Shown: piece by piece, positions 1 to 64,000 of the stretch
Position numbering within the stretch: position 1 is the stretch's first letter
Layout: the number at the start of each line of letters is the position of its first letter
Source of the DNA: Ignavibacteriota bacterium
Lineage (GTDB): Bacteria; Bacteroidota; Ignavibacteria; Tepidaquicellales; Tepidaquicellaceae
Length of the DNA: 64,000 nucleotides
Assembly (NCBI GenBank): GCA_016218085.1
Contig: JACREY010000021.1
Span: forward strand, 1 to 64,000
Direction of reading: 5' to 3'
Notes under the pieces: model-generated
Told to the model about the DNA's origin: nothing
The model's database searches: none
Seen by the model: the letters and a program-made list of their open reading frames with translations, nothing else
Translations under genes and position numbers: made by a program

Positions 1-51
1 CAGTCCGCCACGGCGGATGGGTTCAAATCCCTCTGCCAGCTCAAGAAAACT

Positions 52-78
52 AAAGGGAATCGAAAGATTCCCTTTTTT
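52..78 (+). terminator. hairpin terminator, array unit 1
   Basis: AAGGGAATC, loop GAAA, GATTCCCTT then a T run. It is a classic intrinsic terminator directly behind the tRNA-tail fragment. Confidence 0.8.
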
Positions 79-140
79 ATTTGTAATCAGTCCGCCACGG
101 CGGATGGGTTCAAATCCCTCTGCCAGCTCAAGAAAACTAA

Positions 141-167
141 ACCCGATTATCACCGAATCGGGTTTTT
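141..167 (+). terminator. hairpin terminator, array unit 2
   Basis: ACCCGATT pairs with AATCGGGT across a short loop and is followed by TTTTT. The stem sequence differs from that of unit 1. Confidence 0.75.
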
Positions 168-233
168 GCTTTTAATTGAACATTTGACATTTGTAATTGT
201 ACATTGAATAAACTGCCAGCTCAAGAAAACTAA

Positions 234-260
234 ACCCGATTATCACCGAATCGGGTTTTT
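234..260 (+). terminator. hairpin terminator, array unit 3
   Basis: Same sequence as the unit 2 hairpin, 93 bp downstream. Confidence 0.75.
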
Positions 261-324
261 GCTTTTAATTGAACATTTGACATTTGTAATTGTACATTGA
301 ATAAACCGCCAGCTCAAGAAAACT

Positions 325-347
325 AAAGGGAATCGAAAGATTCCCTT
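325..347 (+). terminator. hairpin, array unit 4 (T run degraded)
   Basis: Same stem as unit 1, but the T run is broken (TTAGTATTTT), so termination is probably weak. Confidence 0.55.
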
Positions 348-374
348 AGTATTTTAGAACTATAATTCCGTAAA

Positions 375-730
375 ATGAAGATTGTATCTTTTTTCTTAGT
401 TTTTATTTTTTCCCTTCTTATTAATTCGAAAACAATTCACAAATTTTATTTCCTGTTACCGATTCAACAAATCACTTTTTTATCGGTGATTAAATAAAAC
501 TTCAATGTGGCTTTAAATATGATATAAGTATAAATGATACCAGCGGCATTAGTATTTTTAATACTTCTATCGATTTCTGTACAAAAAAAGAATCAATTGT
601 ACTTTTCTTTTGCAAAGACAAGAGGAATGAGGAAAAAAATTATCCTAAATCATTAATACTATATGTCATGGATTTAAAATCCGGAATTTATTGGTTTAAA
701 ATAACCGCCACTTATTTAAAGAAACAATAA
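375..730 (+). pseudogene. broken small secreted-protein gene
   Basis: An ATG at 375 opens a 40-codon frame whose start looks like a signal peptide (MKIVSFFLVFIFSLLINS) and stops at 497. In another frame, coding-like sequence runs from about 450 (FPVTDSTNHFFIGD), meets an in-frame TAA at about 491, then is open to a stop at 728-730, ending in VMDLKSGIYWFKITATYLKK. The simplest reading is one secreted protein of about 115 residues broken by a frameshift near 440-450 and a nonsense codon. The tail DLKSGIYWFKI faintly recalls the SGVYFYKL stretch of T9SS sorting domains. I do not recognise the family. Alternatively, these are two short unrelated ORFs. Confidence 0.5.
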
Positions 731-918
731 TAATAAGTAAATAAAACTCTCTTACCACATCAATAAGCGGGTAATTTTAATCATTTTAAAAACTCAATTC
801 ACTAAATACACTCAATACACCAAATACTCTTAATAACCAAATTTTTTCCCTCTTATTTAATTCTTATTTTGCTTAATTTTGCAAGATATAATTTTTTAAA
901 ATCTCTAACATTAATTTA
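731..918. other. intergenic leader of iorA with ACACTCAA-type repeats
   Basis: AT-rich spacer. Around 790-835 there are imperfect short repeats of the form TCACTAAATACACTCAATACACC; related sequence recurs near 29578-29620. No convincing promoter or Shine-Dalgarno sequence was recognised. Confidence 0.4.
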
Positions 919-2505
919 ATGCAAAAGCTCTTACTACTCGGAGATGAGGCGATTGCCCAGGCCGCAATCGATGCAGGCATCTCAGGAATATACGCATACC
1001 CCGGAACACCATCAACAGAAATTACGGAATATGTTCAAAACTCAAAAGAAGCACAGGAAAAAGGAATCAGGTCTTCCTGGTCGGCAAATGAAAAAACTGC
1101 AATGGAAACCGCACTTGGAATGTCTTATGCAGGCAAGCGCTCGATGGTCTGCATGAAACACGTCGGACTGAATGTAGCCGCAGACGGATTCATTAATTCA
1201 GCCATAACAGGCGTAAACGGAGGAATGATAATAGTCGCGGCCGATGACCCTTCGATGCATTCATCGCAGAACGAGCAGGACTCGAGATTTTATGGTAAGT
1301 TTGCTCTCGTTCCGATTTTAGAGCCGAGCAATCAGCAGGAAGCATACGATATGGTGCATTACGGATATGAAATATCGGAAAAATATAAAATTCCGGTATT
1401 ACTTAGAATAACAACAAGACTTGCACATTCGAGAGCGGGTGTGATGCCGCAGGAAAAGAAAGCGCAAAATGAATTAAAACTTCCTTCAAACCTTACGCAG
1501 TTTGTGCTTCTTCCCGCAATAGCAAGAAGACAATATAAAGATTTACTGAACAACCAGAGTAATTTTATTAAAGAATCGGAGGAATCAAATAACAATAAAT
1601 ATTTTGATGGAGCAGACAAGAAACGCGGAATAATTGCTTGCGGACTTGCATATAATTACCTGATGGAAAACTATCCTGACAGGAAAGTACCGAATCCCGT
1701 TTTAAAAATTTCGCAGTATCCCCTGCCGAGAAAAATGGTTGAGAAAATATGCAACGAATGCGAAGAGATAATGGTGCTGGAAGACGGATACCCGATGATA
1801 GAAGAATTAATAAAAGGATTTTTATCGAGAGGCATAGTTGTAAAAGGCAGGCTGGACGGGACTATTCCGAGAGACGGAGAGCTGAATCCGAATATTGTTG
1901 CCCGCGCACTCGGAATGGAAGACACAAGAGGAAACGACATACCTTCGCTTGTGGCTCCAAGACCGCCTTCACTCTGCGCAGGTTGTCCGCATATAGATTC
2001 ATATCTCGATTTAAATGCCGTGCTGGAAGATTTGACGAAAGGTAGAGTCTTTGCAGATATCGGCTGTTACACTTTAGGAGCATTGCCGCCGTATAATTCG
2101 ATAAACTCGACGGTTGATATGGGGGCTTCCATTACAATGGCAAAAGGTGCCGCGGATGCAGGGCTGGTACCTTCAGTGGCTGTAATCGGAGACTCGACTT
2201 TCACGCATTCCGGAATTACGGGATTACTTGATGCAGTAAACGACAAATCCCCTATCACGGTATTCATACTCGATAATGCTACAACAGCAATGACAGGCGG
2301 ACAGCTTTCTTCTGCAACAGGAAAGATTGAAGATATTTGCGCAGGAATCGGAGTCGAGAAAGAACATATTCATATTCTGAATCCGTTGAAAAAACATCAC
2401 GAAGAAAATATGAAAATCATTAAGAAGGAACTTGATTTTAATGGCGTATCTGTGATTATTCCCAGAAGAGAATGCATACAAACAATAGGAAAAATTAAAA
2501 AATAA
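919..2505 (+). CDS. iorA: indolepyruvate ferredoxin oxidoreductase, alpha subunit (no C-terminal ferredoxin domain)
   Basis: Large subunit of the cytoplasmic enzyme that oxidatively decarboxylates aryl pyruvates from Trp, Phe and Tyr to aryl-acetyl-CoA, reducing ferredoxin. The N-terminal half is the pyruvate-ferredoxin-oxidoreductase-like domain (GIYAYPGTPSTEI, residues about 20-40). The second half is the TPP-binding domain, with RPPSLCAGCPH, then GDSTFTHSG and DNATTAMTGGQ. At 528 residues it is shorter than the classical archaeal protein of about 600-650, which ends in a two-[4Fe-4S] ferredoxin domain. Here translation stops just after the TPP domain (IPRRECIQTIGKIKK), and the downstream DNA does not encode that domain in another frame. 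The partner iorB follows after an inserted gene. ATG at 919 puts the conserved N-terminus in place. Family assignment is firm. Confidence 0.93.
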   Translation: MQKLLLLGDEAIAQAAIDAGISGIYAYPGTPSTEITEYVQNSKEAQEKGIRSSWSANEKTAMETALGMSYAGKRSMVCMKHVGLNVAADGFINSAITGVNGGMIIVAADDPSMHSSQNEQDSRFYGKFALVPILEPSNQQEAYDMVHYGYEISEKYKIPVLLRITTRLAHSRAGVMPQEKKAQNELKLPSNLTQFVLLPAIARRQYKDLLNNQSNFIKESEESNNNKYFDGADKKRGIIACGLAYNYLMENYPDRKVPNPVLKISQYPLPRKMVEKICNECEEIMVLEDGYPMIEELIKGFLSRGIVVKGRLDGTIPRDGELNPNIVARALGMEDTRGNDIPSLVAPRPPSLCAGCPHIDSYLDLNAVLEDLTKGRVFADIGCYTLGALPPYNSINSTVDMGASITMAKGAADAGLVPSVAVIGDSTFTHSGITGLLDAVNDKSPITVFILDNATTAMTGGQLSSATGKIEDICAGIGVEKEHIHILNPLKKHHEENMKIIKKELDFNGVSVIIPRRECIQTIGKIKK

Positions 2506-2518
2506 TTTTTTGCTTTAA

Positions 2519-2547
2519 TTCACCACTAAGACACTAAGAACACTAAG
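2519..2547 (+). repeat. left inverted repeat (CACTAAG type) of the GxxExxY unit
   Basis: TTCACCACTAAGACACTAAG followed by AACACTAAG. It matches the reverse complement of 2979-3007 at 24 of 29 positions, compared by eye. Confidence 0.75.
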
Positions 2548-2555
2548 TTTTTTTT

Positions 2556-2978
2556 ATGGATAAGAACAGCATAACGCAAAAGTATATTAATGATTTAGCA
2601 TACAAAATTGTAGGCTGTGCTATTGAAGTTCACAAAAACTTAGGTCCCGGGTTATTAGAATCAATTTACGAAAAATGTCTATTAGAAGAATTAAAAGAGA
2701 AAAAATTAATATATAATTCACAGGTACAGATACCATTAATTTATAAAAATAAAAGTCTGGAATGTAATCTTATTTTGGATATAATAGTCGAAGATCTGAT
2801 TATTGTTGAATTGAAAGCTGTTGAAACAATTATTCCTGTACACAAAGCCCAATTATTAACATACTTAAAGTTAACGAATAAACCGAAAGAACTTTTAATA
2901 AATTTTAATTGTGAAAATATCACTAACAGTTTGGTTTCTTTAGTAACAGAAGATTTTTCTGTTTTACCAAAGGAATAG
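2556..2978 (+). CDS. GxxExxY protein (PD-(D/E)XK nuclease-like), inserted in the ior operon
   Basis: A 140-residue protein of the GxxExxY family, usually placed in the PD-(D/E)XK nuclease-like superfamily (PDDEXK_3). Signature: GCAIEVHKNLGPGLLESIYEKCL (residues about 18-40), then a possible acidic core, LDIIVEDLIIVELKA, where D-x(n)-ExK would be the catalytic residues. The biological role of the family is not established. Homologues often occur in several copies per genome and as isolated inserts. Here the gene starts 8 bp after one inverted repeat and its stop abuts the other, so the unit 2519-3007 sits compactly between iorA and iorB. The gene has strongly AT-rich codon use. Mobility is inferred from the repeats; no transposase is present. 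Confidence 0.88.
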   Translation: MDKNSITQKYINDLAYKIVGCAIEVHKNLGPGLLESIYEKCLLEELKEKKLIYNSQVQIPLIYKNKSLECNLILDIIVEDLIIVELKAVETIIPVHKAQLLTYLKLTNKPKELLINFNCENITNSLVSLVTEDFSVLPKE

Positions 2979-3007
2979 CTAAGTGCACTTAGTGCCTTAG
3001 AGGTGAA
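2979..3007 (-). repeat. right inverted repeat (CACTAAG type) of the GxxExxY unit
   Basis: Its reverse complement begins TTCACCTCTAAGGCACTAAG and pairs with 2519-2547. It begins directly after the GxxExxY stop codon. Confidence 0.75.
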
Positions 3008-3030
3008 AAACGAAAAAGAAAGGATTTTAA

Positions 3031-3612
3031 ATGAAAAAAGACATAATACTTGCAGGTGTCGGAGGACAGGGAATCTTATCAATTGCGGCTACAATAGGAC
3101 TTGCGGCAGTGGATATGGGATTATTTTTAAAGCAAGCTGAAGTTCACGGAATGAGTCAGCGCGGCGGAGACGTACAGTCACATTTAAGATTATCCGATAA
3201 AGACATTGCATCAGATTTAATCCCCTTCGGAAAAGCCGATATGATTATTTCTGTCGAGCCGATGGAATCACTCAGATATCTACCTATGCTATCGAGTGAA
3301 GGTTGGGTAATTACTAATACAAAACCCTTTATCAACATTACAAATTATCCAGATAAAGACACACTATTAAAAGAAATTGATTCATTGCCAAGACATATTG
3401 CTCTGGATGCGGATAAAATTGCCAGAGAAATCGGCTCGGCAAAATCTGCGAATATGGTAGTTTTGGGTGCTTCTGCTCCGTTTTTAGAGATTTCTGTCGA
3501 AAATCTTGAGAAATCGATTGGAAATTTATTTAAAAGAAAAGGTGAAGCCATAATAAACGCAAATATTAAGGCATTTAGAGCAGGGGTTGAATTTGCTCAA
3601 GAACATAAATAA
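3031..3612 (+). CDS. iorB: indolepyruvate ferredoxin oxidoreductase, beta subunit
   Basis: Gamma-type catalytic subunit that pairs with IorA. The N-terminus MKKDIILAGVGGQGILS is the family's glycine-rich signature, followed by QAEVHGMSQRGGDVQSH (residues about 35-52) and the ISVEPMESLRYL segment, all typical of the POR gamma domain. The length of 193 residues is normal. AAAGAAAGGATTTTAA before the ATG is a usable ribosome binding site. It lies 525 bp after iorA because of the inserted GxxExxY unit; the two were presumably adjacent before insertion. Electron transfer would need an external ferredoxin or separate Fe-S subunit, since IorA lacks its usual Fe-S tail. Confidence 0.93.
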   Translation: MKKDIILAGVGGQGILSIAATIGLAAVDMGLFLKQAEVHGMSQRGGDVQSHLRLSDKDIASDLIPFGKADMIISVEPMESLRYLPMLSSEGWVITNTKPFINITNYPDKDTLLKEIDSLPRHIALDADKIAREIGSAKSANMVVLGASAPFLEISVENLEKSIGNLFKRKGEAIINANIKAFRAGVEFAQEHK

Positions 3613-3740
3613 TAATAATTTACTTTATTATTATTTTTTTTTTGCTTAGGTTACATAAATATTCGGGAAAATTAGTTTTTCTTTTTATTAAAAATTTACT
3701 TAATTCACAATTTATAAAAATACAAAAAGGTCTTTTTATC

Positions 3741-6700
3741 ATGAAAACATTTTTTAGTTTTAAAAAGATTGCCATTTTTGGATTACTTTGTTTGATGTTT
3801 GCGTTGAATGCTCAGTCACAGGATATTCATACTTACAAAAACAACTGGGGACCAAACGGGTTTTCGTTAACGCGTCAGAGTTACTCAGGTGTTGAAGTCA
3901 ATTTCTCAGTTCAAAAACTTTATCTTGAAGATGTTGCCATAGACGGGGCAACCTTAAAAGCCGCTAAAATGGAAGGTGTGTTTCTTCCTAATGATGCGGG
4001 TAAACCCGATGTGGCGGGAACGGGCAGATTAATTGCAATCCCACAGGGTTCAACTGCAACCGTAAGGGTAGTAAGTTACAGAATGGAAGTATTAAAGAAT
4101 ATTGATATTGCTCCTGCTCCGGTTATTCCAAAGGACAATGACAATTCACCTTTAAAGTACTTCAAAGACAATTCGGTTTACAGCAAAAATGCAAATTATC
4201 CTTCGAGCCCTGTTTCGCTCTCTCCCCCGATGAAAATCAGGGGTGTTGATGCAGTTATGCTCGGAATTTCACCTTTCCTCTACAATCCTGTCACAAAAGA
4301 ACTTACAGTTTATTATGACCTGAAAGTCGAAGTGACCTTTATGGGAGGAAACGGACATTTTGGAGATGATGCTTACCGTAACAGGTGGTGGGAGCCGATG
4401 CTTTCAGACCATCTCATGAATTACAGTTCACTTCCGGTGATAGATTTTGACCACAGATATGACAACATAATGTCAAAAGACGGATATGAATATGTAATTA
4501 TCGTTCCGAACAATGCAGAGTTTTCGAAATGGGCTGACACTGTAAAAAATTTCAGGCAAGCTCAGGGTATTAAAACCGGAATTTTTAAATTATCAGATAT
4601 CGGCGGAAACACAGTGGCAGCAATTAAGACTTGGGTTACAAACGCTTATAATAACTGGAGCGTAAAACCGGTAGCAGTATGCTTAATGGCTGATTACAGC
4701 ACTGATGCAAGCGGTGCATCGGGAATTATTTCGATTCTCCAGCCGGATCCGGGCTATCCGAATTTTGCATCAGATAACTATTATGCAGATGTAAACAATG
4801 ATGAAATGCCTGAAATGGTATTTTCGAGAATCATTGCAAACAACGACGCACAACTGCAGACATTAATTTCGAAGAATTTAAATTACGAGAGAAATCCACC
4901 AACAGATCCGAATTTTTATGCACATCCAATAACCGCTCTCGGCTGGCAGACTGAAAGATGGTTCCAGGTTTGCTCGGAAGTGCTCGGAGGATTCTTCAAA
5001 AAGACTCTCGGAAAATTCCCTGTCAGAATTAATAAAGTATATTCAGGAACTCCGGGAAGCGTATGGTCGACAGCAACCAACACTGCAACTGTCGTAAGTT
5101 ATTTCGGACCTCAGGGAAGGTATTACATTCCCCAGACACCTGATTCACTCGGTGGTTTTGACGGCGGTACGCCTGCACAGGTCGTAAACGCTATCAATTC
5201 TGGTTCATTCCTCCTTCAGCACAGAGACCACGGTATGTATACAGGTTGGGGCGAACCGGGATTTACAACATCATACATTACACAGTTAACAAATTCGAAT
5301 TTAACATTTATATATTCAATTAACTGCCAGACAGGTGCATACCACAATCCTTCGGGATGCCCGGCTGAAGCAAGTTTTGTTGAAGTATTTTACAGGTATA
5401 AATACAACAACCAGAATTCCGGTGCGCTTGGTATGGTATGTCCCTCTGAAGTTTCTTATTCATTTGTAAACGATACTTATTGCTGGGGAATGTATGATAA
5501 TATGTGGCCGAACTTCATGCCGGATTACGGTGGAAACTTTATTCCTTCAAGGGATTTAAAACCCGCATTCGGAATGGCATCAGGAAAGTACTTCCTTATG
5601 CAGTCAAGCTGGCCTTATAACACAGGCGACAAGCAGGTAACATACAGATTATTCCACATGCACGGTGATGCATTCTTAAACCTCTATTCCGAAGTGCCGC
5701 AGAACCTGACAGTTAACCACTCTTCAGCAGTAATAGCAGGTGCTACGCAGTTCGCAGTAACAGCAAATGCAGGTTCACTGATTGCATTGAGTATAAACGG
5801 AAACATTCTCGGAACAGCAACCGGAACAGGTTCACCTGTAAACGTAACTATACCGGGAAGCCAGGTTCCGGGACAGATTATGAAAGTTGTAATCACAAAA
5901 CAGAATTTTTACAGATATGAAGGAAATGTAAACGTAATTCCTGCATCAGGACCGTATGTCGTTCAGGATTCAGTGTCCATTAACGATCCGCTTCCGAACG
6001 GAAACAATAACCATCTGATGGATTACGGAGAAGTAAACCAGCTCACATTCAGAGCTAAAAACGTTGGTTCGCTCATAGCCAATAACGTTAATATTAAAGT
6101 AAGGTCATTAAGCCCGTATGTTGTTATGACAGACAGTACCGAAAACTTCGGAAATATCGCAGCCGGAAGCACTGTTCTGATTAACAATGCATTTACCTAC
6201 AACGTATCAAACCTAATTCCGGATAATACACAGGTCAACTTCGACGTAATAGCAACTGACGGCTCGAACATCTGGAACAGCAGTTTCTCCTTGGTCGGAC
6301 ATGCACCGAAAGTAGCAATGGGTACAAACATTATAACAGATTCGACGGGAAACAACAACGGACAGGTAGATCCGGGTGAAACGGTGAAATTCAAGGTTGC
6401 ATTGAGAAATTCAGGTTCTTCGAGCGCAAGAAACGTAAGCGCAAAACTGACATCTACTTCACCTTATATAACATTTGCAACAGATACTCTGGTATATGGA
6501 GATATCGCCAGTTTAGACTCGGTAAGAAAAGCATTCCAGCTTACAGCATTAGGTACTGCTCCAATCGGAACAGTAGCAAAATTCAAAGTAAAAATGTACA
6601 CGCTCGGCGGAGTAATTTCATCGATTGACTCATTCCAGGTAACTATCGGCAGAAACTGGTCAATAATAGGTACAGGAACTGCAACTTCCAACTATCCGTT

Positions 6701-7460
6701 TACAACATACTGGATGGACGGAAGGACTCAGCTACTGTATCTCGGCAGTGAAATTAATGCAGGAAGGTATTCGGGCTATGTATCAAGAATAGGATTCGAT
6801 GTCAGCAGCAATTCCTCGCAGGCAATGAGTGGATTTACTGTAAGGATGCAGAATACAACACAGACAAGTCTAACAGGATGGGTGACATCAGGATGGACAA
6901 CCTGTTACAGCGGCACATATACAGTACCGGGAACAGGATGGCAATATATTGATATGACATCCCCGATTCAGTATACCGGCGGAAATCTGTTAATAGAAGT
7001 TTGCTACGATAATTCAGCTTATACTTCATACTCACCTGTATTTGCTACTGCGATATCAGGAAGGACGTGGGGCTATTACACGGACAATTCCACCGGATGC
7101 ACTATGACAAGCGGTGCCGCACAGGCAAACCGTCCGAACATTACATTATTCTTCAGCCCGGCAACCGGAACAAGCAATCTGCTTACCGGTATCCCGGTGA
7201 AATACGACCTTAAGCAGAACTATCCGAATCCGTTCAACCCGACAACAAAAATCAATTATGATTTGCCGAAAGACGGATTTGTAATGCTCAAGATTTATGA
7301 TGTACTCGGAAGAGAAGTAAGAACACTTGTAAATGAAGTGAAACAGGCAGGCTATCATTCAGTCGATTTTGATGCCTCGACAATGGCCAGCGGAGTTTAC
7401 TTCTATAAGCTTGAATCAGGAGCATTCAGTGATATCAAAAGAATGATGCTTATTAAATAA
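3741..7460 (+). CDS. gingipain-like C25 cysteine peptidase with long insert and T9SS sorting domain
   Basis: Secreted cysteine peptidase of 1239 residues. The ATG at 3741 is preferred over an upstream TTG at 3642 because it begins a clean signal peptide (MKTFFSFKKIAIFGLL...NAQSQ). Order: C25-type propeptide (about 25-230), catalytic domain with the His/Cys pair at H497 (LQHRDHGMY) and C529 (SINCQTGAYH), an Ig-like domain (about 650-730), two CARDB-like beta domains (about 735-980), a beta-rich region (about 985-1145), and the C-terminal sorting domain (YPNPFNPTTKI ... SGVYFYKLESG ... MMLIK). The 32-residue His-Cys spacing matches gingipains. It would be exported by Sec, then by T9SS, and anchored or released at the surface. 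It is followed by a paralogue lacking the region of about 740-1150. Substrate specificity cannot be told from sequence. Confidence 0.9.
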   Translation: MKTFFSFKKIAIFGLLCLMFALNAQSQDIHTYKNNWGPNGFSLTRQSYSGVEVNFSVQKLYLEDVAIDGATLKAAKMEGVFLPNDAGKPDVAGTGRLIAIPQGSTATVRVVSYRMEVLKNIDIAPAPVIPKDNDNSPLKYFKDNSVYSKNANYPSSPVSLSPPMKIRGVDAVMLGISPFLYNPVTKELTVYYDLKVEVTFMGGNGHFGDDAYRNRWWEPMLSDHLMNYSSLPVIDFDHRYDNIMSKDGYEYVIIVPNNAEFSKWADTVKNFRQAQGIKTGIFKLSDIGGNTVAAIKTWVTNAYNNWSVKPVAVCLMADYSTDASGASGIISILQPDPGYPNFASDNYYADVNNDEMPEMVFSRIIANNDAQLQTLISKNLNYERNPPTDPNFYAHPITALGWQTERWFQVCSEVLGGFFKKTLGKFPVRINKVYSGTPGSVWSTATNTATVVSYFGPQGRYYIPQTPDSLGGFDGGTPAQVVNAINSGSFLLQHRDHGMYTGWGEPGFTTSYITQLTNSNLTFIYSINCQTGAYHNPSGCPAEASFVEVFYRYKYNNQNSGALGMVCPSEVSYSFVNDTYCWGMYDNMWPNFMPDYGGNFIPSRDLKPAFGMASGKYFLMQSSWPYNTGDKQVTYRLFHMHGDAFLNLYSEVPQNLTVNHSSAVIAGATQFAVTANAGSLIALSINGNILGTATGTGSPVNVTIPGSQVPGQIMKVVITKQNFYRYEGNVNVIPASGPYVVQDSVSINDPLPNGNNNHLMDYGEVNQLTFRAKNVGSLIANNVNIKVRSLSPYVVMTDSTENFGNIAAGSTVLINNAFTYNVSNLIPDNTQVNFDVIATDGSNIWNSSFSLVGHAPKVAMGTNIITDSTGNNNGQVDPGETVKFKVALRNSGSSSARNVSAKLTSTSPYITFATDTLVYGDIASLDSVRKAFQLTALGTAPIGTVAKFKVKMYTLGGVISSIDSFQVTIGRNWSIIGTGTATSNYPFTTYWMDGRTQLLYLGSEINAGRYSGYVSRIGFDVSSNSSQAMSGFTVRMQNTTQTSLTGWVTSGWTTCYSGTYTVPGTGWQYIDMTSPIQYTGGNLLIEVCYDNSAYTSYSPVFATAISGRTWGYYTDNSTGCTMTSGAAQANRPNITLFFSPATGTSNLLTGIPVKYDLKQNYPNPFNPTTKINYDLPKDGFVMLKIYDVLGREVRTLVNEVKQAGYHSVDFDASTMASGVYFYKLESGAFSDIKRMMLIK

Positions 7461-7481
7461 TAATCTGATTTATAGAATTAA

Positions 7482-7517
7482 AAAAGTCCTCCGAATATAT
7501 CGGAGGACTTTTTTTTT
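7482..7517 (+). terminator. intrinsic terminator after the first C25 peptidase
   Basis: AAAGTCCTCCGA, short loop, TCGGAGGACTTT then a long T run. Confidence 0.9.
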
Positions 7518-7681
7518 ATGTTTTTGGGGAAAATCCCTGAAATAAAAAAATATTATTCAGTTTTTTTTAGAAATAATTTTTTATAAATTAGTATGTTATA
7601 AATTAAATTTTAGAGGAAGATTTTTTTTATAACGCAAATTAATATCCATTATTCATTTTTTTCTAATTTAATTAAAATGTT

Positions 7682-10162
7682 ATGAAAAAAAATCTTTTCA
7701 TTTCCATTCTGTTTTTCCTCTCATTTATTTTTTCAGCGCACTCCCAGCAGGTATATGATTACAATAATAATTGGGGAATTAACGGATTTAGCATTAACAA
7801 CCAAAACTCATCAGGAGTAGAACTTAATTTTTCCGTAAACAAACTCTTTATCGAAGATGTTAATGTGGACGGAATAAATATGAAAGCCGCGAAAATTTCT
7901 GGAATATTTCTTCCGAATGAAGCCGGGATGCCAGACCTAGCAGGAACCGGAAGATATTTGGCAGTTCCTGAAGGAGCAACTGTTACATATAGAATTGTAT
8001 CTTACAAAACAGAGGTTATTAAGGATATTGATATTGCACCTGCACCGGAATTGCCTCTGGACAATGACCCGAATCCGCTTAAATACACGAAAAATCAGTC
8101 TGTTTATTCCAGGAACGCATATTATCCAGAAAGTCCGGTCAGAATATCAGAGACCGGAAAAATCAGAGGACTTGATGTTGTTATTCTCGGAATTACACCA
8201 TTTCAATACAATCCGGTTACAAGAGAACTGATTGTATATACAGATTTAAAAGTACAGGTAGATTTTATCGGTGGTAACGGAAAATTCGGAGATGACTCCT
8301 ACAGAAACAGATGGTGGGAACCAATTTTAGCCGATAATATACTCAATTATTCTTCATTACCTGTAATAAATTTCGATACAAGGTATAAAGATATAATGAC
8401 TGAAAACGGTTATGAGTATGTGATAATTGTTCCGAATAATCCCGAATTTTCTGCCTGGGCTGATACTATTAAGAATTTCAGAAATGCACAGGGAATAAAA
8501 ACCGGGGTTTACAAACTATCTGAAATTGGCGGTAATACTGTAAGTATAATTAAAAACTGGGTTACAAATGCATATAATACCTGGACGATAAAACCCGCCG
8601 CAATCTGTCTTCTCGCAGATTACGGAACTGACGCATCAGGAGCTTCTACAATAATTTCCCAGCTTCAGACACATCCGGGCGGGTATCCTGCATTCGCATC
8701 TGATAATTATTATGCAGATATAAACGGCGACGATATGCCGGAAATAGTCTTTTCAAGGATAATTGCGAATGATAATACACAACTTCAGACTTTAATAACA
8801 AAAGAATTAAATTATGAAAGGAATCCTCCTACTGATCCCAATTATTACAATCACCCGATAACTGCGCTGGGATGGCAGACTGAAAGATGGTTCCAGCTTT
8901 GCTCGGAACTTGTCGGCGGATATTTCAAGAAAATAAAGAATAAAAATCCTGTCAGAATAAATAAAATTTATTCCGGTACGCCCGGAACTGTGTGGTCAAC
9001 TGCAACAAATACAGCAACGGTAGTAAATTATTTCGGAACTGTCGGATTGGGTTATATTCCTATGACACCTGATTCAGTCGGCGGATTCGACGGAGGAACG
9101 GCTACAATGGTTGTAAATGCCATCAACGCAAAAGCATTTATTCTTCAGCACCGCGACCACGGAATGTACACGGGATGGGGCGAACCCGGCTTTACAACTT
9201 CCTACATTCCACAATTAACAAACACGGAAATGCCGTTTGTATTTTCAATAAACTGTGAAACAGGTGCTTACCACAATCCATCCGGATGCCCTGCAAACGG
9301 GAGCTTCGTAGAAGTATTCTACAGGTATAAATACAACAATCAGAATTCGGGAACACTTGGAATGGTATGCCCGAGCGAAACATCTTATTCATTTGTAAAC
9401 GATGCATATACCTGGGGAATGTATGATAATATGTGGCCTGATTTCATGCCGGCATACGGCTCTACACCGACTCCAAGAGGAGAAAAACCGGCTTTCGGAA
9501 TGTCCGCCGGAAAATATTTTCTTCAGCAGTCAAGCTGGCCTTACAATACAAGCAACAAGCAGGTAACATACAGGTTATTCCATATGCACGGAGATGCATT
9601 TTTTACTTTGTATTCAGAGGTTCCTCAACCATTAGCAGTTACACACAATTCAACAATTCCCGCAAATGCAACATCTTTTAATGTTGTTGCTCCGAGCGGA
9701 TCGTTTATTGCTTTATCTATAAACGGAAATATTCTGGGTACTGCAACTGCAACGGGTTCAAGACAGTCGATTCCGATATCTGGGACTTTAACAACAGGAC
9801 AAATTATGAAAGTTGTAGTAACAAAACAGAATTATTACAGATACGAAAGCAATGTTAATGTTGGTTTAACAGGAATAGTGAGCAACACAGAAATTCCAAA
9901 AAGCTATTCATTATCTCAAAATTACCCTAATCCGTTTAACCCTGTAACAAAAATAAGTTATGCACTTCCAAAAGACGGCTTCACTACAATCAAAATATAT
10001 GATGTACTCAGCCGGGAAATTGCTACACTTGTAAGCGAAAATAAAACCGCAGGATATTATTCAGTTGATTTTGATGCATCAGCTTTTTCGAGTGGAGTAT
10101 ATTTTTACAAACTTGAATCAGGCGCATTCAGCGAAATAAAGAGAATGATGCTTATTAAATAA
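7682..10162 (+). CDS. gingipain-like C25 cysteine peptidase with T9SS sorting domain (shorter paralogue)
   Basis: Secreted C25 peptidase of 826 residues, closely similar to the preceding gene through the propeptide, catalytic and Ig-like domains. Signal peptide MKKNLFISILFFLSFIFSAHSQ. The catalytic pair is H493 (LQHRDHGMY) and C525 (SINCETGAYH). After the Ig-like domain (ending YRYESNVNV) it goes directly to the sorting domain (YPNPFNPVTKISYALPKDG ... SGVYFYKL ... MMLIK). It therefore lacks the approximately 400-residue insert of its neighbour. A terminator separates the two genes, so each probably has its own promoter; both have their own terminator. The arrangement is a tandem duplication with later domain gain or loss. 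The end product could be a surface protease for peptide nutrition. Confidence 0.9.
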   Translation: MKKNLFISILFFLSFIFSAHSQQVYDYNNNWGINGFSINNQNSSGVELNFSVNKLFIEDVNVDGINMKAAKISGIFLPNEAGMPDLAGTGRYLAVPEGATVTYRIVSYKTEVIKDIDIAPAPELPLDNDPNPLKYTKNQSVYSRNAYYPESPVRISETGKIRGLDVVILGITPFQYNPVTRELIVYTDLKVQVDFIGGNGKFGDDSYRNRWWEPILADNILNYSSLPVINFDTRYKDIMTENGYEYVIIVPNNPEFSAWADTIKNFRNAQGIKTGVYKLSEIGGNTVSIIKNWVTNAYNTWTIKPAAICLLADYGTDASGASTIISQLQTHPGGYPAFASDNYYADINGDDMPEIVFSRIIANDNTQLQTLITKELNYERNPPTDPNYYNHPITALGWQTERWFQLCSELVGGYFKKIKNKNPVRINKIYSGTPGTVWSTATNTATVVNYFGTVGLGYIPMTPDSVGGFDGGTATMVVNAINAKAFILQHRDHGMYTGWGEPGFTTSYIPQLTNTEMPFVFSINCETGAYHNPSGCPANGSFVEVFYRYKYNNQNSGTLGMVCPSETSYSFVNDAYTWGMYDNMWPDFMPAYGSTPTPRGEKPAFGMSAGKYFLQQSSWPYNTSNKQVTYRLFHMHGDAFFTLYSEVPQPLAVTHNSTIPANATSFNVVAPSGSFIALSINGNILGTATATGSRQSIPISGTLTTGQIMKVVVTKQNYYRYESNVNVGLTGIVSNTEIPKSYSLSQNYPNPFNPVTKISYALPKDGFTTIKIYDVLSREIATLVSENKTAGYYSVDFDASAFSSGVYFYKLESGAFSEIKRMMLIK

Positions 10163-10186
10163 AATATTTAAAATACAATATATTAG

Positions 10187-10212
10187 GACCCGCCAAAAGC
10201 GGGTCTTTTTTT
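10187..10212 (+). terminator. intrinsic terminator after the second C25 peptidase
   Basis: GACCCGC, loop CAAAA, GCGGGTC followed by seven T. Confidence 0.9.
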
Positions 10213-10312
10213 ATTTGTGCATAATTTATTGGATTTTTAAAAAAATCCTTATATGTTATTTTTATTAATGAACACGCCAATGTGTTAATGCAAAAACTCA
10301 AGGAGAACAGTT

Positions 10313-11299
10313 ATGGCAATCATGGGAAAAATATGGGATAATGCAAGACTTCTCAACAGGAAAATTGCTCTTCCCGAAGGCAGCGAACCCAGAACACTTA
10401 AAGCTGCGCAAATAATAAAATTAGAAAAACTCGCCGAAGTAATTCTTTTAGGAAATCCAGATAAAATTTCAAAAGCCGCAAAAGAAGCCGGCGTGAATAT
10501 CGAAGGAATAGAAATAACAGAGCCTCAGACATCACCAAAATACGGTGAATATGCAAATCAGTTTCTGGAACTTAGAAAAAGCAAAGGAATGACTCCTGAG
10601 GGTGCGCTTCAGACAATGCTGGATGAAATTTATTTTGCAACGATGATGGTAAAAAGCGGAGATGCACACGGAATGGTTTCGGGAGCAATACACTCCACAG
10701 GCGATTTATTAAGACCTGCCTTGCAAATAATTAAAACTGCACCGGGAATATCCATAGTCTCAAGTTGTTTTATAATGGAAACCCGGACAAAGGAATTCGG
10801 AGAGAACGGTGTGCTGGTTTTTGCTGACTGCGCCATCAATCCAAATCCAAACGCAGAAGAGCTTGCCTCTATTGCATTAGCGACTGCCGCAACCGCAAAA
10901 AGCCTTTGCGGATTCGAGCCGAGGATTGCAATGCTTTCTTTCTCGACCAAAGGAAGCGGAAAGCACGAATTTGTCGATAAGGTAGTTGAAGCGACAAGAA
11001 TTGCAAAAGAAAAAGCCCCGGAACTGTTGATTGACGGCGAGCTTCAGCTGGATGCAGCTATAGTTCAGAAAGTAGCTTCGCTAAAAGCACCTGACAGCAA
11101 AGTAGCAGGAAAGGCAAATGTCCTGATATTCCCGGACCTGCAGTCAGGCAATATCGGCTACAAACTTGTACAGAGAATTGCAGAAGCAGAATGCATCGGT
11201 CCCGTGAGCCAGGGTTTTGCAAAACCAATAAACGACCTTTCCCGGGGATGCAGTGCGGAGGATATCGTCAATGTAGTTGCCATCACGGCAGTCCAATAA
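10313..11299 (+). CDS. pta: phosphate acetyltransferase
   Basis: Converts acetyl-CoA and phosphate to acetyl phosphate and CoA, reversibly. The 328-residue length matches the short Pta type without the N-terminal regulatory domain. Family features: IALPEGSEPRTLKAA near the start, KSGDAHGMVSGAIHSTGDLLRPALQII (about 110-137) and the C-terminal PDLQSGNIGYKLVQR region. CAAGGAGAACAGTT before the ATG at 10313 is a strong ribosome binding site; an in-frame ATG three codons later is less well placed. ackA follows after 36 bp, so the pair is an operon making ATP from acetyl-CoA or activating acetate. Confidence 0.95.
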   Translation: MAIMGKIWDNARLLNRKIALPEGSEPRTLKAAQIIKLEKLAEVILLGNPDKISKAAKEAGVNIEGIEITEPQTSPKYGEYANQFLELRKSKGMTPEGALQTMLDEIYFATMMVKSGDAHGMVSGAIHSTGDLLRPALQIIKTAPGISIVSSCFIMETRTKEFGENGVLVFADCAINPNPNAEELASIALATAATAKSLCGFEPRIAMLSFSTKGSGKHEFVDKVVEATRIAKEKAPELLIDGELQLDAAIVQKVASLKAPDSKVAGKANVLIFPDLQSGNIGYKLVQRIAEAECIGPVSQGFAKPINDLSRGCSAEDIVNVVAITAVQ

Positions 11300-11335
11300 A
11301 GTCAATTAATTCTAAAATATTATTTATATTGTAAA

Positions 11336-12577
11336 ATGAAAATATTAGTTATAAACACGGGAAGTTCTTCATTAAAGTATCAGCTTCTCGAAATGGAGGG
11401 GGAAAAGCTGCTTTCGAAAGGACTCGTTGAGAGAATCGGCTCTGAAGGTTCATCCGTTACTTACACTATCAGGGGAGAAAAAAACAAATTTCAGAAAGAT
11501 ATTTTAAATCATACCGATGCAATAAAAGTCGTTTTCGAATTGCTCACAGATCCTGAAAACGGAGTGATAAAAAGCATTAAGGAAGTAGATGCAGTCGGAC
11601 ACAGAGTGGTTCACGCAGGAGAAAGGTATTCGGGTTCAGTATTAATAACGGATGATGTTGTAAATGCTCTCGAAGAATGCTCCTTCTTTGCGCCACTTCA
11701 TAACCCTCCTAACATAAAAGGGATAAAAGCCTGCCTGGAAGTGCTTCCTGAGGTTCCGATGGTGGGTGTATTTGACACTGCATTCCACCAGACAATGCCC
11801 GATTATGCTTATATGTACGCTCTGCCATATGAATTATATGAAAAATACAGAATCCGCAGATATGGATTTCACGGCACTTCACACAGATATGTTTCTCAGG
11901 TAGCAGTTGACCTGCTCGGAAAAAAGAACTCAAAAATCATTACCTGCCATCTCGGAAACGGCGCCAGCGTCTGCGCGGTGAAAGACGGTATAAGCGTTGA
12001 TACTTCAATGGGACACACTCCGACCGGGGGACTTATTATGGGCACTCGTTGCGGCGATATCGACCCTGCTCTCATCCCGATTCTTGAAAATGTTGAGCAT
12101 CTGACCGCAAAACAGATTGATGATATTATGAATAAAAAATCAGGAATGCTCGGAGTGTCGGGAATAAGCAACGACTTCCGCGACCTCGAAGATGCATTGC
12201 ACAACGGTAACCGCAGGGCAAAACTTGCACTCGAAATGTTTGACTACCGCCTGAAAAAATTCATAGGTGAATATACAATCATTCTCGGCGGACTTGATGC
12301 GCTCGTTTTCACAGCAGGTATCGGAGAAAATGACCCGGAAACAAGATATGAAGCCTGCAAGGGACTTGAATTTCTTGGGCTTTATCTCGACGAAGAAAAA
12401 AATAGCAGCATAAAAGGAGAACTTGCCGAGATTTCACTGCCCGAATCCAAAGTGAAGGTCTATGTGATTCCCACAAACGAAGAACTTATGATTGCCCGTG
12501 ATACAAAGGAAATTATCGAAAGCAAAAAAAAGAAAAATAAATCAGGGTTCGAAGTCGGTGAACTGCAGGAAGCCTGA
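11336..12577 (+). CDS. ackA: acetate kinase
   Basis: Interconverts acetyl phosphate plus ADP with acetate plus ATP in the cytoplasm. At 413 residues it is close to the usual 400. Signatures: MKILVINTGSSSLKYQL at the N-terminus, GHRVVHAGERY (about 87-97, containing the substrate-binding Arg), FDTAFHQTMP, RRYGFHGTSHRYV and GLIMGTRCGDIDPALIP, then FTAGIGEND near the C-terminus. The last roughly 20 residues (KKKKNKSGFEVGELQEA) extend beyond the conserved core. It is second in the pta-ackA operon, with a convergent terminator hairpin after it. Confidence 0.96.
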   Translation: MKILVINTGSSSLKYQLLEMEGEKLLSKGLVERIGSEGSSVTYTIRGEKNKFQKDILNHTDAIKVVFELLTDPENGVIKSIKEVDAVGHRVVHAGERYSGSVLITDDVVNALEECSFFAPLHNPPNIKGIKACLEVLPEVPMVGVFDTAFHQTMPDYAYMYALPYELYEKYRIRRYGFHGTSHRYVSQVAVDLLGKKNSKIITCHLGNGASVCAVKDGISVDTSMGHTPTGGLIMGTRCGDIDPALIPILENVEHLTAKQIDDIMNKKSGMLGVSGISNDFRDLEDALHNGNRRAKLALEMFDYRLKKFIGEYTIILGGLDALVFTAGIGENDPETRYEACKGLEFLGLYLDEEKNSSIKGELAEISLPESKVKVYVIPTNEELMIARDTKEIIESKKKKNKSGFEVGELQEA

Positions 12578-12630
12578 ACAATTTGCAAAGTACAAATATC
12601 AAATAACAGGTTAAATAGTGTATATTACAA

Positions 12631-12665
12631 AAAAAAAGAGTCCACAATACGGACTCTTTTTTTTT
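12631..12665. terminator. bidirectional terminator between ackA and aquaporin gene
   Basis: A run of A, AAGAGTCC, loop ACAATAC, GGACTCTT, run of T. It serves both convergent genes. Confidence 0.9.
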
Positions 12666-12695
12666 GTTCATAACGTTTTACGTTTTACTCTCTTA

Positions 12696-13388
12696 TCATT
12701 CTTTTCCCATTATCAGTTTCCAGGTAAACGCCCCAATAAGCCCTCCGGCTATCGGAGCAACGATAAACAACCAGAGCTGCGAAATTGCATCACCGCCTAT
12801 AAATAAAGCAGGACCTATACTGCGTGCAGGGTTTACTGATGTGCCTGTTATAGGTATCACAACTATATGGATAAGAAATAAAGTGAATCCAATCGCAATT
12901 CCTGCAAATCCCGCAGGTGCATTTTTATGAGTCGAACCTAAAATCACAAAAAGAAAAATCGCAGTAAAAACGATTTCAGCTATTAAACCTGACATCATTG
13001 AATATTTTGCAGGTGAATGCAATCCAAAACCGTTCTGACCAAGTCCGTTAACCGCAGGATTATAAATTTCCGAACCGGTAGCTAAATAGTAAAGTATTCC
13101 CGCTCCGGCTATTGCTCCCAATATCTGGAACACAATGTAAAAAATCATATCCTTTGCCCTGATTTTTCCTAAAGCAAACATAGAAATTGTGATTGCCGGA
13201 TTAATATGGCAACCGGATACAGGTCCTATTGCATATACCATTATTAATACGGAAATACCGAATGCAAAAGAAATCCCGAGATAACCTACATTCACTCCGG
13301 ATATTACTGCACTGCCGCATCCGATAAGCACCAGCACCATAGTGCCGATTAATTCCGCAAAATACTTTGAAAATGGTTTTGTTTCCAT
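12696..13388 (-). CDS. aqpZ: aquaporin Z-type water channel
   Basis: Inner-membrane MIP-family channel of 230 residues with six predicted helices and two half-helix NPA motifs at 63-65 (HINPAI) and 186-188 (SVNPAR). Selectivity-filter residues F43, H174, T183 and R189 fall at the numbering known for E. coli AqpZ, indicating a narrow water-selective pore rather than a glycerol channel. It ends convergently with ackA at a shared terminator. The DUF454-protein gene lies upstream on the same strand with a 63-bp gap and may be co-transcribed. Confidence 0.95.
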   Translation of the reverse strand: METKPFSKYFAELIGTMVLVLIGCGSAVISGVNVGYLGISFAFGISVLIMVYAIGPVSGCHINPAITISMFALGKIRAKDMIFYIVFQILGAIAGAGILYYLATGSEIYNPAVNGLGQNGFGLHSPAKYSMMSGLIAEIVFTAIFLFVILGSTHKNAPAGFAGIAIGFTLFLIHIVVIPITGTSVNPARSIGPALFIGGDAISQLWLFIVAPIAGGLIGAFTWKLIMGKE

Positions 13389-13451
13389 ATGATTAATATT
13401 TAAATTAAAAAGCTATATTCTTTTTTTATACGGGATAAATATAATAAATAA

Positions 13452-13889
13452 TTAATTTCCATTCTCAGTTTCACTGCTTCTTTTGCTCCTGTGACGGATA
13501 ATATAAACAGATACGCCAATAGCTATTGCAAACATTATCAATCTCTGCCATAAAACTTCCAGTACGTAAACTGCTGATGCAGTCATTGAAATCCAGATTG
13601 AGGAAATGATAATTATTTTTGTTTTAACAGGAATAAATTTTTCCTCCAGATAGTTCTGCAGATGCTGACCTACATATTTATTATGAATCAGCATTTTATA
13701 AAATTTCTCCGAACTTTTTGCAAAGCAGAATGCGGCAATTATGAAAAATATAGTTCCGGGAATCACAGGCAACACCGCCCCCAAAATTCCCATCGCTACC
13801 ATTAGAAAACCGAAAAATATCCATAAATAACGGATTAAGCGGTTCTCTTTTACATCCAGCTGAAGTTTTGTTTTCTTCTCCATCGCCAA
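13452..13889 (-). CDS. DUF454/YbaN-family inner-membrane protein
   Basis: A 145-residue membrane protein of the DUF454 (YbaN) family, function unknown. Its signature is the segment GILGAVLPVIPGTIFFIIAA then FCFAKSSEKFYKMLIHNKYVG (about 36-75), with two further hydrophobic helices at about 88-108 and 112-131. The N-terminus is basic and probably cytoplasmic. Two in-frame ATGs (codons 1 and 3) are possible starts. The same-strand aquaporin gene follows closely. Confidence 0.85.
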   Translation of the reverse strand: MAMEKKTKLQLDVKENRLIRYLWIFFGFLMVAMGILGAVLPVIPGTIFFIIAAFCFAKSSEKFYKMLIHNKYVGQHLQNYLEEKFIPVKTKIIIISSIWISMTASAVYVLEVLWQRLIMFAIAIGVSVYIIRHRSKRSSETENGN

Positions 13890-14001
13890 TAAATTAATAT
13901 TTAATTAAGTAAACTACAATGATTTAAGGTTTGAGCAAAGAAAAATATCACGATGTACAATACAAAATATTATTTTTCATTATTTAATAATTTTCCGCGC
14001 G

Positions 14002-14036
14002 GGGAGTCTCTCCGATTATTTGTATCGGAGGACTCC
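14002..14036. repeat. long interrupted hairpin
   Basis: GGGAGTC, TC, TCCGAT, loop, ATCGGA, G, GACTCCC. The stem has 13 pairs with a small internal bulge and no T run, so it is unlikely to be a terminator. Confidence 0.7.
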
Positions 14037-14410
14037 CGATACTAACTAAATATTTCACCCCTTTCGGGGTTCGTGTTTCGTATTGTTTCTTTTTTCTATA
14101 ATAGTTTTACCCCTTCGGGGTTCTTGCTCTTAACCCTCCAAAAATATCAGTGATTATCATAACAAATCATCGCTTTTTGAGCCCGCCGTGGAGGACAGGA
14201 ATGACAAAACAGGAGGCGTTCCCAAAGAGGACTTTGGGAACGAGGAAATCTGTGCATCTGTGGCTATGTTTTAGTTCTCGCTCTTAACCCTCAAAATAAA
14301 TCCCTCTCTTTCCGCTCTTCCCGTGTGCAAAGCTCTCGCTTTTCATTCAGAATTCATAATTTGCATTTTCTGCATCCCGATTTATCGGGACAGCATTCAA
14401 AATTTACTAT

Positions 14411-14476
14411 TTCACCCCTTCGGGGTTCACATTTTATTCCTTCATTTTCTACAATACTCTCACCCCTTCGGGGTTC
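14411..14476. repeat. paired CACCCCTTCGGGG palindromes with conserved linker
   Basis: Two palindromes separated by a linker containing ATTTTATTCCTT and TTTTCTACAATACT. Nearly the same composite recurs at 29485-29551. Confidence 0.8.
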
Positions 14477-14614
14477 TTGCTCTAACCCCTCAAAAAAAAA
14501 TCCTCGTTCTTTTAGTCTCAAAGAGTCGCCGAGGAGACCGCCGTGGCGGAAGTGGAAATCCGTTTAATCTGAGTCATAAGTGGTCAAAGTTCTCGCTCTT
14601 AACCCTAAAAAAAA

Positions 14615-14644
14615 CTTAGTGCCCTGCGTGCTCTTAGTGGTGAA
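14615..14644 (-). repeat. solo CACTAAG-type repeat
   Basis: CTTAGTG, a short spacer, then CTTAGTGGTGAA: the same motif family as the inverted repeats around the GxxExxY gene, without a gene here. Confidence 0.6.
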
Positions 14645-14744
14645 AAGTTTTTGTTCTTTGTTCTGAATTTAATTTTTTGAAACAAAAAAACTATTTTACG
14701 TGTTAAGTAATGTAATAACTTTATATTAATTTAAATAAAAAACT

Positions 14745-16631
14745 ATGGAGCAGTTATCGGGAGAAATATTTTATCCTTCTAAAGATGTTCTGAAGAAAAC
14801 AAGGGTCAAGGACTGGAACCAGCTGGCAGATTTTGCAGGTGAAAATCTCGAAGCTTTCTGGGAAAAGGAAGCAAAAGAACTTAAATGGTTCAAAAAATGG
14901 GATAAAGTTCTTGATGATTCAAAAAAACCTTTCTTTAAATGGTTTACAAACGGCAAGGTTAACATAGCATACAACTGCCTCGATGTGCATCTGGATACTC
15001 ACAGAAAAAACAAAGTTGCATTAATTTGGGAAGGTGAAAAAGGAGAGCACCGCTCATTTTCATATTTCGCTCTGCACCGTGAGGTGTCCAGTTTTGCCAA
15101 TGCGCTCAAAAGTCTTGGCGTTCAGAAAGGCGACAGGGTAACGCTATATATGGGCAGAATTCCCGAACTGTTAATCGGAATGCTCGCTTGTGCAAGAATC
15201 GGAGCAATTCACTCTGTAGTTTACGGCGGATTTTCTGTCGAGTCGCTTCACGAAAGACTCGAAGACAGCCATTCAAAAGTACTGATAGTAGCCGACGGCG
15301 CTTTTCAGCGAGGTAAAATTGTACCGCTGAAAGCCATTGCAGACGAGGCACTGCAGAGAGCCGCATCCGTAGAAAGTGTCCTTGTAATTAAAAGAACGGG
15401 CGAACCTGTGAATATGGAATACGGCAGGGATATCTGGTACCACGAACTTGTAAATCTCCCGATGATAAATTCCAAATGTCCGGTGGAAGAGCTCGACTCA
15501 GAGCATCCACTTTACCTTCTTTATACTTCAGGAACAACGGGCAAACCTAAAGCCATTCTTCATACACACGGCGGTTATATGGTAGGTACATATTCAACTT
15601 TCAAATATGTATTCGATATCAGAGATGATGACCGGTACTGGTGCGCTGCGGACCCGGGCTGGGTAACAGGTCACAGTTACATAGTTTACGGTCCCCTGCT
15701 AAACGGAGCTACACAGCTGATGTATGAAGGAGCGCCAAACTTCCCCTTCCCCAACAGGTGGTGGCAATTAATTGAAAAATACGGAATAACAATTTTATAC
15801 ACAGCTCCGACTGCAATCCGCGGTTTGATGAGATTCGGCGAGGCCTGGCCCAACAGGCACGATTTAAGCTCGCTCAGACTCCTCGGCTCAGTCGGCGAAC
15901 CTATTAATCCGGAAGCGTGGAAATGGTATCACCGCGTAATCGGAAAAGAGAAATGCCCGATAATGGATACCTGGTGGCAGACCGAAACAGGAGCTTTTAT
16001 GATTACTCCGACTCCAACCGTTCCGCTTAAACCCGGCTCAGGCACTAAGCCATTTTTCGGATTAAAGATGGATATACTCGACGAGGAAGGAAATCCGGTA
16101 AAAGCAAATGAAGAAGGTTTTCTTGTAGTTAAAACTCCGTGGCCTTCTATGATGAGAACAATTTACAATGACCCCGATAAATACGTGGAAAAATACTGGA
16201 GCAAATATGAAGGAATGTACCTGACCGGTGACTCGGCAAGGCGTGACGAAGACGGGTACTACTGGATTATCGGAAGAACTGACGATGTAATAAAAGTATC
16301 GGGTTACAGATTAGGAACAGCTGAAATCGAAAGCGCACTCGTAAGCCATCCTGCTGTTGCAGAAGCTGCTGCAATCGGACTTCCACACGAAATAAAGGGA
16401 AATGCTATACATACTTATGTAATTCTGAAGGTTGGTGTGGAAAAATCTGAGACACTTCGTGAAGAACTGATAGCGCACGTTGGACACGAAGTCGGACCTA
16501 TTGCTAAACCTGAAAACGTGGAATTTGTAGATGTTTTACCTAAAACAAGAAGCGGAAAAATAATGAGGCGCGTATTAAAGGCAAGAGCACTTGGTCAGGA
16601 TCCGGGAAACCTTGCTACACTGGAAGAGTAA
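14745..16631 (+). CDS. acsA: acetyl-coenzyme A synthetase
   Basis: AMP-forming acetate-CoA ligase: activates acetate with ATP to acetyl-AMP, then acetyl-CoA. At 628 residues it is slightly shorter than the usual 650. Motifs in order: YTSGTTGKPKAILHTHGGY (ATP loop), WWQTETGAFMI (adenylate core), YLTGDSARRDEDGYYWIIGR (hinge) and PKTRSGKIMRR with catalytic Lys605, the site regulated by acetylation in this family. The gene stands alone on the plus strand, downstream of a repeat block and ending convergently with a histidine kinase gene. With pta-ackA it gives a high-affinity and a low-affinity route for acetate. Confidence 0.96.
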   Translation: MEQLSGEIFYPSKDVLKKTRVKDWNQLADFAGENLEAFWEKEAKELKWFKKWDKVLDDSKKPFFKWFTNGKVNIAYNCLDVHLDTHRKNKVALIWEGEKGEHRSFSYFALHREVSSFANALKSLGVQKGDRVTLYMGRIPELLIGMLACARIGAIHSVVYGGFSVESLHERLEDSHSKVLIVADGAFQRGKIVPLKAIADEALQRAASVESVLVIKRTGEPVNMEYGRDIWYHELVNLPMINSKCPVEELDSEHPLYLLYTSGTTGKPKAILHTHGGYMVGTYSTFKYVFDIRDDDRYWCAADPGWVTGHSYIVYGPLLNGATQLMYEGAPNFPFPNRWWQLIEKYGITILYTAPTAIRGLMRFGEAWPNRHDLSSLRLLGSVGEPINPEAWKWYHRVIGKEKCPIMDTWWQTETGAFMITPTPTVPLKPGSGTKPFFGLKMDILDEEGNPVKANEEGFLVVKTPWPSMMRTIYNDPDKYVEKYWSKYEGMYLTGDSARRDEDGYYWIIGRTDDVIKVSGYRLGTAEIESALVSHPAVAEAAAIGLPHEIKGNAIHTYVILKVGVEKSETLREELIAHVGHEVGPIAKPENVEFVDVLPKTRSGKIMRRVLKARALGQDPGNLATLEE

Positions 16632-16637
16632 AATTGA

Positions 16638-16669
16638 ATAACCGGGAATAAATAATTATTCCCGGTTAT
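16638..16669. terminator. hairpin between convergent acsA and histidine kinase genes
   Basis: Perfect 14-bp stem ATAACCGGGAATAA/TTATTCCCGGTTAT with a 4-nt loop. Flanks are AT-rich, but neither side has a long T run, so terminator strength is uncertain. Confidence 0.7.
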
Positions 16670-16679
16670 AAAAATTCAA

Positions 16680-18203
16680 TTATACTGCTTCGGGCAATGT
16701 AAAACTGAAAGTACTTCCGTGGTTTTTTACACTTTCCACTTTGAGTTGTCCGTTCAATTTATTAATCATTTCCTGGCAAAGAATCAGCCCGAGTCCGGTT
16801 CCCTTTTCTTCGGCAGTTCCAGATTTTGACCTTTGCCTGCCCAATCGGAACAGATTTTCAATTTCCTCCTGTGATATACCAATACCGTTATCTGAAATAG
16901 AAATTTCAATCAAACCGTTTTTACTTTCGGAACAGATTTTCACATTGCCTCCTGCATTGGTAAACTTTATTGCATTTGACAGCAGGTTCTGCAATATCGA
17001 ATCTAGCATAAATACGTCTCCCATAACAAATAAGTCTTTTTCAACATTATTTTGCACTTCAATTCTCTTGTTAAGCGCCGTGGCATTAAGAATATCCACC
17101 ATTTCCTGAACTTTTTTATGAATATCTATCTTCTCGGGAAGAATGCTTATTTTACCGGTCTGAATCCTGGACCAGGCTAGAAGATTTTCAATCAGGTCGA
17201 AAATATTTTTTGTCCCTACATAAATATAGTTAACATATTCCTTAATTTCTTCTTTTGAAAGATTATCCAAATCTTCATTAAGGACACTGGCAAATCCGAA
17301 GATACCGGTGAAAGGATTTCTGAGGTCGTGAGCGATTATTGAAAAGAACTTATCCTTGTTCCTGTTAAGCTCTTCGAGTTCGAGGGAATATTCCTTCAGT
17401 TTGTTTTCCGCTTTTCTGATATCCGTTATGTCGTGTATGGTTCCGACTATGTATTTTTTGCCTGTCGATTTATCGGTATATCTTACCTTGGAAGTTATGA
17501 TAGTTCTTATTTCACCGCTGCTGTCGGTAATTTCTTCAATATTTGTATTGTACCCTTTTTTAAAAACATAATCATCTTTTTCCCAGAAAACATCTGCCTG
17601 TTCTTTAGGAAAAATGTCATAATCAGATTTTCCGATAAGCTCTTCCTTGCTGTGCCCCCACATTTTTATGCTGGCATCATTCAGAATTACCCATTTATGG
17701 TTTTCATCCTTTACAAAAAAAGGTTCCTGCATTGCATTAATAGTAGTGTCAAGGAATTTGTTGGATGCTTTAAGTCCGCTCTCGATAATTTTTCTTTCGG
17801 TAAGGTCGAGAACCACGCCTCTCGTACCTGAAAATTTATCATCCTTAATGATAGGGGTTGTATGTATAAGCACGGAAATCACCGAGCCGTCTTTTCTTTT
17901 GACGTGATATTCCGCTTTATAGGGCTTTTTGGAAAGAACTAGATCTTCCCTGTATTTCCTCATCATTTCCTTTTCTTCAGGGACAATTAGGTCAAATACA
18001 TTATTTACTCTTTCCAGATCTTTTTTTTCATACCCGAAGATTTTCAGAGCTGCATTATTTGCCAGGACTATTTTCCCTTCTTCATTTGTAGCATAAATAC
18101 CTTCGGGAAGGAAATCTATGAATTCTTGAAAATCGGGATTGTAATGAGGTAAATTCTTTTTATCAACGATATTAATACCCGCAGAATCGTTTGCTTTATC
18201 CAT
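16680..18203 (-). CDS. cytosolic PAS-PAS sensor histidine kinase
   Basis: A 507-residue kinase with no transmembrane segment or signal peptide. Two PAS domains (about 25-140 and 145-265; FGYEKKDLERVNN and WGHSKEELIGKSDYDIFP are the typical cores), a linker coiled coil, a HisKA domain with phospho-acceptor H292 (SIIAHDLRNPF), and a HATPase domain with N, G1 (ISDNGIGIS) and G2 (GTGLGLILCQEM) boxes. No receiver domain is attached, and no response regulator gene lies immediately beside it; the nearest is the sigma54 regulator at 18965, upstream on the same strand beyond the archaemetzincin. The signal is unknown; the PAS domains could bind a small ligand or cofactor. Confidence 0.9.
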   Translation of the reverse strand: MDKANDSAGINIVDKKNLPHYNPDFQEFIDFLPEGIYATNEEGKIVLANNAALKIFGYEKKDLERVNNVFDLIVPEEKEMMRKYREDLVLSKKPYKAEYHVKRKDGSVISVLIHTTPIIKDDKFSGTRGVVLDLTERKIIESGLKASNKFLDTTINAMQEPFFVKDENHKWVILNDASIKMWGHSKEELIGKSDYDIFPKEQADVFWEKDDYVFKKGYNTNIEEITDSSGEIRTIITSKVRYTDKSTGKKYIVGTIHDITDIRKAENKLKEYSLELEELNRNKDKFFSIIAHDLRNPFTGIFGFASVLNEDLDNLSKEEIKEYVNYIYVGTKNIFDLIENLLAWSRIQTGKISILPEKIDIHKKVQEMVDILNATALNKRIEVQNNVEKDLFVMGDVFMLDSILQNLLSNAIKFTNAGGNVKICSESKNGLIEISISDNGIGISQEEIENLFRLGRQRSKSGTAEEKGTGLGLILCQEMINKLNGQLKVESVKNHGSTFSFTLPEAV

Positions 18204-18440
18204 ATTAAATGTTTTTATAAGTTAATTACTTATAAATTCGACAGTAACTCTCTCTAATAAAAAATAATAATTATTTATTAAATTATCAATTTTAATTAAA
18301 TAAATAATAGATTGCATTTACGGAATTTTCGTGTTACTTTAATCATTGTATTCATGTAATTACATGTGAATATTGTCAATATTATTTCACCCTGCTTTTA
18401 CAATCATCGAATTATTTTGCAAAAATATATATGATTTGAA
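18204..18440. promoter_or_regulatory. upstream region of the PAS kinase with a palindrome
   Basis: AT-rich spacer of 237 bp. CATGTAATTACATG at 18353-18366 is a perfect 14-bp palindrome with near-symmetric flanks (ATT...AAT), about 150 bp before the kinase start. It could be an operator or chance in AT-rich DNA. Confidence 0.35.
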
Positions 18441-18965
18441 TCACAGAAGGTTTATTTCCTTCCGGCAGTGGCCGCAGTATGATAAGCCTTTAATGTCCAC
18501 CTCTTCGATACTGTTAGAAGAATGCATTACGCAATCCCAGTCAAGGCAGTGCAGCAGTCCGAAATTATGACCGAGTTCGTGGAGAGTTTCTTTCAGAAGC
18601 CTTTCATAAAACAATTCATTATTTGTATGACCCGTGTAAAATTCCTCGTGGAGGCGGCAGGAGGAAATGACAGAGTACTTTCCGTTTAACTGGGCTTCTC
18701 CGAAAACAAAAGTTAGTACCGGAACGTACAGGTCCATCTCGGTAATAATTAGAATTTTTCCTTCGGTTTGTCCGGTATTTTTTATTGCGGTTTCGAGAAT
18801 TTTTGTTGAATAGAATTGTTTTCTTTCCGCTGAATAGGAATCTGATATATCCAGAAACAAATCCAAAATTTCAATATTTACCTGAAAGACATTTTTAAGA
18901 TCTCTTATAAGGCGTTCCAGAAAGGCCTTATTAGAGAATTTTATAGGGGCAAGATTTATTTTCAT
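18441..18965 (-). CDS. archaemetzincin-family zinc metalloprotease
   Basis: A 174-residue M54 (archaemetzincin) protein. The zinc site is HELGHNFGLLHC with H129, E130, H133 and H139, followed by the family's second cysteine-bound zinc motif: C140, C145, then Met-turn M147, C164 and C167 (YCGHC). No signal peptide, so it is probably cytoplasmic. Physiological substrates of the family are not known. Its ATG overlaps the stop codon of the sigma54 regulator gene (TAATG), so the two are probably translationally coupled, giving the operon kinase-regulator-protease. That link suggests a role in the same response; this is inference. Such proteins are common in archaea and scattered in bacteria. Confidence 0.92.
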   Translation of the reverse strand: MKINLAPIKFSNKAFLERLIRDLKNVFQVNIEILDLFLDISDSYSAERKQFYSTKILETAIKNTGQTEGKILIITEMDLYVPVLTFVFGEAQLNGKYSVISSCRLHEEFYTGHTNNELFYERLLKETLHELGHNFGLLHCLDWDCVMHSSNSIEEVDIKGLSYCGHCRKEINLL

Positions 18966-20311
18966 TAATCTTTTTTAAGCCCGTATTTATTAATCTTGTT
19001 ATAAAGTGTAACTCTGTCGATTTCGAGAATCTCAGCACTTCTCGAAATATTCCACCCGTTTTCCTTAAGGATTCTATAAATATATTTTTTCTCGTTTGCT
19101 CCAAGGCTTTTATCGTCGCCATCTTCAATATTATTGGAAATATGACTAAACGGAAGGTCTTCGTTTCCGATTATTTCCTTTTTGCCGACCACAATAGCTC
19201 TTTCAATTGCATTTTCAAGTTCCCTGACATTACCTCGCCATTCGTGTTCGGTTAGGAATTTCATTGCTTCAGCAGAAATACTTTTGATATTTTTATTCAT
19301 CATTGTTGCGTATTTCTGCCTGAAGAAATTCGCAAGTATCGGTATATCTTCCTTTCTTTCCCTGAGCGGAGGTACAAACAGTGTAAAAACGTTCAGCCTG
19401 TAATACAAGTCTTCCCTGAACTTGCCTTCCTTTACAAGATTTTCAAGCTGTTCATTTGTTGCGGCAATTACCCTGAAATCACTTTCAATCACATCATTTC
19501 CGCCAACCCTGTTGAATTTCCGCGATTCGATAACGCGCAGAAGATCAACCTGCATTTTTGCCGAAATTGTTCCGATTTCGTCAAGAAAAATTGTTCCTCC
19601 GTTCGCCATTTCGAATTTACCTTTTCTCCTGTAGTGAGCTCCGGTAAAAGCACCTTTTTCGTGGCCGAAAAGTTCAGTTTCAAGCAGTGTATCGGGCATT
19701 GCACCGCAGTTAACCGTCACAAGCGGGAAATATTTTCTTTTACTGTTAAGGTGAATAGCCTTTGCAACAAGTTCTTTACCGGTGCCGGATTCGCCTCTAA
19801 TAAGCACGGTAGTATCGGTCTGGGCAACGGTGTTAATCATTTCGAAAATCTTTTTCATCTGAATACTTTCACCGATAAGGTTATCGGGCATAATAAGCTC
19901 TTCGATTTTTGTTTTCAGCTCTTCATTTTCTGTTTTAAGTTTCTTTTGTTGAATTGCATTTTTCACAATATGATTCAGCTCTTCAGGGTCAACCGGTTTT
20001 GTGATATAATCAAATGCTCCTTCTTTAAGAGCCTGAATAGCACTGGGCACAGAGGCATAGGCAGTTATCAATATAACAAAACAATCTTCATCAATCTGCT
20101 TCAGTTTAGGCAGGAGGTCAAGTCCGCTCATACCCGGCATTTTCATATCAAGCAATACGAGGTCAAATTTATCCTTATCAAATTTCTTAAGAGCATTTTC
20201 CGCACTTTCGGCAGTATCGACATCGTATCCTTCATCCGAAAACCAGTGATACAGTGATTCCCTGACAATCTTTTCGTCATCAACAATCATTATTCTTTCT
20301 TTTTTATTCAT
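18965..20311 (-). CDS. NtrC-family sigma54-dependent response regulator
   Basis: A 448-residue transcription activator. The receiver domain (1-120) has the acidic pair D11/D12 and phospho-acceptor D55 (VLLDMKMPG). The central AAA+ domain has Walker A GESGTGKE (173-180), the sigma54-contact loop GAFTGA (220-225) and Walker B FLDEIG (242-247). The C-terminal Fis-type helix-turn-helix reads NISRSAEILEIDRVTLYNKI. It lies 3 bp downstream of the haem-motif kinase gene, its likely partner, and its stop codon overlaps the start of the archaemetzincin gene. The intact GAFTGA loop means it should work with RpoN; a candidate sigma54 promoter is at 23493-23508. Confidence 0.95.
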   Translation of the reverse strand: MNKKERIMIVDDEKIVRESLYHWFSDEGYDVDTAESAENALKKFDKDKFDLVLLDMKMPGMSGLDLLPKLKQIDEDCFVILITAYASVPSAIQALKEGAFDYITKPVDPEELNHIVKNAIQQKKLKTENEELKTKIEELIMPDNLIGESIQMKKIFEMINTVAQTDTTVLIRGESGTGKELVAKAIHLNSKRKYFPLVTVNCGAMPDTLLETELFGHEKGAFTGAHYRRKGKFEMANGGTIFLDEIGTISAKMQVDLLRVIESRKFNRVGGNDVIESDFRVIAATNEQLENLVKEGKFREDLYYRLNVFTLFVPPLRERKEDIPILANFFRQKYATMMNKNIKSISAEAMKFLTEHEWRGNVRELENAIERAIVVGKKEIIGNEDLPFSHISNNIEDGDDKSLGANEKKYIYRILKENGWNISRSAEILEIDRVTLYNKINKYGLKKD

Positions 20312-20314
20312 AAA

Positions 20315-21907
20315 TTAAATAGTATTTTGATTAATTGGCAGTATGATTTTAAAAGTAGTACCTTTCCCGGAAGTTTCTTCAACTTCAATTTTTCCGTTAT
20401 GAACTTTAATTATACCGTAAACAACGGATAAACCGAGTCCCGTACCTTTTAAAGCGTCTTTTGTGGTATAGAAAGGTTCGAAAATAAAAGGCAAATCCTT
20501 CTGGGATATTCCGTCTCCCTGATCTTTAATTCTCAGGATAGCGTGGTCATTTTCAGCCTGAAGTGAAATTTTAATTTCACCGGCTTTATTGTGCATGGAT
20601 TCGATAGCATTTATAAGAATAGAAATCAGAGCCTGTTGAATTTTCTGCGGATTGCAGTATACTTCGAGGGATTCAACCGAAAAATCCTTAACCAGGCTTA
20701 CATTGTTAATTTCAAGATGATGGTTAATTAGCATTGCGCTTTTATTAATCACATCAACGAGGTCGCTTCTTTTGAACTGCTCAAGGTCTCTGTGAGAGAA
20801 CAGGAGCAGGTCTTTTACAATTTTCCCGCATCTGGAAGCTTCGTCCGCTATCAGGTTCAGGAAATCTATTATTTTCGGATTAACCCCATCTATCTTTTTC
20901 TCTTTCAGTTTTTTTATTATCAGCTTGCTGTATGTCAGGATACCCTCCAGAGGATTATTGAGCTCATGCGCAACCGTAGCTGAAAGTTTTCCCAGCGAAG
21001 CAAGTTTTTCAATCTGCAGTACCTGCTCATATATATTTTTCAGTTCAGCAGATTTCTGTTCTACTTTATCATTAAGGGTTTCGGACCACTCCTTTATTTC
21101 AGTATAAGCTGATGAAAGCAGTCTTGCCATATCGTTAAACTCCGCAGCTATTACGCCAAGCTCGGTTCTGGTTCCGATATTAATTCTGTAGTTCCAGTCT
21201 CCTTTTCCGAGTGAGCTAATTCCTTCCTGCAAAATTTTCAAAGGCTTGTTCACGAGTACATAAATAAACAGGAAACTGAGTCCTGATATAAGGACGGAAA
21301 TAATCACCGAATTAATTATAATATCTTTTTTATTGGAACTGATAATTTTATCTGCTTTATTCATTGAAATGACAACATCAAGTATGCCGAGCAATTCGGT
21401 ATGGGATTTGTGCGCATGGCATTCGGATGTATAGCAGTCTTTTTCATTTCTGATAGGATTGATTAATCCAAGAAACCTTTCATTTTTTATATTAAAAATC
21501 CGAAGGCTGTCTTTTCGTGCAATATTTTTTGAAATTGAATTATTTTCGTGGCACATTATGCAGGCTTCTGCATTCATATCAACGGTTTTATTAATTTCGG
21601 ATGAATCGGACGAATAGGATATGACGCCCTGCTTATTGTATATTCTTATTGTTTTTACACCCGGTTCGTTTCCGATTGTTTTGATGATTTCGTAAACATC
21701 TCCCCTCTGGTTAAGGAGCATACTGTGCCTGGTGGAGCGCTTTATGATATCGCTGATATTATAAGCGCTCTGCTTGTAGCTTGAAGTGAAATCTTCCTCC
21801 AGCTTTTTTACGGTAAAATAAGTATGGATAGAAAAGATAATGATCAGTACAAGAGATGTAACGAGAAATAATCTTACGCTTAATTTATTGAACAGCTTAA
21901 CTTTCAT
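20315..21907 (-). CDS. membrane sensor histidine kinase with periplasmic c-haem motifs
   Basis: A 530-residue NtrB-like kinase. TM1 (about 12-30), a periplasmic sensor region (31-195), TM2 (196-220), HAMP (about 221-275), coiled coil, HisKA with H314 (ATVAHELNNPLEG) and HATPase (LRIKDQGDGIS ... GTGLGLSVVYGI). The periplasmic part holds one canonical c-haem motif, C116-x-x-C119-H120 (CIMCH), and a second, wider one, C158-x4-C163-H164 (CYTSECH). A covalently bound haem could sense redox state, oxygen or NO. It is the first gene of an operon with the sigma54 regulator 3 bp downstream. The second motif is non-standard, so whether it binds haem is open. Annotation as a kinase is firm; haem sensing is inferred. 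Confidence 0.93.
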   Translation of the reverse strand: MKVKLFNKLSVRLFLVTSLVLIIIFSIHTYFTVKKLEEDFTSSYKQSAYNISDIIKRSTRHSMLLNQRGDVYEIIKTIGNEPGVKTIRIYNKQGVISYSSDSSEINKTVDMNAEACIMCHENNSISKNIARKDSLRIFNIKNERFLGLINPIRNEKDCYTSECHAHKSHTELLGILDVVISMNKADKIISSNKKDIIINSVIISVLISGLSFLFIYVLVNKPLKILQEGISSLGKGDWNYRINIGTRTELGVIAAEFNDMARLLSSAYTEIKEWSETLNDKVEQKSAELKNIYEQVLQIEKLASLGKLSATVAHELNNPLEGILTYSKLIIKKLKEKKIDGVNPKIIDFLNLIADEASRCGKIVKDLLLFSHRDLEQFKRSDLVDVINKSAMLINHHLEINNVSLVKDFSVESLEVYCNPQKIQQALISILINAIESMHNKAGEIKISLQAENDHAILRIKDQGDGISQKDLPFIFEPFYTTKDALKGTGLGLSVVYGIIKVHNGKIEVEETSGKGTTFKIILPINQNTI

Positions 21908-21977
21908 AAAAAAACAGGAATTTCGATAAAATTATGGAAGGTAAAGCTTAATAACAATTGCATTTTTTACATACAAG

Positions 21978-22004
21978 AAACCCCTCAGGAGAAGAGGGGT
22001 TTCA
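21978..22004 (-). terminator. terminator after the GcvH-like operon
   Basis: On the minus strand: AAACCCCTC, loop TTCTC, CTGAGGGGTTT then TCTTG. The stem is strong and the T run weak. It separates the GcvH-like genes from the kinase operon. Confidence 0.65.
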
Positions 22005-22031
22005 TACATCATTCATCATAAGAATCATAAA

Positions 22032-22760
22032 TTAAGACAGGACAACCATTAAAATCTTTCTATAATTTTCCTTACCAATAATCTGGTAAATATATTTAAG
22101 CCTTTCGCCGCCGTCGTACAATGTAGTACCCACGGTGACTGACTTTTCCATATATTTTTTAAGATACCTGCATACGCTATCAATAGATTTTGCATACTGT
22201 TCTCTGCTCATGCAGGCCGGATTGATTTTTTCTTCACTGCTTTTTACAAATCCTATCCAGTTATTTCCGGAGCCTGTATCAAGAGGAATTATGTCTGATT
22301 CAAACGAAAAGTCAAACGGAGTGTGTATCACTATATTACCCCAGTCCCCTTTAACATCAAAAACCATATCACCCTTCCGGAACACAGTTTTAGGTCCGGA
22401 AATTTCAGCTGATTTGATGCTGTCAAAAAGCACATTAAGGACCGGATTAAATCCCAGGAAATACGTTTCCCCCAGAAATTTCTTAAGCATAAAGCTTTTA
22501 TTAAACCTGTAGTTCGGTGGATAAGAGACTAAGTTTATTGAATTCAGTTTTTGAATAGTCTCCTCAAGCAGATTGTAATCGGGATTAAGGTAAAACTCCT
22601 TAATATTACCGGGACTTCTGCTTTTTCTCATCTGCCTGTCAAACTCACAGTTATCGCAGTCAAACTTTCTGTCGCAGAGTTTTTCCCCGACATCGTTGGT
22701 TGACATCCAGATGCACTTCAGGTTTTCAATATTTTTATTGATTTCATATACCATATTCAC
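22032..22760 (-). CDS. GcvH-like protein with N-terminal four-cysteine motif
   Basis: A 242-residue cytoplasmic protein. The N-terminus carries C16-x12-C29-x5-C35-x2-C38 (CIWMST...KLCDRKFDCDNCEFD), a possible metal or Fe-S site. The remainder resembles a degenerate glycine-cleavage-H/biotinyl-lipoyl-like fold (KGDMVFDVKGDWGNIVIHTPFDF, about 129-151), with no obvious lipoyl lysine. Near the C-terminus it has TTLYDGGERLK, which matches VTMYDGGNVME in the upstream neighbour. Gap to that gene is 36 bp, so they form an operon ending at a terminator. I recall similar Cys-motif/GcvH-like proteins next to sensor kinases in anaerobes, but their function is unknown to me. Confidence 0.65.
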   Translation of the reverse strand: MNMVYEINKNIENLKCIWMSTNDVGEKLCDRKFDCDNCEFDRQMRKSRSPGNIKEFYLNPDYNLLEETIQKLNSINLVSYPPNYRFNKSFMLKKFLGETYFLGFNPVLNVLFDSIKSAEISGPKTVFRKGDMVFDVKGDWGNIVIHTPFDFSFESDIIPLDTGSGNNWIGFVKSSEEKINPACMSREQYAKSIDSVCRYLKKYMEKSVTVGTTLYDGGERLKYIYQIIGKENYRKILMVVLS

Positions 22761-22796
22761 AGAATTTGGCAGTTAACAAAAAGGTATTACGGTTTT

Positions 22797-23456
22797 TTAT
22801 AATGAAAGAAACATTGCTTCGAAATCTTTAACCGAATTATCATCCAGTTTCGAAACTGCACCTTCCATAACATTACCACCGTCGTACATTGTAACGCCTG
22901 CGAGTTCTGTTTTAACCGAATTCATTACGAGAAAATCTTTCAGCTTCTTGAATTCACTCTTCATCCAATTAACTGCATTTGCTCCCATAAAAAGCGGTGA
23001 GAGGGCAGTATCAGCATTTTCGGTCTTTATCACAAGACCCCAGTCATCATTATATGGATCGCTGAGATATTTACCGACTAATTCCTTGTTTACCGTATCC
23101 ACTGTACCATCTACCGGTGAAAAGAAATGAACTGACTTCGAATCGAATAAGCCTTTCATCAGTACATCGCCTTTTTTAATTTTTGAACCTTCGGGTACTA
23201 TTTCGGAAACGAGAATTTTTCCGAGAGCATGAAGTACGAAATCATCAATTCCTGCTTTTACTTTATCATTACCGAGAGTTTTTGCCCAGACATGTCCTTT
23301 TGAAAAATAAAATCCATCCGGTGCTAGCAAACTTTTTCTGTTGAATACAGACGGACTTGCTATAGAAGGTGAAAGCTTTGCACTTCTCGCCCTGATGATA
23401 AATATGTCAACCAATACCATTATTGCGATTGATACTATTAATAATATTACTACCAT
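22797..23456 (-). CDS. membrane-anchored GcvH-like (lipoyl-domain fold) protein
   Basis: A 219-residue protein: N-terminal membrane helix (VVILLIVSIAIMVLVDIFII, residues 2-21), then a GcvH-like domain (about 47-170: GHVWAKTLGNDKVKAGIDDF, LGKILVSEIVPEGSKIKKGD, FFSPVDGTV). In true GcvH the lipoylated lysine lies 8 residues before the proline of the SPVSG turn; here that position is Ser106, and a lysine (K107) is one residue off. Lipoylation is therefore doubtful. The C-terminus has VTMYDGGN, shared with the downstream gene. GGAGG at 6 nt before the ATG is a strong ribosome binding site, and a candidate sigma54 promoter lies upstream. Not part of a glycine-cleavage operon. Confidence 0.75.
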   Translation of the reverse strand: MVVILLIVSIAIMVLVDIFIIRARSAKLSPSIASPSVFNRKSLLAPDGFYFSKGHVWAKTLGNDKVKAGIDDFVLHALGKILVSEIVPEGSKIKKGDVLMKGLFDSKSVHFFSPVDGTVDTVNKELVGKYLSDPYNDDWGLVIKTENADTALSPLFMGANAVNWMKSEFKKLKDFLVMNSVKTELAGVTMYDGGNVMEGAVSKLDDNSVKDFEAMFLSL

Positions 23457-23492
23457 GATAAACCTCCGTTAAATTAAGTTTATATATATACT

Positions 23493-23508
23493 TTCAATTA
23501 CCATGCCA
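23493..23508 (-). promoter_or_regulatory. candidate sigma54 (-24/-12) promoter for the GcvH-like operon
   Basis: The minus strand reads TGGCATGGTAATTGAA. It matches the TGGCAC-N5-TTGC consensus except T for C at the end of the -24 box and A for C in the -12 box (TTGA). It lies about 37 bp before the ATG, leaving a short leader with a strong Shine-Dalgarno sequence. A sigma54 activator is encoded nearby. Confidence 0.45.
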
Positions 23509-23893
23509 AAAACCACAAAAAAAATGCAATTTATTATATTGTTATTTCAGTATATTATAATCAGTGATAATTTTTGCAACTACATCCCTGTTGAATATAC
23601 TTACATATATTAAGCAATTATTTCCAGAAAGTGCATATAATATCAAATATCAGAAATTTTATCTGTTTATTTTTTATACATTGTCTTGTTGAATATACTT
23701 ACAGTTTTTTGGTGATTTATCAGGATTGTTAAATCTACCAATATAATATTTCTAATTTACTGAAAACTTTATTTGAATTTATTAAAATCTTTAGTCAAAT
23801 TAATTTTAAAAAAGCGAATGTATAACCGAAAAAGTGAATTTAATCTTAATATTAAATTTTGGATATTTGTATGTTTAACAAAAAAATTCCTAT
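23509..23893. other. intergenic region before mutA with a 17-bp direct repeat
   Basis: AT-rich. TGTTGAATATACTTACA occurs at 23589-23605 and again at 23687-23703, 98 bp apart. No cobalamin riboswitch box was recognised before mutA. Otherwise nothing seen. Confidence 0.5.
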
Positions 23894-26017
23894 ATGAGCA
23901 AACTACCCGATAAATTCAATTTGCAAAATGACTTTCCTGAAACCCCATATGAAGAGTGGAGAAAAACAGCAGAGAAAGATTTGAAAGGCGTGCCTTTTGA
24001 AAAAAAGTTAATTACAAAGACATATGAAGGCATAGACCTTCAGCCTATTTACACAAAAGAAGATTTAAAGAATATTGAGTTCCTGGAAAACAAACCGGGA
24101 TTTGACAATTTTGTCAGAGGGACAAAATTATCAGGAAACACACTGAATTCCTGGGAAATAAAGCAAAGCATTAATTATCCGCTTGCTGAAGATTTCAACG
24201 AAGCTTTAAGATATGACCTTGAAAGAGGACAAAATGCAATTTACATTTCACTTGATTTTGCAGCGAAAAGCGGTATCGATCCTGATAATGCAAGACCTGG
24301 TGATGTCGGAAAAGACGGCGTATCAATAAGTAATCTGAATGATTTCTGTAATGCCTTGCTGGGTGTGGATTTGGAAGAATACCCGGTTTACATAAATGCA
24401 GGATTCGGCGGATACCATTCAATGCTTCTGTTTTCCGCTTACCTGAAAAAGAATAAAATTGATTTTAAAAAAGTAAAAGGCGGATTTGAAATCGACCCGC
24501 TCGGTTTTGCCGTTACATACGGAGAGCTTCCCGTTCCAGAAGAAAAAATTTTCGAATGTGTGGCAGGTGTAACTAAATGGACGGCAAAAAACCTTCCCGG
24601 TTTCAAGACACTTAATGTAAATACACTTCCCTATCATAATGCCGGAGCAAGCTCGGTACAGGAACTTGCATTTGCACTGGCAACAGGTGTCGAATATATT
24701 AATCAGCTTCTTGAACACGGGTTAAAAATTGATGAAATTGCCAATAAAATAATATTCACCTTCGGACTCGGTTCATTTTATTTTATGGAAGTTGCAAAAC
24801 TCAGGGCAGCAAGACTTCTCTGGGCAAAAATAATTATAGAATTAGCCGGAAGTGAAGAATCCAGAAAAATGACAATACACACTCAGTCTTCATTTCATAA
24901 TCAGACTATATACGACCCGTATGTAAATATGTTAAGAACGACAACAGAGACTTTTTCGGCAATCGTAGGAGGTGCGGATTCAATCACTTCAAATCCGTTC
25001 GACGAAGCATTCGGAATGCCGGATGAATTCTCCAGAAGGATTGCAAGAAACACACAGATAGTGCTGAAAGAGGAATCGCACCTGGATTCAATAATAGACC
25101 CAGCCGGAGGTTCATATTATATAGAGAAGCTTACAGAAGATGTTGCAAAAAAATCGTGGGAATTATTTGTTGAAATACAGAATAAAGGCGGAATGCTTAA
25201 AGCCCTGAAGGAAGGATTCCCGCAGTCTGAAATCGAAAAGACGGATTTCGAACGAAAAAAAGATTATGCAAAGAGGAAATCCATACTTGTCGGTTCAAAC
25301 ATGTATGCAAATATGAAAGAGGAAAAGCTTGAAAATAAAAAACCTGAACTCGAAAAAATACACAAAGCAAGAGCAGAGCAGGTAATAAAATTCAGGAAAG
25401 CAAATAATTCAAAAGACTTACTGGCTAAAGTAAAGAAAATTCAGAAAGAAAAGCCCGAAGAGCTGATAGAAGTCTGCATTGATGCGGTATTGTACGGAGC
25501 AACTATAGGTGATGTTTCCAGAACTTTAAAATCGGGAGATGAAAAACCTGTAATATTTAATGCTGTTAGGATTCACAGAGCATCTGAAATCTTCGAAGAA
25601 TTAAGGAACAAGGCACTCGAATACAAAGAAAAGAAAGGATTTGCACCGAAAATATTCCTCGCCACGATGGGACCCGTTAAACAGCACAAGGCAAGAGCAG
25701 ATTTCTCGAGAGGATTTTTCGAGGTAGGCGGATTCGATGTAATTTATAAAAAAGAATACAACACAACCGATGAGGCAGTTTCGGAAGCAATAAAATCGGG
25801 AGCGGAAATAGTTACAATCTGTTCTACGGATGAGACTTATCCCGTACTTGTACCCGTTCTTGCAAAAGAATTAAAGGAAAAAATTAAAGATGTGAAAATA
25901 ATTCTTGCGGGCTATCCGAAGGAATTGGTTGAGCAGCTTAGAAAAGACGGAGTGCATGATTTTATTTTCCTTGGCGCGGATGTATATAAAATTCTTAAAT
26001 CTCTTTTAAACTTTTAA
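23894..26017 (+). CDS. mutA: methylmalonyl-CoA mutase, small (alpha) subunit
   Basis: Non-catalytic partner of MutB in the heterodimeric mutase that interconverts (R)-methylmalonyl-CoA and succinyl-CoA. At 707 residues it is somewhat longer than typical small subunits (about 620-640). The N-terminal TIM-barrel part includes PYEEWRKTAEKDLKG and IDPAGGSYYIEKLTEDVA (about 400). The C-terminal cobalamin-domain-like part starts near FLATMGPVKQHKARADF and lacks the DxHxxG cobalamin ligand motif, as expected of the small subunit. mutB follows after 30 bp and meaB after that. No strong ribosome binding site is visible; the ATG choice fits the conserved N-terminus. Confidence 0.95.
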   Translation: MSKLPDKFNLQNDFPETPYEEWRKTAEKDLKGVPFEKKLITKTYEGIDLQPIYTKEDLKNIEFLENKPGFDNFVRGTKLSGNTLNSWEIKQSINYPLAEDFNEALRYDLERGQNAIYISLDFAAKSGIDPDNARPGDVGKDGVSISNLNDFCNALLGVDLEEYPVYINAGFGGYHSMLLFSAYLKKNKIDFKKVKGGFEIDPLGFAVTYGELPVPEEKIFECVAGVTKWTAKNLPGFKTLNVNTLPYHNAGASSVQELAFALATGVEYINQLLEHGLKIDEIANKIIFTFGLGSFYFMEVAKLRAARLLWAKIIIELAGSEESRKMTIHTQSSFHNQTIYDPYVNMLRTTTETFSAIVGGADSITSNPFDEAFGMPDEFSRRIARNTQIVLKEESHLDSIIDPAGGSYYIEKLTEDVAKKSWELFVEIQNKGGMLKALKEGFPQSEIEKTDFERKKDYAKRKSILVGSNMYANMKEEKLENKKPELEKIHKARAEQVIKFRKANNSKDLLAKVKKIQKEKPEELIEVCIDAVLYGATIGDVSRTLKSGDEKPVIFNAVRIHRASEIFEELRNKALEYKEKKGFAPKIFLATMGPVKQHKARADFSRGFFEVGGFDVIYKKEYNTTDEAVSEAIKSGAEIVTICSTDETYPVLVPVLAKELKEKIKDVKIILAGYPKELVEQLRKDGVHDFIFLGADVYKILKSLLNF

Positions 26018-26047
26018 TTTTTGAAAATTATTTAATTTCTAATTATA

Positions 26048-28225
26048 ATGAAACCGGATTTTAGTAAAATAAAATTAGACCTTACTTCTGAAAAAATAAC
26101 CAAAGAAGAATGGAAAAAGAAATTTGAAGCCGAAACAGGAAAATCTGTGGAAGATTTTATCTGGAAAACAATGGAGCAGATTGATGTAAAACCACTTTTC
26201 GATTCATCAGACATAGAAAAGTTCGAACATTTAAACTACATGGCAGGCGTTCCTCCGTTTTTAAGAGGACCATACTCCACAATGTATGTACAGCGTCCGT
26301 GGACAGTAAGGCAGTATGCGGGATTTTCGACTGCAGAAGAAAGCAATGCTTTCTACCGCAGAAATCTTGCCGCGGGACAGATGGGACTTTCGGTTGCATT
26401 TGACCTTGCAACGCACAGAGGATATGACTCTGACCACGAAAGAGTTGTAGGTGACGTAGGAAAAGCAGGCGTGGCAATAGATTCAATCGAAGATATGAAA
26501 ATCTTGTTTGATAAGATTCCGCTCGATAAGATGTCGGTATCAATGACCATGAACGGAGCAGTGCTCCCAGTGCTTGCATTTTATATAGTAGCGGCAGAAG
26601 AGCAGGGAGTTAAATGGGAACAGCTTACAGGCACAATTCAGAATGACATTCTGAAAGAATACATGGTAAGGAATACTTACATTTATCCTCCTGACCCTTC
26701 GATAAAAATTATTGCAGATATATTTCAGTTTACTTCACAGAATATGCCGAAGTTCAACAGCATCAGCATTTCAGGTTATCATATGCAGGAAGCAGGAGCA
26801 ACCGCCGACCTTGAAATGGCATACACGCTTGCAGACGGGCTCGAATACGTGAGGACAGGTATAAAATCGGGAATGGATATAGACACATTTGCTCCGAGAC
26901 TCTCGTTCTTCTGGGCAGAAGGAATGAATTATTTTATGGAAGTAGCAAAGCTACGCGCGGCTAGGGTGATTTGGGCAAAGCTGATAAAGATGTTCAATCC
27001 AAAGAACACGAAATCAATGGCACTCAGAACTCACTCGCAGACATCGGGCTGGAGCCTTACAGAGCAAGACCCATTTAACAACGTTATCCGTACATGCATG
27101 GAAGCCATGGCAGCGGCTCTCGGACACACACAGTCTCTGCATACAAACTCACTTGATGAAGCAATTGCATTGCCTACGGATTTCTCTGCAAGGATTGCAA
27201 GGAATACACAATTATATTTACAGGATGAAACAAACATCTGCAAAGTGATTGACCCATGGGGCGGTTCGTATTATGTAGAGTACTTAACTGATGCCTTGCT
27301 TAAAAAAGGCTGGGAACATATTATTGAAGTCGAGTCTTACGGCGGAATGACCAAGGCAATCGAAGCCGGCATTCCGAAAATGAGAATCGAAGAAGCATCT
27401 GCAAGAAGGCAGGCAAGAATTGACTCGGGAAAAGAAACTATAGTCGGTGTGAATAAATATTGCCTCGAAAAAGAAGCGCCGATGGAAATTCTCGAAGTCG
27501 ATAATACTGCTGTAAGACTATCGCAGATAAAGAGATTACAGGAGACAAAAGCAAAGAGGAATCAGGCAGATGTGGATTCAGCACTTGCAGCTCTAACAAA
27601 ATGCGCTGAAGGCGGCGAAGGCAACCTGCTTGACTTAGCAATCAAGGCGGCAAGGTCGAGAGCAACTTTAGGAGAAATTTCATTTGCATTAGAAAAAATT
27701 TGGGGGAGATTCCAGGCTATGACAAGAACAATATCGGGAGTATATAACACCGAATACGGAAGCGACAAGGACGACAAAGTTTTAGTCGCAAGAAAAATGA
27801 CTGACGACTTTGCTAAAAAAGAAGGACGCAGACCGCGCATTATGATTGCAAAGATGGGACAGGACGGGCACGACAGAGGCGCGAAAGTAGTTGCAACTGC
27901 TTATGCCGATATGGGATTCGATGTGGATATGGGACCACTTTTCCAAACTCCGGAAGAAACTGCCAAGCAAGCAGTAGAAAATGATGTGCACGTAATTGGT
28001 ATGAGCTCTCTGGCAGGCGGACATAAGACTTTATTGCCACAACTTATCGCAGAGCTTAAAAAACTCGGACGCGAGGATATAGTAGTAATTTGCGGCGGAG
28101 TAATTCCTGCGCAGGATTATGATTACCTTTATGAAAACGGCGCGGCGGCAATTTTCGGTCCGGGAACTAAAATCCCCGAAGCCGCGATTAAGATAATGGA
28201 AGAAGTAGCAAAACGCTTCGCGTAA
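26048..28225 (+). CDS. mutB: methylmalonyl-CoA mutase, large (catalytic, B12-binding) subunit
   Basis: Adenosylcobalamin-dependent catalytic subunit, 725 residues, standard length. The N-terminal barrel begins with [23 protein letters not shown], the family's substrate-binding segment; [24 protein letters not shown] follows at about 360-385. The C-terminal domain has the cobalamin motif D606-x-H608-x-x-G611 ([11 protein letters not shown]) and [16 protein letters not shown], then [11 protein letters not shown]. It functions with MutA (30 bp upstream) and the GTPase chaperone MeaB. The pathway is propionyl-CoA assimilation or succinate-to-propionate fermentation; direction cannot be decided from this window, and no methylmalonyl-CoA epimerase or carboxylase is present here. 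Confidence 0.97.
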
Positions 28226-28228
28226 TTC

Positions 28229-28318
28229 TGAATTATGAATGCTGAATTCTGAATTACAGAGCTTTTCTCTGTGTCACTTTGAGACTCCTCTGTGTGTCTC
28301 AGTGAAATTTTAAATTTA
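28229..28318. repeat. GAATTCTGAATTA and CTCTGTGTCTC-type repeats between mutB and meaB
   Basis: Imperfect GAATTATGAATGCTGAATTCTGAATT repeats at about 28230-28256, then CTCTGTGTCACTTTGAGACTCCTCTGTGTGTCTCAGTGAAA, a relative of the CACTAAG-type repeats. This block makes an in-frame ATG at 28292 an unlikely meaB start. Confidence 0.5.
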
Positions 28319-28321
28319 ATA

Positions 28322-29434
28322 ATGACTAAGAAAAAATCTGATTCATATATCCCCGATTGGGTGCCGGAAAATCCCTCTGATGCTTTTGCTACAAAAGTAG
28401 TCAAAGGGATTTCTCCGTCTTTAAATAAAAATACTAACACTCAATCAAAGAAGAGGACTCATTTAAAAACCGAAGACTATGTTGATGGCGTTTTAAAAAA
28501 TGACAGAACTGTACTCGCAAGAACAATCACTTTAATAGAAAGCAATTCCCCTGCCCATTATGAAAAATCTCAGGAAGTTTTAAAAGAATTACTGCCGCAT
28601 TCGGGAAATTCAGTCAGGATTGGCATTACAGGTTTTCCCGGAGCAGGAAAAAGCACATTAATAGAAACACTTGGATTATACTTAATAGATAAAGGACACA
28701 AAGTTGCAGTACTTGCAATCGACCCGAGCAGTACGATTACGAAAGGAAGCATACTCGGCGATAAGACCAGAATGGAAAGACTCTCGCGGGAAAAAAATTG
28801 TTTCATCCGCCCCTCGCCGTCTGAAGGAACGCTTGGCGGTGTCGCGCGCAAGAGCCGGGAGACAATGCTGGTATGCGAAGCCGCGGGATTCGATGTGATA
28901 CTTGTGGAGACAGTCGGAGTCGGGCAGAGCGAAGTAACCGTGCGCTCTATGGTGGATTTCTTTTTACTCGTGATGATAGCGGGAGCGGGCGATGAGCTTC
29001 AGGGAATCAAAAAAGGAGTTATCGAGCTTGCCGATGCACTGCTGATAAACAAAGCAGACGGTGACAATAAACCGCGTGCACTTGGGACTCAGGCGGAATT
29101 TTCAATGGCATTGAAATACATAGCCCCTGCAACAAAGGACTGGCAGACGAATGCATATATCTGTTCGGCACTTACGGGTGAAGGAATAGAAAATATCTGG
29201 AATGTAATTACAAAATTCAAAGAGCACACGAAATCAACAGGTGCATTTGATAGCAGAAGAAAAAACCAGTCACTTGAATGGGCTTACAGCTTAATAGAAG
29301 AGCAAATTAAAAAAAGTTTTTACAACAATCCCGATATAATCAAATCACTACCGAAAATTCAAAAAGATATTTTATCGGGGAAAATCCTTCCTACCGCGGC
29401 GGCGGAAGTACTGCTGGGAATTTACAAGAAATAA
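28322..29434 (+). CDS. meaB: methylmalonyl-CoA mutase-associated GTPase MeaB (ArgK family)
   Basis: G3E-family P-loop GTPase that loads and protects the adenosylcobalamin cofactor of MutAB. The ATG at 28322 (MTKKKSDSYIPDW) is chosen because the alternative ATG at 28292 lies in repeat sequence; this gives 370 residues, a little longer than the usual 330 through an N-terminal extension. Walker A GFPGAGKS at 104-111; AIDPSSTITKGSILGDKTRM (switch region), VETVGVGQSE (Walker B/switch II) and NKADGDN (base recognition) follow in order. It is the third gene of the mutA-mutB-meaB operon and ends at a hairpin. Confidence 0.95.
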   Translation: MTKKKSDSYIPDWVPENPSDAFATKVVKGISPSLNKNTNTQSKKRTHLKTEDYVDGVLKNDRTVLARTITLIESNSPAHYEKSQEVLKELLPHSGNSVRIGITGFPGAGKSTLIETLGLYLIDKGHKVAVLAIDPSSTITKGSILGDKTRMERLSREKNCFIRPSPSEGTLGGVARKSRETMLVCEAAGFDVILVETVGVGQSEVTVRSMVDFFLLVMIAGAGDELQGIKKGVIELADALLINKADGDNKPRALGTQAEFSMALKYIAPATKDWQTNAYICSALTGEGIENIWNVITKFKEHTKSTGAFDSRRKNQSLEWAYSLIEEQIKKSFYNNPDIIKSLPKIQKDILSGKILPTAAAEVLLGIYKK

Positions 29435-29438
29435 AAAA

Positions 29439-29474
29439 ATTCCTGACCCGTGTTAACGAATCAGGAATGATTTT
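29439..29474 (+). terminator. terminator after meaB
   Basis: ATTCCTGA, loop, TCAGGAAT followed by GATTTT. Moderate stem, short T run. Confidence 0.65.
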
Positions 29475-29484
29475 AAATACCATA

Positions 29485-29551
29485 TTTCACCCCTTCGGGG
29501 TTTAACATTTTATTCCTTTTTTTTCTATAATACTTTCACCCCTTCGGGGTT
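29485..29551. repeat. paired CACCCCTTCGGGG palindromes with conserved linker
   Basis: Palindromes at 29485-29503 and 29534-29551; the linker AACATTTTATTCCTT...TTCTATAATACT is almost the same as at 14429-14458. Confidence 0.85.
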
Positions 29552-29643
29552 TATATTTAATTCAATTATTTGTAATATACACTCAACACACTTAAAAGAC
29601 TCTATACACTCAATAAACTCCCCGCAACGGCGGGCTCTCGACT

Positions 29644-32121
29644 CTAATAATCTTCTCCGTTCATATCTTCATTTGTATTTTCCTGTCTTTTTCTTTTTCT
29701 TTCCTGCTGCTGCATTTCAGTTCCAAACCTGTACGAAACACTAAAGAATACATTTCTTGAGTCACGCCTTCTCACCATATCCGCAATAATATCGCTCTGG
29801 TTTGTATGTACTGAGAATTTCTGAGTATTCAGCGCATCCGATACTCTTAACGTGAAGCTCAGTCTTTTAAAGAAGAAATCTTTTTTAATCGCAATATCAA
29901 GAGTTTGCATCGGGTCCATACTTCCTGTAGCAGTAATCATCTTGCCTGAATAATTATAACCGAACTGAACATCGAATAAATCAGGGAATGTTAAACTTGT
30001 CATCAGCTTTCCCGACCATACATTGCTGGAGTTATCCAGAGTGCTACCGATACTGCTCGAACCCGATACTTTTGTATAATAATAACTCGTGCTTGCATTT
30101 AAATTCCACCATTTTGCAAGGCTACCCGTAACTACAAATTCAAGTCCGTAGGATTGTGAGTTATTCATATTTTCAAAAGTCATTAAAGTAGTTGCCGAGT
30201 CAAGTTGTGTTACAAACCTGTTAATTACATCATCCACCCTTCTGTAAAAAACCGAACCCGACACATTTAATGTTGTGAAATACTTCATATAACTAAGCTC
30301 GAAGGAATTTATATATTCGGGTTTAAGATCGGGATTACCTTTTCTGAGATTCTGAGGGTCGCTATAATCGGTAAAAGGATTCAGAACGTGCAGATTAGGT
30401 CTGTTGATTCTGCGTGTATAACTGAGCTGTATTTCATTTGTTTTAGTAATTGATTGCGTAAGATACACGCTCGGAAACCAGCTAAAATAGTTATGTTCGA
30501 AGTTCTGAGCGGATGTAAGCTGTTCTGACTTTGTGAAAGTCTGTTCAAGCCTTAATCCAAGTTGAAAGCCGAAATTCTTATAAGTGTTGCCGTAATTTGC
30601 ATAAGCAGAATAGACCTGGTCTTTATACCTGAAATTATTGCTGGTCAGATTATTATAAAACCAGCTCTGCGTGATAAAATCAAAATAATTTGAAGTGTAA
30701 TCGGAATTTATCGAACGGTAGACTCCTTTCACACCTGATTCAAATTTCGATTTGTTATCTTCGCCGAGCGGATTGTAGAAATCCGACTGTCCCGAAAAAA
30801 TATCAAGGCTGTATGTAGTATTATCTTTCTGTTGAAGATAAGAACTTCCTGTATTATAGTATTGGTTGATATTACCTGATTCATCTTCACTCGAGCGGGA
30901 ATATTGAAATGCCGTATTTAGTTCTTCTTTCTTTTTGTCGAATTTATATTTATGGCTTAAGTTTATATCTACACCATTACCGCTTTCATCATCATCACTG
31001 TTTCTGAAATACATGGATGTAGGATTATACAATGCATCGAAATTGACATAAGTACCAAGGTCATATCTGTTCCTGTCTCTCGAACTGTACGAACCTGAAA
31101 GACTAAAAAGATTTTTTTTATCGGGCATATAATCCATTCCAAGCGAACCCATATGTGACTGCATTTTTCCGTGAGAAGTGGAAATCTGGTTGTTGAAAAA
31201 TGAGGTATTATTAAAAATCGTCTGTTTATTTGTGGCACCATTCCCATACATATTAAACAAACGGAAGTTATAGTTGCCGTAAAAATTGAATTTATCCTTC
31301 CTAAGATTCAGATTAACAGATGTATTATACTTATCCCTTGTACCTGCATTAACAGTTATACTACCGTTGTATCCGTCGTCTTGTTGTTTTTTAAGCACAA
31401 TATTAATAATACCTGCTGTACCTTCCGGGTCATATTTGGAAGAAGGATTGCTCATTATTTCAATTGATTCAATCATCTTCGAAGGAATCTGTTCCAGCAC
31501 TGCAGACGGGTCATTTCCGAGCATTGCAGAAGGACGACCGTTTATTAAAATCTTAACATTACTGCTTCCGCGCAGACTTACGTTGCCGTCTGCATCAACC
31601 GTCACCGAGGGAACATTTTTCAGCACGTCAACGGCAGAGCCGCTTTCGCTGACAATTGTTTTTTCAACGTTATAAACTTTCTTATCGAGCTGGTTTTCGA
31701 ATGGATTTACTTCCGCTTCCACTTCGATAACTTTTGTTGTCATTTCATTGCCGGCAGTCAGTTTTAACGTACCAGCGTTTACTTCAGGTGTCTGAGGATT
31801 GATTTTAATATTATTTACGATAGTATTATTATATCCAATATAACTGATTTTCAGATAGAATCTTCCGAACCGCGGCTCGAGAGTGAAAGTACCGGTTTTA
31901 TCGGTTGCCGTGCCAACCACCAGAGTTGAATCTTTCTGGCTGAAGAGCTGTACTGCAGCTGATTCAAGCGGTGCGCCTGTTTCGCCGTCAACAATAATAC
32001 CAGTAAGTTTTCCTTTTTTATCTGAGCCGTCGGGATTTTTTCTGTTTGGCTTATCCTGTGAGAATGCTGCACCTGATAATAAAACAGAAACCAAGAGTGT
32101 TACTAAAATTTTTTGTATCAT
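29644..32121 (-). CDS. TonB-dependent receptor with carboxypeptidase-like regulatory domain and OMP beta-barrel
   Basis: Outer-membrane protein of 825 residues. Signal peptide MIQKILVTLLVSVLLSGAAFSQ; a CarboxypepD-regulatory-like beta domain (about 38-125: GIIVDGETGAPLESAAVQLF); a TonB plug (about 140-230: SGSAVDVLKNVPSVTVDADG, then IKILINGRPS-like turn); and an outer-membrane beta-barrel of the OMP_b-brl_3 type (about 235-810) with many aromatic-rich strands. The tail is charged (QQERKRKRQ) rather than ending in an aromatic residue. It probably imports or binds an unknown ligand; no SusD-like partner is adjacent. It stands alone on the minus strand, with the gatE-gatD genes upstream on the same strand. 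Confidence 0.88.
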   Translation of the reverse strand: MIQKILVTLLVSVLLSGAAFSQDKPNRKNPDGSDKKGKLTGIIVDGETGAPLESAAVQLFSQKDSTLVVGTATDKTGTFTLEPRFGRFYLKISYIGYNNTIVNNIKINPQTPEVNAGTLKLTAGNEMTTKVIEVEAEVNPFENQLDKKVYNVEKTIVSESGSAVDVLKNVPSVTVDADGNVSLRGSSNVKILINGRPSAMLGNDPSAVLEQIPSKMIESIEIMSNPSSKYDPEGTAGIINIVLKKQQDDGYNGSITVNAGTRDKYNTSVNLNLRKDKFNFYGNYNFRLFNMYGNGATNKQTIFNNTSFFNNQISTSHGKMQSHMGSLGMDYMPDKKNLFSLSGSYSSRDRNRYDLGTYVNFDALYNPTSMYFRNSDDDESGNGVDINLSHKYKFDKKKEELNTAFQYSRSSEDESGNINQYYNTGSSYLQQKDNTTYSLDIFSGQSDFYNPLGEDNKSKFESGVKGVYRSINSDYTSNYFDFITQSWFYNNLTSNNFRYKDQVYSAYANYGNTYKNFGFQLGLRLEQTFTKSEQLTSAQNFEHNYFSWFPSVYLTQSITKTNEIQLSYTRRINRPNLHVLNPFTDYSDPQNLRKGNPDLKPEYINSFELSYMKYFTTLNVSGSVFYRRVDDVINRFVTQLDSATTLMTFENMNNSQSYGLEFVVTGSLAKWWNLNASTSYYYTKVSGSSSIGSTLDNSSNVWSGKLMTSLTFPDLFDVQFGYNYSGKMITATGSMDPMQTLDIAIKKDFFFKRLSFTLRVSDALNTQKFSVHTNQSDIIADMVRRRDSRNVFFSVSYRFGTEMQQQERKRKRQENTNEDMNGEDY

Positions 32122-32290
32122 TAGAATTTATTTAACTAAAAAAACAGCGGAATGAAATAAATCATTCTGATGTAAAATATTATAACAAAATATGTGCAGA
32201 AAAGTTAAAATTTGCCCCAAAAAACAATATATTATTTAGACAAATTCTGTTCTTATAAGGTTTAATATAATTTATGGGAATAATATATAT

Positions 32291-33679
32291 TTATTTTCTG
32301 TATCTGGAAATGAATTCCTCAACCTCAGGAACGCCTCCCTGAAGTATCAGGTATCCATTACTTGGTTCTCTTTCCGTAATTTCTCCTGCAATAGGAGTGA
32401 GCATAATTTTCTTTACTTCATCCAGATTATCGGTTTGTCCGAGCGCCCAGCCGAGCTTTACATAAGCAACTTCGGGTAGCATATTTGCTGTCGGCACAAC
32501 TCCCAGTTCCATCATATCCCTTCCAGTATCATAAACATACATTTGAACATAACCCCACAATGTCTGGACCGTCATATAAACGGCAATATTTTTTTCCTTC
32601 GCTCTTTTCAGCGCCGGATAAAGAGGTTTATTTACGTGACCTAGCCCCGTTCCAGCAATTACAATTCCCCTGTAATCATTATCTATGAGTGAATCGATAA
32701 TATCGGGTTTCATATTTGGGTAGTAATACACAATACTTACTTTTTCTTCAAATGCAGTATTTATTATTACATCCTTGTCATATCTTCTTTTCATATAATC
32801 TTTTCTGAGCGGTGTAATTTTTTTTCTGCTCACCATAGCTACGGGAATATCCCCGATAGTTCTGAAAGTAGAGCGGTAGCTCGAATGCATTTTTCTTACT
32901 CTTGTTCCCCTATGAAGAAGTCCGTATTCATCTGAAGTAGGTCCGAACATACACACTAGTACTTCAGCTATATCGCTTTCGGCTGCTGTTTTAACGCTGT
33001 GCATCAGGTTAAGTGCAGCATCGGAAGACGGCCTGTCGCTTGAACGCTGTGAACCTACCATTACAATAGGAACAGGGGAATTCTGAACCATGAAAGAAAG
33101 CGCAGCCGCTGTATGGTGCATCGTATCCGTTCCGTGTCCGATTACTATTCCGTGCACGCCCTTTTCAATTTCCTTCCCGATTGCCTTTGCAGTACCTGCC
33201 CACTGTTCCGGTCCCATATTTTCGCTGAATACACCGTACAATTTTTCAGTTTCAAGATTGCAGATATCCGCAAGTTCAGGAACCGAGCCATAAAGTTCGC
33301 CCGGAGAGAAAGCCGGAATAACAGCGCCCGTCCTGTAATCCAGACGGCTTGCAATAGTACCCCCCGTTCCGAGAAGTTTTACATTCGGTCTTTTCGGGTC
33401 ATAAGGAAATTCCTTTTCAGGAATCTTGTAATGAGCTTCTTTTCTACCGAGAACTTTAATGTTTGAAATAAACTCTGCGGCTAGTCCTATGTTATAACCG
33501 GATGATAATTTAATCACCACGTGCAGTTTATCAGCTGTTTCCGAACGAGGAAGGATTTTGCCTTTATACAACCCTTTATCAGTAGTAATTTCGACGTCGC
33601 TCCAAACGAGTGCATTAAACTCTTTCAGTTTTTGGAGTGCAATTTCGCTGTAGCCTTTATATTCTTCATTTTGAGCCAT
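32291..33679 (-). CDS. gatD: archaeal-type Glu-tRNA(Gln) amidotransferase subunit D
   Basis: Asparaginase-like subunit that releases ammonia from glutamine (or asparagine) for GatE, which amidates Glu-tRNA(Gln). 462 residues: an N-terminal beta-barrel (about 1-95, LVWSDVEITTDKGLYKGKIL) as in archaeal GatD, then a type I asparaginase domain with GTGGTIAS (104-111, nucleophile Thr) and GHGTDTM (181-187, second Thr/Asp). The MVGSQRSSDRPSSDAALNL loop also fits. Its presence directly after gatE (21-bp gap) identifies it as GatD rather than a metabolic asparaginase. GatDE is regarded as an archaeal system, so its presence here suggests transfer or an ancient bacterial lineage. Confidence 0.92.
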   Translation of the reverse strand: MAQNEEYKGYSEIALQKLKEFNALVWSDVEITTDKGLYKGKILPRSETADKLHVVIKLSSGYNIGLAAEFISNIKVLGRKEAHYKIPEKEFPYDPKRPNVKLLGTGGTIASRLDYRTGAVIPAFSPGELYGSVPELADICNLETEKLYGVFSENMGPEQWAGTAKAIGKEIEKGVHGIVIGHGTDTMHHTAAALSFMVQNSPVPIVMVGSQRSSDRPSSDAALNLMHSVKTAAESDIAEVLVCMFGPTSDEYGLLHRGTRVRKMHSSYRSTFRTIGDIPVAMVSRKKITPLRKDYMKRRYDKDVIINTAFEEKVSIVYYYPNMKPDIIDSLIDNDYRGIVIAGTGLGHVNKPLYPALKRAKEKNIAVYMTVQTLWGYVQMYVYDTGRDMMELGVVPTANMLPEVAYVKLGWALGQTDNLDEVKKIMLTPIAGEITEREPSNGYLILQGGVPEVEEFISRYRK

Positions 33680-33700
33680 TTTCCAAATTGTGTTTTTCTT

Positions 33701-35611
33701 TTAATTTTTTTTATTTATCAAGCTGATAACTTCTTTAGAGTCAGCTTTTCCTCTGACTTTATTCATCAGAATACCGAGTAAAACCAGCTTTTCGTTTTCT
33801 TTATCGAAAATTTTTATTTTCATTAAATCCTTTTTTGAGTTATTTAGAAAATCTTTCATATCCGATTTCTTTATTTCAGGCCGGAAGTAATCCATAAATT
33901 TTCCGTTATTCTTTATCGCCTGCTCCATTGCAATCAAAATTCCTTCCCTGTATATTTTACCGTCTTTAAATGCTTTGATAATATCTTCCATGATTTCAGC
34001 AGTCAGTAATTCCGTATTCAGCTTCTTTTTCCTTAATCTTTTTGGATATTGTACAAGTGCTACCGACGCAAGCACGGGATTTATTTTCCATTCATTCACT
34101 AATTTCTTAAACAAAGCCGCATATCTCGATATTGCAAGCGGCGGAATTACATCTTCAGGTATGTTCAGTTCCTTATACCAGTTTTCCCTGTCCCAGTAAA
34201 AATCGGGTACACCAAGTTTTATCCTTTCCAGTCTTTCCTGCGTGATTTTTTTCGGCGGTAAATCTGTATCGGGATACATCCTGTCTGCGCCCGGAAGAAT
34301 TCTTTCAAAACCGTTTGTTCCATCTTTAAGCGCCTGCCTAGTTTCGGAAGGAATCCCTATGGTCGCTTCTTTTGCCCTGATTATAATTTCCCTTGCAGCC
34401 ATATCACTGTCAGTTTTACTGCCCCAAACAATGACATATGCATCTTCATCGGTTGCACCGATAACTTTCTTAATATTTCTCCATTCAGATGTTGCAAGGG
34501 TTTCTCCAGTGCTATCGGAATGAATTATATTCGGAAGTGTTGTAAGGCAGGCTATTACCCTTACCCTGTCGGAAATTTCCCTGGAGAAATAAGTATCGGT
34601 TTGTGTCTGCCATCTAAGTAAGCCTTTAAATCCCCTTAGTGTAACGCAATTGATTTTCATACCTGCGGCAAGAGCATTCAAAACGGGCATATATTTCGTT
34701 TTCTTAAGCAGTTTTGTTATATCGTCTGTTTTGGCTTCAAAAGTATCAGGAGTAACTCCCCTGCTTTTCAGCTCTTCCCGTAACCTTAAAAGATTCCACT
34801 GGCGCATTGCCTCATTGTATGTAAGAAGCGGAATTCTTTTTATGCTCGGAACGCCCTTGATTTCAATCCTTGTGCCGCCTGTAACGCTTACATTCACATC
34901 TTCTCTTGCAGCGCCGGCACCTGTTCTCACTTTTCCTGTCGTGCGTACCAATTTCCTAAGAATATTGGCAACATCCGCAACTTCGTACGGAGTTTTCATA
35001 TCAGGTCCGGTAACAGTTTCGAGCAGCGGCATTCCGAGCCTGTCTGTCAAATATACTCTTGTATGACCAAAGTCACTTACTTCGCGGCAGGAATCTTCTT
35101 CGAGTGAAAGCTGGATTATTTCTATATCCCGGTTTTTATATGGAATTTTTCCGTTAACGCTCACGATTGTCGTTCTCTGAAAACCTGTTGGAATGCTACC
35201 ATCAAGATACTGTTTTCTGGCAATGTGAATTTCATCTATCATCGAGCATTTATACAGCATTGCAATTTCAAGCGATATATCCAGTGCTGTTTCGTTAATC
35301 TCGAAAGGCGGAGTATCATCCATTTCATAAGTACATACTGTTTCACGGTTTATGTGATAAATTATGTCTTTTTTCGTTTTGAATTCCATCAATGCAGTAC
35401 CGTCGTACTCACCCATTTCAGAGAGTGTGGGCCTCATATGTCTTAAGATTTCCGCATCAAATTTTTTACTGTAGCAACCGGCAGGACAACGGCAGAATAG
35501 TTTCTTTTCCGTGTATAACTGCTGATGTATTTCTAATCCCGATTTGAATCCAACTTTTGCAAAATCCTCATCGGTCATTTCTGAGAAGGGCTTGAAAATA
35601 AAATCGTACAT
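33701..35611 (-). CDS. gatE: archaeal-type Glu-tRNA(Gln) amidotransferase subunit E
   Basis: Kinase/transamidase subunit that phosphorylates Glu-tRNA(Gln) and transfers ammonia from GatD. 636 residues, the archaeal GatE length and much longer than bacterial GatB (about 480). The GatB/E cradle starts GFKSGLEIHQQLYTEKKLFCRCP (about 22-44) and includes DDTPPFEINETALD and IQLSLEEDSCREV. An inserted AspRS-like (GAD) domain lies at about 285-410, and a YqeY-type helical tail (about 470-636) ends the protein. It is the first gene of a two-gene operon with gatD. No glutaminyl-tRNA synthetase or gatCAB lies in this window, so which route supplies Gln-tRNA in this organism is unknown. Confidence 0.93.
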   Translation of the reverse strand: MYDFIFKPFSEMTDEDFAKVGFKSGLEIHQQLYTEKKLFCRCPAGCYSKKFDAEILRHMRPTLSEMGEYDGTALMEFKTKKDIIYHINRETVCTYEMDDTPPFEINETALDISLEIAMLYKCSMIDEIHIARKQYLDGSIPTGFQRTTIVSVNGKIPYKNRDIEIIQLSLEEDSCREVSDFGHTRVYLTDRLGMPLLETVTGPDMKTPYEVADVANILRKLVRTTGKVRTGAGAAREDVNVSVTGGTRIEIKGVPSIKRIPLLTYNEAMRQWNLLRLREELKSRGVTPDTFEAKTDDITKLLKKTKYMPVLNALAAGMKINCVTLRGFKGLLRWQTQTDTYFSREISDRVRVIACLTTLPNIIHSDSTGETLATSEWRNIKKVIGATDEDAYVIVWGSKTDSDMAAREIIIRAKEATIGIPSETRQALKDGTNGFERILPGADRMYPDTDLPPKKITQERLERIKLGVPDFYWDRENWYKELNIPEDVIPPLAISRYAALFKKLVNEWKINPVLASVALVQYPKRLRKKKLNTELLTAEIMEDIIKAFKDGKIYREGILIAMEQAIKNNGKFMDYFRPEIKKSDMKDFLNNSKKDLMKIKIFDKENEKLVLLGILMNKVRGKADSKEVISLINKKN

Positions 35612-35802
35612 AAATTATATATAAATAAAAAACAAATAATTTATAATTTACAACAAATTGATTTTATAAGAAAGTGAATTACAAGTATTTAATAATAAAA
35701 TAAATGTTGATAAAAATATTAATTAAATTTTGTTTTTATTTATTATATCTTGAATACAATTAAATTCTCAAAACCACAATCATTTAAGAAAGGAAGGAAG
35801 TT

Positions 35803-38061
35803 ATGATTCGCAAACAGGATGCCCTGGATTATCACAGACTCGGGCGACCCGGAAAAATTGAAGTAGTTTCCTCTAAGCCCTGCAATACTCAAAGGGATTT
35901 ATCACTTGCTTATACACCCGGTGTTGCAGACCCGTGTCTTGATATCGAAGCAAACCCGGATGATGCTTATTTATATACGGCTAAAGGAAACCTGGTAGCA
36001 GTAGTTTCAAACGGAACAGCAGTGCTAGGACTCGGCGATATCGGAGCACTAGCCGGAAAACCTGTTATGGAAGGAAAGGGAGTTTTGTTCAAAAGATTTG
36101 CCGATGTTGATGTGTTTGATATCGAGCTGGATACACATGACTCTGACGAAATAATCAAAGCGGTTAAACTTCTGGAGCCGACATTCGGAGGAATTAATCT
36201 CGAAGATATTAAAGCTCCTGAATGCTTCTATATCGAAGAAGAGTTAAAAAAGATAATGAACATCCCCGTCTTCCACGATGACCAGCACGGAACTGCAATT
36301 ATCAGCGGAGCAGCGCTTCTGAATTCCCTGGAAATTATCAACAAGAAAATTGAAGATATAAAAGTCGTATTCAGCGGTGCAGGTGCGGCAGGAATTGCCT
36401 GTGCAAAGCTGTATGAGGTACTCGGTGTGAAAAGGGAAAATATTATTCTCGTGGATACCAAGGGCGTGGTTTACAAAGGCAGAACGAAGGGGATGAATCC
36501 TTACAAGGAGTATTTTGCTCAGGATACTGAAATGAGAACTTTGGAAGAAGCAATGAAAGGTGCTGATGCATTCTGCGGTGTTTCTGCAAAGGATATTCTT
36601 ACCAAGGAAATGGTAAAAACAATGGCGGACAACCCGATTATATTCGCAATGGCAAATCCTAATCCTGAAATTACATACGACGCTGCAAAGGAAGCCAGGG
36701 ATGATGTTATTATGGCAACAGGCCGCTCCGATTATCCCAATCAGGTTAATAACGTGCTTGGGTTCCCGTTTATATTCAGGGGTGCTCTCGACGTAAGAGC
36801 GACCACTATAAACGAACAAATGAAAATCGCAGCTTCGTATGCGCTTGCTAATCTTGCCAAGGAAGATGTGCCTGATGCGGTTATCAGGGCTTACGGAGGG
36901 AAGAGAATAGAATTTGGCCGCGAGTACATAATTCCAAAACCTTTTGACCCGAGAGTGCTTCTGTGGGAAGCACCTGCTGTAGCGAAAGCTGCTATTGAAA
37001 GCGGAGTTGCCAAGAACCCGATAGAAGATTTCGACCAGTACAGAGACAAGCTTGAAGGCAGACTGGGAAAATCAAGAGAAGTGATGAGATTCTTTATACA
37101 CAAAGCCCAGCATCTTCACAAGAGAATAGTATTTCCAGAAGGTGAAGAGGAAAAAATTCTAAGAGCGGCACAGATTCTGATTGATGAAAGAATTACAAAA
37201 CCAATATTAGTCGGCAATGAAGTAAAAATAAAAAGCAAAATAGAAGAACTCGGACTGGATTTCGATTTCAATAAAATAGAAATCTTCGACCCGAAAAATA
37301 ACCTAAAGTATGATAAATATCTCGAAGATTTTTATGAACTGAGAAAAAGGAAAGGTGTTACTTACCGCGATGCAAAAAGATTAATCAAGACCCCCCAGAT
37401 ATTCGGTATGATGATGGTAAGAAGCGGCGACGCAGACGGACTGATTTCAGGTCTGACGCAGCATTATCCGGATACGGTAAGACCTGCACTGCAGATAATT
37501 GGCAAGGAAGAAGGCATAGATAAAATCGCAGGACTTTACATGATGGTATTTAAAAATCAGACATTGTTCATTGCAGATGCAACTGTTAACATCGAGCCGA
37601 CTGCAGATGATCTCGCAGGCATAGCTCTTTTGGTTGCGGAAAATGTTACAAAGATGGGATTTACTCCGAAAATTGCGATGCTTTCATTCAGCAATTTCGG
37701 AAGTACGAACCACCCGCTTTCAAACAAAGTTGCAAAAGCTACAACCATTGTTAAAAGGAAACGTCCTGATTTAATTATTGACGGTGAAATGACTGCAGAA
37801 ACAGCAATGAATCCGGAAATTATCTCAAACTATTATCCGTTCAGCAACCTGAAGGAAAGAGCAAATGTTCTGATTTGTCCGGACCTTACTTCAGCCAATA
37901 TCGCTTACAAGCTTTTAGGTTCAATTGGCGGAGCGGTGGCAATAGGCCCGATACTTCTTGGAATTAAAAAACCCGTTTTCTTATTAGGTCCCGAAAGTTA
38001 TGTGGATGATATCGTAAATCTGACAGCAATGGCTGTGTTTGAAGCAGAATCAAAAAGCTAA
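35803..38061 (+). CDS. maeB: NAD(P)-dependent malic enzyme with C-terminal Pta-like domain
   Basis: Oxidative decarboxylation of malate to pyruvate. A 752-residue MaeB-type fusion: N-terminal malic enzyme (about 1-420: [40 protein letters not shown], and the NAD(P)-binding [14 protein letters not shown]), then a phosphotransacetylase-like domain (about 430-752: [32 protein letters not shown]) that in this family serves for acetyl-CoA regulation and oligomerisation rather than catalysis. GAAAGGAAGGAAGTT before the ATG is a good ribosome binding site. A terminator follows. The similarity of its C-terminal half to the separate pta gene is expected, not recent duplication. Confidence 0.95.
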
Positions 38062-38085
38062 ACAGAAACCAAGTTATAAAAAGCA

Positions 38086-38122
38086 ACAGCCCGTGAAATT
38101 AATTTCACGGGCTGTTTATTTT
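38086..38122. terminator. terminator between maeB and the fmdB-like gene
   Basis: ACAGCCCGTGAAATT/AATTTCACGGGCTGT is a perfect 15-bp stem with no real loop, followed by TTATTTT. It probably works for both convergent genes. Confidence 0.8.
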
Positions 38123-38141
38123 AGGATATATCTCAAATGAA

Positions 38142-38387
38142 CTAATTTAAGCCGCACATTCCGTTTGCACAGCCGCCTCCGTATGAAGGCAATCCGCAGG
38201 AACCGTCGGAGCATCCTCCGCCGAAATCAGAACTTCCCTGCACGCTTGCACTGAAAGATGATACCAGCTTTATGTGTTTTGCAGATTTGCAGTTCGGGCA
38301 GAAAACATCTTCCTGCTTTTCGCTTGATTTGTGAAGCACTTCGTACTTCGAATCGCACTCCTTGCACTTATATTCAAAAATTGGCAT
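38142..38387 (-). CDS. FmdB-family zinc-ribbon protein with Cys/Gly-rich tail
   Basis: An 81-residue protein. The N-terminal FmdB-type zinc ribbon (MPIFEYKCKECDSKYEVLH ... VFCPNCKS) has two CxxC pairs, C8/C11 and C33/C36. After about residue 55 there is a repeated tail, FGGGCSDGSCGLP then YGGGCANGMCGLN: two copies of GGGCxxGxCGL. FmdB proteins are presumed regulators, but their role is poorly known. The tail cysteines could bind another metal. It is a single gene with a terminator hairpin behind it. Confidence 0.88.
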   Translation of the reverse strand: MPIFEYKCKECDSKYEVLHKSSEKQEDVFCPNCKSAKHIKLVSSFSASVQGSSDFGGGCSDGSCGLPSYGGGCANGMCGLN

Positions 38388-38702
38388 ATGAAATAATTAA
38401 TTTATTAGTTGTTATTAGCAAGTATATTGAGAATAAATTTAATAATCAAGATAATTTTTTTTCAATATTTAATTTTTATTTTAACTTATTAATACTCGAA
38501 TTGTAAAAAGTAAAAAGTAAAATGTAAAAAGTAAAACAAAAAGTGAAAGCAATCCCGAAGGAATTGAACAATAATAACCTCCGACGAAGTCGGAGGAAAA
38601 AAAGTATGCGACCCCTCCCCCCTCCGAAACCACAAAAAGAAAAATTTATGAATAAAATATTTTCATAAATATAACTAAATTAGCTTAACTAAATAATCAG
38701 AC
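38388..38702. other. intergenic region with GTAAAAAGT repeats and one palindrome
   Basis: At 38505-38540 the sequence repeats AAAAAGTAAAATGT in variants. CCTCCGAC GAA GTCGGAGG at about 38579-38597 is a palindrome of the repeat-family kind. It is followed by A, not T, so it is not a plus-strand terminator. No gene seen. Confidence 0.55.
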
Positions 38703-39656
38703 GTGGAAAAAGAGCAGAAAAGGGTTTTAATAACGGGTGCAGCCGGATTTCTCGGCTCGCATTTATGCGACAGATTTATAAAAGAAGGCTTTAAGGTAAT
38801 CGGAATGGATAACCTTAGCACAGGTTCTATGAAAAATATCGAGCATCTGTTTCCGAACAAGGATTTCGAATTTTACTTTCACGATGTGACTAAATTCGTC
38901 CACGTGCCGGGTAAGCTGGATTACATACTGCATTTCGCCTCGCCTGCCAGTCCGATTGATTATTTAAAGATTCCTATTCAGACATTAAAGGTCGGCTCTC
39001 TGGGCACACACAACCTGCTTGGGCTTGCAAAGGAAAAGAAATCAAAATTCCTAATTGCATCCACATCGGAAATTTACGGCGACCCGAACATTCATCCGCA
39101 AAATGAAGAGTACTGGGGAAATGTAAATCCTATAGGTCCGCGCGGAGTTTATGATGAAGCAAAGAGATTTATGGAAGCAATTACAATGGCATATCACACT
39201 TACCACGGACTCGATACACGAATAGTCAGGATATTCAATACATACGGACCGAGAATGAGACTCAATGACGGCAGGGCTTTGCCTGCATTCATAGGACAGG
39301 CACTGCGCGGAGAAGACATTACTGTCTTTGGTGACGGCAGCCAGACACGTTCATTCTGCTACGTGGATGACCAGGTAGAAGGAATTTACAGACTGCTGAT
39401 GAGCGATTATACAATGCCCGTGAACATAGGCAATCCCGATGAAATTACCATACTCGAATTCGCCGAGGAAATTATAAAACTGACTGGCACTAACCAGAAA
39501 ATAATATTTAAAGAATTACCCACAGACGACCCGAAACAGAGGCAACCCGATATCACAAAAGCAAAAAAACTCCTCGGCTGGGAACCGAAGGTTTCACGGC
39601 AAGAGGGTTTAAAAATAACATACGAATATTTTAAAAAAGTGATTTTGGAAAAGTAA
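38703..39656 (+). CDS. uxs: UDP-glucuronate decarboxylase (UDP-xylose synthase)
   Basis: Short-chain dehydrogenase/epimerase family, 317 residues. It converts UDP-glucuronate to UDP-xylose with NAD+. N-terminal [10 protein letters not shown] (11-20) binds [21 protein letters not shown] is the UXS-type substrate loop; STSEIYGDP and the YDEAKR catalytic Tyr/Lys pair follow, then [10 protein letters not shown] and RSFCYVDD. The start is a GTG at 38703; no in-frame ATG precedes the nucleotide-binding motif. Ugd at 40389 makes its substrate, so the two probably supply UDP-xylose for surface polysaccharide. They are on opposite strands, separated by repeats. Confidence 0.9.
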
Positions 39657-40388
39657 GTTTCAATGAATAATGAGTAATGAGTAATGAGTAATGATTAATA
39701 GAAAAGTATTATTTGTTCTCGTTCCAATGCTCCAGCGTTGGAACGCAATGATTTTTTTAGTAGCCACGACCTTTAGGTCGTGGGGTAAATATCATTCAAT
39801 TTGGGCTTTAGCCCAAAATCTTCTTATGGACTAAAGTCCTTTTTCTTGGCACTTGTTTCCACGAGCTATCCGCCACGGCGGATGCAAAAAACGCAAAGCT
39901 CGTGGCTATTGAAGAAGAGCTATTGAATATTTTAGCTGTTAGTGCCGCTTCGCTTAAACACTAACTGCGGCGGAAAGACAGGTCGCCCCTACGGGGCTCG
40001 TATTGTTGTGAATACATTTTCTACAAACAGAACACCCCTACGGGGTTAACAAATTTGCTGTTGTTGTGAATACATTTTTCTACAAACAGAACACCCTACG
40101 GGGTTAACAAATTTGCTGTTGTTGTGAATACATTTTTCTACAAACAGAACACCCCTACGGGGTTAACAAATTTACTGTTGTTTAAAGTTTGCTGTTATAT
40201 GGTATTATAGTCCTGCGTGACTTTACATTTCTGTATTTAATCAGGATTCTTTAGAACAACACCATCAATAAAATATTATGATTTTGTGCTATACGCTGCT
40301 GTAGACTAAAACAATCCGCTAAATCAGATTTTCAACAACAACGACGAAATCTACTATATTCTGAATACTGACTTCTGAATTTTTTGCT
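39657..40388. repeat. repeat block between uxs and ugd
   Basis: No gene. Contents in order: tandem AATGAGT units at about 39663-39695; palindrome GTTCCAATGCTCCAGCGTTGGAAC at about 39721-39744; hairpins with a TTTAG/CTAAA core (ACGACCTTTAGGTCGT, GGGCTTTAGCCC, GGACTAAAGTCC) at about 39767-39840; ATCCGCCACGGCGGAT at 39868-39883; GCCGCTTCGC near 39943; then four CCCCTACGGGG palindromes at 39981-40164, the last three in a 58-59-bp tandem array. Beyond 40190 nothing further was recognised. Confidence 0.8.
40003..40185. repeat. 58-59-bp tandem repeats carrying CCCCTACGGGG palindromes
   Basis: CTACAAACAG begins at 40021, 40080 and 40138, each time followed by AACAC(C)CCTACGGGGTTAA and TTTGCTGTTGTTGTGAATACA. 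The middle copy has lost one C of the palindrome. Unit sequence is otherwise nearly constant, so this is a tandem repeat and not a repeat-spacer array. Confidence 0.85.
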
Positions 40389-41711
40389 CTACGAAACTAC
40401 TTTACGCCCGATGCTATAATATGTATATCCCAGTTCTTTCATTTTATCTGTAGCGAAGATATTTCTTCCGTCGAAGATTAGTTTATTTTTTAGTGTGGAA
40501 GAAATTTTATCGAAATCGGGATTGCGGAATTCATTCCATTCGGTGAAAATTAAAAGCGCATCGGCATTTTTGAGAGCGTCATATTCATTTTCAGCATAAG
40601 TGATTGATTCTTTAAGATAGAATTTTGATGTCTCGACAGCCGCAGGGTCATATGCGGAAACTGTCGCACCGGCTTTCAGCAATTCGTTTATAATCACTAC
40701 TGACGGGGCTTCGCGCATATCATCGGTATTGGGTTTAAAGGCAAGTCCCCACACTGCAAAATGTTTTCCTTTAATATTTCCGAAGTGCTTTACGACTTTA
40801 TCGAATAATACTTTCTTCTGCGCTTTATTCATTTTATCTACAACCGTAAGCAAGTTGATTGGAGAGCCTTTATCGGCTGAAGTTTTGATTAACGCGTTTA
40901 CGTCTTTCGGGAAGCACGAACCGCCGTAACCGATTCCTGCAAATAAAAATCTTTTACCGATTCTTGTATCTGTTCCCATTCCTTTTCTTACCAAATCAAT
41001 ATTTGCACCGACAGCTTCGCAGAAGTTCGCAAGCTCATTCATATATGTAATTCTCATTGCAAGGTAAGAGTTTGCGGCGTACTTGGTAACTTCGGAACTT
41101 GCAGTATTCATCTCGACAATCGGATTTCCCTGCCTGACAAAAGGTTCATACAGTTCACGCATTTTTTCAAGAGCGGATTTGCTTTCAGAGCCGACCACGA
41201 TTCTGTCGGGTTTCATAAAATCATCTACTGCAAATCCTTCGCGAAGGAATTCAGGATTGGAAACTATATCGAAATTGCTCACGCCGTATTTTTTAATTTC
41301 ATTTTCGACTAGCTGTGCAGTGCCGACAGGGACGGTGCTTTTATTTACGATAATTTTATGCTCTTTTACATTATTTTCTTTCATTATTTTCCCTATGTCA
41401 CCGGCAACCCGCAGTACATACTGCAAATCAGCAGAGCCGTCTTCACCCTGCGGTGTGGGCAGGCAGAGGAAAATAACTTCGGTGTTAAGCACGGCGTGCT
41501 TCAAATCATCAGTGAAGCTAAGTCTTTTCTTTTCGATATTTCTCGAAAAAATAATTTCAAGACCGGGTTCGTAGATTGTGACTTCGGCATTTTTGAGCTT
41601 CTTTAGCTTTTCGGGATGGTTATCAACGCAGATAACATTATTGCCCATTTCGGCAAAACAAGTGCCGGAGACCAATCCGACGTATCCGGTACCGATGATG
41701 GATAAATCCAT
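40389..41711 (-). CDS. ugd: UDP-glucose 6-dehydrogenase
   Basis: Oxidises UDP-glucose to UDP-glucuronate using two NAD+. 440 residues, standard bacterial length. N-terminal Rossmann fold MDLSIIGTGYVGLVSGTCFAEMG, VNKSTVPVGTA, NPEFLREGFAVDDFMKPDRIVVG, central helix, and the catalytic-cysteine motif YGGSCFPKDVNAL; C-terminal domain with WGLAFKPNTDDMREAPS. AAGGAGTTAAA before the ATG is a clear ribosome binding site. It lies downstream of galE-rfbA-rfbC on the same strand, but separated by about 290 bp of palindromic repeats. Confidence 0.96.
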   Translation of the reverse strand: MDLSIIGTGYVGLVSGTCFAEMGNNVICVDNHPEKLKKLKNAEVTIYEPGLEIIFSRNIEKKRLSFTDDLKHAVLNTEVIFLCLPTPQGEDGSADLQYVLRVAGDIGKIMKENNVKEHKIIVNKSTVPVGTAQLVENEIKKYGVSNFDIVSNPEFLREGFAVDDFMKPDRIVVGSESKSALEKMRELYEPFVRQGNPIVEMNTASSEVTKYAANSYLAMRITYMNELANFCEAVGANIDLVRKGMGTDTRIGKRFLFAGIGYGGSCFPKDVNALIKTSADKGSPINLLTVVDKMNKAQKKVLFDKVVKHFGNIKGKHFAVWGLAFKPNTDDMREAPSVVIINELLKAGATVSAYDPAAVETSKFYLKESITYAENEYDALKNADALLIFTEWNEFRNPDFDKISSTLKNKLIFDGRNIFATDKMKELGYTYYSIGRKVVS

Positions 41712-42006
41712 TTTAACTCCTTTTTTCTTGAAATTTGATTCAACATTATCCCGCGAATAAATTCGCAGGCTACATTAAATATCTTTTTGAATAAGATGTC
41801 ACCCCTACGGGGTTTGAAATTTTCTATCTCATTTTTCTATAATAATTTCATCCCTTCGGGATTCAATCTAAAATAAAAATATTCAAACAGGTCGCTCCTA
41901 TGGAGCTAAATATATATCGTATTCAATTTTCTACAAACAGGTCGCTCCTACGGAGCTAAATACATATCGTATTCAATTTTCTACAAACAGATCACCCCTA
42001 CGGGGT
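41712..42006. repeat. five CCCCTACGGGG-family palindromes between rfbC and ugd
   Basis: Copies at 41798-41814, 41846-41864, 41888-41907, 41939-41957 and 41991-42006. The last three share TTTTCTACAAACAG or AAACAG before the palindrome and ATATCGTATTCAA between copies. Some copies carry paired changes that keep the stem (GCTCCTACGGAGC, ATCCCTTCGGGAT). The last copy runs into rfbC. Confidence 0.85.
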
Positions 42007-42558
42007 TTGATTATAAGTATAATCTTTTTCTATATCTTTGAATTTTGTAGCGAGTAAATCTTTTGGCGATACAATAGGCGTATTCGTTTTCCAGTCAATA
42101 TTCAAATCTGCATCATTAAAAATTATTGCGCGCTCATCTTTTTTGCTGTAATAGTTTGTGCACTTATACATAAATATTGCTTCATCGGAAAGTACGGAGA
42201 AGCCGTGAGCAAATCCCGGCGGAAGCCAGAACTGGAGGTGGTTATCGCCTGATAACTCGACTCCGGTATATTTTCCGAATGTCGGAGAACCAAACCTGAT
42301 ATCTACTGCAACATCATATACTTTTCCCGATATCACCTGGCAGAGTTTCCCCTGAGCAAAATCTCCGACCTGGTAATGAAGACCGCGTATAGTTCCTTTT
42401 ACTGATTTGGAAATATTATCCTGAACAAATTTAAAATCGAATCCGTTGTCGGAATATTTTTTTATACTGTGTGACTCGAAGAAAAATCCCCTGTCATCGG
42501 GAAATACATCAGGCTCAATTATCAGCACACCTTCGAGTTCGGTTTTTTTAATTTTCAT
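41998..42558 (-). CDS. rfbC: dTDP-4-dehydrorhamnose 3,5-epimerase
   Basis: Third enzyme of dTDP-L-rhamnose synthesis, 186 residues, standard length. Signatures: LIIEPDVFPDDRGFFFESH at the N-terminus, QDNISKSVKGTIRGLHYQ with the catalytic His of RGLHYQ, VDIRFGSPTFGKYTGVELS, and FWLPPGFAHGFSVLSD. rfbA is 2 bp upstream, so they are co-transcribed. The final codons (NQTP) and the TAG stop fall inside a palindromic repeat, so the original C-terminus was probably altered by repeat insertion. rfbB and rfbD are not in the window. Confidence 0.95.
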   Translation of the reverse strand: MKIKKTELEGVLIIEPDVFPDDRGFFFESHSIKKYSDNGFDFKFVQDNISKSVKGTIRGLHYQVGDFAQGKLCQVISGKVYDVAVDIRFGSPTFGKYTGVELSGDNHLQFWLPPGFAHGFSVLSDEAIFMYKCTNYYSKKDERAIIFNDADLNIDWKTNTPIVSPKDLLATKFKDIEKDYTYNQTP

Positions 42559-42560
42559 AT

Positions 42561-43424
42561 TCAGTCATTCTTTAAAACTTTTTCAAGATATTCCCTGTAA
42601 AGGGATTTTGGAATTTCGGATATTACTTTTTCAAACTGCTTCCTGTCAATGAATCCCATATGATAAGCAATTTCCTCGATACAGGCAACTTTAAGTCCCT
42701 GCCTGTCTTCTATTACACCGAAGAAATGTGAAGCCTGAAGAAGCGATTCGGGAGTACCGGTATCGAGCCATGCTACCCCGCGTCCGATTTTTTCGACATT
42801 GAGTTTTCCTTTTTTCAGGTATTCGATATTAACGTCTGTAATTTCAAGTTCGCCGCGCGCAGAAGGTTTAAGATTTTTTGAAATATTCACTACTTCATTA
42901 TCATAGACATAAAATCCCGGGACTGCATAATTTGACTTTGGCATTTTAGGTTTTTCTTCGAGTGAAATTGCCTTCCCGTTTTCATCGAATTCAACTATAC
43001 CGTATCTTTCGGGGTCGGTAACCTGATATCCGAATACTGTTGCACCCTTATTATTTTTAATGGCATTATAAATAAAATCGAGTTTGCCATAAAAAATATT
43101 ATCACCGAGTATAAGCGATACGCTGTCATCTCCGATAAACTTATCACCAAGTATAAACGATTCGGCTATTCCGTTAGGCGCTGACTGTACAACATATTCA
43201 ATAGAAAGGCCTATATGTTTTCCGTCTCCGAAAAGCTTTTTATATTGAGGAATTGTCTCTTCATTCGAGATAATAAGAATTTCTTTAATTCCGCTAAGCA
43301 TCAAAATTGAAAGCGGGTAATAAATTAACGGTTTATCATAAATCAGGGTAAGTTGTTTGCTGTAAATTTTGGATATCGGGTAAAGTCTCGTACCCGCGCC
43401 GCCTGCAAGGATAATACCTTTCAT
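42561..43424 (-). CDS. rfbA: glucose-1-phosphate thymidylyltransferase
   Basis: First enzyme of dTDP-sugar synthesis: dTTP plus glucose-1-phosphate to dTDP-glucose. 287 residues, standard length. MKGIILAGGAGTRLYPISKIYSKQL is the nucleotide-binding loop; YDKPLIYYPLSILMLSGI, GDNIFYG, VEFDENGKAISLEEKPKMPKSNYAVPGFYVYD and RGVAWLDTGTPESLLQAS follow in order. It belongs to the minus-strand group galE-rfbA-rfbC, 65 bp after galE. Confidence 0.96.
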   Translation of the reverse strand: MKGIILAGGAGTRLYPISKIYSKQLTLIYDKPLIYYPLSILMLSGIKEILIISNEETIPQYKKLFGDGKHIGLSIEYVVQSAPNGIAESFILGDKFIGDDSVSLILGDNIFYGKLDFIYNAIKNNKGATVFGYQVTDPERYGIVEFDENGKAISLEEKPKMPKSNYAVPGFYVYDNEVVNISKNLKPSARGELEITDVNIEYLKKGKLNVEKIGRGVAWLDTGTPESLLQASHFFGVIEDRQGLKVACIEEIAYHMGFIDRKQFEKVISEIPKSLYREYLEKVLKND

Positions 43425-43489
43425 ACTTATGTGTTTAGTTGTTAGTGATTAGTTTTTTATTTTATTTGTTATTTGCAATTTGTTATTTG

Positions 43490-44461
43490 CTAATACTTTT
43501 GATTTTTATGCCAGTTCCAGGCTGTTTCTAAAATTCTCTCCAGATTATATTTCGGTTTCCAGTCTAATAATTCTTTTGCTTTTTTATTATCAGCAACTAA
43601 AATTGCAGGGTCACCTGCTCGTCTTCCGACAATTTCTGATTTAATTTCTTTGCCTGTAATTTTCCTTGCCGCATCAATAATTTCTTTTACAGAATACCCG
43701 TTACCTGTGCCGAGATTTATTATAGTTGAGTCACCTTTTTCAATATACTGCAAAGCTTTAATATGCGCATCAGCTAAATCGTTCACATGAATATAATCTC
43801 TTATGCAGGTTCCGTCAGGAGTTTCATAATCATCTCCGTAAATTTTAATGCTATCTCTTTTTCCAAGTGCAGTAAACAATACAAGCGGAATCAGGTGCGG
43901 TTCAGGGTCGTGGCTCTCGCCTATAGAAGCATCATCCGAATCACCTGCCGCATTAAAATACCGTAGTGCAGCATATTTTAATCCGTGAGCAGTTTCAAAG
44001 TCGCTCAGGATATTTTCAATCATATATTTTGTTCGGGCATACGGATTTATCGGATTCGGCGGTTCATTTTCGGAAATAGGCACATTTTCAGGATTTCCGT
44101 AAATCGAGCAGGTTGAAGAAAACACAAACTTTTTAATTCCCAGTTCATTAATAACTTTAATCAAATTGAAACTGCCTACAACATTATTCTGATAGTACAA
44201 TCCCGGATTTTCAACTGATTCGCCTACATATGCAAATGCAGCAAAATGAATCACAGAATCAATATTATATTTACGAATGGCTTTTTTCAGGCCGGCTTCA
44301 TCCAGCAGATCTGTTTTTTCAAAATGAACATTATCGGGTACAGCTTTTCTATGTCCGCGGGACAGATTATCCAGTACAACAACATCGAAACCGTTTTCCG
44401 TTAATTTCTTAACTGTATGCGAGCCTATATATCCGGCTCCTCCTGTTACCAAAACTGCCAT
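43490..44461 (-). CDS. galE: UDP-glucose 4-epimerase
   Basis: Interconverts UDP-glucose and UDP-galactose using tightly bound NAD+. 323 residues. VTGGAGYIGSHTVKKL (about 5-20) binds NAD; FAAFAYVGESVENPGLYY, SSTCSIYG with the catalytic Ser, YARTKYMIE with Tyr/Lys, RYFNAAGD and IRDYIHVNDLADAHI follow, all typical of GalE. First gene of the group galE-rfbA-rfbC. ATG at 44461 immediately precedes the nucleotide-binding motif. Confidence 0.95.
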   Translation of the reverse strand: MAVLVTGGAGYIGSHTVKKLTENGFDVVVLDNLSRGHRKAVPDNVHFEKTDLLDEAGLKKAIRKYNIDSVIHFAAFAYVGESVENPGLYYQNNVVGSFNLIKVINELGIKKFVFSSTCSIYGNPENVPISENEPPNPINPYARTKYMIENILSDFETAHGLKYAALRYFNAAGDSDDASIGESHDPEPHLIPLVLFTALGKRDSIKIYGDDYETPDGTCIRDYIHVNDLADAHIKALQYIEKGDSTIINLGTGNGYSVKEIIDAARKITGKEIKSEIVGRRAGDPAILVADNKKAKELLDWKPKYNLERILETAWNWHKNQKY

Positions 44462-44714
44462 TATTATAAAATAATTAACTAATCGATTAAATTAATTAAA
44501 ATTTTTCAAATATTAAGTGTAATTAATGGAAATAGTAAATGGTAAATAGTAAATAGTAAAAAAGTAGAAAGTATAAAGTAAAAGGTTGAAAACTTAAGGA
44601 AAAAGCGATGGGTAAAAGTTAAATATGAAGCGGAATGAATAAAACATAAGAGAATTATATGACTTTAAAAAACTTTACAAACTTTACGAACTTTATAACT
44701 TTACAAACTGATTC
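44462..44714. other. intergenic region with AT-rich GTAAATAGT repeats
   Basis: GTAAATGGTAAATAGTAAATAGTAAAAAAG at about 44534-44565 and ACTTTACAAACTTTACGAACTTTATAACTTTACAAACTG near 44673-44710, both imperfect short repeats. No gene seen. Confidence 0.55.
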
Positions 44715-44985
44715 GCAGAGAGTGAGGGATTAGCTTCGCTGTTCCCTTTCGCACGCTAAATGAAAAAAGATATATCCTGCTTAATAGTAAGCAAAATAAA
44801 TCTTGCAGAGAGTGAGGGATTAGCTTCGCTGTTCCCTTTTCGCACGCTAAATGAAAAAAGATTTATCCTGCTTAATAGTAAGCAAAATAAATCTTGCAGA
44901 GAGTGAGGGATTAGCTTCGCTGTTCCCTTTCGCAAGCTAAATGAAAAAAGATATATCCTGCTTAATAGTAAGCAAAATAAATCTT
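44715..44985 (-). repeat. tandem copies of the tRNA-Ser 3' tail plus terminator
   Basis: Three units start (plus-strand reading) with GCAGAGAGTGAGGGATT at 44715, 44805 and 44896; the real tRNA gene has the same sequence from 44986. Periods are 90, 91 and 90 bp. The 17 bp are the complement of the tRNA acceptor 3' strand and T-stem. Each unit then has AGCTTCGCTGTTCCC...GCTAAATG and an AT-rich hairpin. In the direction of tRNA transcription the layout is tRNA-Ser, terminator, then three times tail fragment plus terminator. Differences between units are single bases (one extra T, GCAAGC for GCACGC, TTTAT for TATAT). Confidence 0.9.
44944..44985 (-). terminator. terminator of tRNA-Ser, repeated in each array unit
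   Basis: On the minus strand AAGATTTATTTTGCTTA, loop CTAT, TAAGCAGGATATATCTT then TTTTT. Near-copies lie at about 44763-44803 and 44853-44894. Confidence 0.8.
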
Positions 44986-44986
44986 G

Positions 44987-45073
44987 CAGAGAGTGAGGGA
45001 TTCGAACCCTCGATACGCTTTCACGTATACACGCTCTCCAGGCGTGCCTCTTAAACCACTCGAGCAACTCTCT
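44987..45073 (-). tRNA. tRNA-Ser (anticodon GGA)
   Basis: Minus-strand gene of 87 nt. The acceptor AGAGAGT pairs with ACTCTCT, discriminator G. D-arm GCTCGAGTGG. Anticodon stem CACGC/GCGTG with loop CTGGAGA, so the anticodon is GGA (serine UCC/UCU). The long variable arm ATACGTGAAAGCGTAT is typical of class II serine tRNAs. T-arm GAGGGTTCGAATCCCTC. CCA is not encoded (GCAAG follows). Downstream are a terminator and three partial copies of its 3' tail. Confidence 0.96.
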
Positions 45074-45235
45074 GTGTGAAAGTGTGTAATTTACCAATTT
45101 TTATGGATTTTTGAAAGACTTAATTTTCGGTACCCGGGAATTAATTAATAAAAAAACTATTTTTATGAGGTTTTTACATTTTTTTCGAATTCCTATTACA
45201 TTATTTTTACACAACAGAGTTTTGAACTGATAAAA

Positions 45236-45532
45236 ATGGAATTAAAATTAATAATACCGCGAAACGCACTTTTCGGAGCTTGTCCAAAATGCAATAAGGA
45301 ATTAGCGTTAGATAGAGTAAAATCTTCGGGAAAATTCGAGAAGTTTTATCTTTCGCTTTTCAAGCTAAAAAAATACCACTGCAAAAACTGCAAGTGGTAT
45401 GGGAAACTATCTGTATATGCTTTTCCTAAAAACATTAAAAAGATATTACTGAACTATCTGCTGTTGTTAGTTTTAATAGCATTCAGCAGTTTCGCTATCA
45501 GTTATATTTTACGGAAATTGTTTATTCCGTAA
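45236..45532 (+). CDS. small zinc-ribbon membrane protein
   Basis: A 98-residue protein I do not recognise as a named family. N-terminal zinc ribbon with C17-PK-C20 and C50-KN-C53 (ACPKCNKELALD, KKYHCKNCKWYG), then a single membrane helix (about 72-92, LLNYLLLLVLIAFSSFAISYI) and a basic tail. The ribbon would face the cytoplasm or periplasm depending on orientation; the basic KNIKK before the helix favours cytoplasmic. Its 3' end overlaps the 3' end of the convergent dedA gene by 11 bp, so there is no room for a terminator between them. Confidence 0.65.
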   Translation: MELKLIIPRNALFGACPKCNKELALDRVKSSGKFEKFYLSLFKLKKYHCKNCKWYGKLSVYAFPKNIKKILLNYLLLLVLIAFSSFAISYILRKLFIP

Positions 45533-46181
45533 TTTTCTTTTCTTTATTCTGTTTTATCTTGTGCGAAATAAATTTTATTATAGCAGGAAGCAGGGAAACA
45601 AACACAACGATAATTATAACAAGTTCGAGTCTTTTCACTACCCCGGGGAACAGCTGTCCCAGGAAGTACCCTATAAATGTCATACTCAGCACCCAGGAAA
45701 CCCCGCCGATAATATCATACATCAGGAACTTAGAATATTTCATCTGTCCGACGCCCGCAACAGTTGCGGCAAATGTTCTGATAATAGGCATAAAGCGGGC
45801 AACCACAATCGTCATTCCACCGTATTTATCATAGAAGCTTTTTGTTTTTAGAATATAATCTTTTCGGAAAAGGAAGGATTTTTCCTTTGTAAAAATTTTC
45901 GGACCAAGCTTGTAACCGATGAGGTAACCGATTGAATCACCCAAAAGAGTAGCGGTTATCAGCAGAACGACCAGTAAAGTAATATCGAGTTGGCCACGGG
46001 CGGCAAAAATCCCAGCTGTCACAAGAAGTGAATCGCCGGGGAGGAAGAATCCTACGAGCATTCCTGTTTCAGCAAAAACAAAAACCGTGAGCAATGTATA
46101 AGCAATGCCATTCCTGCATGCATAGTCAATCAGATACTCCAGATCCGTAAGGTGAGTAAAAATTTCTTTTAATACTTCCAA
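45522..46181 (-). CDS. DedA-family membrane protein
   Basis: Inner-membrane protein of 219 residues in the DedA/SNARE-associated family, thought to act as lipid-carrier flippases or proton-coupled transporters. Signature: FAETGMLVGFFLPGDSLLVTAG (about 36-57), LLGDSIGYLIGYKLGP, and the re-entrant-loop segment FYDKYGGMTIVVARFMPIIRTFAATVAGVGQM (about 113-145) with the conserved Arg residues. Four to five hydrophobic segments; basic C-terminus. It follows the uvrD gene by 37 bp on the same strand. Confidence 0.92.
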   Translation of the reverse strand: MEVLKEIFTHLTDLEYLIDYACRNGIAYTLLTVFVFAETGMLVGFFLPGDSLLVTAGIFAARGQLDITLLVVLLITATLLGDSIGYLIGYKLGPKIFTKEKSFLFRKDYILKTKSFYDKYGGMTIVVARFMPIIRTFAATVAGVGQMKYSKFLMYDIIGGVSWVLSMTFIGYFLGQLFPGVVKRLELVIIIVVFVSLLPAIIKFISHKIKQNKEKKITE

Positions 46182-46218
46182 ATTATAATAATTTTATTTA
46201 TTAAAAAATCAATTTAAA

Positions 46219-48453
46219 TTATTCGCATTCCACTCTCATCTTTGCATACTTCAGAATAATTTTCTTCAATCCGATGTCATCAAAATAAATATCAGCTTTT
46301 TTATCCAGTCCTTTTCCTGAAACTGAAATCACGGTACCTTTTCCGAATGTGTCGTGATAAATATTTACCCCTTTTCTGACATCCGGAAATTTATCTTCAG
46401 CCGGAGATTCTGCTGTGCTTTTCCTTTTTTCGTAATAGTTGTAATCCAGTGCAATCTTTTTCGGTTTTGACTCAGATTCTTCCATTCTGTTCTGAGCTCG
46501 CCCCCTGTTGATTCTAAGGCGCTCGTAGAAGACTATATTTTTTTCATCAACTTCAGAATCAATTTCTTTTAGGAACCTCGATTTCATCTGGTATTGCTGG
46601 ATGCCGAACCTGTACCGCTGGTTTGCATAGGAGATATACAGCTTTTCTTTCGCGCGTGTAACTGCAACATAGAATAATCTTCTTTCCTCTTCCATATCGT
46701 CTTCGGTATTGATTGCTCCGCTGACGGGGAAAAGCCCCTCTTCCAGTCCGGTGATAAACACAACGGGATATTCGAGGCCTTTTGAAGAGTGAATAGTCAT
46801 CAATGTGACTGCGTTCTTTTTGTTATCGACTTCATCTATATCGGCAACGAGCGATACCTGCTGAAGAAAATTTTCAAGTGATGCATCTTCCGTACCGTCT
46901 TCATATTCGGCAACAGCGGAAATCAGTTCGTTGATATTGTTTACTCTCTCATCCGATTCAGCGGTATTTTCAAGACGCAGTTCTTTCAGTATTCCCATTT
47001 CATCGATAACACCTCTCACGACTTCAGAAAGGGAGATATCATCTTTCAGGTAAGAATATTTATTTATAAAGTTCAGAATTTCAAGCAGAAGATTTTTTGT
47101 TCTTGAGCTGAATCCGCCGGCTTCATCCAGAAGTTTAATTGCTTCGGAAAGTTGAATATTTTTTTCAGCAGCCAAAACGGAAAGCTTTTCCACAGTAGTT
47201 TTGCCCACACCGGTTTTCAGGTTCAGCACTCTCTGCATTGCTTCGTCGTCTTTTTGATTGACTATTATTTTCAGGTGGCAGAGAATATCCTTGATTTCCT
47301 TTCTCTGGTAAAACCTAATGCCGCCGACAATAATATACGGAATCCCGTTTTGCCTGAATGATTCTTCGAGTATTCTTGACTGAGCATTTGTCCTGTAAAG
47401 AACGGCAAAGTCACCGAAGTTCAGTTTGCGTTTATGGATTTCCTGAGAAATATATTTTGTTATCCTTGCGGCTTCGTCTTTATCTGTCATGGTTTCGAGG
47501 ATATGTATTTCCTCACCGCCGTTATTATCAGTCCAGAGATTTTTTTCAATCTGCTTTGTATTTTTTTTAATCACGCATCCTGCAAATGTGAGTATATTCT
47601 GAGTAGAGCGGTAATTTTGCTCAAGCTTCACAACAGCGCTATCTGAAAAATCCGATTCGAAGTCAAAAATATTCTGAATCTCCGCTCCGCGCCATTTATA
47701 TATAGACTGTGCATCATCGCCCACGACTGATATATTCTTATATTTTCCCGCGAGCATTTTTGAAATGATATACTGGGCTTTATTAGTATCCTGATATTCG
47801 TCTATGAGAAGGAATTTAAACCTGTCCTGATATTTTTCCAGTACATCGGGATGTTTCTCGAAAAGCTCAATCGGCTTCATCAGCAGATCATCAAAGTCCA
47901 TAGCATTATTTTTATGAAGAATGCGCTGATATTCGGGATAGATCTTTTCGATTATCTGTTCGTAAAAAGTTTTAGCAGTCACAGAGAATTCATCCGGATA
48001 AATCAGCTTATTTTTCAGGTAGCTGATATTTGACTGCACACCGCGCGGGTTTGTTTTCTCTGTCGATATTCCGCTGTCGGACATAATCTGTTTAATCACG
48101 TTAATAGAATCGTCGGTATCGTAAATTGTAAAGTTGCGTGTAAAGCCGATGCGTTCTGCTTCCATACGGAGCAGGCGCGCAAAAATCGAATGGAATGTTC
48201 CCATCCATATTTTATCGGGATCCACGCTGACCAGAGCCGCGACTCTTTCCTTCATTTCATTTGCAGCTTTGTTTGTAAATGTTAATGCAAGAATATTATA
48301 CGGACTGACGCCGGATTCGACCAGGTGTGCTACTTTATAAGTCAAGACGCGCGTTTTACCGCTTCCCGCGCCTGCTATTATCATACAGGGACCATCTATC
48401 TGCTCAACCGCCGTCTTCTGTTCAGGATTCAGTACCGATAAATCTAAAGGCAT
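46219..48453 (-). CDS. pcrA: UvrD/PcrA-type ATP-dependent DNA helicase
   Basis: Superfamily 1A 3'-5' helicase for nucleotide excision/mismatch repair and replication restart. 744 residues, usual length. Order of motifs: Q motif LNPEQKTAVEQIDGPCMI, Walker A GAGSGKTRVLT, TFTNKAANEMKERV (Ia), LIDEYQDTNKAQY (II), VVGDDAQSIYKWRGAEI (III), VKLEQNYRSTQNIL (IV), LMTIHSSKGLEYPVVF (V) and RRLFYVAVTRAKEKLY (VI). The C-terminal ~60 residues (DTFGKGTVISVSGKG) form the UvrD/PcrA tail domain that binds RNA polymerase in this family. Whether PcrA or UvrD is the better name cannot be told; either fits. Confidence 0.95.
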   Translation of the reverse strand: MPLDLSVLNPEQKTAVEQIDGPCMIIAGAGSGKTRVLTYKVAHLVESGVSPYNILALTFTNKAANEMKERVAALVSVDPDKIWMGTFHSIFARLLRMEAERIGFTRNFTIYDTDDSINVIKQIMSDSGISTEKTNPRGVQSNISYLKNKLIYPDEFSVTAKTFYEQIIEKIYPEYQRILHKNNAMDFDDLLMKPIELFEKHPDVLEKYQDRFKFLLIDEYQDTNKAQYIISKMLAGKYKNISVVGDDAQSIYKWRGAEIQNIFDFESDFSDSAVVKLEQNYRSTQNILTFAGCVIKKNTKQIEKNLWTDNNGGEEIHILETMTDKDEAARITKYISQEIHKRKLNFGDFAVLYRTNAQSRILEESFRQNGIPYIIVGGIRFYQRKEIKDILCHLKIIVNQKDDEAMQRVLNLKTGVGKTTVEKLSVLAAEKNIQLSEAIKLLDEAGGFSSRTKNLLLEILNFINKYSYLKDDISLSEVVRGVIDEMGILKELRLENTAESDERVNNINELISAVAEYEDGTEDASLENFLQQVSLVADIDEVDNKKNAVTLMTIHSSKGLEYPVVFITGLEEGLFPVSGAINTEDDMEEERRLFYVAVTRAKEKLYISYANQRYRFGIQQYQMKSRFLKEIDSEVDEKNIVFYERLRINRGRAQNRMEESESKPKKIALDYNYYEKRKSTAESPAEDKFPDVRKGVNIYHDTFGKGTVISVSGKGLDKKADIYFDDIGLKKIILKYAKMRVECE

Positions 48454-48702
48454 TAACTAAATAATAAATTGGAATTCGAAAAAGGGAAAATACTCAAATT
48501 AAAGGAGAGAAAAAATATGAAAGGAAATAAGAACAATGAAAAATGAGTAATAAAGAGCAAAAAGCAAAAGTGGTTTCACAGAGATATACAAAGGGACACG
48601 GAGAGGGACTAATACACGAATGTCAATGACAAATTATATTGTCTTCAAATTTTAATCAAATTCCATAGTAAAAAATGCAGATTATATATAAATTGCAGTG
48701 TT

Positions 48703-49788
48703 ATGGGAGAAAACATTTTAGATTACACGCTTCAGGAATTAGAGGAAAGTATAATTGAACTCGGAGAAAAGAAATTCAGAGCCGCACAGATTTTTCCGCA
48801 GATTCACGACAGGAACATCAGGAACTTCGACGAGTTTAAGAACATACCAAAAGAGCTTTCCGAAAAGCTTAAATCAAAATTCGAAATCAGGTATCCCGAG
48901 CTAATAGAAGTAAGAAATTCTTCAATAGACAGGACGAAAAAATTCCTTTTCGGCATTCCCGGCACGAATGAAAAAATCGAATCGGTTTTGATTTCGGAGA
49001 AGGGCAGGAACACGATATGCGTATCCACGCAGGCGGGATGCAATGCAGGGTGCGAGTTCTGCGCCACGGGCAAGATGGGTTTTAAGAAAAACCTTAGCGC
49101 GGGAGAGATACTTGCCCAGATATACACAGTAACAAGAGAGATTGGTGAAAAGCCCTCTAATATAGTATATATGGGTATGGGCGAGCCGTTTTTAAATTAC
49201 GATAATGTGATTAAGTCACTAAAGATAATCACGGATGAGAAAGGTTACGGATTATCATCAAGGAAAATCACGGTATCGACAATCGGATTCACTGGAAAGA
49301 TTAAAAAATTTGCAGAAGATTTAACTTCGGTTGACAATAAATTAATGCGCAATATTAAACTTGCGTTATCGCTGCATTCGACTGACAGGGGTCTGCGTGA
49401 AAAGATAATTCCGCTTTCGAAGATAAATCCCCTGCCGAAGATATTCGAAGAGCTGAATTATTTTTACAAGACGACAAAGAACAAGGTGACTTTTGAATAC
49501 ATTTATTTCGAGGGGTTGAACGATACAGAAAATGATATAAAGAGGCTGACTAAGCTGGTAAAGATGTTTCCGAGCAATATAAATTTAATTCCGTTTCACC
49601 CGATAGATTTTCCGATGGGTGCACCACTGGAAAGATACAGCGGGAAAGAATTTTCACTTTCAAAAGATAAAATATTTGATTTTATTGAAAAGCTGAAAAA
49701 AAACGGAGTTATAGTAAATTTGCGGAACAGTGCGGGTGTGGATATATATGCCGCGTGCGGACAGCTTGCGGGAAGAAACCAGAAATGA
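48703..49788 (+). CDS. rlmN: 23S rRNA (adenine2503-C2)-methyltransferase RlmN
   Basis: Radical-SAM enzyme that methylates A2503 of 23S rRNA (and often A37 of some tRNAs). 361 residues. The Fe-S cluster cysteines are C113, C117 and C120 (AGCNAGCEFCATGKMGF), and the mechanistic Cys near the C-terminus is C352 (YAACGQLAG). GMGEPFLNYDNV, SLHSTDRGLREKIIPLSK and LIPFHPIDFPMGAP also match. adk follows after 25 bp on the same strand, so they may be co-transcribed. Weak ribosome binding site. Confidence 0.96.
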   Translation: MGENILDYTLQELEESIIELGEKKFRAAQIFPQIHDRNIRNFDEFKNIPKELSEKLKSKFEIRYPELIEVRNSSIDRTKKFLFGIPGTNEKIESVLISEKGRNTICVSTQAGCNAGCEFCATGKMGFKKNLSAGEILAQIYTVTREIGEKPSNIVYMGMGEPFLNYDNVIKSLKIITDEKGYGLSSRKITVSTIGFTGKIKKFAEDLTSVDNKLMRNIKLALSLHSTDRGLREKIIPLSKINPLPKIFEELNYFYKTTKNKVTFEYIYFEGLNDTENDIKRLTKLVKMFPSNINLIPFHPIDFPMGAPLERYSGKEFSLSKDKIFDFIEKLKKNGVIVNLRNSAGVDIYAACGQLAGRNQK

Positions 49789-49813
49789 TGAAAGACAAAT
49801 TAAATAATTTTAT

Positions 49814-50368
49814 ATGTACAATCTATTAATATTCGGTCCTCCCGGAGTAGGGAAAGGTACACAGGCAAAGCTCATATCCGAAAGATTCGGATTATTTCAT
49901 TTATCTACAGGAGAGTATTTACGAAAGGCAATCGATGAAGGCACGGAGCTTGGTAAAAAGGCAAAGGAGATTGTAGAAGGCGGCTCGCTGGTACCCGATA
50001 ATATTATGATAGGAATAGTAAAGGAAGCACTTATAAAAAACACGACAGATAAGGGATTCATTCTGGACGGATTCCCGAGAACAATCCCACAGGCAGAGGC
50101 TTTATCGGAAATTTTTAATGAACTGAACTTTAAGAATATTCACGTTTTGCATCTGACGGCAGATGAAGACGAGCTGGTAAGAAGACTTTTAAACAGAGGC
50201 AGAGGAGATGATACAGAGGATACAATTAAGCACAGGCTACACGTTTATGAAGACGCCACGAAACCAGTAATAGAATATTATGACGGAAGGACAATAATTA
50301 TAGATGGTATAGGAGAAATCGAGGAAATAAACGCAATAATATTAGAAAAATTGAAGGATTTGGGATAA
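49814..50368 (+). CDS. adk: adenylate kinase (short LID type)
   Basis: Interconverts ATP plus AMP with two ADP. 184 residues. P-loop GPPGVGKGTQAK (about 8-19), FHLSTGEYLRKAI, AMP-binding FILDGFPRTIPQAEAL (about 79-94) and RLLNRGRGDDTEDTIKHRL. The LID is the short form (no cysteine zinc site), which accounts for the length being below the 214 of long forms. The gene follows rlmN closely. Confidence 0.96.
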   Translation: MYNLLIFGPPGVGKGTQAKLISERFGLFHLSTGEYLRKAIDEGTELGKKAKEIVEGGSLVPDNIMIGIVKEALIKNTTDKGFILDGFPRTIPQAEALSEIFNELNFKNIHVLHLTADEDELVRRLLNRGRGDDTEDTIKHRLHVYEDATKPVIEYYDGRTIIIDGIGEIEEINAIILEKLKDLG

Positions 50369-50438
50369 TTTCGGTATTGATTAGTTAATTGCTATTTAAA
50401 AATATATAATTTATTTTTACTAATTAAATTTAATAAAT

Positions 50439-50792
50439 ATGGCATCAAAAATTAAAGCAACGGAACTACAGGAAGGCAACATTGTAATTCTTGAGCCAAA
50501 GGGAAATTTTGTCGGCGGTGACGAGACCGATGACTTAAGGGATACAATCAAGAAATATGCAGACAGCGGCAATAAGAAATTGATTATAGATTTAGGCGGA
50601 GTATCATATTTAAACAGTACAGCACTTGGAGTACTGATTTCTTCCCATGCAAATTATACAAAAAGAGAAGGAAAGGTCAAGTTATGTCAGATTAACAAGA
50701 ACCTCGAGAATCTTTTTGTAATAACTAAACTTTCTTTGATTTTTGATTCTTTCCCAAAACAGGAAGAAGCAATAGCAAGTTTTGCAAACTAA
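50439..50792 (+). CDS. STAS-domain anti-sigma-factor antagonist-like protein
   Basis: A 117-residue single STAS domain of the SpoIIAA type. The phosphorylation site would be S60 in LGGVSYLNSTALGVLIS. Such proteins take part in partner-switching with a serine kinase/anti-sigma factor and a PP2C phosphatase; neither is in the window. It lies 70 bp after adk and 58 bp before the exbB-like gene, all on the same strand, so it may be regulated with either group. Not assignable to a specific sigma factor. Confidence 0.88.
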   Translation: MASKIKATELQEGNIVILEPKGNFVGGDETDDLRDTIKKYADSGNKKLIIDLGGVSYLNSTALGVLISSHANYTKREGKVKLCQINKNLENLFVITKLSLIFDSFPKQEEAIASFAN

Positions 50793-50850
50793 TTTTTTTA
50801 ACATAATATTTTAATTAATAAACTTTAAAGCAATCGGAGGTTAAATCTCA

Positions 50851-51630
50851 ATGAAAAAATCTGGTGTATTTTCAGCCATTTTAATCGTGGTTTCGCTAAT
50901 CGTATCATATATAGTTTACAAGTATGTATTCGGATTTGCAGGAAACTTCAAAGATGCAAACATCAACAACAACCCTGTAAATTTACTGGGTGCAGCTTAC
51001 AAAGGCGGTTTTATCCTTGTATTCCTAATGACAGTAAGTATAATGGTTATCACTTATTCAATCGAAAGAATTCTTTCACTTGGAAAAGCAAAAGGAAAAG
51101 GTCCAATTGAAACCTTCTTAAAGAAAGTTCAGCTTTCTTTGAAAGACGGAAACGTCGATGAAACAATAGAATTATGCAACAAACAGAGAGGTTCAATTGC
51201 AAACATAATCAAGCAGGGATTAGAAAGATACCAGCTACTCGTCCTTGACAAGGAAATGGATGCTGAAAAGAAACTCGAAGAAGTGAAAAGCGCAATAGAA
51301 GAAGCAATGGGATTAGAACTTCCGTTATTAAACCAGAATCTTTCAGCTCTTGCGACATTAGCATCAGTATCAGTACTTATCGGTCTTCTCGGAACTGTAG
51401 TAGGTATGATCAAATCGTTCCAGGCACTTGCAACAGCGGGAACCCCGAACGCAGCAGAACTTTCAGCAGGTATTTCCGAAGCACTTTTCAACACGGCATT
51501 CGGTCTGTTTGGTGCTATCATGGGTACGATATCATACAATTTCTTCCTGACAAAAGTCGGTTCAATAACATATATGATTGACGAAGCAACCTATAATCTT
51601 CTTGCTATCATTGCTTTAAAGACAAAATAA
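50851..51630 (+). CDS. exbB: ExbB/TolQ/MotA-type proton channel subunit
   Basis: Inner-membrane subunit of the TonB-ExbB-ExbD type proton-motive complex, 259 residues. An N-terminal helix (about 6-27) precedes a second (47-67), then the conserved pair LATLASVSVLIGLLGTVVGMIKSF and SEALFNTAFGLFGAIMGTISYNFF near 155-235, the MotA_ExbB signature. CGGAGG before the ATG is a strong ribosome binding site. Two ExbD-like genes follow with gaps of 47 and 35 bp, making an exbB-exbD-exbD operon that would energise outer-membrane transport such as the TonB-dependent receptor. No tonB gene is in the window. TolQ/TolR function is an alternative. Confidence 0.92.
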   Translation: MKKSGVFSAILIVVSLIVSYIVYKYVFGFAGNFKDANINNNPVNLLGAAYKGGFILVFLMTVSIMVITYSIERILSLGKAKGKGPIETFLKKVQLSLKDGNVDETIELCNKQRGSIANIIKQGLERYQLLVLDKEMDAEKKLEEVKSAIEEAMGLELPLLNQNLSALATLASVSVLIGLLGTVVGMIKSFQALATAGTPNAAELSAGISEALFNTAFGLFGAIMGTISYNFFLTKVGSITYMIDEATYNLLAIIALKTK

Positions 51631-51677
51631 ACGGCATTTATTAATAGCAAAATAAAAGATTAAAGGACTTTAAAATT

Positions 51678-52274
51678 ATGGCAAAAAAAGTAAGAAATAT
51701 TAAAAAAGCATCGATTCACATCGATATGACGCCTTTAGTAGACGTTATAATGCTTCTTCTGACATTCTTCATGCTGACTGCCACATTCAAAGCTGCTGAA
51801 TCCGAAGCAGTTGAAGTCTCTTTACCTCAATCAATATATTCTGACCCTGACAATAAAATGAGAGAGACAGACGTAATGACTCTGACACTCACACCGAAAG
51901 GTGATGTATTCGTAGACGTTGATAATTACAAAGTCAGGCAAAAAGTATTCGGGGAGGAATTCGCAATAGGCGTTTACCATCCGGATTCAACTTCAAAAAG
52001 TGAGATTGAAACGACAGGCTCAATCGGCAGCAAAGAGCTGAAAAGAAAAGCAGTAATGTTGAATAGGCAACAATTTGAGAAAGTCCTGGTCGACCTTAAG
52101 TCGGCACTAAGGAGTTCTTCGGGCAATCCAAAAGCAGAATTCCAGGTAGTGATAAAAGGCGATAAGGAATCAAATTACGGAACAGTTGAAGACTTAATGG
52201 AATCATTACACGAAACGCAGAACAAGGTATTCTCGCTCGTGACGATAATTAAAGCTGATACAAAAAAAGAATAA
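51678..52274 (+). CDS. exbD: ExbD/TolR-family protein (first copy)
   Basis: Single-pass inner-membrane protein of 198 residues. Near the N-terminus, IHIDMTPLVDVIMLLLTFFML contains the proton-carrying aspartate D22 in the membrane helix. The periplasmic part (about 45-198) is longer than usual (typical ExbD is about 140 residues) owing to an insert around residues 80-120 containing DVDNYKVRQKVFGEE and the TTGSIGSKE segment. AAAGGACTTTAAAATT serves as ribosome binding site. It presumably forms the stator with ExbB and the second ExbD. Confidence 0.9.
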   Translation: MAKKVRNIKKASIHIDMTPLVDVIMLLLTFFMLTATFKAAESEAVEVSLPQSIYSDPDNKMRETDVMTLTLTPKGDVFVDVDNYKVRQKVFGEEFAIGVYHPDSTSKSEIETTGSIGSKELKRKAVMLNRQQFEKVLVDLKSALRSSSGNPKAEFQVVIKGDKESNYGTVEDLMESLHETQNKVFSLVTIIKADTKKE

Positions 52275-52309
52275 TTTAATTAATTTATAAAAAACCGGAG
52301 TAAATTTTT

Positions 52310-52828
52310 ATGGCTGGTGGCAATTTCGACGCTCCCGATACCGGGGGAAAAGGCAAAGATAAAAATAAAGTTAAAGGTCGTGGTGTTCATATAGACATGA
52401 CTCCTATGGTTGACGTTATCATGTTGCTTTTGACGTTTTTCATGCTTACAACGACTTTAGCTGCCCCGCAATTAATGAAAATTTCGCTTCCCAAAGGTGA
52501 TGTTAAAGACAAGGTAAAAGTTGACATGGGTAATGTCCTTTTCGTAAGAGTTTCGGAAAAGGGCAATGTGTTTTTTGCGATGGGAAAATCTGACGGCAGT
52601 GAGACACCCTTGGAAAAAATCGAAACAAAGAATGTAGCGACAAAGCTTGAAGCGCTATTTGCACAGAATAATAACTTGTTACTTCTCTTAAAATTCGACC
52701 GTAAAATGAAATACAACGTTATGGCGGATATTTTTGACGAAATATCAAGAGCAAAGATTGAAAAAAGGTACGCCTTTTTGAAAATGGATCCAACGGATAT
52801 AGAGAAAATTAATGCGCTAGGCGGTTAA
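52310..52828 (+). CDS. ExbD/TolR-family protein (second copy)
   Basis: A 172-residue single-pass membrane protein. A glycine/lysine-rich cytoplasmic N-terminus (MAGGNFDAPDTGGKGKDKNK) precedes VHIDMTPMVDVIMLLLTFFML with the essential aspartate D35. The periplasmic part contains FVRVSEKGNVFFAMGKSDG and a C-terminal NALGG. CCGGAG before the ATG is a ribosome binding site. Paired, unequal ExbD proteins after one ExbB are common in Bacteroidetes-like genomes; the two may form heteromers. A terminator follows. Confidence 0.9.
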   Translation: MAGGNFDAPDTGGKGKDKNKVKGRGVHIDMTPMVDVIMLLLTFFMLTTTLAAPQLMKISLPKGDVKDKVKVDMGNVLFVRVSEKGNVFFAMGKSDGSETPLEKIETKNVATKLEALFAQNNNLLLLLKFDRKMKYNVMADIFDEISRAKIEKRYAFLKMDPTDIEKINALGG

Positions 52829-52848
52829 AATTTAGTTTTTATCAATTA

Positions 52849-52883
52849 AGCGGTCTGAATTACTTTCGGACCGCTTTTTTTTT
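52849..52883 (+). terminator. terminator after the exbB-exbD-exbD operon
   Basis: AGCGGTC, loop, GACCGCT followed by nine T. Strong. Confidence 0.9.
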
Positions 52884-52977
52884 GCACACTTTATTCATTC
52901 CGATTTTTTAAGGTCTATTATTTATATTTCAAATTTTATTAAATTTTAACAAATTAAGGATTAATTATAATTTTATT

Positions 52978-53787
52978 ATGAAAAAGCTGAAATTTACAGC
53001 GCACACGTTATTTGCATTATTGGCTTTTCCTTTTCTTGTTTACGGACAAAAGGATGATAATGCAAAATCCTATTCTGATAATCCGACAAAGCTGGTACAA
53101 TATGTAACTGACGAATCAGGGACGCTGACTTCAGGAGAGATTTCCACTCTTTCGCAGAAGTTAAAGGAATTCGACAATAAGACATCAACACAGATTGTAG
53201 TTTACATGATACAGAGTCTTGGAGGTGAATCGCTGGAGGATGTCTCTCACAGAATTGCCGAAAAGAATAAAATAGGAAGGAAGGGAAAAGACAACGGGGT
53301 GTTGTTATTTATAGCCAAGGGTGACAGAAAGCTGAGAATTGAAGTTGGATACGGACTGGAAGGAGTGATGACAGACGCTGTATCTTCGCAGATTATCAGA
53401 AAGGAAATTACCCCTTCGTTCAAGAATAATAATTTTTACGAAGGAATAGACAAGGGAACAGATGCAATTATTGCAGTTTCAAAAGGCGAATACACTGCCG
53501 ACAAAAAATCCAATAAAGGTTTAGACGGAACGACCTGTCTCGGATTACCGATTTTTATATTTGTTATTTTCGGAATCATATTCTTTTCGATTTTCGTATC
53601 AATAATAAGAAGGATATTCGGATTCGGAAGAGGCATTTATTCCGGTGGCAAGCGCGGTGGTGGCTGGTCTAACTGGGGCGGCGGTGGTTTTTTCGGAGGT
53701 GGAAGCAGCGGCAGCAGCGGAGGATTCAGCGGTTTTTCCGGCGGGGGCGGTTCATTTGGCGGCGGCGGAGCAAGCGGAAGCTGGTAA
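52978..53787 (+). CDS. TPM-domain protein with Gly-rich tail (YgcG-like)
   Basis: A 269-residue exported protein. Signal peptide MKKLKFTAHTLFALLAFPFLVYGQ; TPM-phosphatase-type domain (about 42-165: VTDESGTLTSGEISTLSQKLKEF, KDNGVLLFIAKGDRKLRIEVGYGLEG); a membrane helix (about 188-210, LGLPIFIFVIFGIIFFSIFVSII); and a glycine/serine-rich C-terminal tail (GGGGSFGGGGASGSW). This is the usual YgcG organisation. TPM proteins have been linked to membrane stress and photosystem repair, but the role in bacteria is unclear. The second TPM protein follows 30 bp later. The LemA gene that commonly accompanies this pair is absent. Confidence 0.88.
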   Translation: MKKLKFTAHTLFALLAFPFLVYGQKDDNAKSYSDNPTKLVQYVTDESGTLTSGEISTLSQKLKEFDNKTSTQIVVYMIQSLGGESLEDVSHRIAEKNKIGRKGKDNGVLLFIAKGDRKLRIEVGYGLEGVMTDAVSSQIIRKEITPSFKNNNFYEGIDKGTDAIIAVSKGEYTADKKSNKGLDGTTCLGLPIFIFVIFGIIFFSIFVSIIRRIFGFGRGIYSGGKRGGGWSNWGGGGFFGGGSSGSSGGFSGFSGGGGSFGGGGASGSW

Positions 53788-53817
53788 TATAATTTTTGAA
53801 AAATAAAATTTTATAAT

Positions 53818-54276
53818 ATGGCAATTAATTATATAAGGAAATTTCTTTCCGGTCAGGACCTCGATGAAATAAAGAATGAAATCGGAAAAATAGAAGAGAG
53901 CACTTCGGGTGAAATAAGACTGTGTTTTAAGCTGAAAAGAGGTTTCCACGAAAGGAAGCTTTCCAGCCGGGATTCAGCGATGAAAGAGTTTTATAAGTTA
54001 GGGATGGACAGGACTGAAGATAAGACAGGGGTATTGATTTATATACTTTTCGGGGAAAGGAAATTCGAGATAGTAGCGGACGAAGGAATCAATTCTAAAA
54101 TAAGACAGGAAACCTGGGATGTAATAATTTCTCATCTCACATCTGAATTTTCGCAGGGGAATTTCAAGACAGGGCTGATGAAATGCCTGGGTGAAATAAA
54201 AAATGTGTTAATTGCGGAGTTTCCGGCAAAATTTAAAAACGAAAATGAGCTTTCGAACGATATAGTAATCAAGTAA
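53818..54276 (+). CDS. small TPM-domain protein
   Basis: A 152-residue TPM-domain protein without a signal peptide or membrane helix. The pattern IEESTSGEIRLCFKLKRG, DKTGVLIYILFGERKFEIVADEGINSK and WDVIISHLTSEFSQGNFKTGLMKCL matches the TPM domain over its length. It follows the larger exported TPM protein by 30 bp and precedes lptD by 15 bp, so the three are probably one transcript. The absence of an export signal places it in the cytoplasm unless the start is wrong. Confidence 0.85.
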   Translation: MAINYIRKFLSGQDLDEIKNEIGKIEESTSGEIRLCFKLKRGFHERKLSSRDSAMKEFYKLGMDRTEDKTGVLIYILFGERKFEIVADEGINSKIRQETWDVIISHLTSEFSQGNFKTGLMKCLGEIKNVLIAEFPAKFKNENELSNDIVIK

Positions 54277-54291
54277 TTTTTAATCTTTTTT

Positions 54292-56856
54292 TTGCGAAGA
54301 ATATTTTTTCAAATATTATTTTTTACCTGTATAATTCCTGCCGTTTATTCACAGGAATATTCCATCGATTCAACAAAGATAGCAGATACAACAAAAGTAA
54401 AAATCGATACGAACAGGCAGGCCAGTTCTGATATTACAGAGATAATAAATTACAATTCCGAGGATTCGGTCGTTTTCGACCTTAAAGAGAAGAAAATGTA
54501 CTTGTATAACAATGCGGAGCTCACATACAAGGACCTGAAGCTGAATTCGGGAATAATAGTATTCGAGCAGGAAGCTCAAACCCTTGATGCAATGGGGCTT
54601 CCGGACTCGGCGGACAGGACAAAGTTCACTCAGCTGCCTCTTATGTACCAGGGCAGCGAGAAATACGAAGGAACGCTTTTGACGTACAATTTCCAGACTC
54701 AGCAGGGCAGCATTTCAATGGGATATTCCGATGCCGATGTAGGATACTACTTCGGCGAGAGAATTAAGAAAGTAACTTCGGAAGTATATTTTATCAGGAA
54801 CGGGTTATACACAACTTCCACGGAAAAAATAGATCCAGAATATTATTTTTTCTCTCCAAAGATGAAGATAATTCCAAAGGACAAGGTTTTTGCGCAGTCG
54901 GTATTTCTTTACGTGGAGGGCGTACCAATTTTCTGGATACCGTTTGCAGTTCTCCCAAACAGAACGGGAAGGTCATCCGGACTAATAATGCCGACTTACG
55001 GTAACGACGGAACCTACGGAGCTTACTTTGCGAATTTCGGATATTTCTGGGCTATAAACGATTATATGGATCTGACTTTCAAGGGAAGCGCATTCACGAA
55101 AGGCAGATTTGATATTACCTCGAGATACCGTTATGCACTCAAGTATAAATTTTCGGGAACTCTGGATGCAGGATATACGAAGATACGAACCGGTGAAGAT
55201 AGTGATCTTGATAAATTTTCTTCCGACCAGTGGGTTATAAATCTGACACACAATCAGAATATAAATCCTACCACAACATTAAACGGCAACCTGTCATTTA
55301 TAAGCGGAAAGAGCTATTACGATAATTCGACAAATAATCTTTCGGACCTACTGAGGCAGAATGCAATTTCGAATCTGACATTATCAAAATTTTGGGAAGA
55401 GACACCATATTCCATGTCTGTGAATTATTACAGAGACCAGAATCTTCAGAACGGTGATGTTTCAGAGCGGCTTCCATCAATTTCATTTACAAGAACTGAG
55501 TCATATCCATTCAGGTCGGAAAGCAGCACGGGTAGCAACCTGAAATTATATGAATATTTTTCATATTCATATTCAGGTAATTTTCAGAATAACAGAATCA
55601 AGCAGACGGTAAAAAATTATCTGGGGCTGGACAGCACTTATAACGATTCAAGGTTAGGAGCAAGGCACAGTCTAAACCTTAGCTTCTCGCCACAGTTTGA
55701 ATATTTTAATATCAGACCTTATTTTTATTACACGGAATTGTGGTACGGAAAGTACATGACGCAGACTTTTGATGCTGCATTAAATAAAGTTGTGGAAAAG
55801 GAAAATAACGGATTCAAGTCTGTACGATATTTTCAGACCGGAGTTACTTTAAACACAAAGCTTATTGGAATCGTAAATCCGAAACTTTTTAATATTACCG
55901 GAATAAGGCATACGATAACGCCATCCATAACTTATCAGTACACTCCTGATTTTTCGAGCGACAAGTGGGGATACTATGGAAAATTCACTGATACAACCGG
56001 GAGGTCTTATAAATATTCATATTTTTACAAGGAAATATTCGGCGGACCCGGCATCGGTGAAAGTCAGTCGATAGTGCTTTCGGTTGGGAATCTATTTGAG
56101 ATGAAAACAAAGGTAAACGACACGACAGAGAATAAATTTCAGTTAATTAACTTTAATCTATCGTCACAGTATAATTTTGCAGCGGATTCACTGAAATGGT
56201 CCGAGCTGAACACAAATTTCAGAACTCAAATAGGCAGTATACTGAATATTGGCGGAGGAGCGACATTTAATTTTTACGAATTCGACAACAATGTAAACAC
56301 GAGAGTAAACAGGTATCTGTTAAGTTCAAAAGGCAAGCTGGCGGATATGACAAGCTTTAATATAAATCTTTCAACTTCATACAGCTATAACCTGTCAAAT
56401 ACAAATGAAAATACTGCATTGAAGCAGGAGGAGAAACAAGATTCAGTACAGATGAAAAAGCTGGAAATGCAAAAGAGAGAAAACGACAAGAAAGAAGTAT
56501 ATGATGTAAAATACAACATTCCCATATCCGGGAGTCTGAATTATAATTATTCACTTGACAGGCACAATCCGAATTTTGTATTTAAAACTTCCAATATAAG
56601 CGGAAGCCTGGCATTCAGCCCATCGGAAAAGTGGAAGTTTTCATTTGCTACAAGCTATGATTTTTTTACAAAACAAATTTCCGCCCCATACGTAACAATA
56701 TACAGAGACCTTAAGTCATGGGAAGTAAATTTCAACTGGTATCCCGTGGGAGTATACAGGGGATTTTTCTTTCAGCTGAGGATAAAGGCGCCTTCTCTTA
56801 ATGACATAAAGGTTGAGAAGCAGACAAATGCAAGAGGAGTGTATCAAACGTTCTAA
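54292..56856 (+). CDS. lptD: LptD-like LPS-assembly outer-membrane protein
   Basis: Outer-membrane beta-barrel that inserts lipopolysaccharide into the outer leaflet. 854 residues. Signal peptide MRRIFFQILFFTCIIPAVYSQ; OstA/LptA-like beta-jellyroll (about 50-180: LKEKKMYLYNNAELTYKDLKLNSGIIVFEQEAQTL); then the LptD barrel (about 195-854) with VPIFWIPFAVLPNRTGRSSGLIMPTYG at its start. The start codon is TTG at 54292: it immediately precedes the signal peptide and there is no in-frame ATG there. The stop codon lies at the first base pairs of a 64-bp tandem repeat. Distance to the TPM gene is 15 bp. Confidence 0.87.
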   Translation: MRRIFFQILFFTCIIPAVYSQEYSIDSTKIADTTKVKIDTNRQASSDITEIINYNSEDSVVFDLKEKKMYLYNNAELTYKDLKLNSGIIVFEQEAQTLDAMGLPDSADRTKFTQLPLMYQGSEKYEGTLLTYNFQTQQGSISMGYSDADVGYYFGERIKKVTSEVYFIRNGLYTTSTEKIDPEYYFFSPKMKIIPKDKVFAQSVFLYVEGVPIFWIPFAVLPNRTGRSSGLIMPTYGNDGTYGAYFANFGYFWAINDYMDLTFKGSAFTKGRFDITSRYRYALKYKFSGTLDAGYTKIRTGEDSDLDKFSSDQWVINLTHNQNINPTTTLNGNLSFISGKSYYDNSTNNLSDLLRQNAISNLTLSKFWEETPYSMSVNYYRDQNLQNGDVSERLPSISFTRTESYPFRSESSTGSNLKLYEYFSYSYSGNFQNNRIKQTVKNYLGLDSTYNDSRLGARHSLNLSFSPQFEYFNIRPYFYYTELWYGKYMTQTFDAALNKVVEKENNGFKSVRYFQTGVTLNTKLIGIVNPKLFNITGIRHTITPSITYQYTPDFSSDKWGYYGKFTDTTGRSYKYSYFYKEIFGGPGIGESQSIVLSVGNLFEMKTKVNDTTENKFQLINFNLSSQYNFAADSLKWSELNTNFRTQIGSILNIGGGATFNFYEFDNNVNTRVNRYLLSSKGKLADMTSFNINLSTSYSYNLSNTNENTALKQEEKQDSVQMKKLEMQKRENDKKEVYDVKYNIPISGSLNYNYSLDRHNPNFVFKTSNISGSLAFSPSEKWKFSFATSYDFFTKQISAPYVTIYRDLKSWEVNFNWYPVGVYRGFFFQLRIKAPSLNDIKVEKQTNARGVYQTF

Positions 56857-57090
56857 GAGCAGTAAAAAGTAAAATGTGAAAAGTAAAAAGTAAGAGCGGG
56901 AAGAGCAGCGATTCGTCTAAGAGCAGTAAAAAGTAAAATGTGAAAAGTAAAAAGTAAGAGCGGGAAGAGCAGCGATTCGTCTAAGAGCAGTAAAAAATAA
57001 AATGTGAAAAGTAAAAAGTAAGAGCGGGAAGAGCAGTGAATAGTCAAAGAGCAGTAAAAAGTAAAATGTGAAAAGTAAAATATAAGAGCA
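56853..57090. repeat. 64-bp tandem repeat starting at the lptD stop codon
   Basis: CTAAGAGCAGTAAAA begins at 56853, 56917 and 56981, with a diverged unit near 57044; periods 64, 64 and 63 bp. Each unit contains AAGTAAAATGTGAAAAGTAA and AGAGCGGGAAGAGCAGCGATT. The first unit includes the TAA of lptD. AAGTAAAAAGTAAAA resembles the AT-rich repeats near 38505 and 44540. From 57090 to 57207 there are further GTGAATCGTCAATCGTGAATCG repeats. No gene in the region. Confidence 0.9.
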
Positions 57091-57207
57091 TCATCCGTGA
57101 ATCGTCAATCGTGAATCGTCAAAAGTAGGAGCGGAAAGAACCGGAAATCATAGAAAGTAAAATATAAAACTAAAAACATTAAGCAAATAATTTCATAATA
57201 TTTTCAA

Positions 57208-58041
57208 ATGGATTATAAGAAATATTCAGGAGCGGGAAATACTTTTTTAATGCTGAACAATCTGGACGGAGCAATAAAGAAACACAGAGACACAGTGCTG
57301 GAATTGATAGGCATTCAGGGAAATGATAATTTTGACGGAGTGATTTTTGTGGAGAATTCTGATATAGCGGATTTCCACATGAATTACTACAACAAGGATG
57401 GTACCGGAAATGCATTATGCGGAAACGGATTAAGGTGCACTGCAAGATATATACAGGACAATAATTTATCAGACAGGAAAACACAGGCAATAGAAGCCGT
57501 ATCAAAGATATACAGAAGTGATATTCTCGAAGACGGGAATATTTCCATTTCCTTCCCGCCCCCGAATTTTATAAAGCCCGGATTCAATTTAAGGGTACAG
57601 TTTACAGAGTGGTGGCAGACATTAAGGGTACATTTTGCAGATGTAGGCTCGCCACATATAGTAGTTTATATAAAGGATATTAAGCAACCATTAATACAAA
57701 ACCTGTATGAGGTGAATATTAATGACTGGGGCAGGAATATCAGGATGCACAAGGATCTTATGCCTGATGGAGCGAATGTTAATTTTGTCCAACTGATTTC
57801 TTACGAAAACAGCGAGCTTGAAATAAGAAGTTACGAGCGCGGGGTTGAGGGCGAAACACTTGCCTGCGGGACAGGAGCAATTTCGACTGCAATAATATCT
57901 TACATGGTTTATGATATTAAACCGCCTGTAAAAATCCTGACCAAGTCACGTGAATATCTTACAGTGGATTTTTCAGATGAAAACGGAGAAATAAGAAACC
58001 TGACACTGGCCGGAAGAGCTACTTTAATGGATAATCAGTAA
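57208..58041 (+). CDS. dapF: diaminopimelate epimerase
   Basis: Interconverts LL- and meso-diaminopimelate for lysine and peptidoglycan synthesis. 277 residues, normal. Two catalytic cysteines: C71 in NALCGNGLRC and C220 in TLACGTGA. The N-terminus MDYKKYSGAGNTFLMLNN is the family's FxKxxGxGNDF motif, with NTF instead of the usual NDF (Asn-Thr). The internal region with TEWWQTLRVHFADVGSPHIVVYIK fits. The gene is preceded by repeats and ends convergently with a T9SS protein at a shared terminator. Confidence 0.94.
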   Translation: MDYKKYSGAGNTFLMLNNLDGAIKKHRDTVLELIGIQGNDNFDGVIFVENSDIADFHMNYYNKDGTGNALCGNGLRCTARYIQDNNLSDRKTQAIEAVSKIYRSDILEDGNISISFPPPNFIKPGFNLRVQFTEWWQTLRVHFADVGSPHIVVYIKDIKQPLIQNLYEVNINDWGRNIRMHKDLMPDGANVNFVQLISYENSELEIRSYERGVEGETLACGTGAISTAIISYMVYDIKPPVKILTKSREYLTVDFSDENGEIRNLTLAGRATLMDNQ

Positions 58042-58053
58042 TATATCATTAAC

Positions 58054-58096
58054 AAAAAAAAAACCTGTTCATATAAAATGAACAGGTTTTTTTTTT
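58054..58096. terminator. bidirectional terminator between dapF and the Omp28-like gene
   Basis: A run, AAACCTGTTCAT, loop, ATGAACAGGTTT, T run. Works in both directions. Confidence 0.92.
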
Positions 58097-58109
58097 ATAA
58101 GAATTGAAG

Positions 58110-59177
58110 TTATTTCGTAAGAATCATTCTTTTTGTATCTGAGAAATTTCCCGAAACGAGTTTATAGAAATATACTCCGCTTGAGAGACCTGCTCCGTCG
58201 AAAACGATATTATATATACCGCTTTTAAGATAAGTATCGAAATAAGTTGACACTTCATTTCCGAGCACGTCATAAATTTTCAGTGATGTCTGGCCATCTT
58301 TTGGAATGCTGAATTTAATATTTGTCGTCGGATTAAAGGGGTTCGGATAATTCTGTGATAAAGTATAAGCAGCCGGAACTTCGGTATTATTATTTCCTGT
58401 ACCAGACAACGGTGCTGTTACTCCGCCTTTTGTGGTCTGCAATACATAGCTTCCCATGCTGTTTAAAGACCCCGTATAGAAATATGCAAATATTCCGATA
58501 AAGACATTTGTATCAACCCAGGTAGACGGCAATGTATAATTCCAGGTTTTCGTTTTAGTGGTTCCAGATGCCCAAGTGCCAGTGCTGAATGATTCGCCTG
58601 TTGCTCCGTTTACCATGTCTCTAACAAGATAATTGTGTACATAATTTTGAACAGGAGATCCTGGTGTGCAAGAAGCATAACATTGCTGATAATAAATAAT
58701 ATTGTTTTCGTATAAAACAAAATTAATATTAGTATTGGTATCGATATTCCTTAAAGCGGTACCTGTAACGTTAACGGTCAACTGTCTTGTAGAAGGATTA
58801 TAGGTTTTTGTATAAGACAGATTTGCAGGTGACGGATAATTGACACCCTGAGAATAAACCTGACCTGCCCAGGAAGTTCTGTCCATAATTCCTGAGCGCC
58901 TTCCAATTATTGCTGTCGGGTAACTGCTAAATCCAAATAACGTTATAATATTGTTACCATTAAAAACCGCAAAAGGATCTCCTGATCCTACAGGACCATG
59001 GTATTCAAGCACAAGCGTGTTTGGTCTGTTTGTCAAAATAGTATTTATGTATGTATGACCACAAGGACAATATCCACACCATGTTCCTGTTACGCCTTCC
59101 AGCAGAACATTATTGGACTGCGCATATGTGAGAGATGCGAAGAGCAATATTCCTAATAATGTAAAAAGTTTTTTCAT
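58110..59177 (-). CDS. secreted Omp28-like (thioredoxin-fold) protein with T9SS sorting domain
   Basis: A 355-residue secreted protein. Signal peptide MKKLFTLLGILLFASLTYAQ; Omp28/thioredoxin-like domain from about residue 22 (VLLEGVTGTWCGYCPCGHTYINTIL) with C34, C37 and C39, i.e. a CxxCxC version of the thioredoxin site; a beta-rich middle; and the sorting domain (YPNPFNPTTNIKFSIPKDG ... SGVYFYKLVSGNFSDTKRMILTK). Omp28 relatives are surface proteins of uncertain role. CGYC is thioredoxin-like, but redox activity outside the cell is unproven. It lies downstream of another CxxC-bearing T9SS protein on the same strand, 172 bp away, with a hairpin between. Confidence 0.85.
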   Translation of the reverse strand: MKKLFTLLGILLFASLTYAQSNNVLLEGVTGTWCGYCPCGHTYINTILTNRPNTLVLEYHGPVGSGDPFAVFNGNNIITLFGFSSYPTAIIGRRSGIMDRTSWAGQVYSQGVNYPSPANLSYTKTYNPSTRQLTVNVTGTALRNIDTNTNINFVLYENNIIYYQQCYASCTPGSPVQNYVHNYLVRDMVNGATGESFSTGTWASGTTKTKTWNYTLPSTWVDTNVFIGIFAYFYTGSLNSMGSYVLQTTKGGVTAPLSGTGNNNTEVPAAYTLSQNYPNPFNPTTNIKFSIPKDGQTSLKIYDVLGNEVSTYFDTYLKSGIYNIVFDGAGLSSGVYFYKLVSGNFSDTKRMILTK

Positions 59178-59296
59178 TTTTTATTTATTTTAATAATATA
59201 AATTTTTGGAAATTATTCAAATTATATTTAATTGTAAAGACTTAAACAATATTTTCATTTCCATAATTTACAAAATAATTTATCAATCAATAAAAC

Positions 59297-59331
59297 AAGA
59301 GCCTGTTATAATTATTAAATAACAGGCTCTT
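59297..59331 (-). terminator. terminator after the 680-residue T9SS protein gene
   Basis: AAGAGCCTGTTAT, loop, ATAACAGGCTCTT, then TGTTTTA on the minus strand. Perfect stem of 13 pairs. Confidence 0.8.
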
Positions 59332-59349
59332 AGATTTGATTTAAACCAC

Positions 59350-61392
59350 TTATTTAGTTAATACCATTTTCTTCGTTTCCGAGAAATTATCGGCAACGAG
59401 TCTGTAGAAATACACACCGCTGGAGAGATTCGAGCCGTTAAACGAAGTAATATAATTTCCTGCATTTTGTGTTCCATCAAAAAGCGTAGCAATGAGCTGT
59501 CCCTTGACATCATATACTTTCAGTGTAACCTTTGATGTTTTTGGAATCATATATGAGATAGTCGTAACTGGATTGAACGGATTCGGATAGCTCTGAAGCA
59601 GTCCGTAGGATGCGGGAACTTCATTTCCGAACTGGTGAATAGCAGTAATAACAGAGCTCATTGCAATTGCAAATCTGCCCCACTGGCCCGGACCTGAAGG
59701 AATAAAATCATTTGTAGTGCCGGGTGCGGTTGCAAGTGTAGCGCCAGATTTATCAAACACGGTAAAGGGATAAGTTGTACCGCCGTTTGTTGATACCTGA
59801 ACCTGCATTCTTTCGGTATAGCCGGAATAAACTGCGTGCGCCCAGTTAAATTTAAGCGAGTCAGTCAAATCAATATTATTATAAACTTTTGACCTGAGAT
59901 AATCCATTTGACCGATTGTACCATAGCTGTAGCAGTTAACCCTGGTGGATTTTGAGCCGGCGAAAAGCGGACCGTTTGCACCGTTAAACGGCTCAAAAGT
60001 GAGTCCGTTATCTGGATTATAGACTGTCCAGGAAGCCGGCGGGAAGCTGCCTTCAAACATTTCATAATTGAAACCTGCAGTAATATTATCGACCTGTTCA
60101 CCTGTAATCAGAACCCTGCTGTTTGTAAGGTCTTTTTCAGCGTTAGGTCTGCGCATAGGCTTGCTGTTAACGGGTGTGGTCCCAGCAACTGATTTATCGA
60201 GCGACCACCTTCTGCCTTTATCGCAGTTCATTACTTCTTTAGTCACATCGTTCTGAATAAAAGCGACAGTATAGATTAGGGAGTCAATCCAGGACGCATC
60301 ACGTTTATATTTTATTGTATAATTATAAGTTCCGACTGTAGTGGGTATAGCTATACCGTTTGAATCGGGATACATTCTTCTGAAAATATCCTTGAATGAT
60401 GTTTCACCGTTTGTTCCACCCGAATAATTTCTAATTCTTTCAACCGCATTAACTCTTAACCTATAGTTACCAGAAGCAAGAGGAGATATTACGTTTACGG
60501 AAATATCAGTTTTAATTGTATCTCCTGGAATTCTGGAATCTGTCACATGAATTCCGATAGGAGTACCCTTATTCAGCCTTGTATAATACGGGCTCCCAAA
60601 TTGTGTTTCAGGCGGGTTATACGGGAAAATGTGAAGGTAAGTACCGTCCATATCGCCATCCGGAACACCGCTCACGCTGTAATATCTAACCCTGTTACTG
60701 TTCTGAACTGTATTAGCGAGGTACATAGGGTCATTATTAGCACCCGGCCACCAAACGTGATACCTTATAACGCAGAGAGTATCCCAGTGAGCATTCTGGA
60801 ACTGGTCAAGGTAAGGTGTATTCGAAGCGCAAGGAGCGCAATTCCACTGGGTAAATGCTTCTATCAGAACATTTCTCTTTGTCCCGGGCAGATACATTGT
60901 ATACTGGCGGAGGGTATCGTTTGATTTGTTCTGGTCAGATGCCCAGTTTGAATAGGTTGTGATATTAACAGCCGTATTCGGTGAAATTGTAAGACTATCG
61001 AAAGTAACTTCCACACCTGAACCGCTGACAAGGCTTGATACAGTTTTCGTACTTGTGTAAGCACCTGCATTCATTACAACGTTGAAACCAGAAGCGGTTG
61101 TGGTACCGATATTTGTTACTGTAATTTTAGGGGCAATTTTAAATGTGCCCGGATAAAAGGAATAATTGGTATCTTTCGGAATATTATTAATTGAAGAAAT
61201 CGTAACATCGTTTGTATATTGTGTACCGAGAATAAAATTATCCACGTACACATTATTACCATATCCGTTTGTAATAAGAAACTGCACCGCAATATTATTC
61301 ACAACTTGAGGAGCAGGACCCTGCGGTGTAAAAAATGTGAAAGCCATTACACATAAGGGAAGCAAGAAAGAAAAAAGAAGAAGCCTTTTCAT
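59350..61392 (-). CDS. secreted multidomain protein with Omp28/thioredoxin-like domain and T9SS sorting domain
   Basis: A 680-residue secreted protein. Signal peptide MKRLLLFSFLLPLCVMAFTFF; an N-terminal beta domain resembling CARDB (about 75-165); an Omp28/thioredoxin-like domain (about 172-380: NVLIEAFTQWNCAPCASNTPYLDQF, C185 and C188 as CxxC); a choice-of-anchor-J-like beta domain (about 425-590: EMFEGSFPPASWTVYNPDNG); and the sorting domain (YPNPFNPVTTISYMIPKTS ... SGVYFYRLVADNFSETKKMVLTK). Function unknown; domain order suggests a surface protein with a redox-like module. Immediately upstream on the same strand is the TrmB-type regulator gene (50-bp gap). Confidence 0.83.
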   Translation of the reverse strand: MKRLLLFSFLLPLCVMAFTFFTPQGPAPQVVNNIAVQFLITNGYGNNVYVDNFILGTQYTNDVTISSINNIPKDTNYSFYPGTFKIAPKITVTNIGTTTASGFNVVMNAGAYTSTKTVSSLVSGSGVEVTFDSLTISPNTAVNITTYSNWASDQNKSNDTLRQYTMYLPGTKRNVLIEAFTQWNCAPCASNTPYLDQFQNAHWDTLCVIRYHVWWPGANNDPMYLANTVQNSNRVRYYSVSGVPDGDMDGTYLHIFPYNPPETQFGSPYYTRLNKGTPIGIHVTDSRIPGDTIKTDISVNVISPLASGNYRLRVNAVERIRNYSGGTNGETSFKDIFRRMYPDSNGIAIPTTVGTYNYTIKYKRDASWIDSLIYTVAFIQNDVTKEVMNCDKGRRWSLDKSVAGTTPVNSKPMRRPNAEKDLTNSRVLITGEQVDNITAGFNYEMFEGSFPPASWTVYNPDNGLTFEPFNGANGPLFAGSKSTRVNCYSYGTIGQMDYLRSKVYNNIDLTDSLKFNWAHAVYSGYTERMQVQVSTNGGTTYPFTVFDKSGATLATAPGTTNDFIPSGPGQWGRFAIAMSSVITAIHQFGNEVPASYGLLQSYPNPFNPVTTISYMIPKTSKVTLKVYDVKGQLIATLFDGTQNAGNYITSFNGSNLSSGVYFYRLVADNFSETKKMVLTK

Positions 61393-61442
61393 AACTTTTG
61401 ATTTTATTTTTTGAAATTGTTTATTTAGTTAAATTTAGTATT

Positions 61443-62276
61443 TTAGAATTTTACAGATTCAGATTTTTCCCAAAGGCTGTCGAAATAGGATTTACAAGCC
61501 ATTGCCAGACCATGATGCTCAATAAAAAGCAATGTAATGCCATTTCCTTCCGGCGAGTTCTGCTGTAAAGGCAGAATAACCCTTCTTTCGTCAAACACCA
61601 TCATTTTAATCGGAAGGTCTTCAGTAATACGTGCCTGATGGCCAGAGCGGGAAAGTATTTTCAGGCAGTCAAGCAGCCATTTCTGGTTCATCAATTCCTT
61701 ATCTTCATAAATATTTCTGCTTTTAGCTCCCCTTCTCAACAGTTTATTTTCTTCTTTAATTTGCTCGCTGAGTCTTTTTGATGTATCGCATACATAAGGA
61801 CCCTTATTGAAAGTCAGCATTTCTTTATTGGTTTCGCGAACCGACATAAGGTATTTTTTTTGAATAAGTTCCTTGTCCTTCATAATTTCAATAAAATCAA
61901 GCGGGCTAACCACATCCTTACTTTGTTCAAACATAGGATTCAGAACTTTAATGAGCTCATCTTTAAGAATTTTTCTTTTATTGAATTCACTCTGGCATTC
62001 ATCCCTGTATTTATCAAAAACACGTTGAAGCGCGAGTTTAGGTTCTACTGCTTCATAATATTTTATTTTTCCAACAAGACGCTCTGTGCAGATTCCTCTT
62101 GCTACCATTTTCTGAAGTATCTCATAAATTTTAGTGCGAGTTATATCCACAGAATTCTGGATTTCGGATGTAGTAAAACTCTTTTTGGTAAGAAGAATCA
62201 TATAAACTTTAGTTTCTCTTTCGGTCAGGCCGAAATCAATAAAATTCTGGAACTGCTCTTTATAATCTTTTGTCAT
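61443..62276 (-). CDS. TrmB-family transcriptional regulator
   Basis: A 277-residue DNA-binding protein. N-terminal winged helix of the TrmB type (about 12-80: FGLTERETKVYMILLTKKSFTTSEIQ then VDITRTKIYEILQKMVARGI), a coiled-coil linker (about 85-115), and a C-terminal effector-like region (about 120-277) of the TrmB kind. Family members are best known as archaeal sugar regulators. The inducer is not predictable. The position directly upstream of the T9SS protein genes (50-bp gap) suggests it controls them or itself, but no operator was identified. Confidence 0.85.
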   Translation of the reverse strand: MTKDYKEQFQNFIDFGLTERETKVYMILLTKKSFTTSEIQNSVDITRTKIYEILQKMVARGICTERLVGKIKYYEAVEPKLALQRVFDKYRDECQSEFNKRKILKDELIKVLNPMFEQSKDVVSPLDFIEIMKDKELIQKKYLMSVRETNKEMLTFNKGPYVCDTSKRLSEQIKEENKLLRRGAKSRNIYEDKELMNQKWLLDCLKILSRSGHQARITEDLPIKMMVFDERRVILPLQQNSPEGNGITLLFIEHHGLAMACKSYFDSLWEKSESVKF

Positions 62277-62480
62277 AACTTTTTCAAATTATTTACCTTG
62301 CTATACCCCCGTAAAGGGGATACAGTTTTCAATATCCTAAAATCGGATAAAATTGTCAAGGCACATTATTATAGAATCATACCTGTTAGAGAACAGAATC
62401 AAAAAAAGCGGAGGGAAATTTAATTGTTAACTTACATATATTTATACAGGTTTCACAATAATTTAAATAAAACTGTGCAT
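62277..62480. other. upstream region of the TrmB-type regulator
   Basis: AT-rich, about 200 bp. CCCCCGTAAAGGGG near 62304-62320 is a short imperfect palindrome. No clear promoter. Confidence 0.3.
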
Positions 62481-62516
62481 AAAAAACCCGTCTTTTTGAT
62501 AAAGACGGGTTTTTTA
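62481..62516 (-). terminator. terminator after the PAD-like gene
   Basis: AAAACCCGTCTTT, loop, AAAGACGGGTTTT with A/T runs on both sides, so it can act on either strand; on the minus strand it follows the PAD-like gene. Confidence 0.88.
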
Positions 62517-62526
62517 TATTAAATCT

Positions 62527-64000
62527 CTATTTACAAATAACAAATTTTTTAGTATCGGAAAAACCACCACTGTTTAGTCTGTAAAAATACATACCTGATG
62601 AAAGATTTTCAGAATTCAGTGATAGTGCAGCCTCATACAAACCGGATTTTTTAAACTCATTTACCAGAACGGCAACTTCCCTACCAAGTACGTCATAAAC
62701 TTTTAGAGATACCAAGCCATCTTTTGGAATCTGGTATTTTATTACAGTCGCGGGGTTAAAAGGATTGGGATAATTTTGATAAAGCCTGTAATCCTGCGGA
62801 ATAATTCCGTTATTTTCAGCGGATGTAGTATTTGATATTGTAAAGGTGAAATAACCAGAAGGAGCCGTAAGAGGTTTTGTAATCGTTTTGCTGTTGTTTG
62901 ATGTTGCTGAAATATAGTAATAAACTTTTGTATTCAAGGATTGAGCTGGAATATAAGCCCTAAAAGTATCAGCAGTAAGTTGAGTCATATTCAGCAATGA
63001 ATACGGGTTAAGTGTATCAGTTCTCCAATACACTTTTGCATTTGCAATTCCGGTTTTTGTTTTTATTCTTGCTTTTACTTCATAGGGTGATGAAGTAACA
63101 TTAGTATTTCGGAGTCCTGAGTGCGAGATAAAGACGGGATTAACAATTCCTATTTCTTTTGTAATGCAGTGAATAGCCCCGCTTGCAGAAATCATACTGC
63201 TGCAATTAATTCCAACAACTCTATACCCTGGCATTGCCTGTCTGTATATTCTCAATGCAGTAGTATCCAAAGCAAAACCATAAATCGGCACTAAAACTGT
63301 TTTATTGACTATCAAAGAATTTGTATAAGTAAAATAACTTGAGTTTGGCGGATACTGCCCTGAAGAGCTTGGTGGCTGCGGAATCCTGACAACTTTATAA
63401 GGTTTTCCGAAACAGGTCTGGAAGTTATTTAAAACATACTGAAGATTTGCTTCAATCTGCGGGCCGTCTGAGACACCCGTGGGGTACTGTCCTACCAGCA
63501 GGGTTTCTTCATCCAGCAGTTTCATATGCATATCTATGTGGTGGATTCCGTCATAAGGCAGAGTTTCCATTTTAATAAATCTATTCAAGCCAAGATATTT
63601 TTTTGCAATAGTATCAATCTGAGCTTCAGTTTTACCGGAATTTTCCTGCAAAATAAGTTTCGATGCAAAACCAGTACCGTGCCCATCAACCATAAAATTT
63701 CCTCCTGTATGAGTCAGGTCATTTGGTGAAGTAATCGCCTGATGCAGAGGAACATTGAAAAACTGCGCTACATAAACCGGAATCTGATCATCCGATGGTC
63801 TGGGCCGGTTATAAATCCAGTCTATCATTTTCAGGGAGTCAATCTCATTTGTATAACCGTTCCACTGCCCATAATCCCTGTTCCAGACTGAATTGAACGG
63901 TTTAATAAGAAATGCAAGATTTGTCAAAGGTACACCGAACGAAGTCAATTGTGATTTTACAGAATTAGAATCAGTACAGATAATTAAGCAAATGCATTCA
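62527..64000 (-). CDS. peptidylarginine-deiminase/agmatine-deiminase-like protein with T9SS sorting domain (5' end beyond window)
   Basis: Partial: the frame is open to position 64000, so the N-terminus lies outside. PAD_porph/agmatine-deiminase family: WNRDYGQW, HTGGNFMVDGHG, HHIDMHMKLLDEETLLVGQYP, and the active-site Cys segment SASGAIHCITKEIG, all in order. The substrate is an arginine or agmatine guanidinium. The C-terminus has a beta domain (about 300 to 390 of the visible part) and the sorting domain (YPNPFNPATVIKYQIPKDG ... SGMYFYRLNSGGFSDTKKFVICK). A TTG at 63946-63948 is not the real start, because conserved sequence continues upstream. Secreted PAD is known as a T9SS cargo in Porphyromonas. 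Confidence 0.88.
   Translation of the reverse strand, partial: ECICLIICTDSNSVKSQLTSFGVPLTNLAFLIKPFNSVWNRDYGQWNGYTNEIDSLKMIDWIYNRPRPSDDQIPVYVAQFFNVPLHQAITSPNDLTHTGGNFMVDGHGTGFASKLILQENSGKTEAQIDTIAKKYLGLNRFIKMETLPYDGIHHIDMHMKLLDEETLLVGQYPTGVSDGPQIEANLQYVLNNFQTCFGKPYKVVRIPQPPSSSGQYPPNSSYFTYTNSLIVNKTVLVPIYGFALDTTALRIYRQAMPGYRVVGINCSSMISASGAIHCITKEIGIVNPVFISHSGLRNTNVTSSPYEVKARIKTKTGIANAKVYWRTDTLNPYSLLNMTQLTADTFRAYIPAQSLNTKVYYYISATSNNSKTITKPLTAPSGYFTFTISNTTSAENNGIIPQDYRLYQNYPNPFNPATVIKYQIPKDGLVSLKVYDVLGREVAVLVNEFKKSGLYEAALSLNSENLSSGMYFYRLNSGGFSDTKKFVICK

Follow-up and report, generated by a model that had tools for sequence, protein, structure and literature searches.

The locus between iorA and iorB raises the question of whether a lone nuclease-like gene, enclosed by a pair of inverted repeats and lodged between two genes of one operon, constitutes a mobile unit. 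The original prediction, made for the 64,000-nucleotide stretch of Ignavibacteriota DNA analysed here (the window), described the 489-bp segment at this place as a compact mobile element composed only of a GxxExxY gene with a PD-(D/E)XK-like product and two 29-bp inverted repeats that together split iorA from iorB.

A nuclease gene between two heptamer arrays

The extent, composition and position of the segment were confirmed to the nucleotide (Table 1). The left arm, TTCACCACTAAGACACTAAGAACACTAAG, and the reverse complement of the right arm, TTCACCTCTAAGGCACTAAGTGCACTTAG, match at 24 of 29 positions, and the observed inverted score of 21 was reached by 1 of 5000 dinucleotide shuffles of both flanks (shuffle mean 8.6). 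The left arm stops 8 bp short of the ATG, and the right arm begins immediately after the stop codon. The inverted repeats are therefore real, but their make-up had been overlooked: each arm consists of three non-palindromic heptamers, CACTAAG and one-mismatch forms of it, at a spacing of 8-9 bp (gaps of 1-2 bp). Likewise, the gene was confirmed as the content of the unit, but five further GxxExxY genes with arrays in the same genome, and the gene-less arrays there, had escaped notice. The six genes have the flavours (heptamer types) CACGAAG, CACTAAG (two genes, 68% identical), TTAAGATT/TTGGATT and CACAGAT, and one has a weak pair. At the start of the contig, positions 1-335 of the window hold direct repeats, among them a 93-bp unit present in 2.2 copies, as well as a string resembling a tRNA 3' end (cggatgggttcaaatccctctgccagctc); no tRNA was found.

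Table 1. Positions of the unit, its host genes and the gene-less arrays in the window
Feature	Positions	Strand	Remarks
iorA, indolepyruvate ferredoxin oxidoreductase alpha subunit	919..2505	+	Upstream host gene
Left array	2519..2547	+	TTCAC leads; CACTAAG-type heptamers at 2524-2530, 2532-2538 and 2541-2547
GxxExxY gene, 140 aa, PD-(D/E)XK nuclease fold	2556..2978	+	D75, E85 and K87 intact
Catalytic codons of the GxxExxY gene	D75 2778-2780, E85 2808-2810, K87 2814-2816		
Right array, inverted	2979..3007	-	CTAAGTG 2979-2985, CTTAGTG 2988-2994, CTTAGAG 2996-3002, then GTGAA
iorB, beta subunit	3031..3612	+	Downstream host gene; adjoins iorA in seven relatives
Gene-less pair, CACAGAT heptamers	14248..14262	-	Flavour of own-genome paralogue L005; read by eye
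Gene-less array, CACTAAG flavour	14615..14639	-	CACTAAG AG CACGCAG GG CACTAAG

The protein scored 138.7 bits against TIGR04256 (curated cut-off 35), which makes it a member of the family, and 134.1 bits against PF13366. These were the only matches in the domain search, with no HUH/IS200/IS605 tyrosine transposase, and the gene-bearing unit yielded no domain of a known transposase or recombinase (DDE, HUH, serine or tyrosine). The structure model built from a 122-row alignment had a pLDDT of 96.3 (40 for a single-sequence fold). Its best match among solved structures was the Cas4-like SSO0001 (4ic1), with a probability of 1.00 but E=0.008, followed by lambda exonuclease; the PADLOC Cas4 match to the protein was weak (E=0.0034). 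The fold, the D...ExK active site and the likeness to Cas4 and lambda exonuclease thus bear out the predicted PD-(D/E)XK class. In the alignment D75 and K87 are present in 122/122 rows and E85 in 121/122, and the dN/dS of GxxExxY genes is 0.02-0.12, indicating strong purifying selection. As the active-site residues are nearly invariant and the gene is kept under such selection, the protein is probably a conserved, working nuclease, as judged from sequence comparison and the model.

Two variants of the protein were observed. In L033 (G017), which is 94% identical to L024, the equivalent of Glu85 is lost (ALK for ELK) and the arrays are still present. In L445 (G065:C9:88000-92500) the GxxExxY domain continues in frame into an entire RecQ helicase with DEAD, Helicase_C, RecQ zinc-binding, RQC and HRDC domains, and matches of this type with an 883-aa open frame also occur in G077 and G093. 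The linker DNA of L445 carries an inverted CTGATT-like array, which would fit a unit that entered upstream of recQ and then lost its stop codon. Such a natural fusion points to a role in DNA recombination or repair.

Agreement between left and right arrays and with the protein lineage

We compared ~270 homologues, with left-right matching scored in three sets: 94 genes of the order with both flanks, 81 loci from many bacterial phyla, and 90 genes from a separate held-out phylum sample. Most have inverted heptamer arrays of a flavour that is peculiar to the gene and common to its left and right sides (CACAGAG, CGCAAAG, CATTAAG, CACGAAT and others), and GxxExxY genes with arrays occur in over a dozen phyla. 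When the left flank of a gene was compared with its right flank, with mismatched loci as the control, the best inverted match had a median of 20 versus 11 among the relatives, 22 versus 10 in the other phyla and 19 versus 11 in the held-out sample; 70, 70 and 87% of the genes, respectively, lay at or above the 95th control percentile. The expectation that each homologue would be flanked by the same repeats was thus borne out in part, since most homologues in all three sets are flanked, but by repeats of their own flavour rather than identical ones. Homologues without flanking repeats, named beforehand as evidence against the prediction, were the smaller share: a clear array pair was absent in about 13-30%, which counts against a mobile unit.

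The pattern of left-right agreement indicates what is being conserved. Among 51 genes in which both sides have three clean heptamers, identity between the two sides at the free heptamer positions 2, 4 and 5 was 0.88, 0.67 and 0.89, compared with 0.60, 0.36 and 0.48 for mismatched loci. The spacer bases were near background (0.45 versus 0.36), and yet the pattern of spacer lengths was equal on both sides in 40 of the 51 genes, versus 11 in shuffles, with 0 of 10,000 shuffles as high. A selected stem would keep the spacer bases too, so that the matching of heptamers and spacer lengths, with barely any matching of spacer bases, argues for reading by a protein rather than a paired stem. On these sequence grounds, recognition of the arrays by the GxxExxY protein is strongly indicated.

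The flavour of the arrays also follows the identity of the protein (Mantel test, 0/2000). Strong matches between the left array of one gene and the right array of another were found for 2-5% of pairs below 40% protein identity, 57% at 60-70% and 89% at 70-80%, and the trend held when pairs with homologous outer flanks were removed (54 and 87% in the two upper classes). At orthologous sites with proteins less than 80% identical, a gene's own left-right similarity exceeded the cross-species left-right similarity in 15 of 18 disjoint pairs (p=5e-4), from which it follows that both arrays changed together; clear examples are L011/L012 and L014/L117.

One residue could be linked to one base of the heptamer. 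Thr15 goes with G at position 5 in 10 of 14 phylogenetically independent contrasts, with 0 against (family-wise p=0.002), and in the held-out set 10/10 Thr15 genes have G at this position, whereas 15/24 others have A (p=7e-4). The window protein, with Ala15 and A at position 5, agrees with this rule. Glu16 was set aside: the contrasts stood at 9 to 0 and the held-out set, where power was weak, at 3/3 (p=0.24). An association of Asn131 with G at position 2 (raw 15/18 versus 7/49, held-out p=0.002) is not claimed, as its family-wise value in independent contrasts was 0.53. The link at residue 15 would provide a natural specificity series for a predicted DNA-reading nuclease of only 140 residues.

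Junction histories and gene-less arrays

The original prediction called for iorA-iorB junctions lacking the unit, and for a gene not present there in all relatives. Both were found: seven relatives (G003, G006, G008, G015, G016, G020 and G023) have neither gene nor array, and the congener G001 has one gene-less solo array, which supplies the iorA stop codon. In G005 (L038 1-100) a different dispersed repeat, cattcccgcgaatgcgggaatcc, lies at iorA-iorB at a contig end, which suggests that this junction collects unrelated repeats. At sdhD-sdhA, G005 is empty, G001 has the left array only, G000 a full unit, and G020 a full unit together with about eleven tandem arrays. The mutS-tadA junction of genus g17 holds a full type A unit in G031 and G025, joined arrays without the gene in G026 and G034 (G026 retains ~40 bp of the gene start), a type B unit with a different GxxExxY protein (31-35% identical) and CTGAT-type arrays in G030 and G027, and neither gene nor array in G028, G038 and G039. 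In the tree of the host genes mutS and tadA, genomes with type A or its deleted forms group in one clade and those with type B in the other. By parsimony, this would mean two independent acquisitions, with the doublets at this junction formed by internal deletion, and, more generally, gain and loss of units at junctions. Since most empty sites carry no array, the arrays appear to arrive with the gene. Inspection by eye revealed no target-site duplication at iorA-iorB, sdhD-sdhA or mutS-tadA, but the empty sites there are too diverged for a firm reading.

These histories bear on the idea of a homing-type element, in which a convergent doublet would be cut at its centre by a dimer, and the gene would be inserted between the half-sites through repair templated by a gene-bearing copy. 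The gene-less convergent doublets are indeed oriented like the arrays around a gene. However, the mutS-tadA species tree puts the doublets inside a gene-bearing clade as deletions, one of them with its remnant of the gene, and empty sites at all three junctions mostly have no array, so that homing seems quite unlikely.

The units are placed with an orientation bias. Based on open reading frames, they are co-directional with the upstream gene at 76 of 80 loci in relatives and with both neighbours at 67 of 80; the corresponding figures in other phyla are 51 and 44 of 66. This placement is consistent with directional insertion or with a requirement that the unit be transcribed by read-through. 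It could also be taken as a sign that the arrays act in the operon mRNA, as stems or as sites of processing that keep the neighbours expressed, with the protein acting on RNA. Such a role is very improbable, given that the spacer bases do not pair, no Rfam match was found, the closest folds are DNA nucleases, and the bias itself may stem from a requirement for read-through expression.

Arrays without a gene are widespread. Counts across genomes derive from pattern searches together with retrieved sequence stretches. The genome of the window has more gene-less arrays outside it, including a tandem block on C3 (L134, G000:C3:147551-147678), an unbroken run of at least 16 CACAAAG heptamers with an 8-bp period that adjoins direct copies of a composite CACTAAG array unit. 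The GxxExxY family is present in 36 of the 40 genomes of the order (own included), with 0-9 matches each. CACTAAG(2-3)CACTAAG occurs 36 times in 9 of the 40 genomes, versus 4 times for the reversed control; gene-free arrays are found elsewhere in all 4 genomes that carry a CACTAAG-type gene, compared with any array in 5 of the 36 others (hypergeometric 0.0014). CGCAAAG(1-3)CGCAAAG is present in 28 of 40 genomes, greatly exceeding its control, with a spacing typical of the lineage. At most 9 of the 60 array loci looked at, some of which overlap, had a GxxExxY gene within ~1.5 kb. In G020, the tandem arrays at sdhD-sdhA (L271, G020:C8) are direct copies of a ~54-bp unit that contains a single three-heptamer array, and they lie on the upstream side of the GxxExxY gene.

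Tandem expansion of this kind, in L134 and in G020, is what one would expect if the arrays were ordinary slippage-prone intergenic repeats beside which genes had been captured. We regard such a passive association as still less probable than an RNA-level role: the inverted left-right match is specific to each gene, the spacer lengths match, the flavours are linked to protein identity and residue 15, and the mismatched-pair controls contradict it.

A more serious alternative is a resident system like RAYT-REP, in which the gene is now immobile, the nuclease spreads or rearranges dispersed arrays in trans, and the gene is kept for a benefit of the arrays or the nuclease to the host. In its favour, many genes have remained at orthologous positions in different genera, under the purifying selection noted above; this constancy of place also weighs against a mobile unit. 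Gene-less arrays and doublets outnumber the genes, convergent doublets being common, and a genome commonly has one gene per flavour. The doublets and tandem arrays recall BIMEs and REPINs, and in 39 of 57 pairs the gene has diverged further than its flanks, as has been reported for rayt genes (PMC2817692). Against a purely resident system stand the whole units found where relatives have an empty junction, and the separate arrival of two families at mutS-tadA. We consider such a system unlikely on balance. Other observations weigh against a mobile unit. In G005 gene-less arrays persist without a cognate gene. No near-identical copies were seen at unrelated sites of one genome, only a tandem duplication, and the family is nearly absent from plasmids (5/72,556) and phages (0/50,697), leaving an origin from either unsupported. 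A tandem arrangement was observed in L075 (G011:C8:357630-361431), where two near-identical GxxExxY genes follow each other; the 454-bp repeat unit comprises the gene and a divergent array doublet, and the stub of a third copy is present.

Proposed mechanism and comparison with known systems

The reading we favour, with a probability of roughly 55%, is that the 489-bp segment is a minimal mobile unit, a gene for a sequence-specific PD-(D/E)XK nuclease together with its own recognition arrays, accompanied by gene-less derivatives. The GxxExxY protein would read about three heptamers at fixed spacing (a footprint of roughly 23-26 bp), inverted at both ends of the gene, and its DNA binding, cleavage and part in causing movement are predicted properties. 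The nuclease may act on the arrays with host recombination and repair enzymes, which are probably involved because the protein has no strand-transfer domain. The whole unit, or the array pair without the gene, would be copied at a low rate into intergenic junctions of co-directional genes, and internal deletion would give rise to gene-less doublets and solo arrays, perhaps mobilised in trans. The predicted compact mobile element therefore stands insofar as gene and arrays behave as one unit with empty junctions in relatives, but it is not simply a transposon, since the genes are so often retained in place and outnumbered by gene-less arrays.

Arrays of their own flavour around genes in many phyla, together with scattered gene-less arrays, point to an undescribed repeat-spreading system. 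We tentatively suggest, with the odds somewhat against us, that the common short intergenic arrays of the CACAGAG, CGCAAAG, CACAGAT and CACTAAG types originate from GxxExxY nucleases, in a form of repeat spreading that relies on a lone PD-(D/E)XK nuclease and no transposase, with a readable code from amino acid to heptamer. This would offer a testable role for a widespread protein family of no assigned function and a source for common, unexplained short intergenic repeats. A search of openly licensed papers did not find the typical array strings and found PF13366 only in an unrelated context; GxxExxY was mentioned rarely, in one case in passing.

Among known systems, Cas4/RecB-like PD-(D/E)XK nucleases share the fold and the D-ExK-QxxxY residues, but GxxExxY has no helicase part and no CRISPR context, and repeats of its own enclose its gene. 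Inverted ends, gene-deleted derivatives and both empty and occupied sites are also features of MITEs and insertion sequences, whereas the GxxExxY unit encodes no DDE, HUH, serine or tyrosine recombinase and has heptamer arrays as its ends, with no target duplication visible at the diverged empty sites. Free-standing homing endonucleases resemble it in that a lone small nuclease gene is the whole element. However, the GxxExxY unit brings recognition arrays of its own, the doublets resemble products of deletion rather than targets, and the empty alleles, which for a homing endonuclease are intact recognition sites, usually have no arrays. The nearest analogue in organisation is the RAYT-REP/BIME/REPIN system (PMC2817692, PMC3116915), where a single gene also lies between two inverted copies of a dispersed cognate repeat, the repeat varies in step with the protein, there are gene-less doublets as well as tandem arrays, and the gene evolves faster than its neighbours with no clear recent copying. 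GxxExxY units are nevertheless not members of that system, because both protein and repeat differ in type: a PD-(D/E)XK nuclease in place of an IS200/IS605-like tyrosine (HUH) transposase, and direct arrays of non-palindromic heptamers in place of a palindrome with a conserved head. They also differ in their presence in more than a dozen phyla. If the proposed reading is true, they would represent a second, unrelated invention of the RAYT-REP arrangement.
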